This document shows, piece by piece, positions 1 through 48,989 of a DNA stretch of 48,989 nucleotides (position 1 is the stretch's first letter; every line of letters begins with the position of its first letter). The DNA lies in NCBI GenBank assembly GCA_017882455.1, contig JADGPL010000023.1:1-48989 (forward strand). The letters run 5' to 3'. Source of the DNA: Solirubrobacteraceae bacterium. GTDB taxonomy: Bacteria > Actinomycetota > Thermoleophilia > Solirubrobacterales > Solirubrobacteraceae. A program made the translations under genes and the position numbers. The notes beneath the pieces were generated by a model. The model worked only from the letters and a program-made list of their open reading frames with translations. It had not been told where the DNA came from and made no database searches.

Positions 1-412
1 CCTCCAGCCGATCCAGCACCCTGACCACGATCGCCCTGATCGCATCCTCATGCGCCGCGATCCGCTTCGGCGTGAACCCCGCCTGAAACAAAGCCTTGAC
101 GCGGTCGTGCTTCGGCGGATCCATCCCGATGAACATCGCCCGGGTGAGCTCGATCGGAAGGACTTCAGAGACAGCGGTGACGCCGCCCAGTTCTGAGGAG
201 TAGGTGCGAAAGTCGCGGCTGACCGTGTGGACGTCCTCGGCGGTCGTCACCGACCAGTAGCCGGCCTCGTTCGGGTACTCGGTTATCTGCGCCGTCCAGT
301 GGACGGGGCACTTGTGGCGCAGCTCGCCGAAGAGCTCGTGCGGCGGTCCCTCCTGCCAGTGCTCGCGCTCGCCGACCAGCACATTCTCGAGATCGCTGCC
401 AACCGCCGCCAT
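1..412 (-). CDS. cytochrome P450, N-terminal part (cut by window start)
   Basis: The 137 visible codons encode the N-terminal third of a cytochrome P450 monooxygenase; the gene runs off the window before the heme-binding Cys. The stretch MFIGMDPPKHDR, followed by LFQAGFTPKRI, is the helix C region (heme-propionate-contacting His/Arg) typical of soluble bacterial P450s of the CYP124/125 steroid and fatty-acid type. The ATG at 410-412 has a GGAGGT ribosome site about 6 nt upstream. No membrane anchor is seen. Substrate cannot be assigned from this part. It is transcribed away from the esterase that follows, with about 125 bases between them in which I see no gene. Confidence 0.85.
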   Translation of the reverse strand, partial: MAAVGSDLENVLVGEREHWQEGPPHELFGELRHKCPVHWTAQITEYPNEAGYWSVTTAEDVHTVSRDFRTYSSELGGVTAVSEVLPIELTRAMFIGMDPPKHDRVKALFQAGFTPKRIAAHEDAIRAIVVRVLDRLE

Positions 413-536
413 CGGGGACCTCCGGGATCGTTTGCGCGGGACGGGGCGATATTACTGGCTGATTGGCCAGTTCGGGCGATCGGTCGCGGCTCTTGATCTG
501 AAGAAGCCGGCGAGGCCTCCGTGCGGGGGCGTGAGC

Positions 537-1688
537 TCAGCCCGCGGCTGTCGTCTTGGACGAGACATCGCTCACCGTCGTTGTCTGTGGCGTGCCAGCG
601 CGTTCTCCCTCGCGCAGAGCGCGCCCGGCGAAGGCGAGCATGCTCCCGAGATGGGCGGCGAGTGTTTCCATCGTGTGGCCACCCGCGTAGACGGCGCTCT
701 CGGCCCTTGCCCCCTCGGCGCGCAGCACCGCCGCGAACGGCGCGTTCTCGGACGGGTCGGCGATGTGGTCGGATTCGCCGCCGTACACGAAGGCGTGCAG
801 GCCGAGGCGCGAGATGATCGGCCGGTCGCTGTGCAGCTCGCCTCCCAGGCCGTCGAAGAAGCCGAGCCAGCTCTCGACGGTCCCGAAGCGGTAGGGGTTG
901 CCGAGCGCGACGTTCATGGCGCCGTAGCCGCCCATCGAGTCGCCGGCGATCGCGCGGGCTGCGCGCGCGGGGATGCTGGGCAGCATGCGATCGATCAGTT
1001 CCTGGACTTCGAGGACGTAGCTCTCGTAGTGCATGCCGTCGATGTTGCGCCAGTTGTTGGAGCCCGGCCCCCCCTGGATCATCACGGCGATCATCGGCGG
1101 GATCAGATGGCGGGCGATCAGCTGGTCGAGTTCTTCCTGCAGGCCGAGTTCGAGAAATGCCGTGGCGGGCTGGCTGTTGCCGTGCAGCAGGTAGAGCACC
1201 GGGTAGTGGCGGCTGGTCTCGGCATAGCCGGGAGGCAGGTAGACATAGAAGGAGCCTTCGTGGTGCAGGGCCACCGAGGAGTAGCTCGCGGTGTCGATCG
1301 AGCTGCCGGCCGAGTCGTGGCTGACGGAGCTCAGCGCGGGCAGGGGCGCAGCCTCGGAGGCGAGGGTGCTCTGCAGCGAGAGTGCCCGGTCGGGCGGTGG
1401 CGCTGTGGAGATGCCCAGGAGATGGGCCACACCGAGCCGACCCTGCAACGAGAGCGCAACGGACACCGCCAACAGGCCGCATAGCAGCGTGGTGATCAGG
1501 ACCCGGCGCGCGCGCCCGCCGGCGAGCGGCGTCGCCGGCGAGGCGGCGGGCTCCAGCCGAGGCGGGAAGGCGGGGACCCAGGGCGGTGGCAGCACTTCTG
1601 CCGCCACTGCGCCCTGGCCCGGCCAGCTCCACTCGCCCAGGCTGTCCATCCACACCTGGGTGCGCGAAGCCTTGCTTGCTATGGGCAT
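537..1688 (-). CDS. membrane-anchored alpha/beta-hydrolase esterase (esterase D / antigen 85-like fold)
   Basis: 383 residues. The N-terminal 60 residues are Pro/Ala-rich and probably cytoplasmic; a hydrophobic segment at about 65-85 (VLITTLLCGLLAVSVALSL) anchors the protein, so the catalytic domain is likely outside the membrane. YVYLPPGYAETSRHYPVLYL followed by LHG is the start of a PF00756-type esterase domain; GDSMGGYGAM holds the nucleophile Ser (GxSxG), and the late GGHTMETL carries the probable catalytic His. The family covers carboxylesterases and mycolyltransferase relatives; substrate unknown. The start is uncertain because the basic Pro-rich leader lacks a strong ribosome site. Confidence 0.8.
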   Translation of the reverse strand: MPIASKASRTQVWMDSLGEWSWPGQGAVAAEVLPPPWVPAFPPRLEPAASPATPLAGGRARRVLITTLLCGLLAVSVALSLQGRLGVAHLLGISTAPPPDRALSLQSTLASEAAPLPALSSVSHDSAGSSIDTASYSSVALHHEGSFYVYLPPGYAETSRHYPVLYLLHGNSQPATAFLELGLQEELDQLIARHLIPPMIAVMIQGGPGSNNWRNIDGMHYESYVLEVQELIDRMLPSIPARAARAIAGDSMGGYGAMNVALGNPYRFGTVESWLGFFDGLGGELHSDRPIISRLGLHAFVYGGESDHIADPSENAPFAAVLRAEGARAESAVYAGGHTMETLAAHLGSMLAFAGRALREGERAGTPQTTTVSDVSSKTTAAG

Positions 1689-1761
1689 TCAGGTGATTGA
1701 ACGGCAGCACCGCGCAGAACCCAACCCCTGCACGAAGCCGCCCAGCAAATCGCCACGTCCG

Positions 1762-2406
1762 TCAGCTCGTGCTCCAAACGTTCCCCGTGTCGCCGAAGCC
1801 GAGCGCGCGCTTGGTGGCTTCGGTGAGGTCGAATTCGCGGCCGGCCACATACGGTCCGCGGTCGACAACCGGCACGCGTATCGAGCGCCCGTTGTAGCGC
1901 AGCGTCACGAGGGTGCCGCAGGGCAGCGTCTTGTTGGCCACTCCCAGCGTGGAGCTGGTGAGCGAGCCGCCGCATGCCATCCCGCCGCCGCCTCCATACC
2001 ACGAGGCTCCGGCCAGGCGGTAGACGCTCAGGTGTCCGAGCGGACGGTGGGCCGGGCGCCCGTAGGCGTCGCCGGCGAAGCGCAGGCGCACCCGCTCGCT
2101 GCCGAGACGGCGTGCGGTGAAGCTCAACCGGAAGCGCCCGCCCGCATGCGTATGCGTGCGGGCGATGGTCCTCCAGCCGTGGCCCACGAGCTCCTGCAGG
2201 GCCACCACCCGTCCCGGGCGTCCTTTGCGACCTTCCTGCAGGGCGCCCGCGATGGTGGCCCTTTGGTCGGCGAGGACGTTCAGCTGGGATGTGCCCACCC
2301 TGAGCGTGGTGTGCATGGGTGCTGGGACTGCGGCGGGAGCGGCCGAGAAGACAGCGACCGGGGCCAGCGCCGGCGCAGGCTGCGCGGGCGTCACTGGGAC
2401 GTACAT
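1762..2406 (-). CDS. RlpA-like double-psi beta-barrel cell-wall protein
   Basis: 214 residues. A short Ala/Pro-rich N-terminus is followed by a beta-rich middle region (about 35-130) and a C-terminal RlpA-like double-psi beta-barrel (about 132-214) with ASWYGGGGGMACGG, LPCGTLVTLRYNGR and VPVVDRGPYVAGREFDLT. These match the Gly-Asp-rich barrel of RlpA, a septal peptidoglycan-processing family. The terminal DLTEATKRALGF is the usual RlpA ending. The ATG has AAGGAGGT 11 nt upstream. The leader carries a c-di-AMP riboswitch and, further up, a CRP-like palindrome, the same combination known for mycobacterial rpfA, which supports a role in wall remodelling. The signal peptide is weak, so export is inferred. 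Confidence 0.85.
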   Translation of the reverse strand: MYVPVTPAQPAPALAPVAVFSAAPAAVPAPMHTTLRVGTSQLNVLADQRATIAGALQEGRKGRPGRVVALQELVGHGWRTIARTHTHAGGRFRLSFTARRLGSERVRLRFAGDAYGRPAHRPLGHLSVYRLAGASWYGGGGGMACGGSLTSSTLGVANKTLPCGTLVTLRYNGRSIRVPVVDRGPYVAGREFDLTEATKRALGFGDTGNVWSTS

Positions 2407-2428
2407 CGTGTGGTGAGACCTCCTTCGT

Positions 2429-2585
2429 GTCCACCTACGGGGTTAGCTGTCGGGCTCACGGCCGGCCCCGCACGCGAACTGGACGCGTGTGGGCCGGGCG
2501 TTACGGCCGCAGCAACGGCCGATTCGCCCCATCCGGACCGCCGCTGCGGCGATCTGGCAATGGGTCCCCCGTTCATCTCCATCCA
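2429..2585 (-). promoter_or_regulatory. c-di-AMP riboswitch (ydaO-yuaA type)
   Basis: Read on the minus strand, the leader of the RlpA-like gene contains the conserved blocks of the ydaO motif in order: GGGGGACCCATTGCC, then GGGGCGAATCGG, then TGAGCCCGACAGCTAACC followed by CCGTAGG. A variable GC-rich hairpin lies between the last two. This class binds cyclic di-AMP and usually switches expression off; in Actinomycetota it precedes wall hydrolases and resuscitation factors. The element ends about 20 nt before the start codon, beside the ribosome site. Edges are approximate. Confidence 0.88.
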
Positions 2586-2620
2586 CGGAGACGACTCGGT
2601 GAGTCGAACAATCGTTCGTA

Positions 2621-2626
2621 AGCCTA
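2621..2626 (-). promoter_or_regulatory. -10 element (TAGGCT) for the riboswitch transcript
   Basis: TAGGCT on the minus strand lies 36 bases upstream of the riboswitch. A start site near 2614-2615 would place the centre of the CRP-like palindrome at about -42, the classical class II activator position. No good -35 is present, as expected for an activator-dependent promoter. Inferred from spacing only. Confidence 0.45.
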
Positions 2627-2646
2627 GCGGGTTACAGATCAGCTGA

Positions 2647-2666
2647 TGTGTGATCTGGGTCACACA
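2647..2666. promoter_or_regulatory. CRP/FNR-family operator, TGTGTGA-N6-TCACACA
   Basis: Perfect 7-bp inverted repeat TGTGTGA/TCACACA with a 6-bp spacer, which is the textbook CRP site (TGTGA-N6-TCACA), also used by mycobacterial CRP. It lies between the divergent RlpA-like and EamA-like genes, at about -42 to the former's presumed start and about -99 to the latter's. Confidence 0.7.
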
Positions 2667-2742
2667 TGGGTCATGCGGTTCGGTACGCACGACGTACAGA
2701 CGACTGGCGAATCGGCCAGTGGGCCACGGTCGCGGGAGGAGC

Positions 2743-2748
2743 TAGCTT
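2743..2748 (+). promoter_or_regulatory. -10 element, probable leaderless start
   Basis: TAGCTT followed by 8 bases and the ATG at 2757, the spacing of an actinobacterial leaderless promoter. A purine-rich GGGAGGA lies too far upstream (about 16 nt) to be a normal ribosome site. Confidence 0.45.
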
Positions 2749-2756
2749 GACTGGCG

Positions 2757-3170
2757 ATGCTCCGCTGGCTCGTGCCTACCCTGGTGTACATCGTCGCCGT
2801 GGGGGCGCTTGGAGTCACGAGCAAGCTGGCATTGCGCACGCTCCAATGGCCCGACATGATTCTCTGGAGCGGCGTCGGCTACGTGTTCGTCGCGGCCGTG
2901 CTTCTGGCGATCGGCCAGACCAAGTTGGAGATCGTGACGGGCACCTCCTGGGCGGTGCTGTCGGCGGGCGCGGCGATCGTTGGGCTCGTGGCCCTATATC
3001 TCGCGCTTGGCACCGGGGAGGCGAGCAAGGTCATACCGGTCTCAGCCGCCTACCCCGCCGTCACGCTTGCGCTTTCGGTCTCAGCCCTGTCGGAGCGCGT
3101 GTCGCTGCTGCGCGTCGCCGGGACGGGCCTTGTGATCGCGGGCGTGGTGGTCGTGACGGCGGCTCGCTGA
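2757..3170 (+). CDS. EamA/DMT-family small membrane transporter
   Basis: 137 residues, about half of a full ten-helix drug/metabolite transporter. Four to five hydrophobic helices are visible: LVPTLVYIVAVGALGV, WSGVGYVFVAAVLLAI, VLSAGAAIVGLVALYLAL, the EamA hallmark VIPVSAAYPAVTLALS, and LLRVAGTGLVIAGVVVV at the end. Half-size EamA proteins normally dimerise in antiparallel fashion. Substrate unknown. The gene is transcribed divergently from the RlpA-like gene, sharing a 350-bp control region with the CRP-like site. The next gene begins 76 bp downstream with its own ribosome site. Confidence 0.8.
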   Translation: MLRWLVPTLVYIVAVGALGVTSKLALRTLQWPDMILWSGVGYVFVAAVLLAIGQTKLEIVTGTSWAVLSAGAAIVGLVALYLALGTGEASKVIPVSAAYPAVTLALSVSALSERVSLLRVAGTGLVIAGVVVVTAAR

Positions 3171-3246
3171 GCGAATACGGCGCTTTCGCGCGGATCAGCG
3201 ATAGTCCCTACTCGTCGTCGCTCGCCCAACGTACACAGGAGGCCCG

Positions 3247-3465
3247 ATGCCGATCGACCAGACCAAGCTCGGAAGCGTGGTCGCCGAACAGATGGAGGCC
3301 ATCGAACAGGACCACGCCGGCGAGGACTGCGAGCTTGGCGACGTGATCGTGGTCGTCGAGGTGCTCTGCCCCGACAGCAGGGAGGTTCGGGTGCGCAGCA
3401 ATCCGGCCAGCCACCATGCACGGATCGGACTGCTCACGCAGGCCCTCAGGAACGAATTGGGCTAG
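3247..3465 (+). CDS. small acidic protein of unknown function
   Basis: 72 residues, preceded by AGGAGG 5 nt before the ATG. It begins MPIDQTKLGSVVAEQMEAIE and contains a hydrophobic beta-like stretch DVIVVVEVL followed by RVRSNPASHHARIGLL. No transmembrane segment and no motif I recognise. High third-position GC supports real coding. It lies in a run of plus-strand genes between the EamA-like transporter and a small membrane protein, suggesting co-transcription, but no function can be inferred. Confidence 0.7.
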   Translation: MPIDQTKLGSVVAEQMEAIEQDHAGEDCELGDVIVVVEVLCPDSREVRVRSNPASHHARIGLLTQALRNELG

Positions 3466-3538
3466 ACAATGGTCTGGGCTCGCGCGCGTGGCGCGCCCCG
3501 TGCCCGCAGGCTTGCAAATCAACCCGTCTGGAGATGCC

Positions 3539-3787
3539 GTGATCCTCGCACTGACCTTCTGGAGCCAGCCGCAGGTCTTCACCGACAGCTGGGTCGAACT
3601 CGCCAGCACCGTCACGCTGATCGCCTTCGTGATCGGCGTCTACAGGCACCTCGAATGCCACAAGACCGGCTGCCATCGGCTGGGGCGCTTCACGCACGGG
3701 CGCTACAAGCTCTGTCGCGTGCACCATCCCAACGTTCCCAGCGACGGCCGGATCACCCAGGAGCACATCAACGCCGTCGAGCACTGA
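3539..3787 (+). CDS. small membrane protein with Cys/His-rich tail
   Basis: 82 residues from a GTG with GGAG six nt upstream; the frame is open further 5' but that part reads unlike a protein. A hydrophobic segment, WVELASTVTLIAFVIGVY, lies at about 19-36. It is followed by a tail with the regularly spaced Cys and His residues of HLECHKTGCHRLGRF, then CRVHHP. The Cys/His pattern might bind a metal. Similar short one-helix proteins are common in actinobacterial genomes, but I cannot name a family. The wax ester synthase begins 69 bp downstream. Confidence 0.65.
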   Translation: MILALTFWSQPQVFTDSWVELASTVTLIAFVIGVYRHLECHKTGCHRLGRFTHGRYKLCRVHHPNVPSDGRITQEHINAVEH

Positions 3788-3856
3788 GGCCTCGGCAGAG
3801 ATGTTTTCGCCCAGGTCGTTGACTCGGGCCCGCACAACAGCAACAATCGGCTGGCG

Positions 3857-5407
3857 ATGGCCAACCCCGACCGTTTGACAGCGCTGGACTCGACGTTTCT
3901 GCATCTCGAGGACCACTCGACGGCGCACATGCATGTGGCCTCCGTGATGGTCTTCGAGGGCGAGGCCCCCACTCTGCAGGACCTGATCGACCACGTGATG
4001 GGGCGCCTGCACCTCGTTCCCCGCTACCGCCAGCGCCTGGCCTACGTGCCCCTCGGCCAGGGTCGGCCGGTGTGGGCCGACGATCCCCACTTCAACCCCT
4101 ACTACCACATCCGCCACACAGCATTGCCCAAGCCGGCTGACGAGGAGGCGCTCAAGCAGCTCGCCGGCCGCGTCTTCTCCCAGCGCCTGGACCGCTCGAA
4201 GCCCCTGTGGGAGATCTGGCTCGTGCAGGCCATGGCCGGGGGGCGCTTCGCCATCATCGCCAAGACCCACCACGCCCTCGTGGACGGCATCTCCGGGGTG
4301 GACATCACCACCGTCCTGTTCGACACCGCCCGCGAGCCCGTCGCACCCCCCGCCCCCGCCACGCCCTGGAGCGCCCAGCCGCTGCCGGGTCCCGCCAAGC
4401 TGCTCGGCGAGGCGCTCGTCGAGCGCTCGACCGTGCCCGCCGAGATGCTGCGCGGTGGGCGTGCGCTGCTGCGCCGTCCAAGGCAGGCACTCTCGCAGCT
4501 CAAGGAGGGGCTGACCAGCATCGGCGCCACGACGCTGGCCGGCATCAACGCCCCGGCGCCCCCCAGCCCCTTCAACGTCGACATCGGCCCCCACCGCCGC
4601 TACACCTTCCTCGACGCCGACCTCGCGAGTCTCAAGGCGATCAAGGACTCGCTCGGGGGGACGCTCAACGACGCCGTGCTGGCGTCCGTCAGCCTCGCCC
4701 TCGGTCGCTACCTGCGCAGGCACGACTTCGACACGGACGGCCTCGTGCTCAAGGCGATGGTCCCGGTGTCCGTGCGCACCAAGTCACAGCGTGGCGCCCT
4801 CGGTAACCAGGTGGCCGCCATGTGGGCGCCCCTGCCCGTCGGCGTGGAGAACCCGGCCGAGTGCCTGCGCAAGATCGCAACCGCGATGGAGGACCTCAAG
4901 AAGTCCGGGCAGGCCGTGGGCGCGCAGGTGCTCACCAACCTCGCCGGCTTCGCTCCCCCGACGATCCTCAGCCAGGCCGCGCGGCTGCAGGCTCGCCAGC
5001 CGTTCTTCAACCTCGTCGTCACCAACGTGCCCGGGCCCCAGTTCCCGCTCTACCTGCTCGGTCGCCGCCTCGAGGTGCTCTACCCCGTCGTGCCGCTCGC
5101 CCAGCGCCAGGCTCTGGGGATCGCCGTCATGAGCTACGACGGGCATCTGGGCTTCGGGCTGCTCGGCGACTACGACGCCCTGCCGGACATCGAGACGATC
5201 GCGCGCGATCTCAAGTGGGCGATCGCCGCGCTGTGCCGCGCTGCCGGCGTCAAGCCGCGCGGTGCCCACACGCGCGGATCGCGTGCCGACGCGGCCCACA
5301 AGCCCCGCGCCCCCCGCGCAAGATCGACCCGCGGAGCGGCGGCCGCCAACCGCTCCGCCAACAACTCCGCCAACAGCTCCGCCAGGAAGCCCGCGAGCAC
5401 AGGCTGA
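3857..5407 (+). CDS. wax ester synthase / diacylglycerol acyltransferase (WS/DGAT)
   Basis: 516 residues. Joins acyl-CoA to fatty alcohols or diacylglycerol, making neutral storage lipid. The catalytic HHxxxDG motif is seen as HHALVDGISG near residue 140. Other family landmarks are the start LTALDSTFLHLED, NDAVLASVSLALGRYL and NVPGPQFPLYLLGR. The last 50 residues are a basic Ala/Ser/Asn-rich tail with repeated SANNSANSSA-type units, probably disordered and not part of the usual 450-470-residue family length. The start ATG has no clear ribosome site. nadE follows after 27 bp under its own promoter. Confidence 0.92.
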   Translation: MANPDRLTALDSTFLHLEDHSTAHMHVASVMVFEGEAPTLQDLIDHVMGRLHLVPRYRQRLAYVPLGQGRPVWADDPHFNPYYHIRHTALPKPADEEALKQLAGRVFSQRLDRSKPLWEIWLVQAMAGGRFAIIAKTHHALVDGISGVDITTVLFDTAREPVAPPAPATPWSAQPLPGPAKLLGEALVERSTVPAEMLRGGRALLRRPRQALSQLKEGLTSIGATTLAGINAPAPPSPFNVDIGPHRRYTFLDADLASLKAIKDSLGGTLNDAVLASVSLALGRYLRRHDFDTDGLVLKAMVPVSVRTKSQRGALGNQVAAMWAPLPVGVENPAECLRKIATAMEDLKKSGQAVGAQVLTNLAGFAPPTILSQAARLQARQPFFNLVVTNVPGPQFPLYLLGRRLEVLYPVVPLAQRQALGIAVMSYDGHLGFGLLGDYDALPDIETIARDLKWAIAALCRAAGVKPRGAHTRGSRADAAHKPRAPRARSTRGAAAANRSANNSANSSARKPASTG

Positions 5408-5421
5408 GAGCAGGCCGCGGA

Positions 5422-5427
5422 TACGAT
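5422..5427 (+). promoter_or_regulatory. -10 element, probable leaderless nadE start
   Basis: TACGAT followed by 7 bases and the GTG start of nadE. No separate ribosome site is evident. Confidence 0.5.
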
Positions 5428-5434
5428 CTGTGGG

Positions 5435-7231
5435 GTGCGCCTCGCCCTCTGCCAGATCAATGCCACGGTGGGGGACATCGCCGGCAACGCCGAGCTGATC
5501 CGCACGGGCATCGGCAGGGCGCGTGAGGCCGGCGCCGATCTGGTCCTGTTCCCGGAGCTCGCCCTCACGGGCTATCCGCCCGAGGACCTGCTGCTGAAGG
5601 AGCACTTCCTCGCGGACGCCGCCCACGCGCTGCGTGAGCTCGCCGCCGAGACTCGCGAGGTGGTGGCCGTCGTCGGCTTCCCCGAGCGCGCCGAGGACGT
5701 CTACAACGCCGCCGCCATCCTCGCCGACGGCGCCGTCCACGCCGTCTATCGCAAGGTCTATCTCCCCAACTACGGCGTCTTCGACGAGCAGCGCTACTTC
5801 CAGGCCGGCCCCGGCGGCGCCGTGCTCGACATCGGATCCGAGCGCGTCGGGGTGACCGTGTGCGAGGACATCTGGGAGCCCGGGCCGCCCGCCAGCGAGG
5901 AGAGCCTCGCCGGGGCCACGCTGATCCTCAACATCTCCGCCTCTCCCTACCACGCCGGCAAGGGGGCCGAGCGCGAGCGCATGTTCGCGCAGCGCGCCCG
6001 CGACAACATCGCCTGCTTCGCCTTCTGCGGTCTCGTCGGCGGCCAGGACGAGCTCGTCTTCGACGGGCACTCCTGCGTGATCGACCACACCGGTGCCACG
6101 ATCGCGCGCGCCGCCCAGTTCCGCGAGCAGATGCTCGTCTGCGACGTGGACCTCGCCGCCGCCGCCGCCGCGCGCCTGCGCGACGCCAGCCACCGTCCCG
6201 CCGCCCGGCGCTCCGAGCACAGGGCCGTGACGCTGCCAGCGCTCGCGGGCCCCGCCGCCGCGCGTCCGCGCGGCACCCACGCCGGCGCGCAGCCCGTCCC
6301 GCTCGCCCCCACCCTGCACGAGCTGCTCGCCCCGGTCGAGGCCGAGGTCTACGGCGCGCTCACGCTCGGGCTGCACGACTACGTCACAAAGAACGGCTTC
6401 CAGCACGTCGTGCTCGGCCTCTCCGGCGGGATCGACTCCGCGCTGGTGGCCTGTCTCGCCGTCGACGCGCTCGGGCCCGAGCGGGTCAGCACCACCATCA
6501 TGCCCTCCCCCTACTCCTCCGCCTCCACCCAGCAGGACGCCCGCGCGCTCAGCGCCGCTTTGGGCGTGAACGTCCACGAGCTCCCGATCGAGGCCGTCAT
6601 GGCCGCCTACCGGGACACCCTGGCCGGGCCCTTCGCCGGACGCGAGGAGGACCTGACAGAGGAGAACCTCCAGGCTCGCATCCGCGGCAACCTGCTGATG
6701 GCGCTCTCCAACAAGTTCGGCTGGCTCGTGCTCACCACCGGCAACAAGTCCGAGATGTCCGTCGGCTACACCACCCTCTACGGCGATCTGGCCGGAGGCT
6801 TCGCCGTGATCAAGGACGTGTCCAAGACCCTCGTCTACAGGCTGTGCCGGTGGCGCAACTCGCCCGCCGGGGCGCTCGTCGAGACGCTCGGCGGCGGCGA
6901 CGACGGCCGTGCGGGCGCGGTCGCGAGCCCGATCCCCGACTCGATCATCGGGCGGGCCCCCTCGGCCGAGCTGCGCCACGACCAGCGCGACGAGGACTCC
7001 CTGCCCCCCTACCCGATCCTCGACCGGATCCTCGAGGGCTATGTCGAGCTCGACCGCAGCCGCGAGCAGCTGATCGCGCAGGGACTGGCTGAGCACGACG
7101 TCGACCGCACCATCCAGCTCGTGGATCTCGCCGAGTACAAGCGCCGCCAGGCTCCTCCCGGGATCAAGATCAGCGCCCGCGCCTTCGGTCGCGACCGGCG
7201 CATGCCGATCACCAACCGCTACCGGGGGTAG
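5435..7231 (+). CDS. nadE: glutamine-dependent NAD+ synthetase
   Basis: 598 residues, the two-domain form. The N-terminal nitrilase-fold amidase (1-260) shows all three catalytic positions: Glu in FPELALTGYPPEDLL, Lys in YRKVYLPNYGVF and Cys in VTVCEDIWEPG. It makes ammonia from glutamine. The C-terminal synthetase (about 300-598) has the ATP-pyrophosphatase loop LSGGIDSALVA and TTGNKSEMSVGYTTLYGD, and amidates nicotinate adenine dinucleotide to NAD. The protein is somewhat shorter than the mycobacterial enzyme (about 680). The GTG start is set by the conserved MRLALCQINATVGD opening. It ends convergently with the PEBP lipoprotein gene. Confidence 0.95.
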   Translation: MRLALCQINATVGDIAGNAELIRTGIGRAREAGADLVLFPELALTGYPPEDLLLKEHFLADAAHALRELAAETREVVAVVGFPERAEDVYNAAAILADGAVHAVYRKVYLPNYGVFDEQRYFQAGPGGAVLDIGSERVGVTVCEDIWEPGPPASEESLAGATLILNISASPYHAGKGAERERMFAQRARDNIACFAFCGLVGGQDELVFDGHSCVIDHTGATIARAAQFREQMLVCDVDLAAAAAARLRDASHRPAARRSEHRAVTLPALAGPAAARPRGTHAGAQPVPLAPTLHELLAPVEAEVYGALTLGLHDYVTKNGFQHVVLGLSGGIDSALVACLAVDALGPERVSTTIMPSPYSSASTQQDARALSAALGVNVHELPIEAVMAAYRDTLAGPFAGREEDLTEENLQARIRGNLLMALSNKFGWLVLTTGNKSEMSVGYTTLYGDLAGGFAVIKDVSKTLVYRLCRWRNSPAGALVETLGGGDDGRAGAVASPIPDSIIGRAPSAELRHDQRDEDSLPPYPILDRILEGYVELDRSREQLIAQGLAEHDVDRTIQLVDLAEYKRRQAPPGIKISARAFGRDRRMPITNRYRG

Positions 7232-7312
7232 TCTGGCTATAGAGCAGCGAGACCGGGCGGAATCCCGATTCGGGTGCCGCTCCAGCCGGTGTGCTCGTCG
7301 ACGGTCCTCCTT

Positions 7313-8593
7313 CTACGGGCGCTGGTAACCGGCATAGGTGATGCCGGATTCGCCGATCACGAGATTGTTGGGGGGTCCGTACTCGTTCTCTGCGAGGGAT
7401 GCCGGGAAACCCGGCGACAGGGCGATCTTCCTGCTCAAGGCGTACAGGATGAACTCGATCCTCGTCACGTGTGCGTGTGCGGGACAGATGCTGCCGTAGC
7501 CGGTGTGGCCTTCTGCGTTGACCCCGACGATGCCGCCTGTCGGCGTCGCGCCTGCCGCGACGCCGCTGCTGTGCGGGTCGATGTTGCCGACGATCCAGCG
7601 GATGCCACCGTGGGGAAGCTGAGTGTCGTCGTCGATGATGAACAGCACGAGCGCGGCGGCCTTGGCCGGCACGTTTGTCCATTGGAGAGGAGGGCTGATG
7701 CCGGTCCCATCACAGGTGTATGGCGTGGGAACTTCTTGGTTCCGTCCAAACGCCGGACTGCTCAGCGACAGCTGACCAGCTGGACGGGAGGCCACCTCGC
7801 CGTTGGCCAGGGACGCGCCTGTCTTCGGGCTGACCGCGAAAAGGCTCGACGTGGAAGTGCGTGACTTGGAAGCTTCTCTGGACGTAGACGGCTGAGAGGC
7901 TGGAGATCCGGCCGGGGGCGCTTCGATCGTCGAGCTCGTCTTCGGTCCCTTGTACTCCGAGCAATCTTCCATCACGTAGTGCGAATCGCATCTCGTGTAG
8001 CTCTTCCAGTGTTGATCGAAGGCGTGACCGAAGCTCGCCAGGAGAGCGCCTCGCTGCGGGGCGCTCTTGTTCGCGACGACCTGCGCGGAGATGCGCGCCC
8101 GGAGCAGTTCGACCTTCGACCGCGCCAGCAGGTCACCTTCGGTCTCGCCCGACGTCGCGAGAAACCTCTTGAGCGCTCCGGCCTTCGGGAAGCCGATCGT
8201 CTCGAGGTGCGACAGATGCTGCCTGATGTCCGCTTCGGAGACAGAGATCCCGCGTGCGCGGGCCTCTCCGATGACCCACTGAGACGTCAGCAGGAAGCCG
8301 AGCGCTGCGTGACCGGGGTTGCCGTTGCCGCCAAGCGCCTTCTCGATGGCCAGCCAATGCTCATAGCTAGCCTTGGGGATCGGCGTGCTCGCGACGAAGG
8401 CAACAGTGTCGGCACTCGACGCAGGCCGTCCCGTCGACGCTGCAGGAGAAGCCGGGATCGAGGAGGAGGAAGAGGAAGAAGAGGAGGAGGAGTCACTGCC
8501 GCAGCCCGTCGCCATGATCGAGGCGACGAACAACGCAACGACGCAGATGCGTCGACCTGCCGGGACCGTTCCTTTCGAAGCCCTCCTCCACAT
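7313..8593 (-). CDS. lipoprotein with SurA-N-like and PEBP/YbhB domains
   Basis: 426 residues. The signal peptide ends in a lipobox (ICVVALFVASIMATGC, Cys at about 31) and is followed by a run of Ser residues, a flexible linker. Residues about 75-195 (ASYEHWLAIEKAL, VIGEARARGISVSEADIRQHL) resemble the helical N-terminal domain of SurA/PrsA-type peptidyl-prolyl isomerases, without a parvulin domain. The C-terminal 160 residues are a phosphatidylethanolamine-binding/YbhB domain: CDGTGISPPLQW, PHGGIRWIVGNID, GYGSICPAHAH. It is presumably anchored outside the membrane. Ligand unknown. A TAGACT lies 9 nt before the ATG. Confidence 0.78.
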   Translation of the reverse strand: MWRRASKGTVPAGRRICVVALFVASIMATGCGSDSSSSSSSSSSSIPASPAASTGRPASSADTVAFVASTPIPKASYEHWLAIEKALGGNGNPGHAALGFLLTSQWVIGEARARGISVSEADIRQHLSHLETIGFPKAGALKRFLATSGETEGDLLARSKVELLRARISAQVVANKSAPQRGALLASFGHAFDQHWKSYTRCDSHYVMEDCSEYKGPKTSSTIEAPPAGSPASQPSTSREASKSRTSTSSLFAVSPKTGASLANGEVASRPAGQLSLSSPAFGRNQEVPTPYTCDGTGISPPLQWTNVPAKAAALVLFIIDDDTQLPHGGIRWIVGNIDPHSSGVAAGATPTGGIVGVNAEGHTGYGSICPAHAHVTRIEFILYALSRKIALSPGFPASLAENEYGPPNNLVIGESGITYAGYQRP

Positions 8594-8758
8594 TCTCGAA
8601 GCAGTCTATTGGGCATCGCTGAAGAGCAGCTCCACTTGCGCGACGAAGTGGACCTATCGGAAGTCGCGGATGGGCCCGGTGACCGCGGAGACGCGTAGGT
8701 TTACGCCGAACGTGTTCGGAAGGCCCGCAGGCGAGGAGCCGCGCCTGAGGCGCATCGC

Positions 8759-8764
8759 TACCCT
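8759..8764 (+). promoter_or_regulatory. -10 element, probable leaderless start
   Basis: TACCCT followed by 6 bases and the GTG of the lipoprotein gene. There is no ribosome site between them. Confidence 0.5.
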
Positions 8765-8770
8765 GCGCTC

Positions 8771-9334
8771 GTGCGTCTCGCCGCTCCATTGCTCGCCGGG
8801 CTGTGCCTGCTCGGCCTCGGCGCCTGCGGCGACACCGTGCAGCAGAAGCCGATCTCCCACTCGCTGCTCGAGGATCTGATCGTGGCGCCCTACCCCGTCT
8901 ACTGGCTCGGGGCGAGCTTCCAGGGCATGGCCGTCACCGAAGTCGTCCACGACCCGAGCGACGCCTTCACGGTCTCCTACGGCGACTGCCTGCAGGGCGG
9001 GCAGGGAGCCTGCGTGCCGCCCCTGCGCGTGGTGAGCTCTCCCGACAACAGCTTCCTGCCCGGCGGCTCCGCCCCGACCGAGGGCCGCTCGATCCGCGGC
9101 ATCCAGGCCGTGGTCGCCCAGGCGGGCAGGGCGATCGTGATCCCCACGGACGGGATCGTCGTCGACATCTACGCCAACGATGCCCGCGTCGCCGCCGCCG
9201 CAGCTCAGACGATGGTGCCGATCAACGCCCTTGGCTCCCCCGAAGCGCCGCTGCCCGCGCGCCAGCCCGACACCGGCTTCGGCGCCACCCCCCTGCCCTC
9301 CCAGATCCCCTCGCCGCTGCGCCCGCTGCGCTGA
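8771..9334 (+). CDS. putative lipoprotein of unknown function
   Basis: 187 residues from a GTG. A signal peptide with lipobox (APLLAGLCLLGLGAC, Cys at about 19) marks an exported, lipid-anchored protein. The mature part contains SLLEDLIVAPYPVYWLGASF, a Cys-containing region YGDCLQGGQGACVPPLRV (possible disulfide), and a conserved-looking VVAQAGRAIVIPTDGIVVDI. The Pro-rich end (PSQIPSPLRPLR) is probably disordered. I do not recognise the family. It stands alone between the PEBP lipoprotein (divergent) and the thioesterase (convergent). Confidence 0.75.
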   Translation: MRLAAPLLAGLCLLGLGACGDTVQQKPISHSLLEDLIVAPYPVYWLGASFQGMAVTEVVHDPSDAFTVSYGDCLQGGQGACVPPLRVVSSPDNSFLPGGSAPTEGRSIRGIQAVVAQAGRAIVIPTDGIVVDIYANDARVAAAAAQTMVPINALGSPEAPLPARQPDTGFGATPLPSQIPSPLRPLR

Positions 9335-9351
9335 TAGCCGCGCCCGCTGCG

Positions 9352-9795
9352 CTAGCCGGCCAGGGCGGAGAGCGGCGGCGTGCCGGCCGGCGCCGGACGC
9401 ACCGCGATCGTCATGCGCGTGAGCGCGCACAGGCGATCCTCGTCGTCGCTCACCCGCACGTCCCACACCCAGGTCGTGCGACCGCGGTGCAGGCGCGTCG
9501 CTTGCGCATGGACCGTGCCCGCGGTGATCGGGCGCAGGAAGCTCGTGCTGTTGGACAGCCCCATCGCCATCTCGCCGCTCTCCATCACCGCGAGCGCCGT
9601 GGCCAGCGAGGTCATCGACTCGGCCATCGAGGCGTACAGCCCGCCGTGCACGAGCCCGGCCGGCTGCTTGACCTGCTCGCGCACCGCCACCCGCGCGCGC
9701 ACCTCGGTGTCCGAGCAGGCGAGGATCTCGAGGCCGTAGAGGAGGTCGAAGCCGCGCATCACCGCATTGATCTGCTCGACGCTGGCTGTGCCCAT
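9352..9795 (-). CDS. PaaI/YdiI-type hotdog thioesterase
   Basis: 147 residues with a single hotdog domain. VHGGLYASMAESMTSLA is the family's signature HGGxxxxxxE/D stretch that opens the long central helix; the Glu is the probable catalytic acid. SNSTSFLRPITAGTVHAQA is the conserved second strand pair. Such enzymes hydrolyse acyl-CoA, often aromatic acyl-CoA or dihydroxynaphthoyl-CoA. Substrate is not determinable here. It is isolated, with an 85-bp gap to the divergent HTH-membrane protein; TATCGT lies 9 nt before its ATG. Confidence 0.88.
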   Translation of the reverse strand: MGTASVEQINAVMRGFDLLYGLEILACSDTEVRARVAVREQVKQPAGLVHGGLYASMAESMTSLATALAVMESGEMAMGLSNSTSFLRPITAGTVHAQATRLHRGRTTWVWDVRVSDDEDRLCALTRMTIAVRPAPAGTPPLSALAG

Positions 9796-9880
9796 CCCGC
9801 CGCCACGATAGCCTACGCTCCTCCGCTGCGGGCCCTGCGCCCAGCGCCCGGCGCCCCGGCGCGGAGTTCCTCAGAAGACC

Positions 9881-10874
9881 ATGAGCACATTGGACGAGCT
9901 CCCCCCCGACCAGCGCGCTGCGCTGTCCCTGCTGCTGCGCCAGCGCAAGAGCTACGCCGAGGTGGCGCTGCTGCTCTCCATCCCCGAACGGGCCGTGCAC
10001 GATCGTGCTCACGCGGCCCTCGCCGTGCTCGCCCCGCGCCAGGCGCGCGAGCTCGCACCCGAGCAGCGCGAGGAGGTCGGCGAGTACCTGCTCGGGCAGG
10101 CCGGCGTGGCCGAGCGCCTGCGCACGCGCGCGCACCTGGCGCAGTCCGAGCAGGCTCGGGCCTGGGCGGGGGCGCTCGCCGCCGAGCTCGCTCCGCTGGG
10201 TGGCTCGGAGCTGCCCGAGATCCCAGCCGCGGCCACCGGCGCGACCCCGAGCGCAGCAGCTGCGCCTGGCGCACCCACCACGCAGACCGCCGTCCAGGCG
10301 GCCGTGCGCGGGACCAATAGCGGCGCGCGGCCGATGCCCATCAGCGAGGTGGCCGCCTCCCTACCCTCCGGCGCGCCCTCCTCGCCCGCGAGCTCGCGCC
10401 TGGGCGGGGCGCTGCTGCTGGCCGCGATCGTCGTCGCCGTGGTGGTCGCCGTGATCCTGCTCACCGGCGGCGGCTCGAAATCCAAAGGGACCGCCTCCCA
10501 CAAGTCCTCGACCTCGAGCACGGCCGCCACCAAGACCGGCCCCACGGTCAGCCCGACGATCCCCCTGAGCTCGCCCAACCCGAAGAGCCGGAGCGCGGGC
10601 GTCGTGGCCGTGCTCTCCGAAAAAGGCAAACGCGCCTTCTACATCGAAGCCCAGCACCTGGCCCCCAGCCGCGGGTTCTTCTACGCGATCTGGTTGTACA
10701 ACTCCCACACGAGCGCCGAGGCGCTGAGCAGGGCCCCGGCGGTCGGCTCGAGCCAAAAGCTCTCAGGCGGCGCGCCGCTGCCGTCCAACGCCGGCGAATT
10801 CCGTGAAATCCTGCTCACGCGCGAGACCAGCAGCAAACCCACGCATCCCGGCCACCTGGTCCTGCGAGGCGCCT

Positions 10875-10894
<20 letters not shown>
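9881..10894 (+). CDS. membrane-tethered HTH protein with RskA-like extracytoplasmic domain
   Basis: 337 residues. Residues 5-55 (LPPDQRAALSLLLRQRKSYA and the following SIPERAVHDRAHAAL) look like a sigma-factor region 4-type helix-turn-helix. An Ala-rich helical stretch and a disordered linker follow. One transmembrane helix (about 174-195, ALLLAAIVVAVVVAVILL) leads to an outer domain with GVVAVLSEKGKRAFYIEAQ, GFFYAIWLYNS and FREILLTRETSSKPTHPG, which resembles the C-terminal domain of anti-sigma-K (RskA). This is DNA-binding and sensing in one chain, rather than a sigma/anti-sigma pair. No sigma gene lies nearby. It overlaps the oppositely oriented oxidase gene by 20 bp at the 3' ends. Confidence 0.75.
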
Positions 10895-12537
<1,643 letters not shown>

Positions 12538-12545
<8 letters not shown>

Positions 12546-13101
12546 TGATCCGCTCGAGCCCGTCCAGGGCTTCGTCGATCGTGGCCGCCGCCGCCCGGCG
12601 CACCATCACGCCGCCGAGGCGCGGAAAGAGGCCGGTGAGGGTCTGTCGCAGCTCGATCGTCACCTCTGTGGCGTTGACCTCTGTGGCGTTGACCTCTGTG
12701 GCGTTGGCGACCCGCACGCGCACGCACGCGCGCGCGCGTGCCGCCGCGTCCGGTGCATCCGGCGCGCCGGGTGCACCGGGTGCGTCTGGTGCCTCCGGCG
12801 GGAAGGCCGCCAGGCGCACCTCGGTCTCAGCCGAGCTGAGCAGCCGTGCGAAGGGCGTGCCCTGGATGCGCTGCGCCCACGTGAGCGCGCGGGTGTGCTC
12901 ATCGGTCGCAACCACGTTGAAGTCGGCACGCACCACTTTGCCCTTGCGCGTGAGCATGACCTCGGTGAAGGCACCGTCCTGCACGTCCTCCACGCGTGTC
13001 ACGCGGGGCCACCAACGCGGCAGGTGGTGTGGATCGCGCACGAGGCTCCACACCTCCTCCACCGGTGCTGCGATCGTGCGGCTGCGGCGCGCGGTGGGCA
13101 T
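12538..13101 (-). CDS. SRPBCC-family protein (polyketide cyclase/START-like)
   Basis: 187 residues. The START-like fold begins RRSRTIAAPVEEVWSLVRDP followed by HHLPRWWP and continues through LTWAQRIQGTPFARLL. The C-terminal long helix (GGVMVRRAAAATIDEALDGL) closes the hydrophobic pocket. Between them are two low-complexity insertions: a run of Ala/Pro/Asp/Gly and three copies of VNATE encoded by an exact 15-bp tandem repeat, both in the loop before the last strand. The ligand is unknown. It is coupled to the downstream FAD oxidase. TAAGCT lies 8 nt before the ATG. Confidence 0.82.
12663..12707. repeat. 15-bp tandem repeat, 3 copies, inside the SRPBCC gene
   Basis: CCTCTGTGGCGTTGA is repeated three times; the third copy differs at its last base. 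In the minus-strand gene it encodes repeated VNATE and keeps the frame. The following 12750-12800 holds looser 9-bp repeats encoding Pro-Asp-Ala/Pro-Gly-Ala. Confidence 0.9.
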
Positions 13102-13109
13102 GGGTGCGA

Positions 13110-13115
13110 AGCTTA
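13110..13115 (-). promoter_or_regulatory. -10 element, probable leaderless start of the SRPBCC gene
   Basis: TAAGCT on the minus strand followed by 8 bases and the ATG. Confidence 0.35.
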
Positions 13116-13157
13116 GTCAGGCCGAGCCGCGCCGACGTAGAGCCTCCATCGTGCACG

Positions 13158-13179
13158 CCGTATAACCATTGTTATACGG
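13158..13179. repeat. 22-bp palindrome, copy 1
   Basis: CCGTATAAC and GTTATACGG arms around CATT; ten of eleven base pairs match. It lies in the spacer between apt and the SRPBCC gene. On the minus strand it contains ATGGTTATACGG, opening a short frame reading MVIRRARWRLYVG that ends after 18 codons. Related copies are at 13227, 18938 and 36338. Confidence 0.8.
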
Positions 13180-13226
13180 CCGGCGCAATGGGACATAGCG
13201 CCACGGCTTTGTCTCCGCGGATGCTG

Positions 13227-13248
13227 CTGTATGGCCATGGCTATACAG
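13227..13248. repeat. 22-bp palindrome, copy 2
   Basis: CTGTATGGCCA and TGGCTATACAG; ten Watson-Crick pairs and one G-T out of eleven. It ends three bases from the apt stop codon, so it could also act as an RNA hairpin at the apt 3' end, though no U-tract follows. Same core (CCATGG) and TATAC arm as copies 1, 3 and 4. Confidence 0.75.
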
Positions 13249-13251
13249 ACG

Positions 13252-13806
13252 TCAAGATCGGTATGCAAGCAGCGCGTGCACATCGCGCCCGGCCAGGCGC
13301 TCGCGCCCATCCAGGAAGGCCAGCTCGATCAGAAAGCCGCAGCCGACGACCTCGCCGCCGAGCTGCTCGACGAGGTCGCACAGAGTGGCGGCGGTGCCGC
13401 CGGTGGCCAGCAGGTCGTCGTGGACGAGCACGCGCCGTCCGGCTGCCACGGCATCGGTGTGCAGCTCGAGCTGTCCTTCGCCGTACTCGAGCAGGTACTC
13501 GGCGCTGACGGTCTCATAGGGGAGCTTGCCGGGCTTGCGCGCCAGCACGAAGCCCGCGCCCAGCTCGAGGGCGAGGGCGGGGCCCAGCAGGAAGCCGCGG
13601 GCCTCGGCCGCGACCACGCAGTCCACCTCCAGCGGGCGCGCATAGTCGGCCAGCAGCCGGACCGATTCGGCGAGGGCGCCGGCGTCGGCCATCAGCGGCG
13701 TTATGTCCTTGAAGCCGATCCCCGGCCTGGGGAAGTCGGGGATGTCGCGGATCAGCGAGCGCAGATCGGCCGGCCCGCCCGCCGGGGTGGGCGGGTGTCC
13801 GCTCAC
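13252..13806 (-). CDS. apt: adenine phosphoribosyltransferase
   Basis: 184 residues; makes AMP from adenine and PRPP (purine salvage). Hallmarks: LRSLIRDIPDFPRPGIGFKD at the start, VVAAEARGFLLGPALA, and the PRPP-binding loop RVLVHDDLLATGGTAAT. The GTG start at 13806 overlaps the stop of the MerR-type gene by four bases (GTGA), so apt is the last gene of the garA-ftsR-apt operon. A longer open frame upstream of this GTG is only the shadow of the MerR gene. Confidence 0.95.
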   Translation of the reverse strand: MSGHPPTPAGGPADLRSLIRDIPDFPRPGIGFKDITPLMADAGALAESVRLLADYARPLEVDCVVAAEARGFLLGPALALELGAGFVLARKPGKLPYETVSAEYLLEYGEGQLELHTDAVAAGRRVLVHDDLLATGGTAATLCDLVEQLGGEVVGCGFLIELAFLDGRERLAGRDVHALLAYRS

Positions 13807-14606
13807 CGCACGATCTTGCGCAGGTCGCGGATCAGCAGCAGGTGCTTGAGGTGGGTGGCGACGGCGGCGAGGTTCTCGAGCGCCTCGACGGCCTCCTTGC
13901 GCCGCTCGGGGTTGCGCGAGCGCAGGGCAGGGGCGAGGATCTGCTGGAGCAGGTTGGCCTCGCGGTCGGCCGAGGAGCGAAAGACGCGGAGGTTGCGCCC
14001 GCCGACGCCGTAGCGGGCGAGCTCGGCGACGGCCGCGATGATCTCGCGCTCGGTCTCGTCGAAGTAGCGCACGCCGCCGCGCATCTCGCCCTTGACGACG
14101 CCGTACTCTTCCAGCTCGCGCACGAGCTTGGCCTCGGCCTTGGTCTCCTCGAGCACGTCCTCGATCGAGTAGAGGGCGCCGGTGGCCTCGCGCACGCTCA
14201 CGCTGGGACGCCACGTGCGCCCGCTCTCGCGGGCGGTGCGCCCGGGAACCGGCGCGGTGTCGCCGGAGCGCCCGGCGGCGAGCTCCTGGCGGATCACGCG
14301 CAGCGGCAGGAACTCGTCGCGCTGCATGCGCAGGATCGTGCGCAGGCGGGCCACCTCGCCCTGGGAGTAGAGGCGGTAGCCGCCCGGGGTGCGCCGTGGC
14401 GTCAGCAGCTTCTGATCCTCCAGGTAGCGGATCTTGGAGATGGAGATGTCGGGGAACTCCTGGGCGAGGGCCTTGCACACGGCCCCGATCGTGAGCGACT
14501 TCTGGCGCTTTGCGAGCTCGGAGCGCCCGGGAGGATCCTGCGCGGCGAGCTCCGCCTCGAGCTGCCCGGGCGGGATCTCGTCCGCGGGTGTGGCGCGGGC
14601 GGCCAT
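13803..14606 (-). CDS. ftsR: MerR-family regulator, FtsR-like
   Basis: 267 residues. The winged-helix MerR domain (about 35-105) reads LTIGAVCKALAQEF, ISISKIRYLEDQKLL and PRRTPGGYRLYSQGEVARL. It is followed by an acidic linker and a helical C-terminal region (EDVLEETKAEAKLVRELEEY, GVVKGEMRGGVRYFDE). The length and the neighbour (a GarA-type FHA gene immediately upstream) match mycobacterial Rv1828 and corynebacterial FtsR, which activates ftsZ; the regulon here is inferred. The ATG overlaps the stop of the FHA gene by one base; apt overlaps its end by four. Confidence 0.85.
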   Translation of the reverse strand: MAARATPADEIPPGQLEAELAAQDPPGRSELAKRQKSLTIGAVCKALAQEFPDISISKIRYLEDQKLLTPRRTPGGYRLYSQGEVARLRTILRMQRDEFLPLRVIRQELAAGRSGDTAPVPGRTARESGRTWRPSVSVREATGALYSIEDVLEETKAEAKLVRELEEYGVVKGEMRGGVRYFDETEREIIAAVAELARYGVGGRNLRVFRSSADREANLLQQILAPALRSRNPERRKEAVEALENLAAVATHLKHLLLIRDLRKIVR

Positions 14607-15103
14607 CAGCGCGCGTGGAAGGTGAGCTTGTACTTGCCGATCTGCACCTCGTCACCCTCCTGCAGGTGGTGGGACTCGATCCGCGAGCGGTTCACATAGG
14701 TGCCGTTCAGCGAGCCGCAGTCGTCGAGGTGCCAGTCCTCGCCGCGGTGGATCAAGAGGGCGTGGTCGCGCGAGACGGTGACGTCGTCGAGGAACACCTC
14801 GGAGTCGGGCCGGCGCCCGATGCTCATGCGCTCGCCCTCGACGGGGAAGCTCTCGCCGACGCGCCCGCCGCCCGCGCGGATGACCAGAGCGGGGCCGTGC
14901 CTCATGGCCTCGTCCATCTCCATCGGCACGAGCTCGCCGGTCTCGTCGATCCGGTAGGTCGCGGTGATTGGATCGCCTCCCGCTCCGCCCGCCCCGCCCT
15001 CTGCGCCGGCGCCCTCGGTGCGCGGGAGCAGCGCGCCGCAGCGCTGGCAGTAGTTGGCTCCCTCGCCGTTTACGAAACCGCACTCGGTGCAGTGCAGGGC
15101 CAT
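14606..15103 (-). CDS. garA: FHA-domain protein with zinc ribbon, GarA/OdhI-like
   Basis: 165 residues. An N-terminal zinc ribbon has two CxxC pairs (CTECGFVNGEGANYCQRC). A short Gly-rich linker follows, then PITATYRID, which sits where GarA has its kinase-phosphorylated ETTSVF motif. The C-terminal FHA domain (about 75-165) shows IGRRPDSEVFLDDVTVSRDH and GSLNGTYVN. GarA and OdhI inhibit 2-oxoglutarate dehydrogenase and switch glutamate synthesis when the N-terminal Thr is unphosphorylated. The zinc ribbon is not in mycobacterial GarA. First gene of the garA-ftsR-apt operon. Confidence 0.85.
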   Translation of the reverse strand: MALHCTECGFVNGEGANYCQRCGALLPRTEGAGAEGGAGGAGGDPITATYRIDETGELVPMEMDEAMRHGPALVIRAGGGRVGESFPVEGERMSIGRRPDSEVFLDDVTVSRDHALLIHRGEDWHLDDCGSLNGTYVNRSRIESHHLQEGDEVQIGKYKLTFHAR

Positions 15104-15146
15104 GACAGCAGTGCTCTCCTCTAGACGGCCGGTCGAGCCGAGCGGC

Positions 15147-15401
15147 TCACTCGGCGCCGTCCGGCTGGCGGTGGGCGAGGATGTCGGTGAGCTTCTGCAC
15201 GTCCTCGCCGGTGATCATGATCTCGCCGTCCTCGTGCTTGTTGCGCAGGCGGTTGACGAGCTCGGCGCGCAGGATGTCGATCTTGCCGTGCAGGATGCGC
15301 CGCTTGTAGGAGATCTCGGTCTCCTCCTCGGTCAGCTGGCGGATCACGTCTTTGAGTTCGACGTCCGTCAGCGAGCCAAGGTCGGGAAACGTCTCGTCCA
15401 T
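15147..15401 (-). CDS. rsiG: RsiG-like c-di-GMP-responsive anti-sigma factor, single-motif form
   Basis: 84 residues forming a helical hairpin. Residues 27-42 read E-x3-S-x2-R-x3-H-x3-D (EISYKRRILHGKID region), the c-di-GMP signature E(X)3S(X)2R(X)3Q(X)3D of RsiG with His for Gln. Streptomyces RsiG has two such motifs in one chain and, with c-di-GMP, holds sigma WhiG; single-motif forms act as dimers. No whiG or diguanylate cyclase lies in the window. GAGGAGAGG precedes the ATG. A TATACT -10 lies about 75 bp upstream. It precedes the garA operon on the same strand, 43 bp away. Confidence 0.7.
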   Translation of the reverse strand: MDETFPDLGSLTDVELKDVIRQLTEEETEISYKRRILHGKIDILRAELVNRLRNKHEDGEIMITGEDVQKLTDILAHRQPDGAE

Positions 15402-15474
15402 CGTGGCCTCTCCTCTCGCGGACTGTGCCGGCGATCGCGTCTGTCAGGTGCCGGCGATGCCGGCCAGAGCAGCG

Positions 15475-15480
15475 AGTATA
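15475..15480 (-). promoter_or_regulatory. -10 element (TATACT) for the rsiG-like gene
   Basis: TATACT on the minus strand, an exact match to the strong -10 consensus family, gives a leader of about 65-70 nt before the rsiG-like ATG. No clear -35. It may also drive the garA operon. Confidence 0.5.
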
Positions 15481-15508
15481 GACCAAACGGTCAGGTTGAG
15501 CTTTAGGG

Positions 15509-16234
15509 CTAGGAGATGGGAGGGCGACGTTCGCGCTGAGCGGCCGCGCGCAGCTGGAGCGCGCCGTCTCTCGCGTAGAGCGCGCTGGCGACGAGCGCCA
15601 GCGCGAGGCCCACGAACAGGAGCGCTTCGGCGAACGTCTGCAGGCCCGCCATGGCGAAGAAGAACGAGCCCATGACCGGCGCCACAGACAGGCGCCCGGG
15701 CCAGTTGATGCGCAGCTCGGCCCCGCGCGAGAGGCCGTAGCGCCCGAGCGCGAGCATCGAGAGCTCGCGCGCGGCCAGCACGGCCAGCGCCCAGCGCGGA
15801 AGCAGGTCGAAGCGCCAGCTCACGACCACGCCCGAGACCACCAGCAGCCGGTCTGTGACCGGGTCCATCAGGGCGCCCAGGCGGCTGTACTGGCGCGTCA
15901 CGCGGGCGGCGATCCCGTCGGCGTAGTCGCCCCAGCCGATCAACGCGAACAGCGTGGCCACGAGCGCGCCCGTCCCGTCGCGGCTCGACAGGGCCACGAC
16001 CAGGAAGACCGGGATCAGCGCCAGGCGCGCGAAGCCGATCGTGTTGGGGATCGTCCACGGGCGCAGCGGCTGGCCGGCCTGCGTCTGCGCGGGGGGCGGC
16101 CCGGAGCGGTCCAGCCCGAACAGGCGCCTGAGCGTCAGGCGCGGCTCGCGCGGCTGCTCGCCCTCGCGTGACGGTTCGCCCGCGCGCGGCGGCTCGCGCT
16201 CGCGCGGGTCGCGCCCTAGGGGAGGCTCCGCCAC
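15509..16234 (-). CDS. pgsA: CDP-alcohol phosphatidyltransferase (PgsA-like)
   Basis: 241 residues. An extra 55-residue charged N-terminus (many Glu-Arg-Pro) is followed by the membrane enzyme. The catalytic CDP-alcohol motif D-G-x2-A-R-x8-G-x3-D-x3-D is complete in ADGIAARVTRQYSRLGALMD followed by PVTD. Helices such as TIPNTIGFARLALIPVFLVV and APVMGSFFFAMAGLQTF match the family. It most likely makes phosphatidylglycerol phosphate from CDP-diacylglycerol, the product of cdsA elsewhere in the window. It starts one codon-scale overlap after proS, with which it is probably co-transcribed. Confidence 0.85.
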   Translation of the reverse strand: MAEPPLGRDPREREPPRAGEPSREGEQPREPRLTLRRLFGLDRSGPPPAQTQAGQPLRPWTIPNTIGFARLALIPVFLVVALSSRDGTGALVATLFALIGWGDYADGIAARVTRQYSRLGALMDPVTDRLLVVSGVVVSWRFDLLPRWALAVLAARELSMLALGRYGLSRGAELRINWPGRLSVAPVMGSFFFAMAGLQTFAEALLFVGLALALVASALYARDGALQLRAAAQRERRPPIS

Positions 16235-17502
16235 AGCTCGTCCACCGCCGCCAGCAGCGCCTGGGGCTCGGCCGCCAGGGGCAGCCCCGGGGCCTGCTCG
16301 CGCCCGCGGCGGATCTGGACCTCGACCTCGCCGGACTCCAGCGAGCGCCGCCCCACGGTCAGGCGCAGCGGGCAGCCGAGCAGCTCGGCGTCGGCGAACT
16401 TCTCGCCGGTGCCGATGTCGCGGTCGTCGTAGATGACCTGCACCCCGCCCTCCTCGAGGGTGGCGTAGAGCGTGTCGGCGGCCTCGCGCTCGGGGGTTCC
16501 GGGCTTGCCGAGCGCCACCAGGTGGACGGCGAAGGGCGCCAGCGCTTTGGGCCAGGAGATGCCGTGCTCGTCGGCGAACTGCTCGACGGCGGCCGCCACG
16601 ATCCGCGCGGGTCCGATGCCGTAGGAGGCCATCCAGATCGGGTGTGAGGCGTCGGCCTCGTCGAGGTAGCTCGCGCCGAGCGGCTCGGAGTAGCGCGTGC
16701 CGAGCTTGAAGATGTTGCCGATCTCGATCGCCGGCTCGAGCGTGAGGGGCTCCCCGTCCCTGAGGTACTCCTCTCCCCTCTTCGCCACCCCGGGGCTCGC
16801 GAGCGCGACCTCGACGTTCGCGGCGTATCCCTCGCCGAGCACGATCTCATCCTCTCCGGCGGCGCACGGCGCCATGTACTCGTGGGCTCCGGTGCCGCCC
16901 ATCATCCCCACGTCGCCCTCGACGCGGTAGAAGCGCAGCCCGGTGCGCTCCATCATGCGGTCATAGGCGCCCACGTGCAGCGTGTAGCTCTGCTCCATGC
17001 CGGCCTGGTCGCGATCGAAGCTGTAGGAGTCCTTCATCACGAACTCGCGCGTGCGCAGCACGCCCGCGCGCGGGCGTGGCTCGTCGCGCTCCTTCACCTG
17101 GAAGTGGTAGACGATCAGGGGCAGCTCGCGATAGGAGCGCACGGTCTGGGCGATGTGGAAGGTGACGGCCTCCTCGTGGGTCATCGCCAGCACGAGCTCC
17201 GAGCCCTTGCGGTCGGTGAGCTTGAACAGCTCGTCGATCTCGATCCTGCCCGTCTTGCGCCATGGCTCGGCCGGCTGCAGCACCGGCATCAGCATCTCCT
17301 GCGCGCCGATCGCCTCCATCTCCTCGCGGATGATGCCCACCACGCGCTGGTGCACCCGCCAGCCGGCGGGCATCCACGTCCACATGCCCGCCCCCATCTG
17401 CCTGACCAGGCCCGCCCTGACCATCAGCTTGTGGGAGACCGCCTCCGCGTCGGCGGGCGCCTGCTTCTCGGTCGGCAGCAGGTATTCGGAGAGGCGGGGC
17501 AT
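16216..17502 (-). CDS. proS: prolyl-tRNA synthetase, short form without the editing insertion
   Basis: 428 residues; charges tRNA-Pro. Class II motifs: GMWTWMPAGWRVHQRV and TDRKGSELVLAMTHEEAVTF (motif 1/2 region), YRELPLIVYHFQVKERDEPR, and GPARIVAAAVEQ (motif 3). The anticodon-binding domain ends the chain. The usual bacterial ProS is about 570 residues because of a 180-residue editing domain between motifs 2 and 3. Here that gap is short, as in the alphaproteobacterial type. The ATG at 17500-17502 gives the conserved MPRLSEYLLPTEKQAPADAE start; the frame is open upstream but unlike any protein. TACCCT lies 8 nt before it. Confidence 0.93.
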   Translation of the reverse strand: MPRLSEYLLPTEKQAPADAEAVSHKLMVRAGLVRQMGAGMWTWMPAGWRVHQRVVGIIREEMEAIGAQEMLMPVLQPAEPWRKTGRIEIDELFKLTDRKGSELVLAMTHEEAVTFHIAQTVRSYRELPLIVYHFQVKERDEPRPRAGVLRTREFVMKDSYSFDRDQAGMEQSYTLHVGAYDRMMERTGLRFYRVEGDVGMMGGTGAHEYMAPCAAGEDEIVLGEGYAANVEVALASPGVAKRGEEYLRDGEPLTLEPAIEIGNIFKLGTRYSEPLGASYLDEADASHPIWMASYGIGPARIVAAAVEQFADEHGISWPKALAPFAVHLVALGKPGTPEREAADTLYATLEEGGVQVIYDDRDIGTGEKFADAELLGCPLRLTVGRRSLESGEVEVQIRRGREQAPGLPLAAEPQALLAAVDELWRSLP

Positions 17503-17510
17503 GGGGGTCG

Positions 17511-17516
17511 AGGGTA
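17511..17516 (-). promoter_or_regulatory. -10 element, probable leaderless proS start
   Basis: TACCCT on the minus strand, 8 bases before the ATG. Confidence 0.4.
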
Positions 17517-17570
17517 TACGCCCGCGATCTGCAGCGTCAGACGGGTGACGGGGCCTTGGGCTGTCGATGG

Positions 17571-17861
17571 CTATCCGGGGAAGGTCGCCGCCGCGGAGGA
17601 TCGTGCATCTTGAATCGTCAGGACGACCACGCGATCTTCGGACTCCTCGTAGTGGTAGACCACAAGCAGCCAACGCCAGGGGCCGAGGACGAAGCGCGTC
17701 CCCTGCCATCGTCCCGACAGTTGTCTCCCAACCAGCGGGAACTCCCCCAGTATCCGCAGCGACCGCCTGAGCCGTGGGCGGGTGTCGTGCGGAAGACTAT
17801 GGGTGAGGATCAGCCGCTCGAGGTCCTGGACTGCGATCGCGCTCAGCTCGACACGAGCCAC
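17571..17861 (-). CDS. RelE/ParE-family toxin
   Basis: 96 residues from a GTG that follows the antitoxin stop after 4 bases. VARVELSAIAVQDLERLILT, LRRSLRILGEFPLVGRQL, RWQGTRFVLGPWRWLLVVYH and YEESEDRVVVLTIQDAR follow the ParE/RelE fold (two helices, then a beta sheet ending in a conserved Arg strand). ParE members poison gyrase and RelE members cut mRNA; which applies is not clear. It forms a bicistronic module with the ribbon-helix-helix antitoxin upstream, between proS and sodA. Confidence 0.8.
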   Translation of the reverse strand: MARVELSAIAVQDLERLILTHSLPHDTRPRLRRSLRILGEFPLVGRQLSGRWQGTRFVLGPWRWLLVVYHYEESEDRVVVLTIQDARSSAAATFPG

Positions 17862-17865
17862 GCGA

Positions 17866-18123
17866 CTACAGGTCCTCCAGCGAAATCGTGTCACCACGGC
17901 GGGCGCTCTCCAAGCCCAGCTGAGCCCGCTCGAAGGCTCCGGGAATCCCATCCAGAAGGCTGGTGATGTCGCGCGCGTCGGGGTCGGCGTCCTCGATCGC
18001 GTTGGACAGCAGTGAGCGTGCCAGCGTGCCCTCCTGCACGTGCGTTCGCTCGGCCAGCTGCGTCAAGCGCGCGGCGTGCTCGGCGTCGAGGGTGACGTTC
18101 AAGCGGTGGTTCGCGGCACTCAT
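17866..18123 (-). CDS. ribbon-helix-helix antitoxin (ParD/CopG-like)
   Basis: 85 residues. The N-terminal RLNVTLDAEHAARLTQLAER is a ribbon-helix-helix DNA-binding unit, followed by a C-terminal acidic toxin-wrapping tail (IEDADPDARDITSLLDGIPG). It precedes the toxin gene with a 4-bp gap. Such antitoxins repress their own promoter. TAGGAT lies 6 nt before the ATG, so the message is probably leaderless, although GGGAGA in between could act as a weak ribosome site. Confidence 0.8.
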   Translation of the reverse strand: MSAANHRLNVTLDAEHAARLTQLAERTHVQEGTLARSLLSNAIEDADPDARDITSLLDGIPGAFERAQLGLESARRGDTISLEDL

Positions 18124-18129
18124 TCTCCC

Positions 18130-18135
18130 ATCCTA
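18130..18135 (-). promoter_or_regulatory. -10 element, toxin-antitoxin promoter
   Basis: TAGGAT on the minus strand, 6 bases before the antitoxin ATG. Confidence 0.45.
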
Positions 18136-18280
18136 TTACACGCCAAGGCACATCACGTGCAGCCCCGCGGGTGGAGGCAGAACGCCGCACCAAGAGGCAC
18201 ACAAGCCGACCGGCACCCTCTGATAGAACAACTGTCATCGACCGATAAGCGATCCAAGATCCCGACAAGGAGCCTTGCAA

Positions 18281-18883
18281 ATGGCCTACTCCGTCCCACC
18301 GCTTCCCTACGCCTACGACGCGCTGGAGCCGCACATCGACAAGGCGACGATGGAATTCCATCACGACAAGCACCACCAGGCATACGTGGACAAGGTCAAC
18401 GCCGCGCTCGAGGGCACCGAGTGGGCCGACAAGCCGATCGAGGAGGTGCTGCAGAACCTCGACAGCCTCGGCGACAAGAAGGGCCCCGTCAAAAACAACG
18501 GCGGCGGGCACTACAACCACACCCTCTTCTGGGAGAACATGAGGCCGGGCGGCGGCGGCGAGCCGAGCGGCGCGCTGGCAGACGCGATTGCCTCGACGTT
18601 TGGCTCATTCGCCGACTTCCAGGCCAAGCTCAAGGAAACGGGCGTCAACCAGTTCGGCTCGGGCTGGTCGTGGCTCGTGCTCGACGGTTCCTCGCTGGCG
18701 ATCGTCGGCTCGGCCAACCAGGACACGCCGCTCTCCGACGGCAAGACGCCGCTGCTCGGCGTGGACGTGTGGGAGCACGCCTATTACCTGAAGTACCAGA
18801 ACCGCCGTCCCGACTACATCGACGCGTGGTGGAACGTGGTCAACTGGGACAAGATCGCAGAGCGCTTCAGCGCCGCGAGCTGA
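18281..18883 (+). CDS. sodA: superoxide dismutase, Fe/Mn family
   Basis: About 200 residues, cytoplasmic, converts superoxide to peroxide and oxygen. Metal ligands are visible: His in [15 protein letters not shown], His in [14 protein letters not shown], and Asp/His in the signature DVWEHAYY. The order and spacing are those of the Mn/Fe family; the metal is not decided by sequence alone. The ATG at 18281 is chosen because AAGGAG lies 8 nt upstream; an in-frame TTG two codons earlier is ignored. A strong inverted repeat follows 45 nt after the stop. Confidence 0.95.
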
Positions 18884-18937
18884 GCTCGGCGGGTCCGCTC
18901 AGGTCTTCTCCGGGAGCACTTACATCGTTTTCGGACT

Positions 18938-18959
18938 GCGTATAGCAATGGTTATACGC
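18938..18959. repeat. 22-bp palindrome, copy 3, within a 16-bp-stem hairpin
   Basis: GCGTATAGCAA/TGGTTATACGC; the pairing extends outwards to 18929-18944 against 18953-18968, fifteen Watson-Crick pairs and one G-U with an 8-base loop. It lies downstream of sodA and could slow transcription, but no U-tract follows on either strand. On the plus strand its ATGGTTATACGC opens a 39-codon frame beginning MVIRSLKLMACRRE, without a known family. Confidence 0.8.
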
Positions 18960-18968
18960 AGTCTGAAA

Positions 18969-19111
18969 CTGATGGCCTGCCGTCGTGAGCGACAGCGCGC
19001 CGCGCTCGCCGGGCTGCAGCGCACGGTCGACTGGGCCTCGATCAGGGACGACCAGGCGTGGGTCTAGGCGAGCTGCTGCTCGCCGACAAGTCGGCGCTGG
19101 AGGCCTGAGGC
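18969..19111. other. spacer between sodA palindrome and ispG; no recognisable gene
   Basis: Apart from the 39-codon frame that starts inside palindrome copy 3 and ends near 19067, I see nothing here. The composition is GC-rich and coding-like, so a decayed small gene (for example an antitoxin remnant) is possible. Confidence 0.4.
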
Positions 19112-20428
19112 TCAGCTGCGACTGAAGCGGCGTCCGGCGACCGGCGAGACGGCCTCGTCGAGCACCAGCGCGGGGTCCTCGGCGGCGCTGCCCGCCGCCG
19201 CTCCGGCGGGCGTGAGCATCGACTCGAGCACCTCGCCCGCGAGCTCGTCGTTCTTGGCGGCCGCTGCCTCGAGCGCCGCGATCCGCTCGGGCGTCATCGC
19301 CGTCTCATCCTCGTTCTCGGCCAGCCAGGCGCGCGCCTCGGCGGCGGCGGCCTCGTCGCGCTGAACGCTCTTGCCGGCCGCGTAGTAGCGGTCGATCTCC
19401 TTGAACAGCTCGTCGACGAGCTGACCGGTGGGGACCTTCTTCAGCGGCTCGCCCTTGGAGTAGATCATGCCCATGTCCTTGGCGCCGGTGATCCCGAAGT
19501 CGGCGTGGCGGGCCTCGCCGATGCCGTTCACGGCACACCCCAGCACGGAGACCTCGATCGGGTCCTCGTAGGCTTCCAGACGCCGCTCGACCTCGGCCAC
19601 GACCGTGTCCATGTCGAACTGCAGCCGCCCGCAGGTGGGGCATGCGATCAGGTCGGGGCCGCGCTCGCGCAGCTTCAGCGCCTTGAGGATCTCCCAGGCG
19701 ACCTTGACCTCCTCCTCGGCGTGGAAGGTCGAGAGCGAGATCCTGATCGTGTCGCCGATGCCGTCCGCCAGCAGCGTGCCCAGTCCCACGGCCGACTTCA
19801 GCGAGCCCGACCACTTGGTGCCGGCCTCGGTCACGCCGAGGTGCAGCGGATAGGGGATCTTCTCGGCGAGCATGCGGTTGGAGGCGATCGTGTTGGGGAC
19901 CGAGGTGGACTTCATCGAGACCTTGAAGTTGGAGAAGTCGAGGCTCTCCATCAGCTCCACCGTCTCGATCGCGGCCGTGACGAGCGCCTCGACGGGGTTG
20001 TCGTACTCGAGCTGGCGCAGGTGCTTGGGCAGCGAGCCCGAGTTGACCCCCACGCGCAGGGGCGTGCCGCGCTGCTTGGCCAGGGCGATCACCTCGGCGA
20101 CCTTCTCGGGGCCGCCGATGTTGCCGGGGTTCAGGCGCACGCAGTGGGCTCCCGCCTCGATCGCCTTGAGCGCGAGGGTGTGGTTGAAGTGGATGTCGGC
20201 GATGATCGGGATCGGCGACTGGGCCACGATGCTCTTCAGCGCCTCGGCGTCCTGCTCGCGGGGCACGGCCACGCGCACGATGTCCGCTCCTGCCTCGGCG
20301 ACCGTGCGGATCTGGTCCATCGTGGCCGTGAGGTTGGCGGTCTCGGTCTTTGTCATCGTCTGCACCGCCACGGGCGCGCCGCCGCCGACGGGAACAGCTC
20401 CCACGTGGATCTGCCGCTCTGAAGCCAT
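19112..20428 (-). CDS. ispG: 4-hydroxy-3-methylbut-2-enyl diphosphate synthase (GcpE)
   Basis: 438 residues; iron-sulfur enzyme of the MEP isoprenoid pathway. The TIM barrel starts VAVQTMTKTETANLTATMDQ and includes NPGNIGGPEKV. The [4Fe-4S] ligands are in LIACPTCGRLQFD and EVSVLGCAVNGIGEARHADF. Standard enzymes end soon after KKVPTGQLVDELFKEI; here another 75 or so residues follow (Ala/Glu-rich), of unknown use. The -10 TAGAAT lies 6 bases upstream, so the message is probably leaderless. dxr and uppS of the same pathway lie in the cluster upstream. Confidence 0.95.
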   Translation of the reverse strand: MASERQIHVGAVPVGGGAPVAVQTMTKTETANLTATMDQIRTVAEAGADIVRVAVPREQDAEALKSIVAQSPIPIIADIHFNHTLALKAIEAGAHCVRLNPGNIGGPEKVAEVIALAKQRGTPLRVGVNSGSLPKHLRQLEYDNPVEALVTAAIETVELMESLDFSNFKVSMKSTSVPNTIASNRMLAEKIPYPLHLGVTEAGTKWSGSLKSAVGLGTLLADGIGDTIRISLSTFHAEEEVKVAWEILKALKLRERGPDLIACPTCGRLQFDMDTVVAEVERRLEAYEDPIEVSVLGCAVNGIGEARHADFGITGAKDMGMIYSKGEPLKKVPTGQLVDELFKEIDRYYAAGKSVQRDEAAAAEARAWLAENEDETAMTPERIAALEAAAAKNDELAGEVLESMLTPAGAAAGSAAEDPALVLDEAVSPVAGRRFSRS

Positions 20429-20440
20429 AGGCTGATTCTA
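20428..20440. promoter_or_regulatory. divergent overlapping -10 elements for ispG and the methyltransferase
   Basis: Only 13 bases separate the two start codons. TAGAAT (minus, 20435-20440) is 6 bases before the ispG ATG. TAGGCT (plus, 20428-20433) is 8 bases before the methyltransferase ATG. Each -35 region would lie inside the opposite gene. Confidence 0.55.
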
Positions 20441-20441
20441 G

Positions 20442-21086
20442 ATGGCCGAGGTCTACGCCACCGCCGGCGGGCCGCTTGCGCGCCTGGCCGGGCCGTTCAG
20501 CGCGCGTGCCCGCGCGCGCAGGCACGCGCGCTTCTTCGCGCTCACACGCCTGCCCGCGGGGGCGAAGGTGCTCGACGTGGGCTGCGGGCGCATCGGCCTG
20601 CAGGCCCTCGAGCCCGAGCTGGACATCACGGGCGTGGACCTCGCGCCACGTCCCGAGTATCCGGGGCCGTTCGTGCAGGCCGACGCGGCCGCCGGCCTGC
20701 CGTTCGCCGAGAACGAGTTCGACCTCGTGTACTGCTCGAGCGTGATCGAGCACGTACCCCCCGCCCGCCGCGCGGCGTTCGCGGCCGAGATCCGCCGCGT
20801 CGGCCGGAGCTGGTTCGTGCAGACGCCCGCCTACTCGTTCCCGCTGGAGCCGCACGCGCTGCTGCCGTTCGCCCACTGGTTGCCGGTGGGCCTGCGCAGG
20901 CGCTACTGGCGGATGGGCGCGGCGGGCGACTGGGAGGAGATCTCGCTGCTGCGCCGCGGCGAGCTGGAGGCCCTGTTCGGGCCGGCGCTCCCGGAGCGCT
21001 TCGGAGGGCTGGTCAAGAGCTGGGTGTGCGTCGGGCGCATGACCGATTCGCCCGCGCCGGCGGATCGGGCTCGCGCGGGTCGCTAG
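20442..21086 (+). CDS. class I SAM-dependent methyltransferase
   Basis: 214 residues. The Rossmann SAM site is AKVLDVGCGRIGLQAL; the acidic ribose-binding residue is in ITGVDLAPRPEY; FDLVYCSSVIEHVPP is motif III. The C-terminal half (SWFVQTPAYSFPLEPHALLP, FAHWLPVGLRRRYWR) is typical of methyltransferases in glycan or lipid gene sets. Substrate unknown. It is inserted on the plus strand between ispG and rseP, which are usually adjacent, and overlaps the rseP 3' end by 4 bases. Confidence 0.85.
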   Translation: MAEVYATAGGPLARLAGPFSARARARRHARFFALTRLPAGAKVLDVGCGRIGLQALEPELDITGVDLAPRPEYPGPFVQADAAAGLPFAENEFDLVYCSSVIEHVPPARRAAFAAEIRRVGRSWFVQTPAYSFPLEPHALLPFAHWLPVGLRRRYWRMGAAGDWEEISLLRRGELEALFGPALPERFGGLVKSWVCVGRMTDSPAPADRARAGR

Positions 21087-22192
21087 CCGGTCAGGCGGCT
21101 GATGTCGTTGCTCAGGCCGTTGATGACCAGGAACAGCAGCAGCACGATGCCGACGGAGCTGTAGCGGTACATGGCCATGATCGAGATGCGCCTGCCGCGC
21201 AGCTTCTCGCCGAGCGACCAGAGCACGTGCCCCCCATCGAGTGGCAGGAACGGGAACAGGTTGATGACGGCGAGGATCAGGGAGAGGAAGCCGAGGAACA
21301 CGAGCCCATAGCCGGCACCGGCGCTGACCGTTTCGTGTGCCACTTCGGTGATGCCGACGATGCTGCGGACTTCGCCGCGGGCCTTTGAGCTGCTGAGGGC
21401 ACGCCCGAACCCGGTCAGCGTCTGCGTGGTCGTGTGCCACATCTCCTGAAGCGCGGCGCCCGCGGCGGCGAACACGCCGAAGGCCTTCGCGGAGGCGCCG
21501 AAGTCGAAGCCGAGCAGCATCTTGTGCAGCTGCGCGTCGTAGCGGGGGTAGGCCGAGAGCGAGAGCGTCCGTCCGGCCCGGCGGACGGTCAGCTGCACCG
21601 GTGCGGCGGCCTGGCAGCCGGCGCTGAGGGTGCCGGCGCAGCGGTGCTCACCGATCGCTCGCATCGTCGAGGTGACGGTGGCTCGGCGTCCGTCGACGGC
21701 GATGATGCGGTCGCCGGGCTTCAGCACCGCGGCGGCGGGATGGCCCCGCTCGACCGCCCCCACGGAGGTGGCGGCGGTGAGCGTGGGCACGGAGGTGTCG
21801 AGGTTGCCGAGCGCGATCGCCCCGTTGAGGTTGCCCGTGAACAGCACCGCCCAGAACAGCAGGAAGGCGATCAGGATGTTGACGCCGGGCCCCGCCAGGA
21901 TCACGACGATTCGCTTCCACGGCGGCTGGCTGTAGTAGGCGCGGCGGGCGACCTCGGGCTCGAGATCCTTGATCTCCTCGGGGTTCATGCCGGTGATCTT
22001 CACGTAGCCACCCGCTGGGATCGCTCCGATCGCGTACTCGGTCTCCCCTCTGCGCACCTTGAAGAGGGTCGGTGGGAAGAACAGCGAGAAGCGCTCCACG
22101 CGCATGCCCACGGCCTTGGCCACGACGAAGTGCCCGAGCTCGTGGAGCACGATCAGCACGACGATTCCCAGCAGTGTCAGGATCCAGCTCAC
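21083..22192 (-). CDS. rseP: site-2 intramembrane protease, M50 family
   Basis: 369 residues, polytopic membrane zinc protease. The first helix holds the HExxH site (VLIVLHELGHFVVAKAVG); the third holds the second metal motif NLFPFLPLDGGHVLW. A PDZ-like domain lies between (AVLKPGDRIIAVDGRRAT). Its targets are usually anti-sigma factors and leftover signal peptides. The GTG start lies 67 bp downstream of the dxr stop, in the dxr-rseP order widespread in bacteria. No dedicated anti-sigma substrate is evident next to it. Confidence 0.93.
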   Translation of the reverse strand: MSWILTLLGIVVLIVLHELGHFVVAKAVGMRVERFSLFFPPTLFKVRRGETEYAIGAIPAGGYVKITGMNPEEIKDLEPEVARRAYYSQPPWKRIVVILAGPGVNILIAFLLFWAVLFTGNLNGAIALGNLDTSVPTLTAATSVGAVERGHPAAAVLKPGDRIIAVDGRRATVTSTMRAIGEHRCAGTLSAGCQAAAPVQLTVRRAGRTLSLSAYPRYDAQLHKMLLGFDFGASAKAFGVFAAAGAALQEMWHTTTQTLTGFGRALSSSKARGEVRSIVGITEVAHETVSAGAGYGLVFLGFLSLILAVINLFPFLPLDGGHVLWSLGEKLRGRRISIMAMYRYSSVGIVLLLFLVINGLSNDISRLTG

Positions 22193-22259
22193 CGCTCCAG
22201 TTTGGCAGGCCCGCCCGTCCTTCTCGCCGGGTCCGGCGCCGCAGGCAGGCGCCGGGGGC

Positions 22260-23417
22260 TCAGCTGAGCGCGGCGACCGACTGGCCGGCGAGCTCTCGCG
22301 CCTGGCGGTCGGCCTCGTACAGCGACTCGAAGGAGATCACCGGCTCGCTGCCCAGCTCCGAGAGCGTCTGCTCGATCACGGCCGGGATCTCCAGGAAGCG
22401 CAGGCGCCCCTGCAGGAACGCGTGGACGGCGATCTCGTTGGCGGCGTTGAGCACGCACGGCGCGGTCCCACCCGCCTTTGCGGCTTCGCGGGCGAGGCGC
22501 AGGCAGGGGAATGCCTCCAGATCGACCGGCTCGAAGGTCAGCGAGCCGACCTCGGCGAGGTCGAGCGGTCGGATCGGCAGCGGGACGCTCTCGCCGCCGT
22601 GAAGCGCGTAGGAGATGGCGATGCGCATGTCCGGGGGGCCGAGATGGGCGAGCATCGCCCCGTCGGCCAGCTGCAGGACGCCGTGCACGAGCGACTGCGG
22701 GTGCACGACCACGTCGATGCGCTCGTAGGGGGTGCCGAACAGGTGGTGGGCCTCCATCACCTCCAGGCCCTTGTTCATGAGCGTGGCCGAGTCGATCGTG
22801 ATCTTCCCCCCCATCGCCCAGGTCGGGTGCGCGAGGGCCTGCTCGACGGTCACCTCCTGGAGCTGCTCGCGACTGCGCCCGCGGAACGGGCCGCCGCTGG
22901 CGGTGATCGTGAGGCGCTCCACTGCGCCGGGGGGCTGCCCCGCCAGCAGCTGGTGAAGGGCGGTGTGCTCGGAGTCGACCGGCACGATTCGCGCCCCGGT
23001 GGCCTCGGCCAGCGCGGTGACGAGCTCGCCGCCGACGACCAGCGACTCCTTGTTGGCGAGCGCCAGGTCGATGCCCTCCCCGAGCGTGGCCACGGTCGGT
23101 CCGAGCCCGGCCGAGCCCACGAGCGCGTTGAGGACGAGATCGGCACGCGACTCCACGACGAGGCGCACGAGGCCCTCGGGCCCCCCGAAGACGCGCCCCT
23201 GCGTCCAACCCTCGGCGGCGCGCGCGGCCGCGTCCTGGTCGGCGAGGGCGATGCGCTCGACGTCGTAGGCTCTGGCCTGCTCGATCAACGCTTCCCACGA
23301 GCGCTCGGCGGAGAGCCCGACCAGCTCGAGCTCCTCGCTGCGCGCGCACACGTCGAGCGCCTGCGTACCGATCGAGCCGGTGGAGCCCAGGATGAGCAGT
23401 CGCTTGCGCTCGGACAT
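22260..23417 (-). CDS. dxr: 1-deoxy-D-xylulose-5-phosphate reductoisomerase
   Basis: 385 residues; second step of the MEP pathway, using NADPH and Mn or Mg. NADPH-binding loop LLILGSTGSIGTQALDV at the start; catalytic region PVDSEHTALHQLL (Asp/Glu metal ligands), ITASGGPFRGRSREQL and HPTWAMGGKITIDSATLMNK (hallmark), then LGPPDMRIAISYAL. TATCAT lies 6 bases before the ATG, so translation is probably leaderless. It is separated from cdsA by the secreted PKD/IPT gene. Confidence 0.96.
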   Translation of the reverse strand: MSERKRLLILGSTGSIGTQALDVCARSEELELVGLSAERSWEALIEQARAYDVERIALADQDAAARAAEGWTQGRVFGGPEGLVRLVVESRADLVLNALVGSAGLGPTVATLGEGIDLALANKESLVVGGELVTALAEATGARIVPVDSEHTALHQLLAGQPPGAVERLTITASGGPFRGRSREQLQEVTVEQALAHPTWAMGGKITIDSATLMNKGLEVMEAHHLFGTPYERIDVVVHPQSLVHGVLQLADGAMLAHLGPPDMRIAISYALHGGESVPLPIRPLDLAEVGSLTFEPVDLEAFPCLRLAREAAKAGGTAPCVLNAANEIAVHAFLQGRLRFLEIPAVIEQTLSELGSEPVISFESLYEADRQARELAGQSVAALS

Positions 23418-23423
23418 GCGCCG

Positions 23424-23429
23424 ATGATA
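23424..23429 (-). promoter_or_regulatory. -10 element, probable leaderless dxr start
   Basis: TATCAT on the minus strand, 6 bases before the ATG. Confidence 0.5.
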
Positions 23430-23479
23430 CGTGCGCCGGTGGCGCGCTCGCGCCCGCAGCCGGCTCTCGGCGTCGCGGC

Positions 23480-25330
23480 CTAGGTATAGGTGAAGCGGTC
23501 GCCCGGGGGGTTCTTCTTGCTCTGCTTGGCGCCGGTTCTCGCGCGGACGTCGACCGCGCCCGTCTTGGTGCTCGCCGGCGTCACCGCCGTGCAGGAGCTG
23601 CTCGAGGTGCAGTCGACCGCCGAGGCGGGCGCCTTGCCGAAGTCGAAGGTCGTGGCCGAGCCGAGGGCGAAGCCGCTGCCCGTGATGGTGACGGCGGTGC
23701 CCCCCGCTTTGGGCCCGGTGGCGGGGCTCACGCTCGTGACCGTGGCCAGTCCGTACTTGAAGCGGTCTGACTTGCCCGTGGCGCTCGTGCCGTGGGGCGT
23801 GGCGACGGTGACGTCGACCGTGCCCGAGATGCCGGCCGGCGAGGTGGCGGTGATCGAGGTGTCGGAGTTGACCGTGAAGGAGGCGCTCGCCGAGCCGAAC
23901 TTGACCGCGGTGGCGCCTGTGAAGCCGGTGCCGGTGACGGTCACGCTCGTTCCGCCCGCGGCCGGGCCGCTCTTGGGCGAGAGGCCGCTCACAGCGGGCG
24001 CGGCCGGGGAGCCCACGGTGACACTCTGCGCGGTGCCGATGCTGGTGCCGTCGGAGGCGAACACGGTGAGCGCCACCTCATAGGTTCCGGCTTTGGGGAA
24101 GGTGTGGGTCAGGGTCGGCGTGCTCGTCTCGGTCGGGATGCTCAGGCCGGGCCCGTCGTTGAACTGCCAGTTGTAGTGGGCGACCCCGCCGGGCGCCGTC
24201 GAGCCACTCGCGTCGAAGCTCACGCTCTCGCCGCCCGCGGGGGCGCTCGTGAAGGTCGCCGTGGGCTCGGCGCCGGCGAACGTGAGCCGCTGCAGGCAGC
24301 CGTTGCCCTGGTTGCTCCACTCCTCCTGGTACCAGTAGAGGTGGCCGTCGATCACCTGGTTGTAGGGGGAGCCGTCGGGTGCTGTTCCGAGCGCGGTCCC
24401 CGTGCTTTCCTCGCACTTGTCGCCCACCTCGCCGCCGCTTCCGCCGATGTCGGTCCAGGCGTCGTTGGGTTCGGGGTCGGTGATCGACTCGTTGTGCTCG
24501 TGGCTGAGACCGCCCTGGAGCGCGCCGTCGGACGGTTTGCCGTTGGGGTGGTTGCCGTCGTCGCAGCCCGTGACCCCGGTCACGTAGGGATCGTTCGAGT
24601 AGATGATCTCGCCTCCGGCGAGCGGGATGTTGCCGTGGTAGGCGCAGTAGACGGGTTTGGAGGAGCCCGCGGAGCATTCGTGCCCGGAGGCCTGGAAGCA
24701 GTCCTCGACCCCGGGGGGCGTCAGCATGAAGTACTCGTGGGCGAGGTCGCGCGGCAGGCCGTGGGCGGTGATGTAGCTGGTGAGCTCGGCCTGCAGCTGG
24801 GCGTCGGTCAGGCAGATCGCCGCGCGCGTGCACCCGTTGGCCGGATAGGGGTCGGTGTCGACGATGGCGCCGCCGAAGTGGGATTCGTATTTGGCGAAGG
24901 CCCCGGCGGCGTCGTTGTACTGGGCGGAGACCGAGTCGACGTTCTCGTGCCCGCCGCTGTCATGGGCCAGGCCTTCGAGGTACTGATCGACGCCCGACTG
25001 GTATTCGGCGGGGTAGCTCGGCGAGCCTTTGGGCGCCCAGTAGAAGGTGTAGTTGGTGTTGGACGGCATCACGGGGCCGCCGTTGTAATCGAGGTTGGAG
25101 AAGAATTCGTCCAGCGGCCTGACCGCCGTCTTGATCACCTGATGGCCGCGCAGCGGCTGGTAGCTGAGCGTCTTGCCCGCTTCCACCTGCACGATCACGG
25201 CGGAGGCGCCGCTCGCGCTCACGCCGAGCACGGCGGCGGCGGCGAGCGCCGCCACCAGCGCGCGGCGCAGCCGTCCCCCCGCTGCCGCGCGATCGCTGAC
25301 TGTCCCCACGCAGCTGCGCACTCGATCCAT
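23480..25330 (-). CDS. secreted PKD- and IPT-domain protein with a HEHNE motif
   Basis: 616 residues from an ATG preceded by AAGGAGAGGGAG. A signal peptide (LRRALVAALAAAAVLGVSA, then SGASA) leads to a domain of about 300 residues resembling plant-type phosphate-induced (EXORDIUM-like) secreted proteins. It includes TNYTFYWAPKGSPSYPAEYQ and GGLSHEHNESITDPEPNDAW, the latter a possible metal-binding motif. A PKD domain follows (SFDASGSTAPGGVAHYNWQF), then two IPT/TIG domains (GLSPKSGPAAGGTSVTVTG and VSPATGPKAGGTAVTITGSG). Likely extracellular and carbohydrate- or surface-related. It interrupts the usual cdsA-dxr neighbourhood. The frame is open for another 280 codons upstream, which is a shadow of cdsA. 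Confidence 0.8.
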   Translation of the reverse strand: MDRVRSCVGTVSDRAAAGGRLRRALVAALAAAAVLGVSASGASAVIVQVEAGKTLSYQPLRGHQVIKTAVRPLDEFFSNLDYNGGPVMPSNTNYTFYWAPKGSPSYPAEYQSGVDQYLEGLAHDSGGHENVDSVSAQYNDAAGAFAKYESHFGGAIVDTDPYPANGCTRAAICLTDAQLQAELTSYITAHGLPRDLAHEYFMLTPPGVEDCFQASGHECSAGSSKPVYCAYHGNIPLAGGEIIYSNDPYVTGVTGCDDGNHPNGKPSDGALQGGLSHEHNESITDPEPNDAWTDIGGSGGEVGDKCEESTGTALGTAPDGSPYNQVIDGHLYWYQEEWSNQGNGCLQRLTFAGAEPTATFTSAPAGGESVSFDASGSTAPGGVAHYNWQFNDGPGLSIPTETSTPTLTHTFPKAGTYEVALTVFASDGTSIGTAQSVTVGSPAAPAVSGLSPKSGPAAGGTSVTVTGTGFTGATAVKFGSASASFTVNSDTSITATSPAGISGTVDVTVATPHGTSATGKSDRFKYGLATVTSVSPATGPKAGGTAVTITGSGFALGSATTFDFGKAPASAVDCTSSSSCTAVTPASTKTGAVDVRARTGAKQSKKNPPGDRFTYT

Positions 25331-25467
25331 GATCTCCCTCTCCTTGCCGGTGGACTCCCTCGGTCCGCTGACAACGGTACACCCCGGATGGCTCTCGTGT
25401 CTAGTGGAGTGACCTGACTCGGGCATGCGCCAAAGGCTGCCAGGGGCGATCGGGCCTGGAGTGAAGA

Positions 25468-26379
25468 TCAGGTGTAGGCGGCCCAGATGTAGTAGCCGAC
25501 GACGGCCGTGAACATCACGGCGTCGAGCCGGTCCAGCGCCCCCCCGTGGGCGCCGAACAGCCCGCCCGAGTCCTTGGTCCCGGCCTCGCGCTTGACGAAG
25601 GACTCGAACAGGTCGCCGACGGGCGCCGCCAGCGCCACGCCGAGGCCGAGCACGAGCGCGTGCGTGCCCGGCAGCCATTCCTGGTAGCGCCCGGCGATCC
25701 ACACCCCGAGCACGGCGCACGCCATCCCGATCAGGAGTCCCTCGACGGTCTTGTTTGGAGAGATATGGCTCGCCAGCGGACGGCGGCCGAAGGTGCGCCC
25801 GCCCAGGTAGGCGCCGGTGTCGCCGAGGAATGTGCCCACGAGCACGTCGATCACGATTCCCAGGCCATGGGGCAGCCCGCGCAGCAGCACGGCGTGCGCG
25901 AGCGCGAAGCCGATCCAGTAGATCCCGAGCAGGGTCACGGCCATCGAGGCGACCGAGGGGCGCGGCTGCAGGAGCGTCAGCCCGAACAGCATCGGCAGAA
26001 CCGCCACGGCCACGAGCAGCACCTGGAACTGGTTGCCGTAGAGCGCGGCCAGCAGCAGCGCGGCGAGCGCGATCAGGCCGGCGAGGCGTACGGGGCGGGC
26101 GCGCTCGTACATTCCGTAGAGCTCGTGCATACAGGCGCCGCCGAGCACCATCATCCCGAGCGCGAACACGAGGCCGCACTCGATCACCAGGAACGGCGCG
26201 ACCGCGATCGCCGGGATCGCCACGAGCACGCGTGCGCTCAGCTCAGAGCGAGGCCTGCGCGCCGCGGCGCGCCGCGGCGCCCGTCGTGGGCGAGCGGGCC
26301 GGCGGGCCGGCGGCGCCGCGGCGGGTTGGGGTCGCCTGGGGCGCCGGGCGCCGCCGGGCGTATGCGGCCCGCTGGCCAT
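25468..26379 (-). CDS. cdsA: phosphatidate cytidylyltransferase
   Basis: 303 residues; makes CDP-diacylglycerol for phospholipid synthesis. An Arg/Pro/Ala-rich N-terminal tail of about 45 residues is followed by about eight membrane helices. The signature is near the C-terminus: VGTFLGDTGAYLGGRTFGRR, SPNKTVEGLLIGM and PVGDLFESFVKREAGTKDSG. It begins 11 bp after uppS in the usual uppS-cdsA order. PgsA (15509-16234) would use its product. Confidence 0.94.
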   Translation of the reverse strand: MASGPHTPGGARRPRRPQPAAAPPARRPARPRRAPRRAAARRPRSELSARVLVAIPAIAVAPFLVIECGLVFALGMMVLGGACMHELYGMYERARPVRLAGLIALAALLLAALYGNQFQVLLVAVAVLPMLFGLTLLQPRPSVASMAVTLLGIYWIGFALAHAVLLRGLPHGLGIVIDVLVGTFLGDTGAYLGGRTFGRRPLASHISPNKTVEGLLIGMACAVLGVWIAGRYQEWLPGTHALVLGLGVALAAPVGDLFESFVKREAGTKDSGGLFGAHGGALDRLDAVMFTAVVGYYIWAAYT

Positions 26380-26389
26380 CAGCGGCCCC

Positions 26390-27103
26390 TCATCGCCCGC
26401 CGAATCGGCGCCGGCGCTCGGCGTACTCGGCGAGGGACTCCTCGAGCGCCTCGCGCGTGAAGTCGGGCCACAGCTCCTCGCGGAAGATCAGCTCGGAGTA
26501 GGCCGACTGCCACAGCAGGTAGTTGGAGAGCCGTCGCTCGCCGCTGGTGCGGATGATCAGGTCGGGATCGTGCATCTCGGGTGCATAGAGGCATGCGCGG
26601 AACTCGGCTTCGGTGGTGCCGGTGAAGCGGCGGGCGGCATCGACGATCTCGGCGCGTCCGCCGTAGTTGAAGGCCACGAACATCGTGATGCGGCTGTTGC
26701 CCTGCGTCATCTCTTCAGCCCAGCCCATCTGCTCCTGAAGCCGCTCGCTGACGTCCTCGCGACGCCCGATGAAGCGCATCCGCACCCCTTCGGAGTGCAG
26801 CTCGGGGGTTTCTCCGGCGATCCGCGCCGAGAACATGTCCATCAGCCCCTGGACCTCGTCGGCGGGTCGCGACCAGTTCTCGGTCGAGAACGAGTACACG
26901 GTGAACTCCTCGATCCCGAGCTCGGCCGCGTCGCGCAGGCGCGCCTTGACGGTGTCGGCGCCCGCGCTGTGGCCGTCGTTGACCGGGACCCCGCGAGCCT
27001 GCGCCCAGCGTCCGTTGCCGTCGGTGATGACGGCGACATACCGGGCCACAGGGCTGGCCGATCTCAGATCGGCCGCCGAGGCGCGTTCCCCGGCGGCGGC
27101 CAT
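26390..27103 (-). CDS. uppS: isoprenyl (undecaprenyl) diphosphate synthase
   Basis: 237 residues; cis-prenyltransferase that makes the polyprenyl carrier for cell-wall synthesis. Active-site start VAVITDGNGRWAQARGVPV (the catalytic Asp precedes GNGRWA); FTVYSFSTENWSRPADEV; and the terminal RTSGERRLSNYLLWQSAYSE binding the homoallylic substrate. The first 25 residues are a short variable tail. Its ATG overlaps the frr stop by one base, and cdsA follows after 11 bp. Confidence 0.95.
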   Translation of the reverse strand: MAAAGERASAADLRSASPVARYVAVITDGNGRWAQARGVPVNDGHSAGADTVKARLRDAAELGIEEFTVYSFSTENWSRPADEVQGLMDMFSARIAGETPELHSEGVRMRFIGRREDVSERLQEQMGWAEEMTQGNSRITMFVAFNYGGRAEIVDAARRFTGTTEAEFRACLYAPEMHDPDLIIRTSGERRLSNYLLWQSAYSELIFREELWPDFTREALEESLAEYAERRRRFGGR

Positions 27104-27675
27104 CAGACTGCGAGGATCTCCTCTTCCTTGGCCTTGAGCACGGTGTCCAGCTCCCCGATGCGCCCGTCGGTCAGCTTCTGCAGCTCGACCTCCGCGCGGT
27201 GCTCGTCATCGGAGGAGGCTTCGCCCTCGGCCTTCAGCTCGCGCAGGTGCTGCATCGTGTCGCGGCGCACGTTGCGGATCGCCACGCGACCCTCCTCGGC
27301 GAGGTTGCGCACGACCTTGACCAGCTCGCGCCGGCGCTCTTCTGTGAGTTCGGGGACGACCAGGCGCACCACGTTGCCGTCGTTGGAGGGCGTGAGCCCC
27401 ACGTCGGACTCGTTGATCGCCTTCTCGATCGCCTTGATCGAGGACTTGTCGTAGGGCTGCACGGTCAGCAGCCGCGCTTCGGGCGCCGAGATCGTGGAGA
27501 GCTGGTTCAGCGGCGTCATGGCGCCGTAGTAGTCGACCTGGACGCGGTCCAGCAGGGACGGGCTCGCGCGACCGGTGCGGACGGTCGAGAACTCGTGGTG
27601 TGCGGACTCGAGCGATTTGCCCATCCGCTCGCCCGCGTCCTGGAGCAGTTCGTCGATCAGGTTTTCAGCCGCCAT
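27103..27675 (-). CDS. frr: ribosome recycling factor
   Basis: 190 residues, close to the standard 185. Splits post-termination ribosomes with EF-G. Landmarks: FSTVRTGRASPSLLDRVQVD, TPLNQLSTISAPEARLL, VRLVVPELTEERRRELVKVV and a C-terminal coiled helix rich in Glu/Lys. The start overlaps the pyrH 3' end by 11 bases, showing coupling in the rpsB-tsf-pyrH-frr order. Confidence 0.96.
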   Translation of the reverse strand: MAAENLIDELLQDAGERMGKSLESAHHEFSTVRTGRASPSLLDRVQVDYYGAMTPLNQLSTISAPEARLLTVQPYDKSSIKAIEKAINESDVGLTPSNDGNVVRLVVPELTEERRRELVKVVRNLAEEGRVAIRNVRRDTMQHLRELKAEGEASSDDEHRAEVELQKLTDGRIGELDTVLKAKEEEILAV

Positions 27676-28405
27676 CGCCCTCTCCTCCTGCTGTCGTGAC
27701 GAGCGTGCCCACGCGTTCGCCTGAGATTATCCGCGCGAGGCTCGTCTCGTCATCCATGTTGAAGACGTTCAGCGGCATGCCGTTCTCCATGCACAGCGCC
27801 AGAGCCGTCGAGTCCATCACACGCAGGCGCCGCTCGATCGCCTCCATGTGGGTGATCTCGGGGATGAACTCGGCGCTCGGGTCGAGTGCCGGGTCGGCCG
27901 AGTAGACGCCCTCGACCCCGTTCTTGGCCATCAGGATGATCTCCGCGTGGATCTCGGCCGCGCGCAGCGCGGCGGCGGTGTCGGTCGTGAAGAACGGGTT
28001 GCCGGTGCCGGCCGCGAAGATCACCACGCGTCCCTTCTCCAGGTGGCGCATGGCGCGGCGGCGGATGTAGGGCTCGGCCACCTCGGATATGCCCAGCGCG
28101 GACTGGACGCGGGTGTTGGTGCCGCTCTTCTCGAGCGCATCCTGCAACGGCAGGGCGTTCAGGACCGTGGCGAGCATGCCCATGTAGTCGGCCGTAGCCC
28201 GGTCCATGCCCGCGGCGGCGCCCTTCATCCCGCGGTAGATGTTGCCGGCTCCCACCACGATCGCGACCTCGACGCCCTGGTCGCGTACGTCCGTCACCTG
28301 GCGCGCCACCGCGGCGACGCGCTCGGGGTCGGTCCCGTACTCGAGCTCACCCATCAGCGCCTCGCCGGAGAGCTTCAGGAGTATGCGTGTGAAGGCAGGG
28401 GCCAT
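27665..28405 (-). CDS. pyrH: uridylate kinase
   Basis: 246 residues; phosphorylates UMP to UDP, hexameric in bacteria. ILLKLSGEALMGELEYGTDP at the N-terminus, VEVAIVVGAGNIYRGM, ATADYMGMLATVLNALPLQD, VIFAAGTGNPFFTTDTAAAL. The -10 TAGGCT lies 7 bases before the ATG, so pyrH probably starts a leaderless transcript of its own despite sitting behind tsf. Confidence 0.96.
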   Translation of the reverse strand: MAPAFTRILLKLSGEALMGELEYGTDPERVAAVARQVTDVRDQGVEVAIVVGAGNIYRGMKGAAAGMDRATADYMGMLATVLNALPLQDALEKSGTNTRVQSALGISEVAEPYIRRRAMRHLEKGRVVIFAAGTGNPFFTTDTAAALRAAEIHAEIILMAKNGVEGVYSADPALDPSAEFIPEITHMEAIERRLRVMDSTALALCMENGMPLNVFNMDDETSLARIISGERVGTLVTTAGGEGDGG

Positions 28406-28412
28406 CGGCGGC

Positions 28413-28442
28413 AGCCTATCCCGTTACCGAGCCGTTACCGAG
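28413..28442 (-). promoter_or_regulatory. pyrH -10 element and an 11-bp direct repeat
   Basis: TAGGCT (28413-28418, minus) precedes the pyrH ATG by 7 bases. Immediately upstream CCGTTACCGAG occurs twice in tandem (28421-28442), possibly a regulator site or an accidental duplication. Confidence 0.45.
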
Positions 28443-28454
28443 CCCCGTGAGGGT

Positions 28455-29060
28455 CTATTGGCCTATGGCGAAGCGTGCGAACCGGCGTATGACCACATTC
28501 TCACCTGTGGTCGCCGTGAGCTCGTCGCGCAGCTGCTGGACGGTCTTGCCCTCGAACTTGGGATTGTGCATCTCCTGCTCGAGCAGCACGATCGTCGCGA
28601 GCCACGAGTCGAGCTTGCCGGAGACGATTTTCTCGCGCACGTTCTCCGGCTTGTCGGCCGCCTCCTGCTCGTAGATGCGCGCCTCGGCGTCACGCTGCTC
28701 GGCCGGGACGTCCTCACGACTGACGTATTTGACGGTTGGCGTGGCCGCGATCTGCATGGCCACCTCGCGCGCGAAGGTGACGAAGTCCTCGTTCTTGGCC
28801 ACGAAGTCGGTGTTGCAGTCGACCTCGATCAGCACCCCCACCTTGGAGCCGGCGTGCACATATGCCTGAACCGTCCCCTCCGTGGCCGCGCGCTCGCCGA
28901 GATCCTGGATCTTCTTGCCCTGCTTGACGCGCAGGATCTCGATCGCCTTCTCGATGTCGCCCTCGGCCTCGGTGAGGGCCTTCTTGCAGTCCATCATGCC
29001 CGCGCCTGTGCGCTCGCGCAGGGCCTTTACGTCTTTCGCTCCGATCTCGACCGTGCTCAT
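28455..29060 (-). CDS. tsf: elongation factor Ts
   Basis: 201 residues, the short form. Nucleotide exchange factor for EF-Tu. The N-terminal UBA-like domain starts KDVKALRERTGAGMMDCKKA; the core has CNTDFVAKNEDFVTFAREVA. The C-terminal end is FEGKTVQQLRDELTATTGEN plus a basic tail. It overlaps the rpsB stop by four bases (ATGA). Confidence 0.96.
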   Translation of the reverse strand: MSTVEIGAKDVKALRERTGAGMMDCKKALTEAEGDIEKAIEILRVKQGKKIQDLGERAATEGTVQAYVHAGSKVGVLIEVDCNTDFVAKNEDFVTFAREVAMQIAATPTVKYVSREDVPAEQRDAEARIYEQEAADKPENVREKIVSGKLDSWLATIVLLEQEMHNPKFEGKTVQQLRDELTATTGENVVIRRFARFAIGQ

Positions 29061-30199
29061 GTGGCGCTCGTCTCCGGTGTCGTCTGCTCAGCCGCCTGTG
29101 CCGGTGGCTCCGGTGCGGGGGCGCTCGCCACGGGCGTGGCCGGCTCCGCGACGGGCTCGGCGCTTTCTGCGACCGTCTCCGGCGGGGCCGAGGTCGGTGC
29201 CGCGGGTTTGTCCTCGTCAGCGCTCGCCGCCATCGGCGTCACCGACTCGGTGATCGGCTCGGACGGAGCCGGGGTTGGGGGCACCGGCACGGTCTCCGGA
29301 GCCGGTTTCTGCGCCGCCGCCGTTGCTGCGGCTCGTTCGGCCGCCGCTTTGTCGGCTGTGGCTTTCTCGGCGGCCGCTTTCTCCTCGGCCTCCTTCTTGG
29401 CCTGCTCCTCGGCCTCGCGCTTGGCCTGCTCCTCGGCTTCGCGCTTGGCGCGGGCCTCAGCCTCGATGCGGGCCTTCTCTTCGGCTTCCTGGCGAGCGCG
29501 TTCCTCCTCGCGGCGGAAGACCGAGTGGCCCTCGGAGACGACCTGTCCGATCGCCTGTGTGATCAGCGCGCAGGAGCGGATCGCGTCGTCGTTGCCCGGG
29601 ACCACGAAGTCGATGCCGTCGGGGTCGCAGTTGGTGTCGACCAGGCCGATGATCGGGATGCGCAGGCGCCGGGCCTCTTTGACCGCGATCTCCTCGGTCT
29701 TGAGGTCGATCACGAACATCGCGTCGGGCACGCGCTGCATGTTCTTCACGCCTCCGAGGTTGGCGCGCAGCTTCTCCAGGTCGGCCTGCGCAGCCATGCG
29801 CTCGCGGGTCGGCAGCAGGGCGAGCTGGCCCTCGGCCTCGAAGCGTTCGAGGTCGTGCAGCCGGCGGATGCGCAGGCTGATCGTCTGGAAGTTCGTCAAC
29901 AGGCCACCGAGCCAGCGGTGGTTCACGAACGGCATGTCGGCCGCTTCGGCGACCTCCTTGACGGTGTCGCGGGCCTGCTTCTTGGTGCCCACGAACAGCA
30001 CCGTTCCGCCGCGGTGGGCCACGGTCCCGGCGAACTCCTGGGCCTGGGCGAGCAGGCCTTGAGTCTTGAGCAGGTCGATGATGTAGATGCCGCCGCGCTC
30101 ACCGAATATGAAGCGGCGCATCTTAGGGTTCCAGCGGCGCGTCTGATGGCCGAAGTGAACGCCGGCCTCCAGCAGCTCCGCGATGCCTACGTCAGCCAC
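29057..30199 (-). CDS. rpsB: 30S ribosomal protein S2 with long C-terminal extension
   Basis: 380 residues. The S2 core (1-230) starts ELLEAGVHFGHQTRRWNPKM and includes RWLGGLLTNFQTI and VVPGNDDAIRSCALI. About 150 further residues follow: a charged repeat of (A/R)EAEEQAK(R/K) units, predicted coiled coil, then an Ala/Pro/Thr-rich acidic tail. Bacterial S2 is usually 230-260 residues. The GTG start has AAGGGAG six nt upstream. First gene of the translation block. Confidence 0.95.
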   Translation of the reverse strand: MADVGIAELLEAGVHFGHQTRRWNPKMRRFIFGERGGIYIIDLLKTQGLLAQAQEFAGTVAHRGGTVLFVGTKKQARDTVKEVAEAADMPFVNHRWLGGLLTNFQTISLRIRRLHDLERFEAEGQLALLPTRERMAAQADLEKLRANLGGVKNMQRVPDAMFVIDLKTEEIAVKEARRLRIPIIGLVDTNCDPDGIDFVVPGNDDAIRSCALITQAIGQVVSEGHSVFRREEERARQEAEEKARIEAEARAKREAEEQAKREAEEQAKKEAEEKAAAEKATADKAAAERAAATAAAQKPAPETVPVPPTPAPSEPITESVTPMAASADEDKPAAPTSAPPETVAESAEPVAEPATPVASAPAPEPPAQAAEQTTPETSAT

Positions 30200-30330
30200 G
30201 GGCTACTCCCTTGTATGTGTGCGATTGAGTTCCGCGTGGATGGAGCGGACCCGAAGCCGGCGAGAGAGTCGCTGCTCCGGGCAGGGCCGCGATCCACGAC
30301 CACGCGGGTCGAAGATCCGAGTTGAAGCTG

Positions 30331-31047
30331 TCAGGATAGCTCTTCGGCGCGGGCCAGTGCCGCCGCGAGGTCCTCGGGCAGGGGCGAGAGGATCTCGACG
30401 GGATCGCCTGTGAGCGGGTGGGCGAAGGCCAGGCGGGTGGCGTGCAGGAACTGGCGGCGCAGCCCGAGCATGCCCGCGCTGCCGTACTCGGGGTCTCCGC
30501 ACACCGGGTGCCCGATCGCCTGCAGGTGCACGCGGATCTGGTGGGTGCGCCCCGTGTCCAGGCGCAGGCGCAGGAGCGAGGTGTCCGCGAGCGCGCGCTC
30601 GAGCTCGAAATGGGTTCGCGCTTCACGGGCAGCCGATCCACCGACGGTCATGCGCGTGCGCACCCGCGGGTCGCGACCGATCGGCGCCTCGATGGTTCCC
30701 GTGCGCGCTGGGGGACGCCCCTCGACCAGGGCCAGGTATTCGCGCTCGATCTCACGGGCGGAGAGGGCGCTCTGCAGGCGCCGGTGCGCCTCCTCGGAGC
30801 GGGCCACGACCATCAGCCCCGATGTGTCGCGATCGAGGCGGTGCACGATCCCGGGACGTTCGGGATCCCACCCGGTCTCGCCGCCCTCGCCGACGGCCAG
30901 CAGCGGCGCGAGCATCTGGGAGAGCGTGTCCTCGCGGTGCCCGCGCGCGGGGTGCACGACCAGGCCGGGACCCTTGTCGACCACGAGCAGGTGCTCGTCC
31001 TGGAAGACGATCGTGAATCCGTTCTCGGCGGGGCTGGCTCTGATCAC
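30331..31047 (-). CDS. rluD: RluD-family 23S/tRNA pseudouridine synthase, no S4 domain
   Basis: 238 residues from a GTG that overlaps the lspA stop by four bases. It opens straight into the catalytic domain (FTIVFQDEHLLVVDKGPGLV). The catalytic Asp is in GIVHRLDRDTSGLMVVA; LRLDTGRTHQIRVHLQAIGH and GDPEYG complete the RluA/RluD pattern. The usual N-terminal S4 RNA-binding domain is missing, so target choice (rRNA or tRNA) is unclear. Part of the lspA-rluD pair seen in many bacteria. Confidence 0.92.
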   Translation of the reverse strand: MIRASPAENGFTIVFQDEHLLVVDKGPGLVVHPARGHREDTLSQMLAPLLAVGEGGETGWDPERPGIVHRLDRDTSGLMVVARSEEAHRRLQSALSAREIEREYLALVEGRPPARTGTIEAPIGRDPRVRTRMTVGGSAAREARTHFELERALADTSLLRLRLDTGRTHQIRVHLQAIGHPVCGDPEYGSAGMLGLRRQFLHATRLAFAHPLTGDPVEILSPLPEDLAAALARAEELS

Positions 31048-31520
31048 GTCTCGGTACGGCGGGAGCTGTCGATGAGCAGGAACAGGATCAGTATGCCCAG
31101 CGTGATCGAGGCGTCGGCCAGGTTGAACGGCGGCCAGCCGAGCGGCAGCTTGACGAAGTCGGTGACCGAGCCGTCGCGCAGGCGGTCGAGGATGTTCCCC
31201 ACGGCGCCGCCGACGAGCATGCCCGTGGGCAGCCACATCAGGCGTCGGGAGGCGTGCAGGGCGAAGTACACGAGCAGGACCACCAGCGCGAGCGCGATCA
31301 GGATCGTGACCGCGACGTGGCTGCCGGGGAGAAAGCCGAAGGCGACGCCGTGGTTGCGGGTGTTGACGAGTTGCACGCCGGGCAGGAACCTGCGCTGTTC
31401 GCCGGGGGTGATCGAGCTGCGCACGAGGCGCTTGGTGAGCTGGTCGAGCGCCACCACCGCGATCGCGACGAGCAGCGCGAGCAGCCATGCGGCCCCCCGC
31501 CGGTCTGCGATCGTTCGCAC
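31044..31520 (-). CDS. lspA: lipoprotein signal peptidase II
   Basis: 158 residues, four membrane helices. Cuts signal peptides of lipoproteins such as the two in this window. Catalytic aspartates sit in GGAVGNILDRLRDGSVTDF and PPFNLADASITLG; LVNTRNHGVAFGFL is the conserved loop. Overlaps the rluD start by four bases. Confidence 0.96.
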   Translation of the reverse strand: MRTIADRRGAAWLLALLVAIAVVALDQLTKRLVRSSITPGEQRRFLPGVQLVNTRNHGVAFGFLPGSHVAVTILIALALVVLLVYFALHASRRLMWLPTGMLVGGAVGNILDRLRDGSVTDFVKLPLGWPPFNLADASITLGILILFLLIDSSRRTET

Positions 31521-31526
31521 GGGCGC

Positions 31527-31829
31527 TCAGCCGTGGATCAGGCGCCCGACGACCACGCTGTTGATGATCTCGAGCGTGATGATGGCGAGGATCGGGCTGA
31601 GGTCGAGTCCCCCGAAGCTCGGCAGGACGCGCCGGAAGAGCCGCAGGAACGGTTCGCAGACGTCGCGCAGGAAGCCGATCACGCTGCTCGTGGCGCGCGT
31701 GTAGGGCGGGCGCAGACCAGCCGAGAACAGCAGCTGGATCACGATGTGCAGGATGATCAGCAGCGTGTAGACGTAGATCAGCGTCGAGAGGAAGTCGGCG
31801 ACGTCGGTGCGGGCGGTGGCGAGGATCAT
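31527..31829 (-). CDS. YggT-family membrane protein
   Basis: 100 residues with two hydrophobic segments (FLSTLIYVYTLLIILHIVIQ and LSPILAIITLEIINSVV). The YggT signature is FLRDVCEPFLRLFRRVLPSF, followed by GGLDLSP. The molecular role is unknown; the gene commonly lies with sepF and proC in the division cluster, as here. The ATG overlaps the proC stop (ATGA), so the longer open frame upstream is discarded. Confidence 0.9.
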   Translation of the reverse strand: MILATARTDVADFLSTLIYVYTLLIILHIVIQLLFSAGLRPPYTRATSSVIGFLRDVCEPFLRLFRRVLPSFGGLDLSPILAIITLEIINSVVVGRLIHG

Positions 31830-32599
31830 GATCGCGACAGGCTTTGAGGAACGGGGTCGAGCACCGCGTCGAGCGCGTCGCTGAAGGCGGCGCGTATGCC
31901 GCCCCGCTCGAGCGCATCGAGGCCGCGCGCGGTCAGCCCGCCGGGCGAGGCGACCTCGCGGCGGATCGCCATCGTGTCGTTGCCCCGCCTGCGCAGCAGC
32001 TCGGCGGTGCCGGCCAACGTCTGCACGACCAGTTCGGCACCCTGGGCCGCGGGGATGCCCTTGCGCACGCCGGCATCGACCTGGGCCTCGGCCACCAGCG
32101 CCACATAGGCGGGCGCGCAGGACATCAGCCCCATGGCCACGTCGACGAGCCCGTCGTCGAGCACCACCAGCGTGCCGAGCTGTGCAAACAGCTCGGCGAC
32201 CGCCGCATCCACGTTCGCGTCCTGCGCTGGGCCCGCAGCCTGGACCACGGCGCCCTGGCGCACCTCCACGGGCAATGAAGGGATGAAGCGGTACACGGGC
32301 CGCTCGGGATAGGCCTCCTTCAATGCCGCCAGCGGCGTGGCGGCGAGGATCGAGGCGACGGCCTTGGCCTGGGGCGCGACTTCGGCGGCGACCGTCTGCA
32401 GCTGGGCTGGCTTGTGGCAGAGGACGACCAGATCGGCCCGTGCGGCGACGTCGGCATTGGAGGCCAACGCCTCGCCGCCCACCTCCTCGGCCAGGGCGCG
32501 GGCGCGCTCGGCTACGGGGTCGGCGCAGACGAGCGGCCGGTCCCACCCGCGGGCGAGCGCCCGGGCCATGTTGCCGCAACCGATCAGACCGATGTTCAT
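31826..32599 (-). CDS. proC: pyrroline-5-carboxylate reductase
   Basis: 257 residues; last step of proline synthesis, NAD(P)H-dependent. N-terminal Rossmann site IGLIGCGNMARALARGW. The C-terminal dimerisation domain has MGLMSCAPAYVALVAEAQVD, and NDTMAIRREVASPGGLTARG is the conserved substrate-binding stretch. Overlaps yggT by four bases; sepF lies 55 bp upstream. Confidence 0.95.
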   Translation of the reverse strand: MNIGLIGCGNMARALARGWDRPLVCADPVAERARALAEEVGGEALASNADVAARADLVVLCHKPAQLQTVAAEVAPQAKAVASILAATPLAALKEAYPERPVYRFIPSLPVEVRQGAVVQAAGPAQDANVDAAVAELFAQLGTLVVLDDGLVDVAMGLMSCAPAYVALVAEAQVDAGVRKGIPAAQGAELVVQTLAGTAELLRRRGNDTMAIRREVASPGGLTARGLDALERGGIRAAFSDALDAVLDPVPQSLSRS

Positions 32600-32654
32600 A
32601 GGTTGCTCACGCTAGCGGCGATCGAGGACACAGCGAGACGCCGGCTATCGCGCC

Positions 32655-33188
32655 TTAGGACTGATTGAAGAAGCCCTTCTCGATCAGCCGCGCCCGCTCC
32701 TCGGCTGAGATCTCGACGTTGCGGGGCGTGAGCATGAAGACCTTGTCGGCGATCCGCTGCATGCCGCCATCGAGAGCGTAGGTGAGGCCGGAGGCGAAGT
32801 CGATCAGGCGCTTGGACAGATCGGTGTCGGAGCTCTGCAGGTTGAGGATCACGGGGATGGAGTCCTTGAACTTGTCGGCGATCTGCTGGGCGTCGTTGAA
32901 GGACTTCGGGATGACCAAGTGGACCCGCACGTCGCCATTGCCACGGCCGCCGACAGGTTTCAGGACGGTCGTGGAGCGAGGCCGTGCGCCGGCGTCCGGG
33001 CTGTCGTCCTCGGCGAATATGTCGTCGAACTCGTCGCGGCGGCGGCGCAGCCGGCGGACGTTGGGGCGCTCGCGGTAGCGGTCCTCGATCTCGGCCTCTG
33101 GGGCCGCCTCTTCCTCGTAGTCGTCGTGGTACTCCTCGGCGAGGCCGAAGTACACGAGCGCGCTGTGCCAGGAGTCACGGAAGGCCAT
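32655..33188 (-). CDS. sepF: cell division protein SepF
   Basis: 177 residues. An N-terminal amphipathic membrane-targeting stretch (MAFRDSWHSALVYFGLAEEY), an acidic linker, then the SepF core (about 85-165) with VHLVIPKSFNDAQQIADKF, VILNLQSSDTDLSKRLIDFA and a C-terminal VFMLTPRNVEIS. Anchors FtsZ to the membrane in bacteria lacking FtsA/ZipA, which fits Actinomycetota. Neighbours yggS, proC and yggT are its usual partners. Confidence 0.95.
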   Translation of the reverse strand: MAFRDSWHSALVYFGLAEEYHDDYEEEAAPEAEIEDRYRERPNVRRLRRRRDEFDDIFAEDDSPDAGARPRSTTVLKPVGGRGNGDVRVHLVIPKSFNDAQQIADKFKDSIPVILNLQSSDTDLSKRLIDFASGLTYALDGGMQRIADKVFMLTPRNVEISAEERARLIEKGFFNQS

Positions 33189-33272
33189 GGTGTAGGTGCG
33201 TTTCGCCCGGCGAGCCGGTTTCCCTGCAGATGCTAGTAATTCGCCATCGGCCGAGCCGGCTGCCTGCGGCGT

Positions 33273-33944
33273 CTAATGGTACAGATTCGTGCCGATTCGC
33301 ACGATGGTGGCGCCCTCTTCGGCCGCGACGACGTAGTCCTGGGAGGTGCCCATCGAGAGATGGTGCAGGTCGCGGTCCTCGGCCAGAGCGCGCAGCGCCG
33401 CAAACCAGCGGCGGCTGTCCTCGGGGCGCTCGGACAGCGGGGGCATCGTCATCAGGCCCACCACCGGCACCGGGGCGAGCGCGATGAACGCGTCGAGGTC
33501 CTCGGGGGCGATTCCAGCCTTGCCCTGCTCGCCTGCCAGGTTGACCTCGATCAGGATGGCGAGACCCGGGCGCGCCTGCTCGCGGTGGCGCCCGAGCTCG
33601 CGCAGCGCCGACTCGGAGGCCACGGAGTGGATCAGGCGCACATGCGGGACGATCAGGCGCACGCGCCGGCTCTGCAGTTGCCCGATGAAGTCCCACTCGA
33701 ACAGGGAGCCGTGGGCGGCGACCTTCTCCTCGAGGTCCTGGGCTCGATTCTCGCCGAGGAGCCGCACGCCGGCCTCGGCGAGGATCGGCAGGTCGCGGCA
33801 GGCCACGTACTTGCTCGCGGCGAGGATCTCCACCTCCCCACTCCCGCCGCCTGCACCCGCGCGCGCGCGGGTCAGCTCTTCGCGGATGCGTTCGAGGTTC
33901 TCGTGGATCCGCTCGGCGCGCAGGCCGGCGATCAGCTCAACCAT
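33273..33944 (-). CDS. PLP homeostasis protein (YggS/PROSC family)
   Basis: 223 residues; a PLP-binding TIM barrel like the N-terminal domain of alanine racemase. The PLP Lys is in EILAASKYVACRDLP (the usual motif is AVSKT). GVRLLGENRAQDLEEK and FIGQLQSRRVRLIVP, then LSMGTSQDYVVAAEEGATIV and RIGTNLY complete the pattern. Binds PLP without catalysis and keeps free PLP levels steady. Overlaps the pgeF 3' end by 13 bases. Confidence 0.93.
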   Translation of the reverse strand: MVELIAGLRAERIHENLERIREELTRARAGAGGGSGEVEILAASKYVACRDLPILAEAGVRLLGENRAQDLEEKVAAHGSLFEWDFIGQLQSRRVRLIVPHVRLIHSVASESALRELGRHREQARPGLAILIEVNLAGEQGKAGIAPEDLDAFIALAPVPVVGLMTMPPLSERPEDSRRWFAALRALAEDRDLHHLSMGTSQDYVVAAEEGATIVRIGTNLYH

Positions 33945-34645
33945 GCCACCCCCGCCTGGCGCCCGGCGCGGGCGCCTTCACGCCTGTGGGAGAAGAAGCG
34001 CTCGTCGCAGATCGTGCAGGCGGCCACGTCGCCCACGACGGCCACACCGGCCGCTTCCAGGCGTTCGTGGGCGATCGCGCGTAGGTCGATCCTGCGCCCG
34101 TGGGCATGCGCACCGGCGAATGCCGCGTGCACCTCCGGTCCGACCTCGTAGCAGCAGGCGCCCGCGCCGGGACCGACGACGGCCACGATCTGGCCGCCGC
34201 GGCTGCCGCCACCGCTGGCGGGGCCGCTGCCCAGCTCTCTGAGTGCCTCGATCCCCTGCTCGAGCACGCCCGCGGCGAGCCCGCGCCAGCCCGCGTGGAG
34301 CATCGTCACCGCCCCCTCGCTCGCGAGGGCCACCGGAAGGCAGTCGGCGCTGAGCACCATCGCTCCCACGCCCGCGAGCGCCGTCGCCTGCCCGTCGGCC
34401 TCGCGGGACGGCGCTCCCGCCCGCTCGGGCGCAGGTCTTCGGATGACGCGCTCCACGCGGGTGCCGTGGGCCTGATGGCCGCGGGCGAGGACGCGTACGC
34501 CCGTCAGCTCGCGCAGTCGCTCGCGCGCCCGCGGGCCCCCCTCGGCGCCCTCGCCCCCCGCGCTCGAGAGGTTGCCGTGCTCGCGATCGGTGAACAGGAC
34601 GTGGCTGCCCACGCCGAGCTCGATCGCGGTCCCGGAGGCGCTCAC
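33932..34645 (-). CDS. pgeF: purine nucleoside phosphorylase / laccase-domain protein (PgeF, YfiH family)
   Basis: 237 residues. Zinc-site residues: Cys in VLSADCLPVALAS, His in TMLHAGWRGLAAG, and the upstream His in LARGHQAHGTRVERV. PGAGACCYEVGPEV is the late family motif. YfiH proteins act as adenosine/purine nucleoside phosphorylases and, in E. coli, correct muropeptide errors. Its ATG overlaps the cca stop by four bases. Confidence 0.9.
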   Translation of the reverse strand: MSASGTAIELGVGSHVLFTDREHGNLSSAGGEGAEGGPRARERLRELTGVRVLARGHQAHGTRVERVIRRPAPERAGAPSREADGQATALAGVGAMVLSADCLPVALASEGAVTMLHAGWRGLAAGVLEQGIEALRELGSGPASGGGSRGGQIVAVVGPGAGACCYEVGPEVHAAFAGAHAHGRRIDLRAIAHERLEAAGVAVVGDVAACTICDERFFSHRREGARAGRQAGVAWLS

Positions 34646-35946
34646 CTTACGTCCAGCTCGAGGGCCGCTGTGAGCTCGGCCTCGCGCCCGCCGCCCAGTT
34701 CACCGTCGAGCTTGCGGGCAAGGGCGTGGGTCAGGCGCCATCCGACCTGCGGCCCGGCGGGGATGCCGGCGTCGAGCAGGTCCTGCCCGGTGATCTCGAG
34801 ATGGACGTGGCGCAAGCGCTCGAACCATATTTCGGCCTCGGCCGTGACGCTCGAGGTTCCCTCGCCCATCGCGCCTCCGAGCGCGATCGCCTCGATCGTG
34901 TGGGCCGAGAGCGCCTCGTGCATCTCCGAGGGCTTGGCGGCGAGGGAGAGCTCTTTGAACAGGCCGGGAGCCACCAGTGCGGTGCGCATCACGCACTCGC
35001 GATCCCCGGCGGTGAACTCGAGCCCGTCGAGGAGTTCGAACATCACCGGTTCGGGGTCCTCGTCCGGGTCGATCGAGAGCGGAAGCAGCAGCGAGGCCAT
35101 CAGCAGCAGGTCGGGGCGTCCATCGCCCGGCAGTAGGGCGAGCGCCCGTCGCGCCAGGCTCTCGTCGAGGCGAAGCCTGCGCTCGATCGCTGCGAGCGCC
35201 CCCAGCTCGCTGATGGCGCCGAGCGCTGCGACGGCGTCGGATTCGGCGAGCGCGAGGCGCAGCTCGGCGCCGATCCGCGCCCGCGAGACCGTATCGAGCG
35301 CCCCTGCGGCGAGCGCCTCCCTCGCGAGCTCGGCCGTCCGCGGCTCCGCCTCGAATCCGAGCCGCGCGCTGTAGCGGGCCAGGCGCAGCAGGCGCGTGGG
35401 GTCATCGAGGAAGCTGCCCTCGTGCAGCACGCGCAGGCGCCCCTCGCGCAGATCCTCCTGGGCGTGCTCGGCGCACAGCAGCTCACCGGCGAGCCGGCCG
35501 CTGAGCGGCACGGCGATGGCATTGACCGTGAAGTCCCTGCGCGCAAGGTCCTCCTCGAGTGTGCCCGCTCGCACCTCCGGCAGCGCGCCGGGGCTCGGAT
35601 ATGACTCGGCTCGCCTCTCGGCTATGTCGATCCTCCCCCCCTCCCACACCACCAGCGCGGTCCCGAAACGCTGATGCCCGGTTGAGCTGGGAGCGCCGCC
35701 GCCGAGCGCCGCGAGCGCGTCGGCGAGCTCTTGCGCGAATGCTGCGGCGGCACCGTCCACCACCACGTCGAGCTCTCTCGGGGTGCGGGCCAGCAGCAGG
35801 TCGCGCACCGCGCCGCCGACGAGCGCCACGTCTTCGCGTTCGGTCGCGAGCGCCAGCAGCTCGCAGCCGCCGGGCAGTCGCGCGAGCCCCGCGATGACCT
35901 CGGCCCCCGCCCCCGCGCCGGACGCGTTCCCGGCAGTGGCGCTCAT
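34642..35946 (-). CDS. cca: CCA tRNA nucleotidyltransferase / poly(A) polymerase family
   Basis: 434 residues. The nucleotidyltransferase head domain has [20 protein letters not shown] and DVVVDG (metal Asp pair DxD-like), [11 protein letters not shown], and [15 protein letters not shown] (the conserved neck/ATP selection region). The C-terminal half is a divergent HD-like region. Adds or repairs CCA ends of tRNAs. The ATG at 35946 overlaps the hisF stop by four bases. The frame is open further up inside hisF but that part is noise. Divergent sequence leaves some doubt between CCA-adding and A-adding specificity. Confidence 0.9.
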
Positions 35947-36794
35947 TCGATCACGCGCACCGGAATTCCCGCAGCGGCCAGGTGGGACTTGGCTTCGGCC
36001 ACGCTGAAGCGCCCGTAATGGAAGATCGAGGCGCACAGCACGGCATCGGCGCCGGCTCGCAGCGCCTCGGCCAAGTGCTCGAGCTCTCCGGCGCCGCCCG
36101 AGGCGATCACGGGCACGCTCACGGCCTCGCTGACGGCCGCCGTCAAGGGGAGGTCGTAGCCGTCGCTGGTGCCGTCGCGGTCCATGCTGGTCAGCAGGAT
36201 CTCCCCCGCCCCGCGCTCCACCGCCTCGCGTGCCCAGGCGACGACGTCGCGGCCCGTGGAGGTGCGCCCGCCCGCCAGGTAGGCCTCCCAGCTGGTCGCT
36301 GCGCCCGCGGGAGCGTCGTCGTGTCCGTTCGGCACTGGTGTACCACCATGGTTATACGCTCGCTGCAAACGGGGATCGCCCGCGGGCCACCGCCGCGCCT
36401 TGGCGTCGATTGCCAGCACGACGCACTGCGCGCCGAACACATCGGCGAGCTCGCCCAGCAGCTCCGGTCGCTGCAGCGCAGCCGAGTTGACCGACACCTT
36501 GTCGGCGCCGGCGTCGAGCACGGCCTGGGCGTCTGCCACCGAGCGGATGCCGCCGCCGATCGTGAACGGCACGAACACCTCGTCGGCCGTCCGGCGCGCG
36601 AGCTTGGCGATCGTGTCGCGCTTCTCGTGGGTTGCGGTGATGTCCAGGAACACGAGCTCGTCGGCGCCCTCGCTGTCATAGTGAGCTGCCAGCTCTACAG
36701 GATCCCCTGCGTCGCGGATGTCCACGAATTCGACGCCCTTGACGACGCGTCCGGCGTCAACGTCCAGGCAGGGGATCACGCGCTTGAAGTGCAT
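35943..36794 (-). CDS. hisF: imidazole glycerol phosphate synthase, cyclase subunit, with an internal insertion
   Basis: 283 residues against the usual 251-258. The start [20 protein letters not shown] and catalytic Asp11 and Asp130 (VVLAIDAK) are intact. The TIM barrel continues [52 protein letters not shown]. Directly after Asp130-Ala-Lys about 28 extra residues are present (about 136-167, including [15 protein letters not shown]). The DNA encoding them carries palindrome copy 4. They fall in the loop after strand 5, on the active-site face. Partner HisH is encoded at 38356-39012. TACCGT lies 6 nt before the ATG. Confidence 0.95.
36338..36359. repeat. 22-bp palindrome, copy 4, inside hisF
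   Basis: GTGTACCACCA/TGGTTATACGC; eight Watson-Crick pairs, one G-T and two mismatches. It keeps the hisF frame and encodes part of a surplus loop. The left arm GTGTACCACC is the exact reverse complement of the operator half at 36851-36860 in front of the nearby toxin-antitoxin genes. The right arm ATGGTTATACGC is identical to copy 3. Confidence 0.8.
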
Positions 36795-36800
36795 CCGCCC

Positions 36801-36806
36801 ACGGTA
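36801..36806 (-). promoter_or_regulatory. -10 element, probable leaderless hisF start
   Basis: TACCGT on the minus strand, 6 bases before the hisF ATG. Confidence 0.45.
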
Positions 36807-36842
36807 GCCTTTCGGCATCCTGCAGGCCGCCGGAGAGCAGTA

Positions 36843-36867
36843 GGTACACCGGTGGTACACTTGGGCG
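36843..36867 (+). promoter_or_regulatory. toxin-antitoxin operator and -10 element
   Basis: GGTACACCGGTGGTACAC is both an imperfect palindrome and an 11-bp-spaced direct repeat of GGTACAC, typical of autorepressor sites. The -10 TACACT (36856-36861) overlaps it and precedes the GTG by 6 bases, so binding would block transcription. It lies 49 bp from the divergent hisF start. Confidence 0.6.
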
Positions 36868-37152
36868 GTGGCCGCTTCCCATCCACGCATTCAGGTGACC
36901 GAGGACCCCGAGTTGGCACGCGCGCTGCGTTCGGCCGCTCCGCATCTGCCTCCAGGGCTGCCGCGCTCGCAGCAGGTGCGCGAGCTGGCCATCGCCGGCG
37001 CGCGCACGCTGGCCGAGGGCCACCCACACACCGATGAGGAGCGCCGGGCGCTGCTGGAGCGCCTGGCTGGGCGCTTCATGGAGCCCGAGACCGCGGGCAT
37101 CGACTGGGATCTGCTGCGTGACGGCAAGCTTCGTGCCTGGCCGCTCCCGTAG
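36868..37152 (+). CDS. VapB-like antitoxin
   Basis: 94 residues from a GTG. I see no clear AbrB or ribbon-helix-helix signature in [39 protein letters not shown] could form a short DNA-binding segment. The C-terminal part [20 protein letters not shown], then [14 protein letters not shown], resembles toxin-wrapping tails of VapB antitoxins. The assignment rests mainly on its position: it overlaps the PIN toxin gene by 20 bases and lies behind an operator-like repeat. Confidence 0.7.
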
Positions 37153-37585
37153 CCGGTCCCCGTGGGGAGAGCTGGCGCTCGTCGTCGATACCTCTGCTTG
37201 GTCGCGTGCCCACCACCCCGGCGTTCGCGAGCAATGGACCGAGGCTCTGCGCGCGGATCGCCTGCGGATCTCGCCCGCCGCACGGCTCGAGATCCTGATC
37301 GGCGCCCGTGACGGCGAGACCTTCGACGAGCTCGCGCAGGAGCTCTCGCTGCTGCGGGCCGCGCCGCTCACGCCCGCGGTCCTCCGGGCGGCCGAGGAGG
37401 CGATGGGGACGCTCGCTCATCGGTCGGCCGGCGCCCATCGAGTCCCGATCGTGGACTACCTGATCGCCGCCTGCGCCCAGGAGTCCGGCGCCGCCGTGAT
37501 CCACTACGACCGCGACTACGACCTGCTCGCGGAGATCATGACCTTCGACTCTGTCTGGCTGGCTCCGTCCGGCTCGATCCCCTAG
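37133..37585 (+). CDS. vapC: PIN-domain toxin (VapC-like)
   Basis: 150 residues if the GTG at 37133 is used; no better start precedes the conserved first strand. The four acidic positions of PIN nucleases are present: Asp in LVVDTSAWSR, Glu in AARLEILIGA, Asp in PIVDYLIAACAQ and Asp in VIHYDRDYDLLAE. VapC enzymes cut tRNA or rRNA at single sites. Together with the preceding gene it forms a plus-strand module that splits the minus-strand histidine genes (hisA downstream, hisF upstream). Confidence 0.88.
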   Translation: MPGRSRSRSPWGELALVVDTSAWSRAHHPGVREQWTEALRADRLRISPAARLEILIGARDGETFDELAQELSLLRAAPLTPAVLRAAEEAMGTLAHRSAGAHRVPIVDYLIAACAQESGAAVIHYDRDYDLLAEIMTFDSVWLAPSGSIP

Positions 37586-37615
37586 CGGTGACGCGATGGC
37601 GCGTCCTTTCGACCG

Positions 37616-38359
37616 CTAGTCTGCGAGCGCCGCGTGCGCCTCCGCGACGGTGAAGCGTCCCTCGTACAGCGCCGTGCCCACGATCACGCCCTCCAGCGCC
37701 TCCAGGTCGAGCTCGCCGCGCAGGGCCGCGAGGCCCTCGAGGTCGGCCAGCGTGCCGATGCCGCCGGAGAAGATCAGGCTCCCGTCACCGACCGCCCGTG
37801 CCACCCACATGACCTCCTCGCGGTTGGCGCCGTCGAGCATCCCGTCGTGGTCGATGTTGGTGAAGACGAAATGGCGCACCCCACGCTCGCGCAGCTCCGC
37901 GAAGGCCTCGTGGGCCGGCGCCTCGGTCGTCTCCAGCCAGCCGTGGGTGGCCACGTTGCCCGCGCGCACGTCGACCCCCACCAGCACCCGCTCGGGCCCG
38001 TGGGCTGCGAGGACCTCTTCCAGCAGCCCGGGGTCGGTGAACGCCGCCGTACCGAGGATCACTCGGGCCGCGCCCGCCGCGAGCGCATCGCCGACGGCCT
38101 TGGCCGAGCGCAGGCCGCCGCCGTACTGCACCGGCACCCCGACCTCCCCGGCGATTCGCCGCAGATGCCCGAGGTTGACCGGCTCACCCGCCTTGGCGCC
38201 ATCGAGGTCGACCACGTGCAGCTGGCGCGCGCCCGCACTGGTCCAGCCATGGGCCGCCGACAGCGGGTCCTCGTCGTAGACCTTGCTGGCGTCGAAGTCG
38301 CCCCTGACCAGGCGCACGGCGTTGCCGGCGAGGATGTCGATCGCCGGGTAGAGCTTCAC
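37616..38359 (-). CDS. hisA: phosphoribosyl isomerase A (HisA)
   Basis: 247 residues, TIM barrel. LYPAIDILAGNAVRLVRGDF carries the catalytic Asp8-equivalent; VVDLDGAKAGEPVN, VPVQYGGGLRS, FVFTNIDHDGMLDGAN (second catalytic Asp) and LIFSGGIGTLADL follow. Isomerises ProFAR to PRFAR in histidine synthesis; whether it also serves tryptophan synthesis (PriA) cannot be told. The GTG start overlaps the hisH stop by four bases. Confidence 0.93.
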   Translation of the reverse strand: MKLYPAIDILAGNAVRLVRGDFDASKVYDEDPLSAAHGWTSAGARQLHVVDLDGAKAGEPVNLGHLRRIAGEVGVPVQYGGGLRSAKAVGDALAAGAARVILGTAAFTDPGLLEEVLAAHGPERVLVGVDVRAGNVATHGWLETTEAPAHEAFAELRERGVRHFVFTNIDHDGMLDGANREEVMWVARAVGDGSLIFSGGIGTLADLEGLAALRGELDLEALEGVIVGTALYEGRFTVAEAHAALAD

Positions 38360-39012
38360 CCGGCGACCGTGGCCCCCACGCATATGCGGGCGAAGTTGGC
38401 GAGCAGGCGCAGCCCCGCCGCCGAGGACTTCTCGGGGTGGAACTGCACGCCGTAGAAGGAGCCGCGCTGCACGGCCGTCACGAACGCCTCCCCGTACTCG
38501 GCCGTGCCCACCACGTCCTCTGCGGCGGCGGGAACGGCGGCGAAGGAGTGCACGTGGTAGAAGGCGCAGCGTTGCGGCAGCGAGTCCACGAGCGGCGAGT
38601 CCGGCCTGAGGATCGTCATCTCGTTCCAGCCGATGTGCGGGAGCTTCAGCTCGCCGGCCGCCAGGGCGCGTACCTCGCCCGGGACGATCCCCAGGCCCTC
38701 CGCGCCGCCGAGCTCGCTGGAGGAGTCGAAGGCGAGCTGCATCCCCAGGCAGATCCCGAGCACGGGCGTGCCGGCGGCGACGCGCTCGCGGATCAGCTCG
38801 TCGAGTCCCAGCGCGCGCAGGTTCTCCATCGCACGCGGGAAAGCGCCGACGCCGGGCACCACCAGTCCGGCCGCCGCCCGCAGCTCCGTGTGGTCGCGGC
38901 CGATGCTCGCGCGCGCGCCGACGTGCTCGAGGGCCTTCTCGACCGAGCGGCGGTTGCCCATCCCGTAGTCCACGATCGCGATCTCCACGGGCTCCTCGAT
39001 CAGCGGGCTCAT
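38356..39012 (-). CDS. hisH: imidazole glycerol phosphate synthase, glutaminase subunit
   Basis: 218 residues, class I glutamine amidotransferase. Nucleophile Cys in TPVLGICLGMQLAFD; His/Glu of the triad in YGVQFHPEKSSAAG. The start is IAIVDYGMGNRRSVEKAL. Supplies ammonia to HisF, which is encoded separately beyond the VapBC module. The ATG overlaps the hisB stop by four bases. Confidence 0.95.
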   Translation of the reverse strand: MSPLIEEPVEIAIVDYGMGNRRSVEKALEHVGARASIGRDHTELRAAAGLVVPGVGAFPRAMENLRALGLDELIRERVAAGTPVLGICLGMQLAFDSSSELGGAEGLGIVPGEVRALAAGELKLPHIGWNEMTILRPDSPLVDSLPQRCAFYHVHSFAAVPAAAEDVVGTAEYGEAFVTAVQRGSFYGVQFHPEKSSAAGLRLLANFARICVGATVAG

Positions 39013-39602
39013 GCGGTCAGGGTTCCCTTGGTGCTGGGCACACCGCTCTCGCCGGGGTCGATGGCGGTGGCCTCGCGCAGGGCGCGCGCGAAGGCCTTGA
39101 AGGCCGCCTCGATCATGTGGTGGGCGTTCGTGCCCGCCTCCACGCTCAGGTGCAGCGTCAGCTTGGCGCTGTTGGCCAGCGCCCTGAAGAACTCCTCGGT
39201 CAGCTCGTGCTCGAAGCCACCCGTGGCTCCAGGTGGGAGATCGGCCTCGAACAGCGTGAACGGCCGCCCGGAGATGTCGATCGCGCAGCTGGCTCTCGCC
39301 TCGTCCATTGGCACCGTGGCGGAGCCGTAGCGGACGATCCCGGCGCGGTCGCCCAGCGCCTGATCGAGGGCCTGCCCGAGCACGATCGCGGTGTCCTCGG
39401 CCGTGTGGTGGGCGCCCGTCTGCAGGTCGCCGTTGACCTGCACCTCGAGGTCGATGTGCCCGTGGCGGGCCACCAGGTCGAGCATGTGGTCGAGAAATCC
39501 CACGCCCGTGCTGCGAGTGCCCGCGCCGGTGCCTTCGAGGGCCAGCTCGAGGCGAACGTCTGTCTCGCCGGTCCTGCGCTCGATCTTGGCGTTGCGGCTC
39601 AT
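39009..39602 (-). CDS. hisB: imidazoleglycerol-phosphate dehydratase
   Basis: 197 residues, monofunctional. Mn-binding motifs DHMLDLVARHGHIDLEV, GAHHTAEDTAIVLGQAL, FFRALANSAKLTLHL and NAHHMIEAAFKAFARAL are intact. Overlaps hisD by four bases. Confidence 0.96.
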   Translation of the reverse strand: MSRNAKIERRTGETDVRLELALEGTGAGTRSTGVGFLDHMLDLVARHGHIDLEVQVNGDLQTGAHHTAEDTAIVLGQALDQALGDRAGIVRYGSATVPMDEARASCAIDISGRPFTLFEADLPPGATGGFEHELTEEFFRALANSAKLTLHLSVEAGTNAHHMIEAAFKAFARALREATAIDPGESGVPSTKGTLTA

Positions 39603-40918
39603 GGGTCTCCATTCTCTCGCACTCGGGCCTCCATCGATTCGGCGTGCACCTCAAAGCCCTCCGCCCGCGCCAGCGGGGCGCCGGCCGCGGCCAGCTTGGC
39701 GGCGGCCGGGCCGATCCGCACCTCGGCCATCCGGCGGCGGAAGTGGCGGGGCGAGAGCTGGGAGGCGAAGCGCGCCGCTCCGCCGGTGGGCAGGACGTGG
39801 TTGGAGCCGGCCACGTAGTCGCCGAAGGCGGTGGCGCTCTGGGCGCCCACGAACAGGCAGCCCGCCGCGCGCACCGTGTGCGCGAGCGCCTCGACGTCGG
39901 CTCCGATCAGCTGCAGGTGCTCGGGCGCGAACGCGTTGGCGAGCTCCAGGGCCGCGCGGGCGCTGTCGAGCTGCAGGATCGCGAACTGAGCCTCGCCGAC
40001 GGTGGGACGTTCGAGAACGAGCCTCGAGAGCTCGCCCGCCAGGGCGTCGCAGACCTCGACGCTCGGCGAGACGGCGGCCACGAGGCTGCCCTCGCCGTGC
40101 TCGCCCTGGGCGAGCATGTCCAGGGCAGCCAGCTGGATCTCGTGCTGTCCGACCCCGACCTCGACCCCGGCGCCGAGCACGACAAGCAGATCGCTGGGTC
40201 CGGCGAAGCCGTCGATGCCGACGCTCGCGGACAGCTGGTGCTTGGCCTCCTGCACGTAGAGGTTGCCCGGACCGACGATCACGTCGACCGGCTCGACCGA
40301 CTCGGTCCCGTAGGCGAGCGCGGCGATCGCCTGGGCGCCGCCCATGCGGTAGACGCGCTCGACGCCGCACAGGCGGCAGGTGCCGAGGATCACGGGATCG
40401 ATCTGGCCGTCGCGTCCCGGCGGGGCGCACACGGCCACGTCGAGCACGCCGGCGGCGCGCGCGGTGACCACGCCCATGACCACGGTGCTCGGATAGGGCG
40501 CCCGGCCGCCCGGCACGTATACGGCGGCGCTCGACACGGGCACCTCGCGCAGCAGGATCCTCTGCCCCTGGGGCAGATCGACGGTGCGGTCGTGTCCCAC
40601 GCCCGCCTCGGCCACGAGCGCGACGTTGGCGATCGCGACCTGCAGCCCCGCGACGAGCTCCAGCGGAAGCTGCTTGATGGCCTCGTCGAGCTCCTCGGCC
40701 GAGACGCGCAACGGGCCTGGCTCGGCGCCGGCGGTGTCCAGCTCGCGCGTGTAGCGCCTGACGGCCTCCTCGCCCTCCAGGCGCACGGCCTCGAGGATCT
40801 CGCGCACGCGCTCGGCCACAGAGGCTCCGCCGGCGACCAGCGCGCGCACGTGGGTGGCGGCACCGGTGGGTCCGCCGAGGCGCTCCACCGCCTCCAGATC
40901 CAGGAGCTGCAGGCGCAT
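39599..40918 (-). CDS. hisD: histidinol dehydrogenase
   Basis: 439 residues; last two oxidations of histidine synthesis, zinc- and NAD-dependent. VYVPGGRAPYPSTVVMGVVT, GGAQAIAALAYGTESV, VDVIVGPGNLYVQEAKHQL, and GSNHVLPTGGAARFASQLSP are conserved. The ATG at 40918 leaves 2 bases to the hisG stop, and the open frame beyond it is ignored. Confidence 0.95.
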   Translation of the reverse strand: MRLQLLDLEAVERLGGPTGAATHVRALVAGGASVAERVREILEAVRLEGEEAVRRYTRELDTAGAEPGPLRVSAEELDEAIKQLPLELVAGLQVAIANVALVAEAGVGHDRTVDLPQGQRILLREVPVSSAAVYVPGGRAPYPSTVVMGVVTARAAGVLDVAVCAPPGRDGQIDPVILGTCRLCGVERVYRMGGAQAIAALAYGTESVEPVDVIVGPGNLYVQEAKHQLSASVGIDGFAGPSDLLVVLGAGVEVGVGQHEIQLAALDMLAQGEHGEGSLVAAVSPSVEVCDALAGELSRLVLERPTVGEAQFAILQLDSARAALELANAFAPEHLQLIGADVEALAHTVRAAGCLFVGAQSATAFGDYVAGSNHVLPTGGAARFASQLSPRHFRRRMAEVRIGPAAAKLAAAGAPLARAEGFEVHAESMEARVRENGDP

Positions 40919-40920
40919 CC

Positions 40921-41631
40921 TCAGGCGCCGGCGGTCTCGCGTCCAGCCGACTCGCGCTCGCGCGCGGGCGCGGTCCCGCGCAGCCGCGTGAGCAGATCGT
41001 CGATGGCGGCCGCCTTGAGCTTGTGGGAGACCGGGTTGGCGATCAGCCTGGCTGTGCACACCACGATCTCCTCGCGCACGACCAGGTTGTTCTCGCGCAG
41101 GGTGGTGCCGGTGGCGGTGAGGTCGACGATCGCCTCGACCATGCCCGTCAGGGGCGCGAGCTCGACGGAGCCCTTGACCTCGACGATCTCCGCCTGGCGG
41201 CCCGTCTCCTCGAGGTGGTGTGCGGCGATCCGCGGGTACTTGGTGGCCACGCGCATCACGCCCAGCCGGCGAAGGGCCTCGGCGGCCGGGTCGGGGCCGG
41301 CCTTGCTGGCGAGGACCATCGTGCAGCGGCCGTAACCGAGATCGAGCAGCTCGTAGACCTCGCGTCCGCCGTCGAGGGGATTGTGTGCCCGCCCACCCTG
41401 CTCGAGCAGCACGTCCTTGCCCGTCACGCCGAGGTCGGCGGCCCCGGCCTCGACATAGGTGGGCACGTCGGATGGACGCATCGTGATCACGCCGATGTCC
41501 TCGAACAGCAGCTTGCGGTCGTTCTTGCTGAGCTCCTCGGTATCGAGGCCGAGGCCGGCGAGAAGATCGACGGTGTCGCCGAAGAGGGCGCCGCGGGGGA
41601 CCGCGATCGTGAGGCCGTTGATCGGAGTCAT
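40921..41631 (-). CDS. hisG: ATP phosphoribosyltransferase, short form
   Basis: 236 residues; first step of histidine synthesis. LTIAVPRGALFGDTVDLLAG, ITMRPSDVPTYVEAGAADLG, VTGKDVL, and the PRPP loop EAIVDLTATGTTLRENNL are present. The C-terminal regulatory domain of the long form is absent, so the enzyme should need HisZ, encoded directly upstream with a four-base overlap. The end is a charged, probably disordered tail. Confidence 0.94.
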   Translation of the reverse strand: MTPINGLTIAVPRGALFGDTVDLLAGLGLDTEELSKNDRKLLFEDIGVITMRPSDVPTYVEAGAADLGVTGKDVLLEQGGRAHNPLDGGREVYELLDLGYGRCTMVLASKAGPDPAAEALRRLGVMRVATKYPRIAAHHLEETGRQAEIVEVKGSVELAPLTGMVEAIVDLTATGTTLRENNLVVREEIVVCTARLIANPVSHKLKAAAIDDLLTRLRGTAPARERESAGRETAGA

Positions 41632-42632
41632 GTGCGCCCGCCGCTCATCTCGCGCGCGAGCAGCGCTCCCGTTCCGCGCTCCTCCCCGGCGAGGGCGATG
41701 TGCAGGCGGTCCACGCCCAGCGCGAAGCCGACGGCCGGGAGCTGGCGCCCGAAGCGCCCGAGCAGCTCGTCGTAGCGTCCGCCACCGCCGATCGGGGCGC
41801 CGAGGGCGGGGTCGTAGACCTCGAACACGGCGCCGGTGTAGTAGCCGATGTTGCGCACCAGCCCGAGGTCGAGGATCACGCGATCGGCCACGGCTCTCTC
41901 GAGCAGCTCGTGGACCTGGCGCAGGCCGGTGACCGCGCTGTCGGCCTCGGCGGGCGCGCCGGCCAGGATCTCGGGGCCGCCGCGGCGCTGGGGCACGCTC
42001 AGCAGCAGCTCGATGGCCTCGCCGGCGAGGCCGGACTCGGCCAGGGCCTGCTCGAGCCCCACGAAGTCACGCAGCACGAGCGAGTCCAGGAGGGTGGGGC
42101 GAAGCTCCTCGGGCACCCGCAGGCTGGCCATCAGCGCGGGGAACAGCGAGGCGTCGCCGAGGCCGATCCGGTAGTCCTTCAGTCCGGTGGCGTCGAGGGC
42201 GTGGCAGAGCACGGTCAGCGCCTCGGCCGTGCCGTGCGGTGCCGGTGCGCCGATCAGCTCGATCCCGGCCTGCAGCAGCTCGCGCGGCTGGCCGCGCTGC
42301 GGGCGCACGCCTCGGTAGCAGTGGGCGAAGTAGCAGAAGCGCAGGGGCGGCTCGCTGGAGGCGTAGCGGCTGGCGACCACGCGGGCGATCGGCACGGTCA
42401 TGTCCGAGCGCAGCACGAGCACCGCGCCGGACTCGTCGAAGACGCGGTAGGCGGGCTGGGCTTCGGCCATGTCGGCGCGCGCGAGCACGGACTCGTACTC
42501 CAGCGCCGGGGTGTAGACCTCGCCGTAGCCGTGGCGCTCGAAGACCGAGAGCAGCGTGGCGGTGATGGCGCGCACCTCGCGCGTCTCGTCTGGAAGCACG
42601 TCGCGCGTGCCGCTGGGGATCGGGTGGATCAT
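41628..42632 (-). CDS. hisZ: ATP phosphoribosyltransferase regulatory subunit (HisZ)
   Basis: 334 residues. Looks like the catalytic core of histidyl-tRNA synthetase: PIPSGTRDVLPDETREVRAI, GYGEVYTPALEYE, LVLRSDMTVPIARVVASRY, FCYFAHCYRGVRPQRGQPRE, GYYTGAVFEVYDPALGAPIG, GGGRYDELLG. There is no anticodon-binding domain, which marks HisZ rather than HisS. Activates and feedback-regulates short HisG next door. The ATG lies 13 bases after the murA stop; a GTG/ATG further up would overlap murA. Confidence 0.88.
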   Translation of the reverse strand: MIHPIPSGTRDVLPDETREVRAITATLLSVFERHGYGEVYTPALEYESVLARADMAEAQPAYRVFDESGAVLVLRSDMTVPIARVVASRYASSEPPLRFCYFAHCYRGVRPQRGQPRELLQAGIELIGAPAPHGTAEALTVLCHALDATGLKDYRIGLGDASLFPALMASLRVPEELRPTLLDSLVLRDFVGLEQALAESGLAGEAIELLLSVPQRRGGPEILAGAPAEADSAVTGLRQVHELLERAVADRVILDLGLVRNIGYYTGAVFEVYDPALGAPIGGGGRYDELLGRFGRQLPAVGFALGVDRLHIALAGEERGTGALLAREMSGGRT

Positions 42633-42645
42633 TGCGACCCCGAGA

Positions 42646-43944
42646 TTACGCGTGTACGGGCTCCGTGGCCACGCGCTCGATGCGTGCGCCCAGTTCGCGC
42701 AGGCGCTCGTCGATGCGCTCATAGCCACGGTCGATCTGGCGGATGTTGCCGATCTCGCTGCGCCCCTCGGCGCACAGCGCGGCGAGCAGGATGGCCATGC
42801 CGGCGCGGATGTCGGGCGACTCGACGCGCTCGCCGCGCAGCCGGCGCGGGCCGGTGACGATCGCGCGGTGGGGATCGCACATGACGATGTCGGCGCCCAT
42901 CAGGATCAGCTTGTCGGTGAAGATCAGGCGATTCTCGAACATCCACTCGTGCACGAGGATCGATCCCTCGGCCTGGGTGGCCAACGCGAGCGCGATCGAG
43001 GTCAGATCGGCGGGGAACGCGGGCCAGGGGCCGTCCTGGATCTTGCTCTTGTACTCGCCCACGTCGGCCTGTACCACGAGCCTCTGGCCTCCCGGTACGA
43101 CCACGTCGTTGCCGTCGAGCTCCGATCGCAGCCCCACGCGTTCGAACACGAGGCGAATCATGCGCAGGTCGCCCGGGACCGTGTCCTTGATGCGAAGCTC
43201 GCCGCCGGTGACGCCGGCGAGCGCCATGAAGCTGCCGATCTCGATGTGGTCGGGGGCGATCTGGTGCTCGCAGCCGTGCAGGCGCTCGGCGCCGTTGACG
43301 GTGAGCAGGTTGGAGCCGATGCCCTGGATGTCGGCGCCCATCTTCACGAGCATGCGCGCGAGATCCTGGACGTGGGGCTCGCAGGCGGCGTTTCCGATCA
43401 CGGTGGCGCCAGGCGTGAGGGCCGCGGCCATCAGGGCGTTCTCGGTGGCCATCACGGATGGCTCGTCCATGAACACGTCGGTGGGCTTGAGACCGAGCGG
43501 GGCGCTGAGGACGATCTCGCGGCCGCAGTCGGCGCTGGCGCCCATCGCGCGGAAGGCGTCCAGGTGCGGGTCCAGGCGCCGGCGCCCGATGACATCGCCT
43601 CCGGGGGGCGGCATGACCGCGCGACGGAAGCGCGCCAGCAATGGGCCGGCGAGCAGGAACGACGCCCTGATCAGCTCGGCCAGGTCGCGCTCGATCTCGA
43701 CCTCGCTGACGTGGGCTGCGCACAGAGCCAGCTCGTTGGGTCCGCGCCAGGTGACCTGCACTCCGATCGCGCGCAGGATCTCGAGCATCGCCTCCACGTC
43801 GCGGATGCGGGGCACGTTGCGCACGATCACCTCGTCCTCTGTGAGGACGCTGGAGGCGAGGATCGGCAGAGCACCGTTCTTGTTCCCGGCCGGAACCAGG
43901 GTGCCGGAAAGCGGTACGCCGCCTTCGATGACGAACTTCTCCAT
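42646..43944 (-). CDS. murA: UDP-N-acetylglucosamine 1-carboxyvinyltransferase with Asp in place of the catalytic Cys
   Basis: 432 residues; first committed step of peptidoglycan synthesis. FVIEGGVPLSGTLVPAGNKN at the start; ELIRASFLLAGPLLARF; DEPSVMATENALMAAALTPG; HYG-type later loops as in GGELRIKDTVP. The active-site loop reads PPPGGDVIGRRRLD; the residue at position 117 is Asp where fosfomycin-sensitive enzymes have Cys, as in M. tuberculosis MurA (Asp117). The ATG at 43944 gives the family start; an upstream ATG with GGAGAG nearby would add about 20 residues. Likely co-transcribed with hisZ. Confidence 0.94.
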   Translation of the reverse strand: MEKFVIEGGVPLSGTLVPAGNKNGALPILASSVLTEDEVIVRNVPRIRDVEAMLEILRAIGVQVTWRGPNELALCAAHVSEVEIERDLAELIRASFLLAGPLLARFRRAVMPPPGGDVIGRRRLDPHLDAFRAMGASADCGREIVLSAPLGLKPTDVFMDEPSVMATENALMAAALTPGATVIGNAACEPHVQDLARMLVKMGADIQGIGSNLLTVNGAERLHGCEHQIAPDHIEIGSFMALAGVTGGELRIKDTVPGDLRMIRLVFERVGLRSELDGNDVVVPGGQRLVVQADVGEYKSKIQDGPWPAFPADLTSIALALATQAEGSILVHEWMFENRLIFTDKLILMGADIVMCDPHRAIVTGPRRLRGERVESPDIRAGMAILLAALCAEGRSEIGNIRQIDRGYERIDERLRELGARIERVATEPVHA

Positions 43945-44206
43945 GAGCTGTGGGCGCCTGCGACCCAGCATCGGCCCGCCGGTGTGGCGCTTGGCAAGCG
44001 TAACAGCCATCTCTCCAGTCAAGTTCGAGCCGCCGGACGAACGCCCTGCCTGGGCTGGCGAAGCGGTCGGCTCTCCCGCGAATCGGCGGCCCATCTGCAA
44101 CACTCATTGCAGCGGCGGAGGCGCTGGATCGGCTTCGCAGAGCCAGATCTCCGCGCCACGACCGGTACGTACACACGTTCGCTGCGCTTCCGTCCGCAGC
44201 CACTCG
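43945..44206. other. divergent control region between murA and a small plus-strand gene
   Basis: About 260 bases without a supported gene. It presumably holds the murA-his operon promoter on the minus strand (a TTGACT at roughly 44025 and TACGCT downstream of it are possible but too close together), and the leaderless promoter of the next gene. Confidence 0.4.
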
Positions 44207-44212
44207 TAGCTT
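44207..44212 (+). promoter_or_regulatory. -10 element, probable leaderless start
   Basis: TAGCTT followed by 8 bases and the ATG at 44221, the same element and spacing as at the EamA-like gene. Confidence 0.4.
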
Positions 44213-44220
44213 ACGAACAC

Positions 44221-44529
44221 ATGTTCTCCCCCAAAAGGACATCCAAGCTGGGGCAGCGCGCGCTCGATGCGCTTGGCCTCGTTCGCTCCTTCCTGTTGCT
44301 CGAGGACGACTACGACGTCGACTGGGAGGTCGACCAGGAGGAGCGCTTCGAGGTGGATCATCCGCATCGGGCCGCGCTGCGGCGGGGCGCGGTCGCCGAG
44401 CGGCTCGCGCACAGGCGCCCAGGGCAGCTCGAGGCGCCGCCGCAGGTGTGCATCTCCCCCATCGCTCGCAACGGCTCGGCCCGTGGGCGCGTCGTGGCGC
44501 GCCGTGCGGACTCAGCGCACAGCCGCTGA
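44221..44529 (+). CDS. small protein of unknown function
   Basis: 102 residues. MFSPKRTSKLGQRALDALGL is followed by an acidic patch (LLLEDDYDVDWEVDQEERFE) and a basic C-terminal half (ALRRGAVAERLAHRRPGQLE, ending RGRVVARRADSAHSR). No family recognised. Codon third positions are almost all G or C, which supports this frame over the opposite-strand one. Followed after 10 bases by the glyoxalase-like gene, so probably bicistronic with it. Confidence 0.6.
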   Translation: MFSPKRTSKLGQRALDALGLVRSFLLLEDDYDVDWEVDQEERFEVDHPHRAALRRGAVAERLAHRRPGQLEAPPQVCISPIARNGSARGRVVARRADSAHSR

Positions 44530-44539
44530 CAGGACCGCC

Positions 44540-44962
44540 GTGAAGCAGCGCCTCACAGTCCTCACGCTCGGAGTCTCGGATCTCACGCGTTCCCGTTGCT
44601 TCTATGAAGCGCTCGGCTGGCGCAGCGACAGCCCGCCCGAGATCGACGTCGCCTTCTTCCAATCCGGAGGCATGGTCGTGGCTCTGTGGGATCGCGCGAA
44701 CGTCGCTGCCGACAACGGCCTGGAGCTCGGGAGCGGCTTTGGCGGCGTGAGCCTCGCCCACAATGTGGCAAGCGACGCGGAGGTCGATGTGGTCCTGGCC
44801 GAGGCGGCCGCAGCGGGCGCACGGATCACCAAGCAGCCCGCACCGACGTTCTGGGGCGGGTACTCGGGGGTGTTCCTCGACCCTGACGGCCACCCGTGGG
44901 AGGTCGCTCACAACCCGCACTGGATCCTCATGGACGACGGTGACGTGATCCTGCCGGATTAA
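44540..44962 (+). CDS. glyoxalase/bleomycin resistance (VOC) family protein
   Basis: 140 residues from a GTG with AGGA upstream. VOC fold: LTVLTLGVSDLTRSRCFYEA, GWRSDSPPEIDVAFFQSGGM, LAHNVASDAEVDVVLAEAAA, and the C-terminal GGYSGVFLDPDGHPWEVAHN with the metal-ligand Glu. The expected N-terminal His is replaced (TLGVSDL), so it may lack a metal, as many uncharacterised VOC proteins do. Last gene before the rRNA operon, which it meets head-on. Confidence 0.85.
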   Translation: MKQRLTVLTLGVSDLTRSRCFYEALGWRSDSPPEIDVAFFQSGGMVVALWDRANVAADNGLELGSGFGGVSLAHNVASDAEVDVVLAEAAAAGARITKQPAPTFWGGYSGVFLDPDGHPWEVAHNPHWILMDDGDVILPD

Positions 44963-45010
44963 CGACGACGGACCGCCTGGTGGCGGCCCGGGTCTTGCTT
45001 CTGGAAGTAA

Positions 45011-45125
45011 ACCGGCGGCGTCCTACTCTCCCAGGCCCTTGCGGGCCAAGTACCATCGGCGCTGAGGGGCTTAACTGCTCTGTTCGGAATGGGAAGAGGT
45101 GTTTCCCCCTCGCTAAAGCCACCGG
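45011..45125 (-). rRNA. rrf: 5S ribosomal RNA
   Basis: Minus-strand sequence CCGGTGGCTTTAGCGAGG...CACCTCTTCCCATTCCGAAC...GGGAGAGTAGGACGCCGCCGG matches the 5S consensus with pairing ends. About 115 nt. It follows the 23S gene after a 90-base spacer. Confidence 0.95.
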
Positions 45126-45344
45126 AAAAGGTCGAGAGACCACGCCTCCCGGTCCTTCAAAACTGCACAGCGCCACAGCGGGTATCGACACCCCTTTCGG
45201 GGATCAAAAAAATCCGTCAAGCCCTCGACCCATTAGTACCGGTCTCCTTCAGACGTTGCTGTCCTTACAGATCCGGCCTATCAACCTGGTGGTCTACCAG
45301 GGGTCTTACTCCCTCTAGGGGATGGGAGAGTTCATCTCGAGGCC

Positions 45345-45377
<33 letters not shown>

Positions 45378-45508
45378 GATCCACACGTAGCTAGCCTGCT
45401 ATGCCCTTGGCAGGACAACAGATACACCAGAGGTGCGTTCATCCCGGTCCTCTCGTACTAGGGACAAATCCTCTCAACTCTCCAACGCCCACGGCAGATA
45501 GGGACCGA

Positions 45509-45789
45509 CAGTTTTGTTACTCACGCGCAGAATCGTGCGCGCGGGCCAGGACATTTCTGCCTGACTCTGCATGTCGCCATGCAGCTCGGACTATATCTTC
45601 GCGGAGGCATCACTCTCCGTGTTCGGCATATAGTCTCTGAGGATTCTGGACTGCTGAACAAGCAATCCAGCCTTTCCTGCTGATTGTCCGCACCGGACGC
45701 ATTTTCACTGCCTCTTGACGAGGCGAGTAGCGCCGGATACTCGGAGTTTCCAGCATATAGCCGAATTTATAGACAGCAACGGTAAATTT
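45509..45789 (-). mobile_element. group I intron A, inserted after 23S position 2604, ORF-less
   Basis: 281 nt between ...GAGACAGT and TCGGTCCC on the minus strand. The 5' exon ends in U and the intron in G, as group I splicing requires. Core elements: GTGCGGACAATCAGCAGG (P4-P5 region, 45671-45696) and the P7 strands CTCAGAGACTATATGCCG (45624-45642) and AAGATATAGTCCG (45587-45599). No endonuclease frame. Confidence 0.9.
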
Positions 45790-45857
<68 letters not shown>

Positions 45858-45867
45858 GCAACTCCAC

Positions 45868-45906
<39 letters not shown>

Positions 45907-45932
45907 GGCCGTCGATGTGGACTCTTGGGCCC

Positions 45933-45975
<43 letters not shown>

Positions 45976-46130
45976 CGGCACTTCCACTTGCTACCGCCGG
46001 ATCACTAAGACCTGCTTTCGCACCTGCTCGACTTGTCAGTCTCGCAGTCAAGCTCCCTTAATACCTTTACGCTCTACACACGATTTCCAACCGTGATGAG
46101 GGAACCTTTGTGCGCCTCCGTTACATTTTG

Positions 46131-46163
<33 letters not shown>

Positions 46164-46444
46164 GAACTGTCCAGCACCCGGATTCACGGAGTGCTGTTAG
46201 AAATCCAATACACCAAGGGTGGTATCTCAAGGTTGGCTCCACGCCGGCCGCAACCAGCGCTTCAAAGCCTCCCACCTATCCTGAGCGAAGTGCACCGAAC
46301 TCCAATACCAAGTTGTAGTAAAGGTTCACGGGGTCTTTCCGTCTAGCCGCGGGTACTCGGCATCTTCACCGAGACTGCAATTTCACCGAGCTCCTCGTTG
46401 AGACAGCGCTGAAGTCGTTACGCCATTCGTGCAGGTCGGAACTT

Positions 46445-47168
46445 CACGTGTTCTCTCGTTATCCGAGAGCGCAGACTATCCCTTCACCTCACCAAGCACC
46501 TTTAGGAGCGTGGCTTCCGAGTGGCGTCGCTTTCCCAGATTCATCTGGTAGGCGATGCCAACGATCTCTCGCAAACCGACGCGCTGCAGATGGTCTCCTT
46601 GCTCGACCATCCGGCATACGTGCGAAAAGCCTGCACAGCTCTTCGCCTTGTATCCCCTCAAGGGGAAGCGCTCAAAGTGCGGCAGGATGACTCCGATGAG
46701 ATCTCCAATTGATCGCACCTCGTACTTGAAGGTGCGGTCTCCTTTCGACTCTCGGATCCAGCCACAACCAAAGAACGTTTGCAGATCTTCCAGTAGTCCT
46801 AGGTCCTTCTCGTTGAGCGAGAGCGAAAACGAGGGCCTCACCTCGAGGCCGGTTCGTAGCTTCGCCCGGAGGGCGAAAGAGACGCAAAAGCATCCCTCAC
46901 CGTCCGTAAGACCTGTGACAAACCAGGGATCCAGCGGTACTGCTACTCCATAGGCGCCCTGTCTTTCGATGAGGGCCGGCGTATTGCGCGTCACATAGAT
47001 TTTCGGAATCTCCGAAGCGTGACACGCCTCTCCTTTCGGATCAGTCGTTAGGGGGTCACTAGGACTTCCCTCGGGATTGCCCGCTGCCACTTTGGCAGGG
47101 AGGGTTTCCCCGATATGAGCCGGTTCTCGACCGTCTCTCGCGAGACGGCGGGGCAAGTGTTGTTGCTT
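46445..47168 (-). mobile_element. group I intron B at 23S position 1951, encoding a LAGLIDADG protein
   Basis: 724 nt between GTCGGGT and AAGTTCCG. U at the 5' exon end and G at the intron end fit group I. The 5' part has AGTGGCAGCGGGCAATCC then CGAGGGAAG, a P4/P5-type core unlike the sequence in introns A, C and D. GGATAGTCTGCGC near the 3' end may be the P7 second strand. The 1951 site is a known intron site in bacteria (for example Coxiella). Confidence 0.88.
46476..46994 (-). CDS. LAGLIDADG homing endonuclease in intron B
   Basis: 172 residues from a GTG at 46994; the frame stays open upstream through the 5' splice site to a TTG in the exon at 47177 (233 codons), but that part is intron core and not protein-like. 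The single LAGLIDADG motif is WFVTGLTDGEGCFCVSF. LQTFFGCGWIRESKGDRTFK and LIGVILPHFERFPLRGYKAK, then VGLREIVGIAYQMN follow the LAGLIDADG_1 family, which works as a homodimer. Presumed target: the intron-free 23S site around position 1951. Lower GC and codon use unlike the neighbouring genes. Confidence 0.88.
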   Translation of the reverse strand: MTRNTPALIERQGAYGVAVPLDPWFVTGLTDGEGCFCVSFALRAKLRTGLEVRPSFSLSLNEKDLGLLEDLQTFFGCGWIRESKGDRTFKYEVRSIGDLIGVILPHFERFPLRGYKAKSCAGFSHVCRMVEQGDHLQRVGLREIVGIAYQMNLGKRRHSEATLLKVLGEVKG

Positions 47169-47188
47169 ACCCGACAAGGAATTTCGCT

Positions 47189-47936
<748 letters not shown>

Positions 47937-47950
47937 ACCTTAGGACCGTT

Positions 47951-48306
47951 CCTTACTGTTACGACTCGGAAAGCTTCTCCGAGCGGTCGGCACATTTCTG
48001 GCCGACTCTCATGGTCGCCCATGAGAGCGGACTATCTCATCCCACTCTCGGTCTGGAGAGCAGGCTCGGCGTATAGTCTCTGAGGATTCGCAACGCCGTA
48101 AACGCTGAGCCAAGACACCGCCAAAGCGGTTGACCGTCCTGGATCAACTGGACACTGCGTCTTTCCTGCTGATTGTCCGCACCCGGCACATTTTCACGGT
48201 ACCGCCCACCTGTGCCCCGAATGGGGTACTTGGGACGGAACTCGTAGTGCGGGATACTCGGATGTTCCAGCATATAGCCGAGTTTTACAACTACCTCGGT
48301 CAACTG
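47951..48306 (-). mobile_element. group I intron D at 23S position 1917, ORF-less
   Basis: 356 nt between CCGTAACTAT and AACGGTCC, ending in G. Core: GTGCGGACAATCAGCAGGAA (48161-48186), P7 strands CCTCAGAGACTATACGCC (48068-48085) and GAGATAGTCCG (48028-48038). Close in sequence to intron C in its first 130 nt. The 1917 site is known from Coxiella. No plausible endonuclease frame. Confidence 0.9.
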
Positions 48307-48989
48307 ATAGTTACGGCCGCCGTTTACCGGGGCTTAGCTTCGCTGCTTCGAACCGAAGTCCTGACAACTCCACGTAACCTTCCGGCACCGGGCAGGCGTC
48401 AGCCCCTATACGTCGTCTTTCGACTTAGCAGAGACCTGTGTTTTTGGTAAACAGTCGCTTCAGCCAATTCACTGCGGCCCTCTCGGACTCCACTCGCGAA
48501 GAGCTTCACCCTACTGGGGCGCCCCTTATCCCGAAGTTACGGGGCGATTTTGCCGAGTTCCTTAACGAGGGTTATCTCGATCACCTTAGTATTCTCTACT
48601 TGCCCACCTGTGTCGGTTTTGGTACGGGCACGCGCTTCCTCCCTAGAGGATTTTCTTGGAGGTATGGCGTCAGGGACTCGCCGGCTTAACGCCAGCTGGC
48701 ATCGCACCTCAGGTTATGCGGCCCCGCATTTAACAAGGGCCACCCCTACATGCTTACCCCAGGACAACCATCGCCTGGGTTCCCCTAGCCTTCCTCGTCC
48801 CCCCATCGGTCAAACGGAAGCGACGTGGTACAGGAATATCAACCTGTTGGCCATCGACTACGCCTTTCGGCCTCGCCTTAGGTCCCGACTAACCCTGAGC
48901 AGACGAACTTTACTCAGGAATCCTTGGGCAATCGGTGGAGGGGATTCTCACCCCTCTTTCGTTACTTATGCCGGCATTCTCACTTCCCA

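What the first reader, a model, noticed from the sequence alone, without database searches (positions are those of the whole stretch)
2429..2666. Cell-wall gene with both a CRP site and a c-di-AMP riboswitch
A perfect TGTGTGA-N6-TCACACA site sits at about -42 of the presumed promoter, and the leader contains a clear ydaO-type c-di-AMP riboswitch. Thus cAMP (activation) and c-di-AMP (repression) could be integrated on one RlpA-like gene. The mycobacterial rpfA gene is known to have both a CRP site and this riboswitch; finding the same logic on an unrelated wall protein suggests convergent wiring of wall-remodelling genes.
Basis: partly seen in the sequence, partly recalled or inferred. Interest (0 to 1): 0.7.

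Follow-up and report, generated by a model that had tools for sequence, protein, structure and literature searches.

The report
Three-signal leader of a wall gene

Summary
A c-di-AMP riboswitch (RF00379, 51.1 bits, threshold 38) lies at 2611..2417(-). A perfect CRP palindrome lies at 2647-2666, centred about 42 nt upstream of the predicted start of an RlpA-like (DPBB_1) gene. In 18/18 same-genus orthologues with upstream sequence the palindrome is kept (>=9/10) at the same spacing; its half-sites are 97% conserved, against about 47% for flanking bases. Among 69 riboswitch-bearing leaders of this paralogue (17 genera), 40 have the CRP site; of 77 other riboswitch leaders, 1 does.

CRP plus ydaO control of a wall gene is already known (S. 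coelicolor rpfA, C. glutamicum nlpC). The same motif precedes lexA, uvrA and other SOS-type genes in this genome, and lexA in 29 of 30 relatives examined. It sits at the same place in 23/69 leaders, in 0/77 other riboswitch leaders, and shows no RNA-hairpin covariation.

Best reading: cAMP-CRP activates, LexA represses, c-di-AMP switches off translation. DisA is the only diadenylate cyclase found, so LexA and c-di-AMP may both report DNA integrity. Binding and expression are untested; the LexA box's central bases are atypical.

The parts
2647..2666 (.). CRP-type palindrome TGTGTGATCTGGGTCACACA, centre about -42 from the predicted start
   Evidence: Perfect match; 18/18 genus orthologues keep >=9/10 at the same spacing; half-sites 97% conserved against 47-50% around them
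2621..2626 (-). -10-like TAGGCT (TAnnnT)
   Evidence: TAnnnT starts 20-22 nt after the palindrome in 38 of 40 leaders; no sigma-70 consensus promoter found
2614..2614 (-). predicted transcription start (within about 2 nt), inferred from the -10 box
   Evidence: Inference only; no 5' end data
2605..2618 (.). LexA (SOS) box CGAACAATCGTTCG, about -4 to +10
   Evidence: Same motif precedes lexA, uvrA, IMS polymerase, SRAP and dnaB in this genome and lexA in 29/30 relatives examined; present at this place in 23/69 homologous leaders, 0/77 other riboswitch leaders
2417..2611 (-). c-di-AMP (ydaO/yuaA) riboswitch aptamer
   Evidence: RF00379, 51.1 bits, gathering 38; 15 of 18 genus loci scanned also pass the gathering score
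2419..2425 (-). Shine-Dalgarno AAGGAGG, a few nt after the P1 3' strand; no terminator between
   Evidence: Read directly, conserved in orthologues; no terminator-like site
1762..2406 (-). RlpA-like DPBB domain protein, 214 aa
   Evidence: PF03330 DPBB_1 E 8.8e-14; PA4485 (4avr) E 1.2e-4 in PDB sequences

Best explanation
The leader is a three-input control region for an RlpA-like wall gene. (1) cAMP-CRP binds at about -42 (class II position) and activates a promoter that has a -10 box but no recognisable -35 box. (2) LexA binds the box over the start site and blocks initiation until DNA damage triggers its cleavage. (3) The transcript begins with a c-di-AMP aptamer that, when ligand-bound, keeps the adjacent Shine-Dalgarno site from being used, so translation needs low c-di-AMP. 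DisA is the only diadenylate cyclase found in the genome. Because DisA stops making c-di-AMP at damaged forks in B. subtilis, inputs 2 and 3 would both open when DNA is damaged: a double lock, with carbon/energy state as the throttle. Shown: presence, spacing, conservation and gene-specificity of the three elements, and the presence of the matching regulators and second-messenger enzymes. Inferred: binding, sign of each input, translational mechanism, and the physiological meaning.
For: Riboswitch RF00379. CRP site conserved 18/18 in the genus at fixed spacing, half-sites 97% against 47-50% around them. Among 69 leaders of this paralogue in 17 genera, chosen by protein and having a recognisable aptamer, CRP in 40 and LexA box in 23 (shuffles: means 0.016 and 0.036), against 1 and 0 of 77 other riboswitch leaders. 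All 26 extra family loci found by the CRP+aptamer pattern alone and classifiable are this paralogue. Genome has one CRP-type DNA-binding regulator (cNMP_binding + HTH_Crp_2) with recognition helix SRESASRFL, aligning to mycobacterial, corynebacterial and E. coli CRPs; class III cyclases; LexA; a single DAC/DisA next to a RadA-like ORF (by eye). The motif precedes lexA in 29/30 relatives examined. Literature: C. glutamicum nlpC riboswitch acts on translation and lacks a terminator (PMC9960051); DisA suppresses c-di-AMP at stalled forks (PMC12448304); c-di-AMP inhibits LexA self-cleavage in M. smegmatis (PMC11653572).
Against: No binding or expression data for any of the three inputs. The LexA box has perfect arms but a centre (AATC/GATT) outside the purine-N-purine-pyrimidine pattern of the lexA boxes; on a lexA-trained matrix it scores 16.3, below the canonical boxes (22-30) but above uvrA (13.0). 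The LexA box is absent from 7 of 17 genus leaders in the count and from most leaders outside it, though its 3' half often remains. The four other perfect CRP palindromes in the genome lie mostly in or at the edge of coding sequence and do not outline a regulon. The window protein lacks a clear signal peptide.
Confidence: 0.68

Rival explanations
1. Two inputs only: CRP plus c-di-AMP riboswitch are functional, and the CGAACN4GTTCG palindrome is not a working LexA site (weak, relict, or bound by another regulator).
For: CRP and aptamer are more widely kept than the box (40 against 23 of 69); the box centre is unlike the lexA boxes and its matrix score is intermediate; the 3' half alone is kept in many leaders.
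Against: Perfect arms at the same place in several genera, expected 0.036 by shuffling, 0/77 in other riboswitch leaders; the same motif precedes lexA family-wide; a g15 leader in which Rfam no longer finds the aptamer still has CGAACGCTCGTTCG at the corresponding place.
Confidence: 0.22
2. The CGAACN4GTTCG palindrome is an RNA hairpin at the 5' end of the leader rather than a DNA-protein site.
For: It lies at the 5' end of the leader and could form a 5-bp stem with a 4-nt loop (sequence).
Against: In near-matches 148 arm pairs are unchanged, 25 broken, 6 G-U and only 1 compensatory; with the predicted start at 2614 the 5' arm is mostly not transcribed; the identical sequence type precedes lexA.
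Confidence: 0.04
3. The CRP site serves the divergent EamA-like gene (2757-3170 +), not the RlpA-like gene.
For: The site lies between divergent genes, about 90 nt from the EamA start.
Against: In the relatives searched with flanking sequence the EamA gene was not found beside this gene, yet the CRP site keeps fixed spacing to the riboswitch.
Confidence: 0.04

Closest known systems
Streptomyces coelicolor rpfA (St-Onge et al. 2015; described in PMC9960051 and PMC10117811)
   Same: Wall-hydrolase gene with ydaO-type c-di-AMP riboswitch and cAMP input; multi-level control
   Different: Rpf lysozyme-like enzyme; also ppGpp input; premature termination reported rather than an SD-adjacent platform; no LexA box mentioned in the text read
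Corynebacterium glutamicum nlpC/cg2402 (PMC9960051)
   Same: Wall-hydrolase gene with CRP-type regulator GlxR plus a c-di-AMP riboswitch without terminator, acting on translation
   Different: NlpC/P60 peptidase; also MtrA and EsrR sites; no LexA input described in that paper
Mycobacterial rpfA (CRP site and ydaO riboswitch; from memory, not tested here)
   Same: CRP plus ydaO on a wall enzyme
   Different: Unrelated enzyme fold; no LexA box known to me
LexA-controlled wall gene Rv2719c (chiZ) of M. tuberculosis (from memory)
   Same: SOS control of a wall-acting protein
   Different: No riboswitch or CRP site known to me

Membership tests
c-di-AMP riboswitch RF00379 (ydaO/yuaA) | Covariance-model score above the gathering threshold over the whole aptamer | tested here: met
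   51.1 bits against 38, model 1-134
c-di-AMP riboswitch RF00379 (ydaO/yuaA) | c-di-AMP binding and OFF regulation | not testable with these tools
   Needs in-line probing and reporter assays
CRP class II activator site | TGTGA-N6-TCACA palindrome centred near -41.5 | tested here: met
   Perfect palindrome; -10 spacing conserved in 38/40 leaders; start site itself predicted
CRP class II activator site | A CRP with cNMP domain and R-E-xxx-R recognition helix in the genome | tested here: met
   L071 protein: PF00027 + PF13545, SRESASR
CRP class II activator site | cAMP-dependent binding and activation | not testable with these tools
   No binding data
LexA/SOS operator | CGAAC-N4-GTTCG arms | tested here: met
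   Perfect arms at 2605-2618
LexA/SOS operator | Same motif at lexA and other SOS-type genes of the organism | tested here: met
   lexA, uvrA, IMS, SRAP, dnaB; lexA in 29/30 relatives examined
LexA/SOS operator | Central tetranucleotide RNRY | tested here: not met
   AATC/GATT; matrix score 16.3 against 22-30 for canonical boxes, 13.0 for uvrA
LexA/SOS operator | Damage induction | not testable with these tools
   No expression data
RlpA (septal lytic transglycosylase) | DPBB domain | tested here: met
   PF03330 E 8.8e-14
RlpA (septal lytic transglycosylase) | C-terminal SPOR domain as in E. coli RlpA | tested here: not met
   Only DPBB_1 found by Pfam, so called RlpA-like only
RlpA (septal lytic transglycosylase) | Export signal | tested here: inconclusive
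   By eye the N-terminus lacks a classical signal; several orthologues have a plausible one

The most novel reading that the evidence does not exclude
A wall-remodelling gene is under a coherent double lock on chromosome integrity, LexA at transcription and DisA-made c-di-AMP at translation, with cAMP-CRP as activator. This arrangement is kept in several genera of the family and would be the first riboswitch known to me to be stacked with an SOS box.
Probability: 0.45. Interest if true: 0.8.

Novelty: new variant of a known kind. Interest (0 to 1): 0.62.

Why it matters
c-di-AMP and the SOS response are linked biochemically (DisA pausing at stalled forks in B. subtilis; c-di-AMP inhibiting LexA cleavage in M. 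smegmatis), but I found no single gene reported to read both in cis. This leader offers one, attached to a peptidoglycan-acting protein, so the question whether c-di-AMP riboswitches on wall genes report DNA integrity becomes testable by removing one element at a time.

Tried and rejected
CRP regulon: the four other perfect palindromes in the genome do not outline one. RNA folding gave no clear SD-sequestering switch: P1 is rare (about 3%) in the ligand-free ensemble and the alternative 5' hairpin is not clearly conserved, so the translational mechanism rests on analogy. RNA-hairpin reading of the LexA-type box rejected for lack of covariation. EamA as the CRP target rejected. The primary paper on S. 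coelicolor rpfA non-coding RNAs (St-Onge and Elliot 2017) is not held. Searches for papers joining LexA and c-di-AMP riboswitches found no such leader, in an open-access library only.

Full report
OBSERVATION. The window is contig C43 of a 3.3 Mb draft genome. The riboswitch is real: RF00379 at 2611..2417 (-), 51.1 bits, gathering 38. The palindrome TGTGTGATCTGGGTCACACA at 2647-2666 is perfect and unique in the window; the core TGTGAN6TCACA occurs at 5 places in the genome, with 0 for the reversed control. The gene 1762..2406 (-) encodes a DPBB_1 protein.

CONSERVATION OF THE CRP SITE. In 18 of 18 same-genus orthologues with upstream sequence the palindrome is present (12 with 10/10, 6 with 9/10), about 200 nt before the GCTAACC of the aptamer. 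The ten half-site positions are 97% conserved, the N6 50%, the 20 nt upstream 47%, the spacer 47%. A TAnnnT box starts 20-22 nt after the palindrome in 38 of 40 CRP-bearing leaders, which places the centre near -42, a class II position. The start site is a prediction.

GENE SPECIFICITY. I fetched riboswitch loci not selected for CRP: 77 leaders on NlpC/P60, M23, other DPBB and unclassified genes. One has the CRP site and none has the LexA-type box. In contrast, 69 leaders of this RlpA-like paralogue from 17 genera, chosen by protein similarity and having a recognisable aptamer, have CRP in 40 and the LexA-type box in 23, both in 21; shuffled leaders give means of 0.016 and 0.036. A pattern search for CRP+aptamer over 232 genomes of the order hit 45 genomes with no reversed-control hits; 26 further family loci from it that could be classified are all this paralogue. 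Two loci in another family of the order have the same wiring on a DPBB gene with extra domains; a third, in that same family, is on an NlpC-type gene (L009). So the wiring is old within the order.

THE MISSED ELEMENT. The alignment of leaders shows CGAAC-N4-GTTCG between the -10 box and the aptamer, here 2605-2618. In this genome the motif occurs at 20 places against 7 for the control, and the best-scoring ones lie just upstream of lexA, an IMS polymerase, SRAP, dnaB, a DUF5131-type ORF and, with a lower score, uvrA. In 30 lexA loci of the family, 29 have it just upstream; the thirtieth is probably a coordinate slip of mine. Hence it is the LexA box of these bacteria. In the wall-gene leaders it starts 26-30 nt after the CRP core, overlapping the predicted start. 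Its arms do not covary like an RNA stem (148 unchanged, 25 broken, 1 compensatory). Its centre is atypical and its matrix score intermediate, so affinity may be moderate.

REGULATORS PRESENT. One CRP-type DNA-binding protein, with the R-E-xxx-R recognition helix; its alignments include mycobacterial and corynebacterial CRP-family structures and E. coli CRP. Class III cyclases. LexA. One DAC domain, the DisA type, beside a RadA-like ORF. The other four riboswitches of the genome precede further wall-type genes.

MECHANISM. CRP at -42 suggests activation; LexA over the start suggests repression. The Shine-Dalgarno AAGGAGG lies a few nt after the aptamer and no terminator is seen, so translational OFF control is the best guess, as proposed for C. 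glutamicum nlpC (PMC9960051). My folds do not show the switch. Physiologically, DisA suppresses c-di-AMP synthesis at stalled forks in B. subtilis (PMC12448304) and c-di-AMP inhibits RecA-mediated LexA cleavage in M. smegmatis (PMC11653572). If these hold here, damage opens both the LexA and the c-di-AMP gates. That is inference.

KNOWN OR NEW. CRP plus c-di-AMP riboswitch on a wall gene is known (S. coelicolor rpfA; C. glutamicum nlpC with GlxR). A LexA box stacked on such a leader was not found in the open literature searched. I therefore rate this a new variant of a known kind.

LIMITS. Many relatives are draft genomes with some contamination. The 77 control leaders are biased towards high covariance scores. 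The 69 leaders are those with a recognisable aptamer; orthologues without one were left out. Genera are anonymous codes and not independent samples. Aptamer calls in relatives used a regular expression; cmscan confirmed 15 of 18 genus loci and 12 of 20 family loci above gathering, the rest being below threshold. Nothing here measures binding or expression.

Noticed in passing
window 45334-48989 (-), intron at 45567-45799: The partial 23S rRNA gene takes 3656 nt for 1644 model positions, with a 357-nt insertion and an RF00028 group I intron (71.1 bits): probably several insertions.
   Followed up: no
window 44214-44227 and about 44168: Two further LexA-like boxes (matrix score 21.4 for the first) upstream of a MurA-like ORF on the minus strand (ends 42646), another wall gene; may lie inside a coding sequence.
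   Followed up: partly
window 2340-2406 (-): The N-terminus of the window's RlpA-like protein and of several close relatives (MYVPxxPAQPAPALAP) lacks a classical signal peptide, while several other orthologues have a plausible one.
   Followed up: partly
L072, L075, L315 (own genome contig C4): An MFS-cNMP fusion, a cNMP domain in an ORF of unclear type and a class III cyclase lie within about 12 kb, perhaps a separate cyclic-nucleotide module.
   Followed up: no
L363 about 693-706 (also L349, L351): Genus g15 keeps a LexA-type box in the leader of the orthologue although no CRP site is seen and Rfam does not find the aptamer (L351, L363 scanned).
   Followed up: partly
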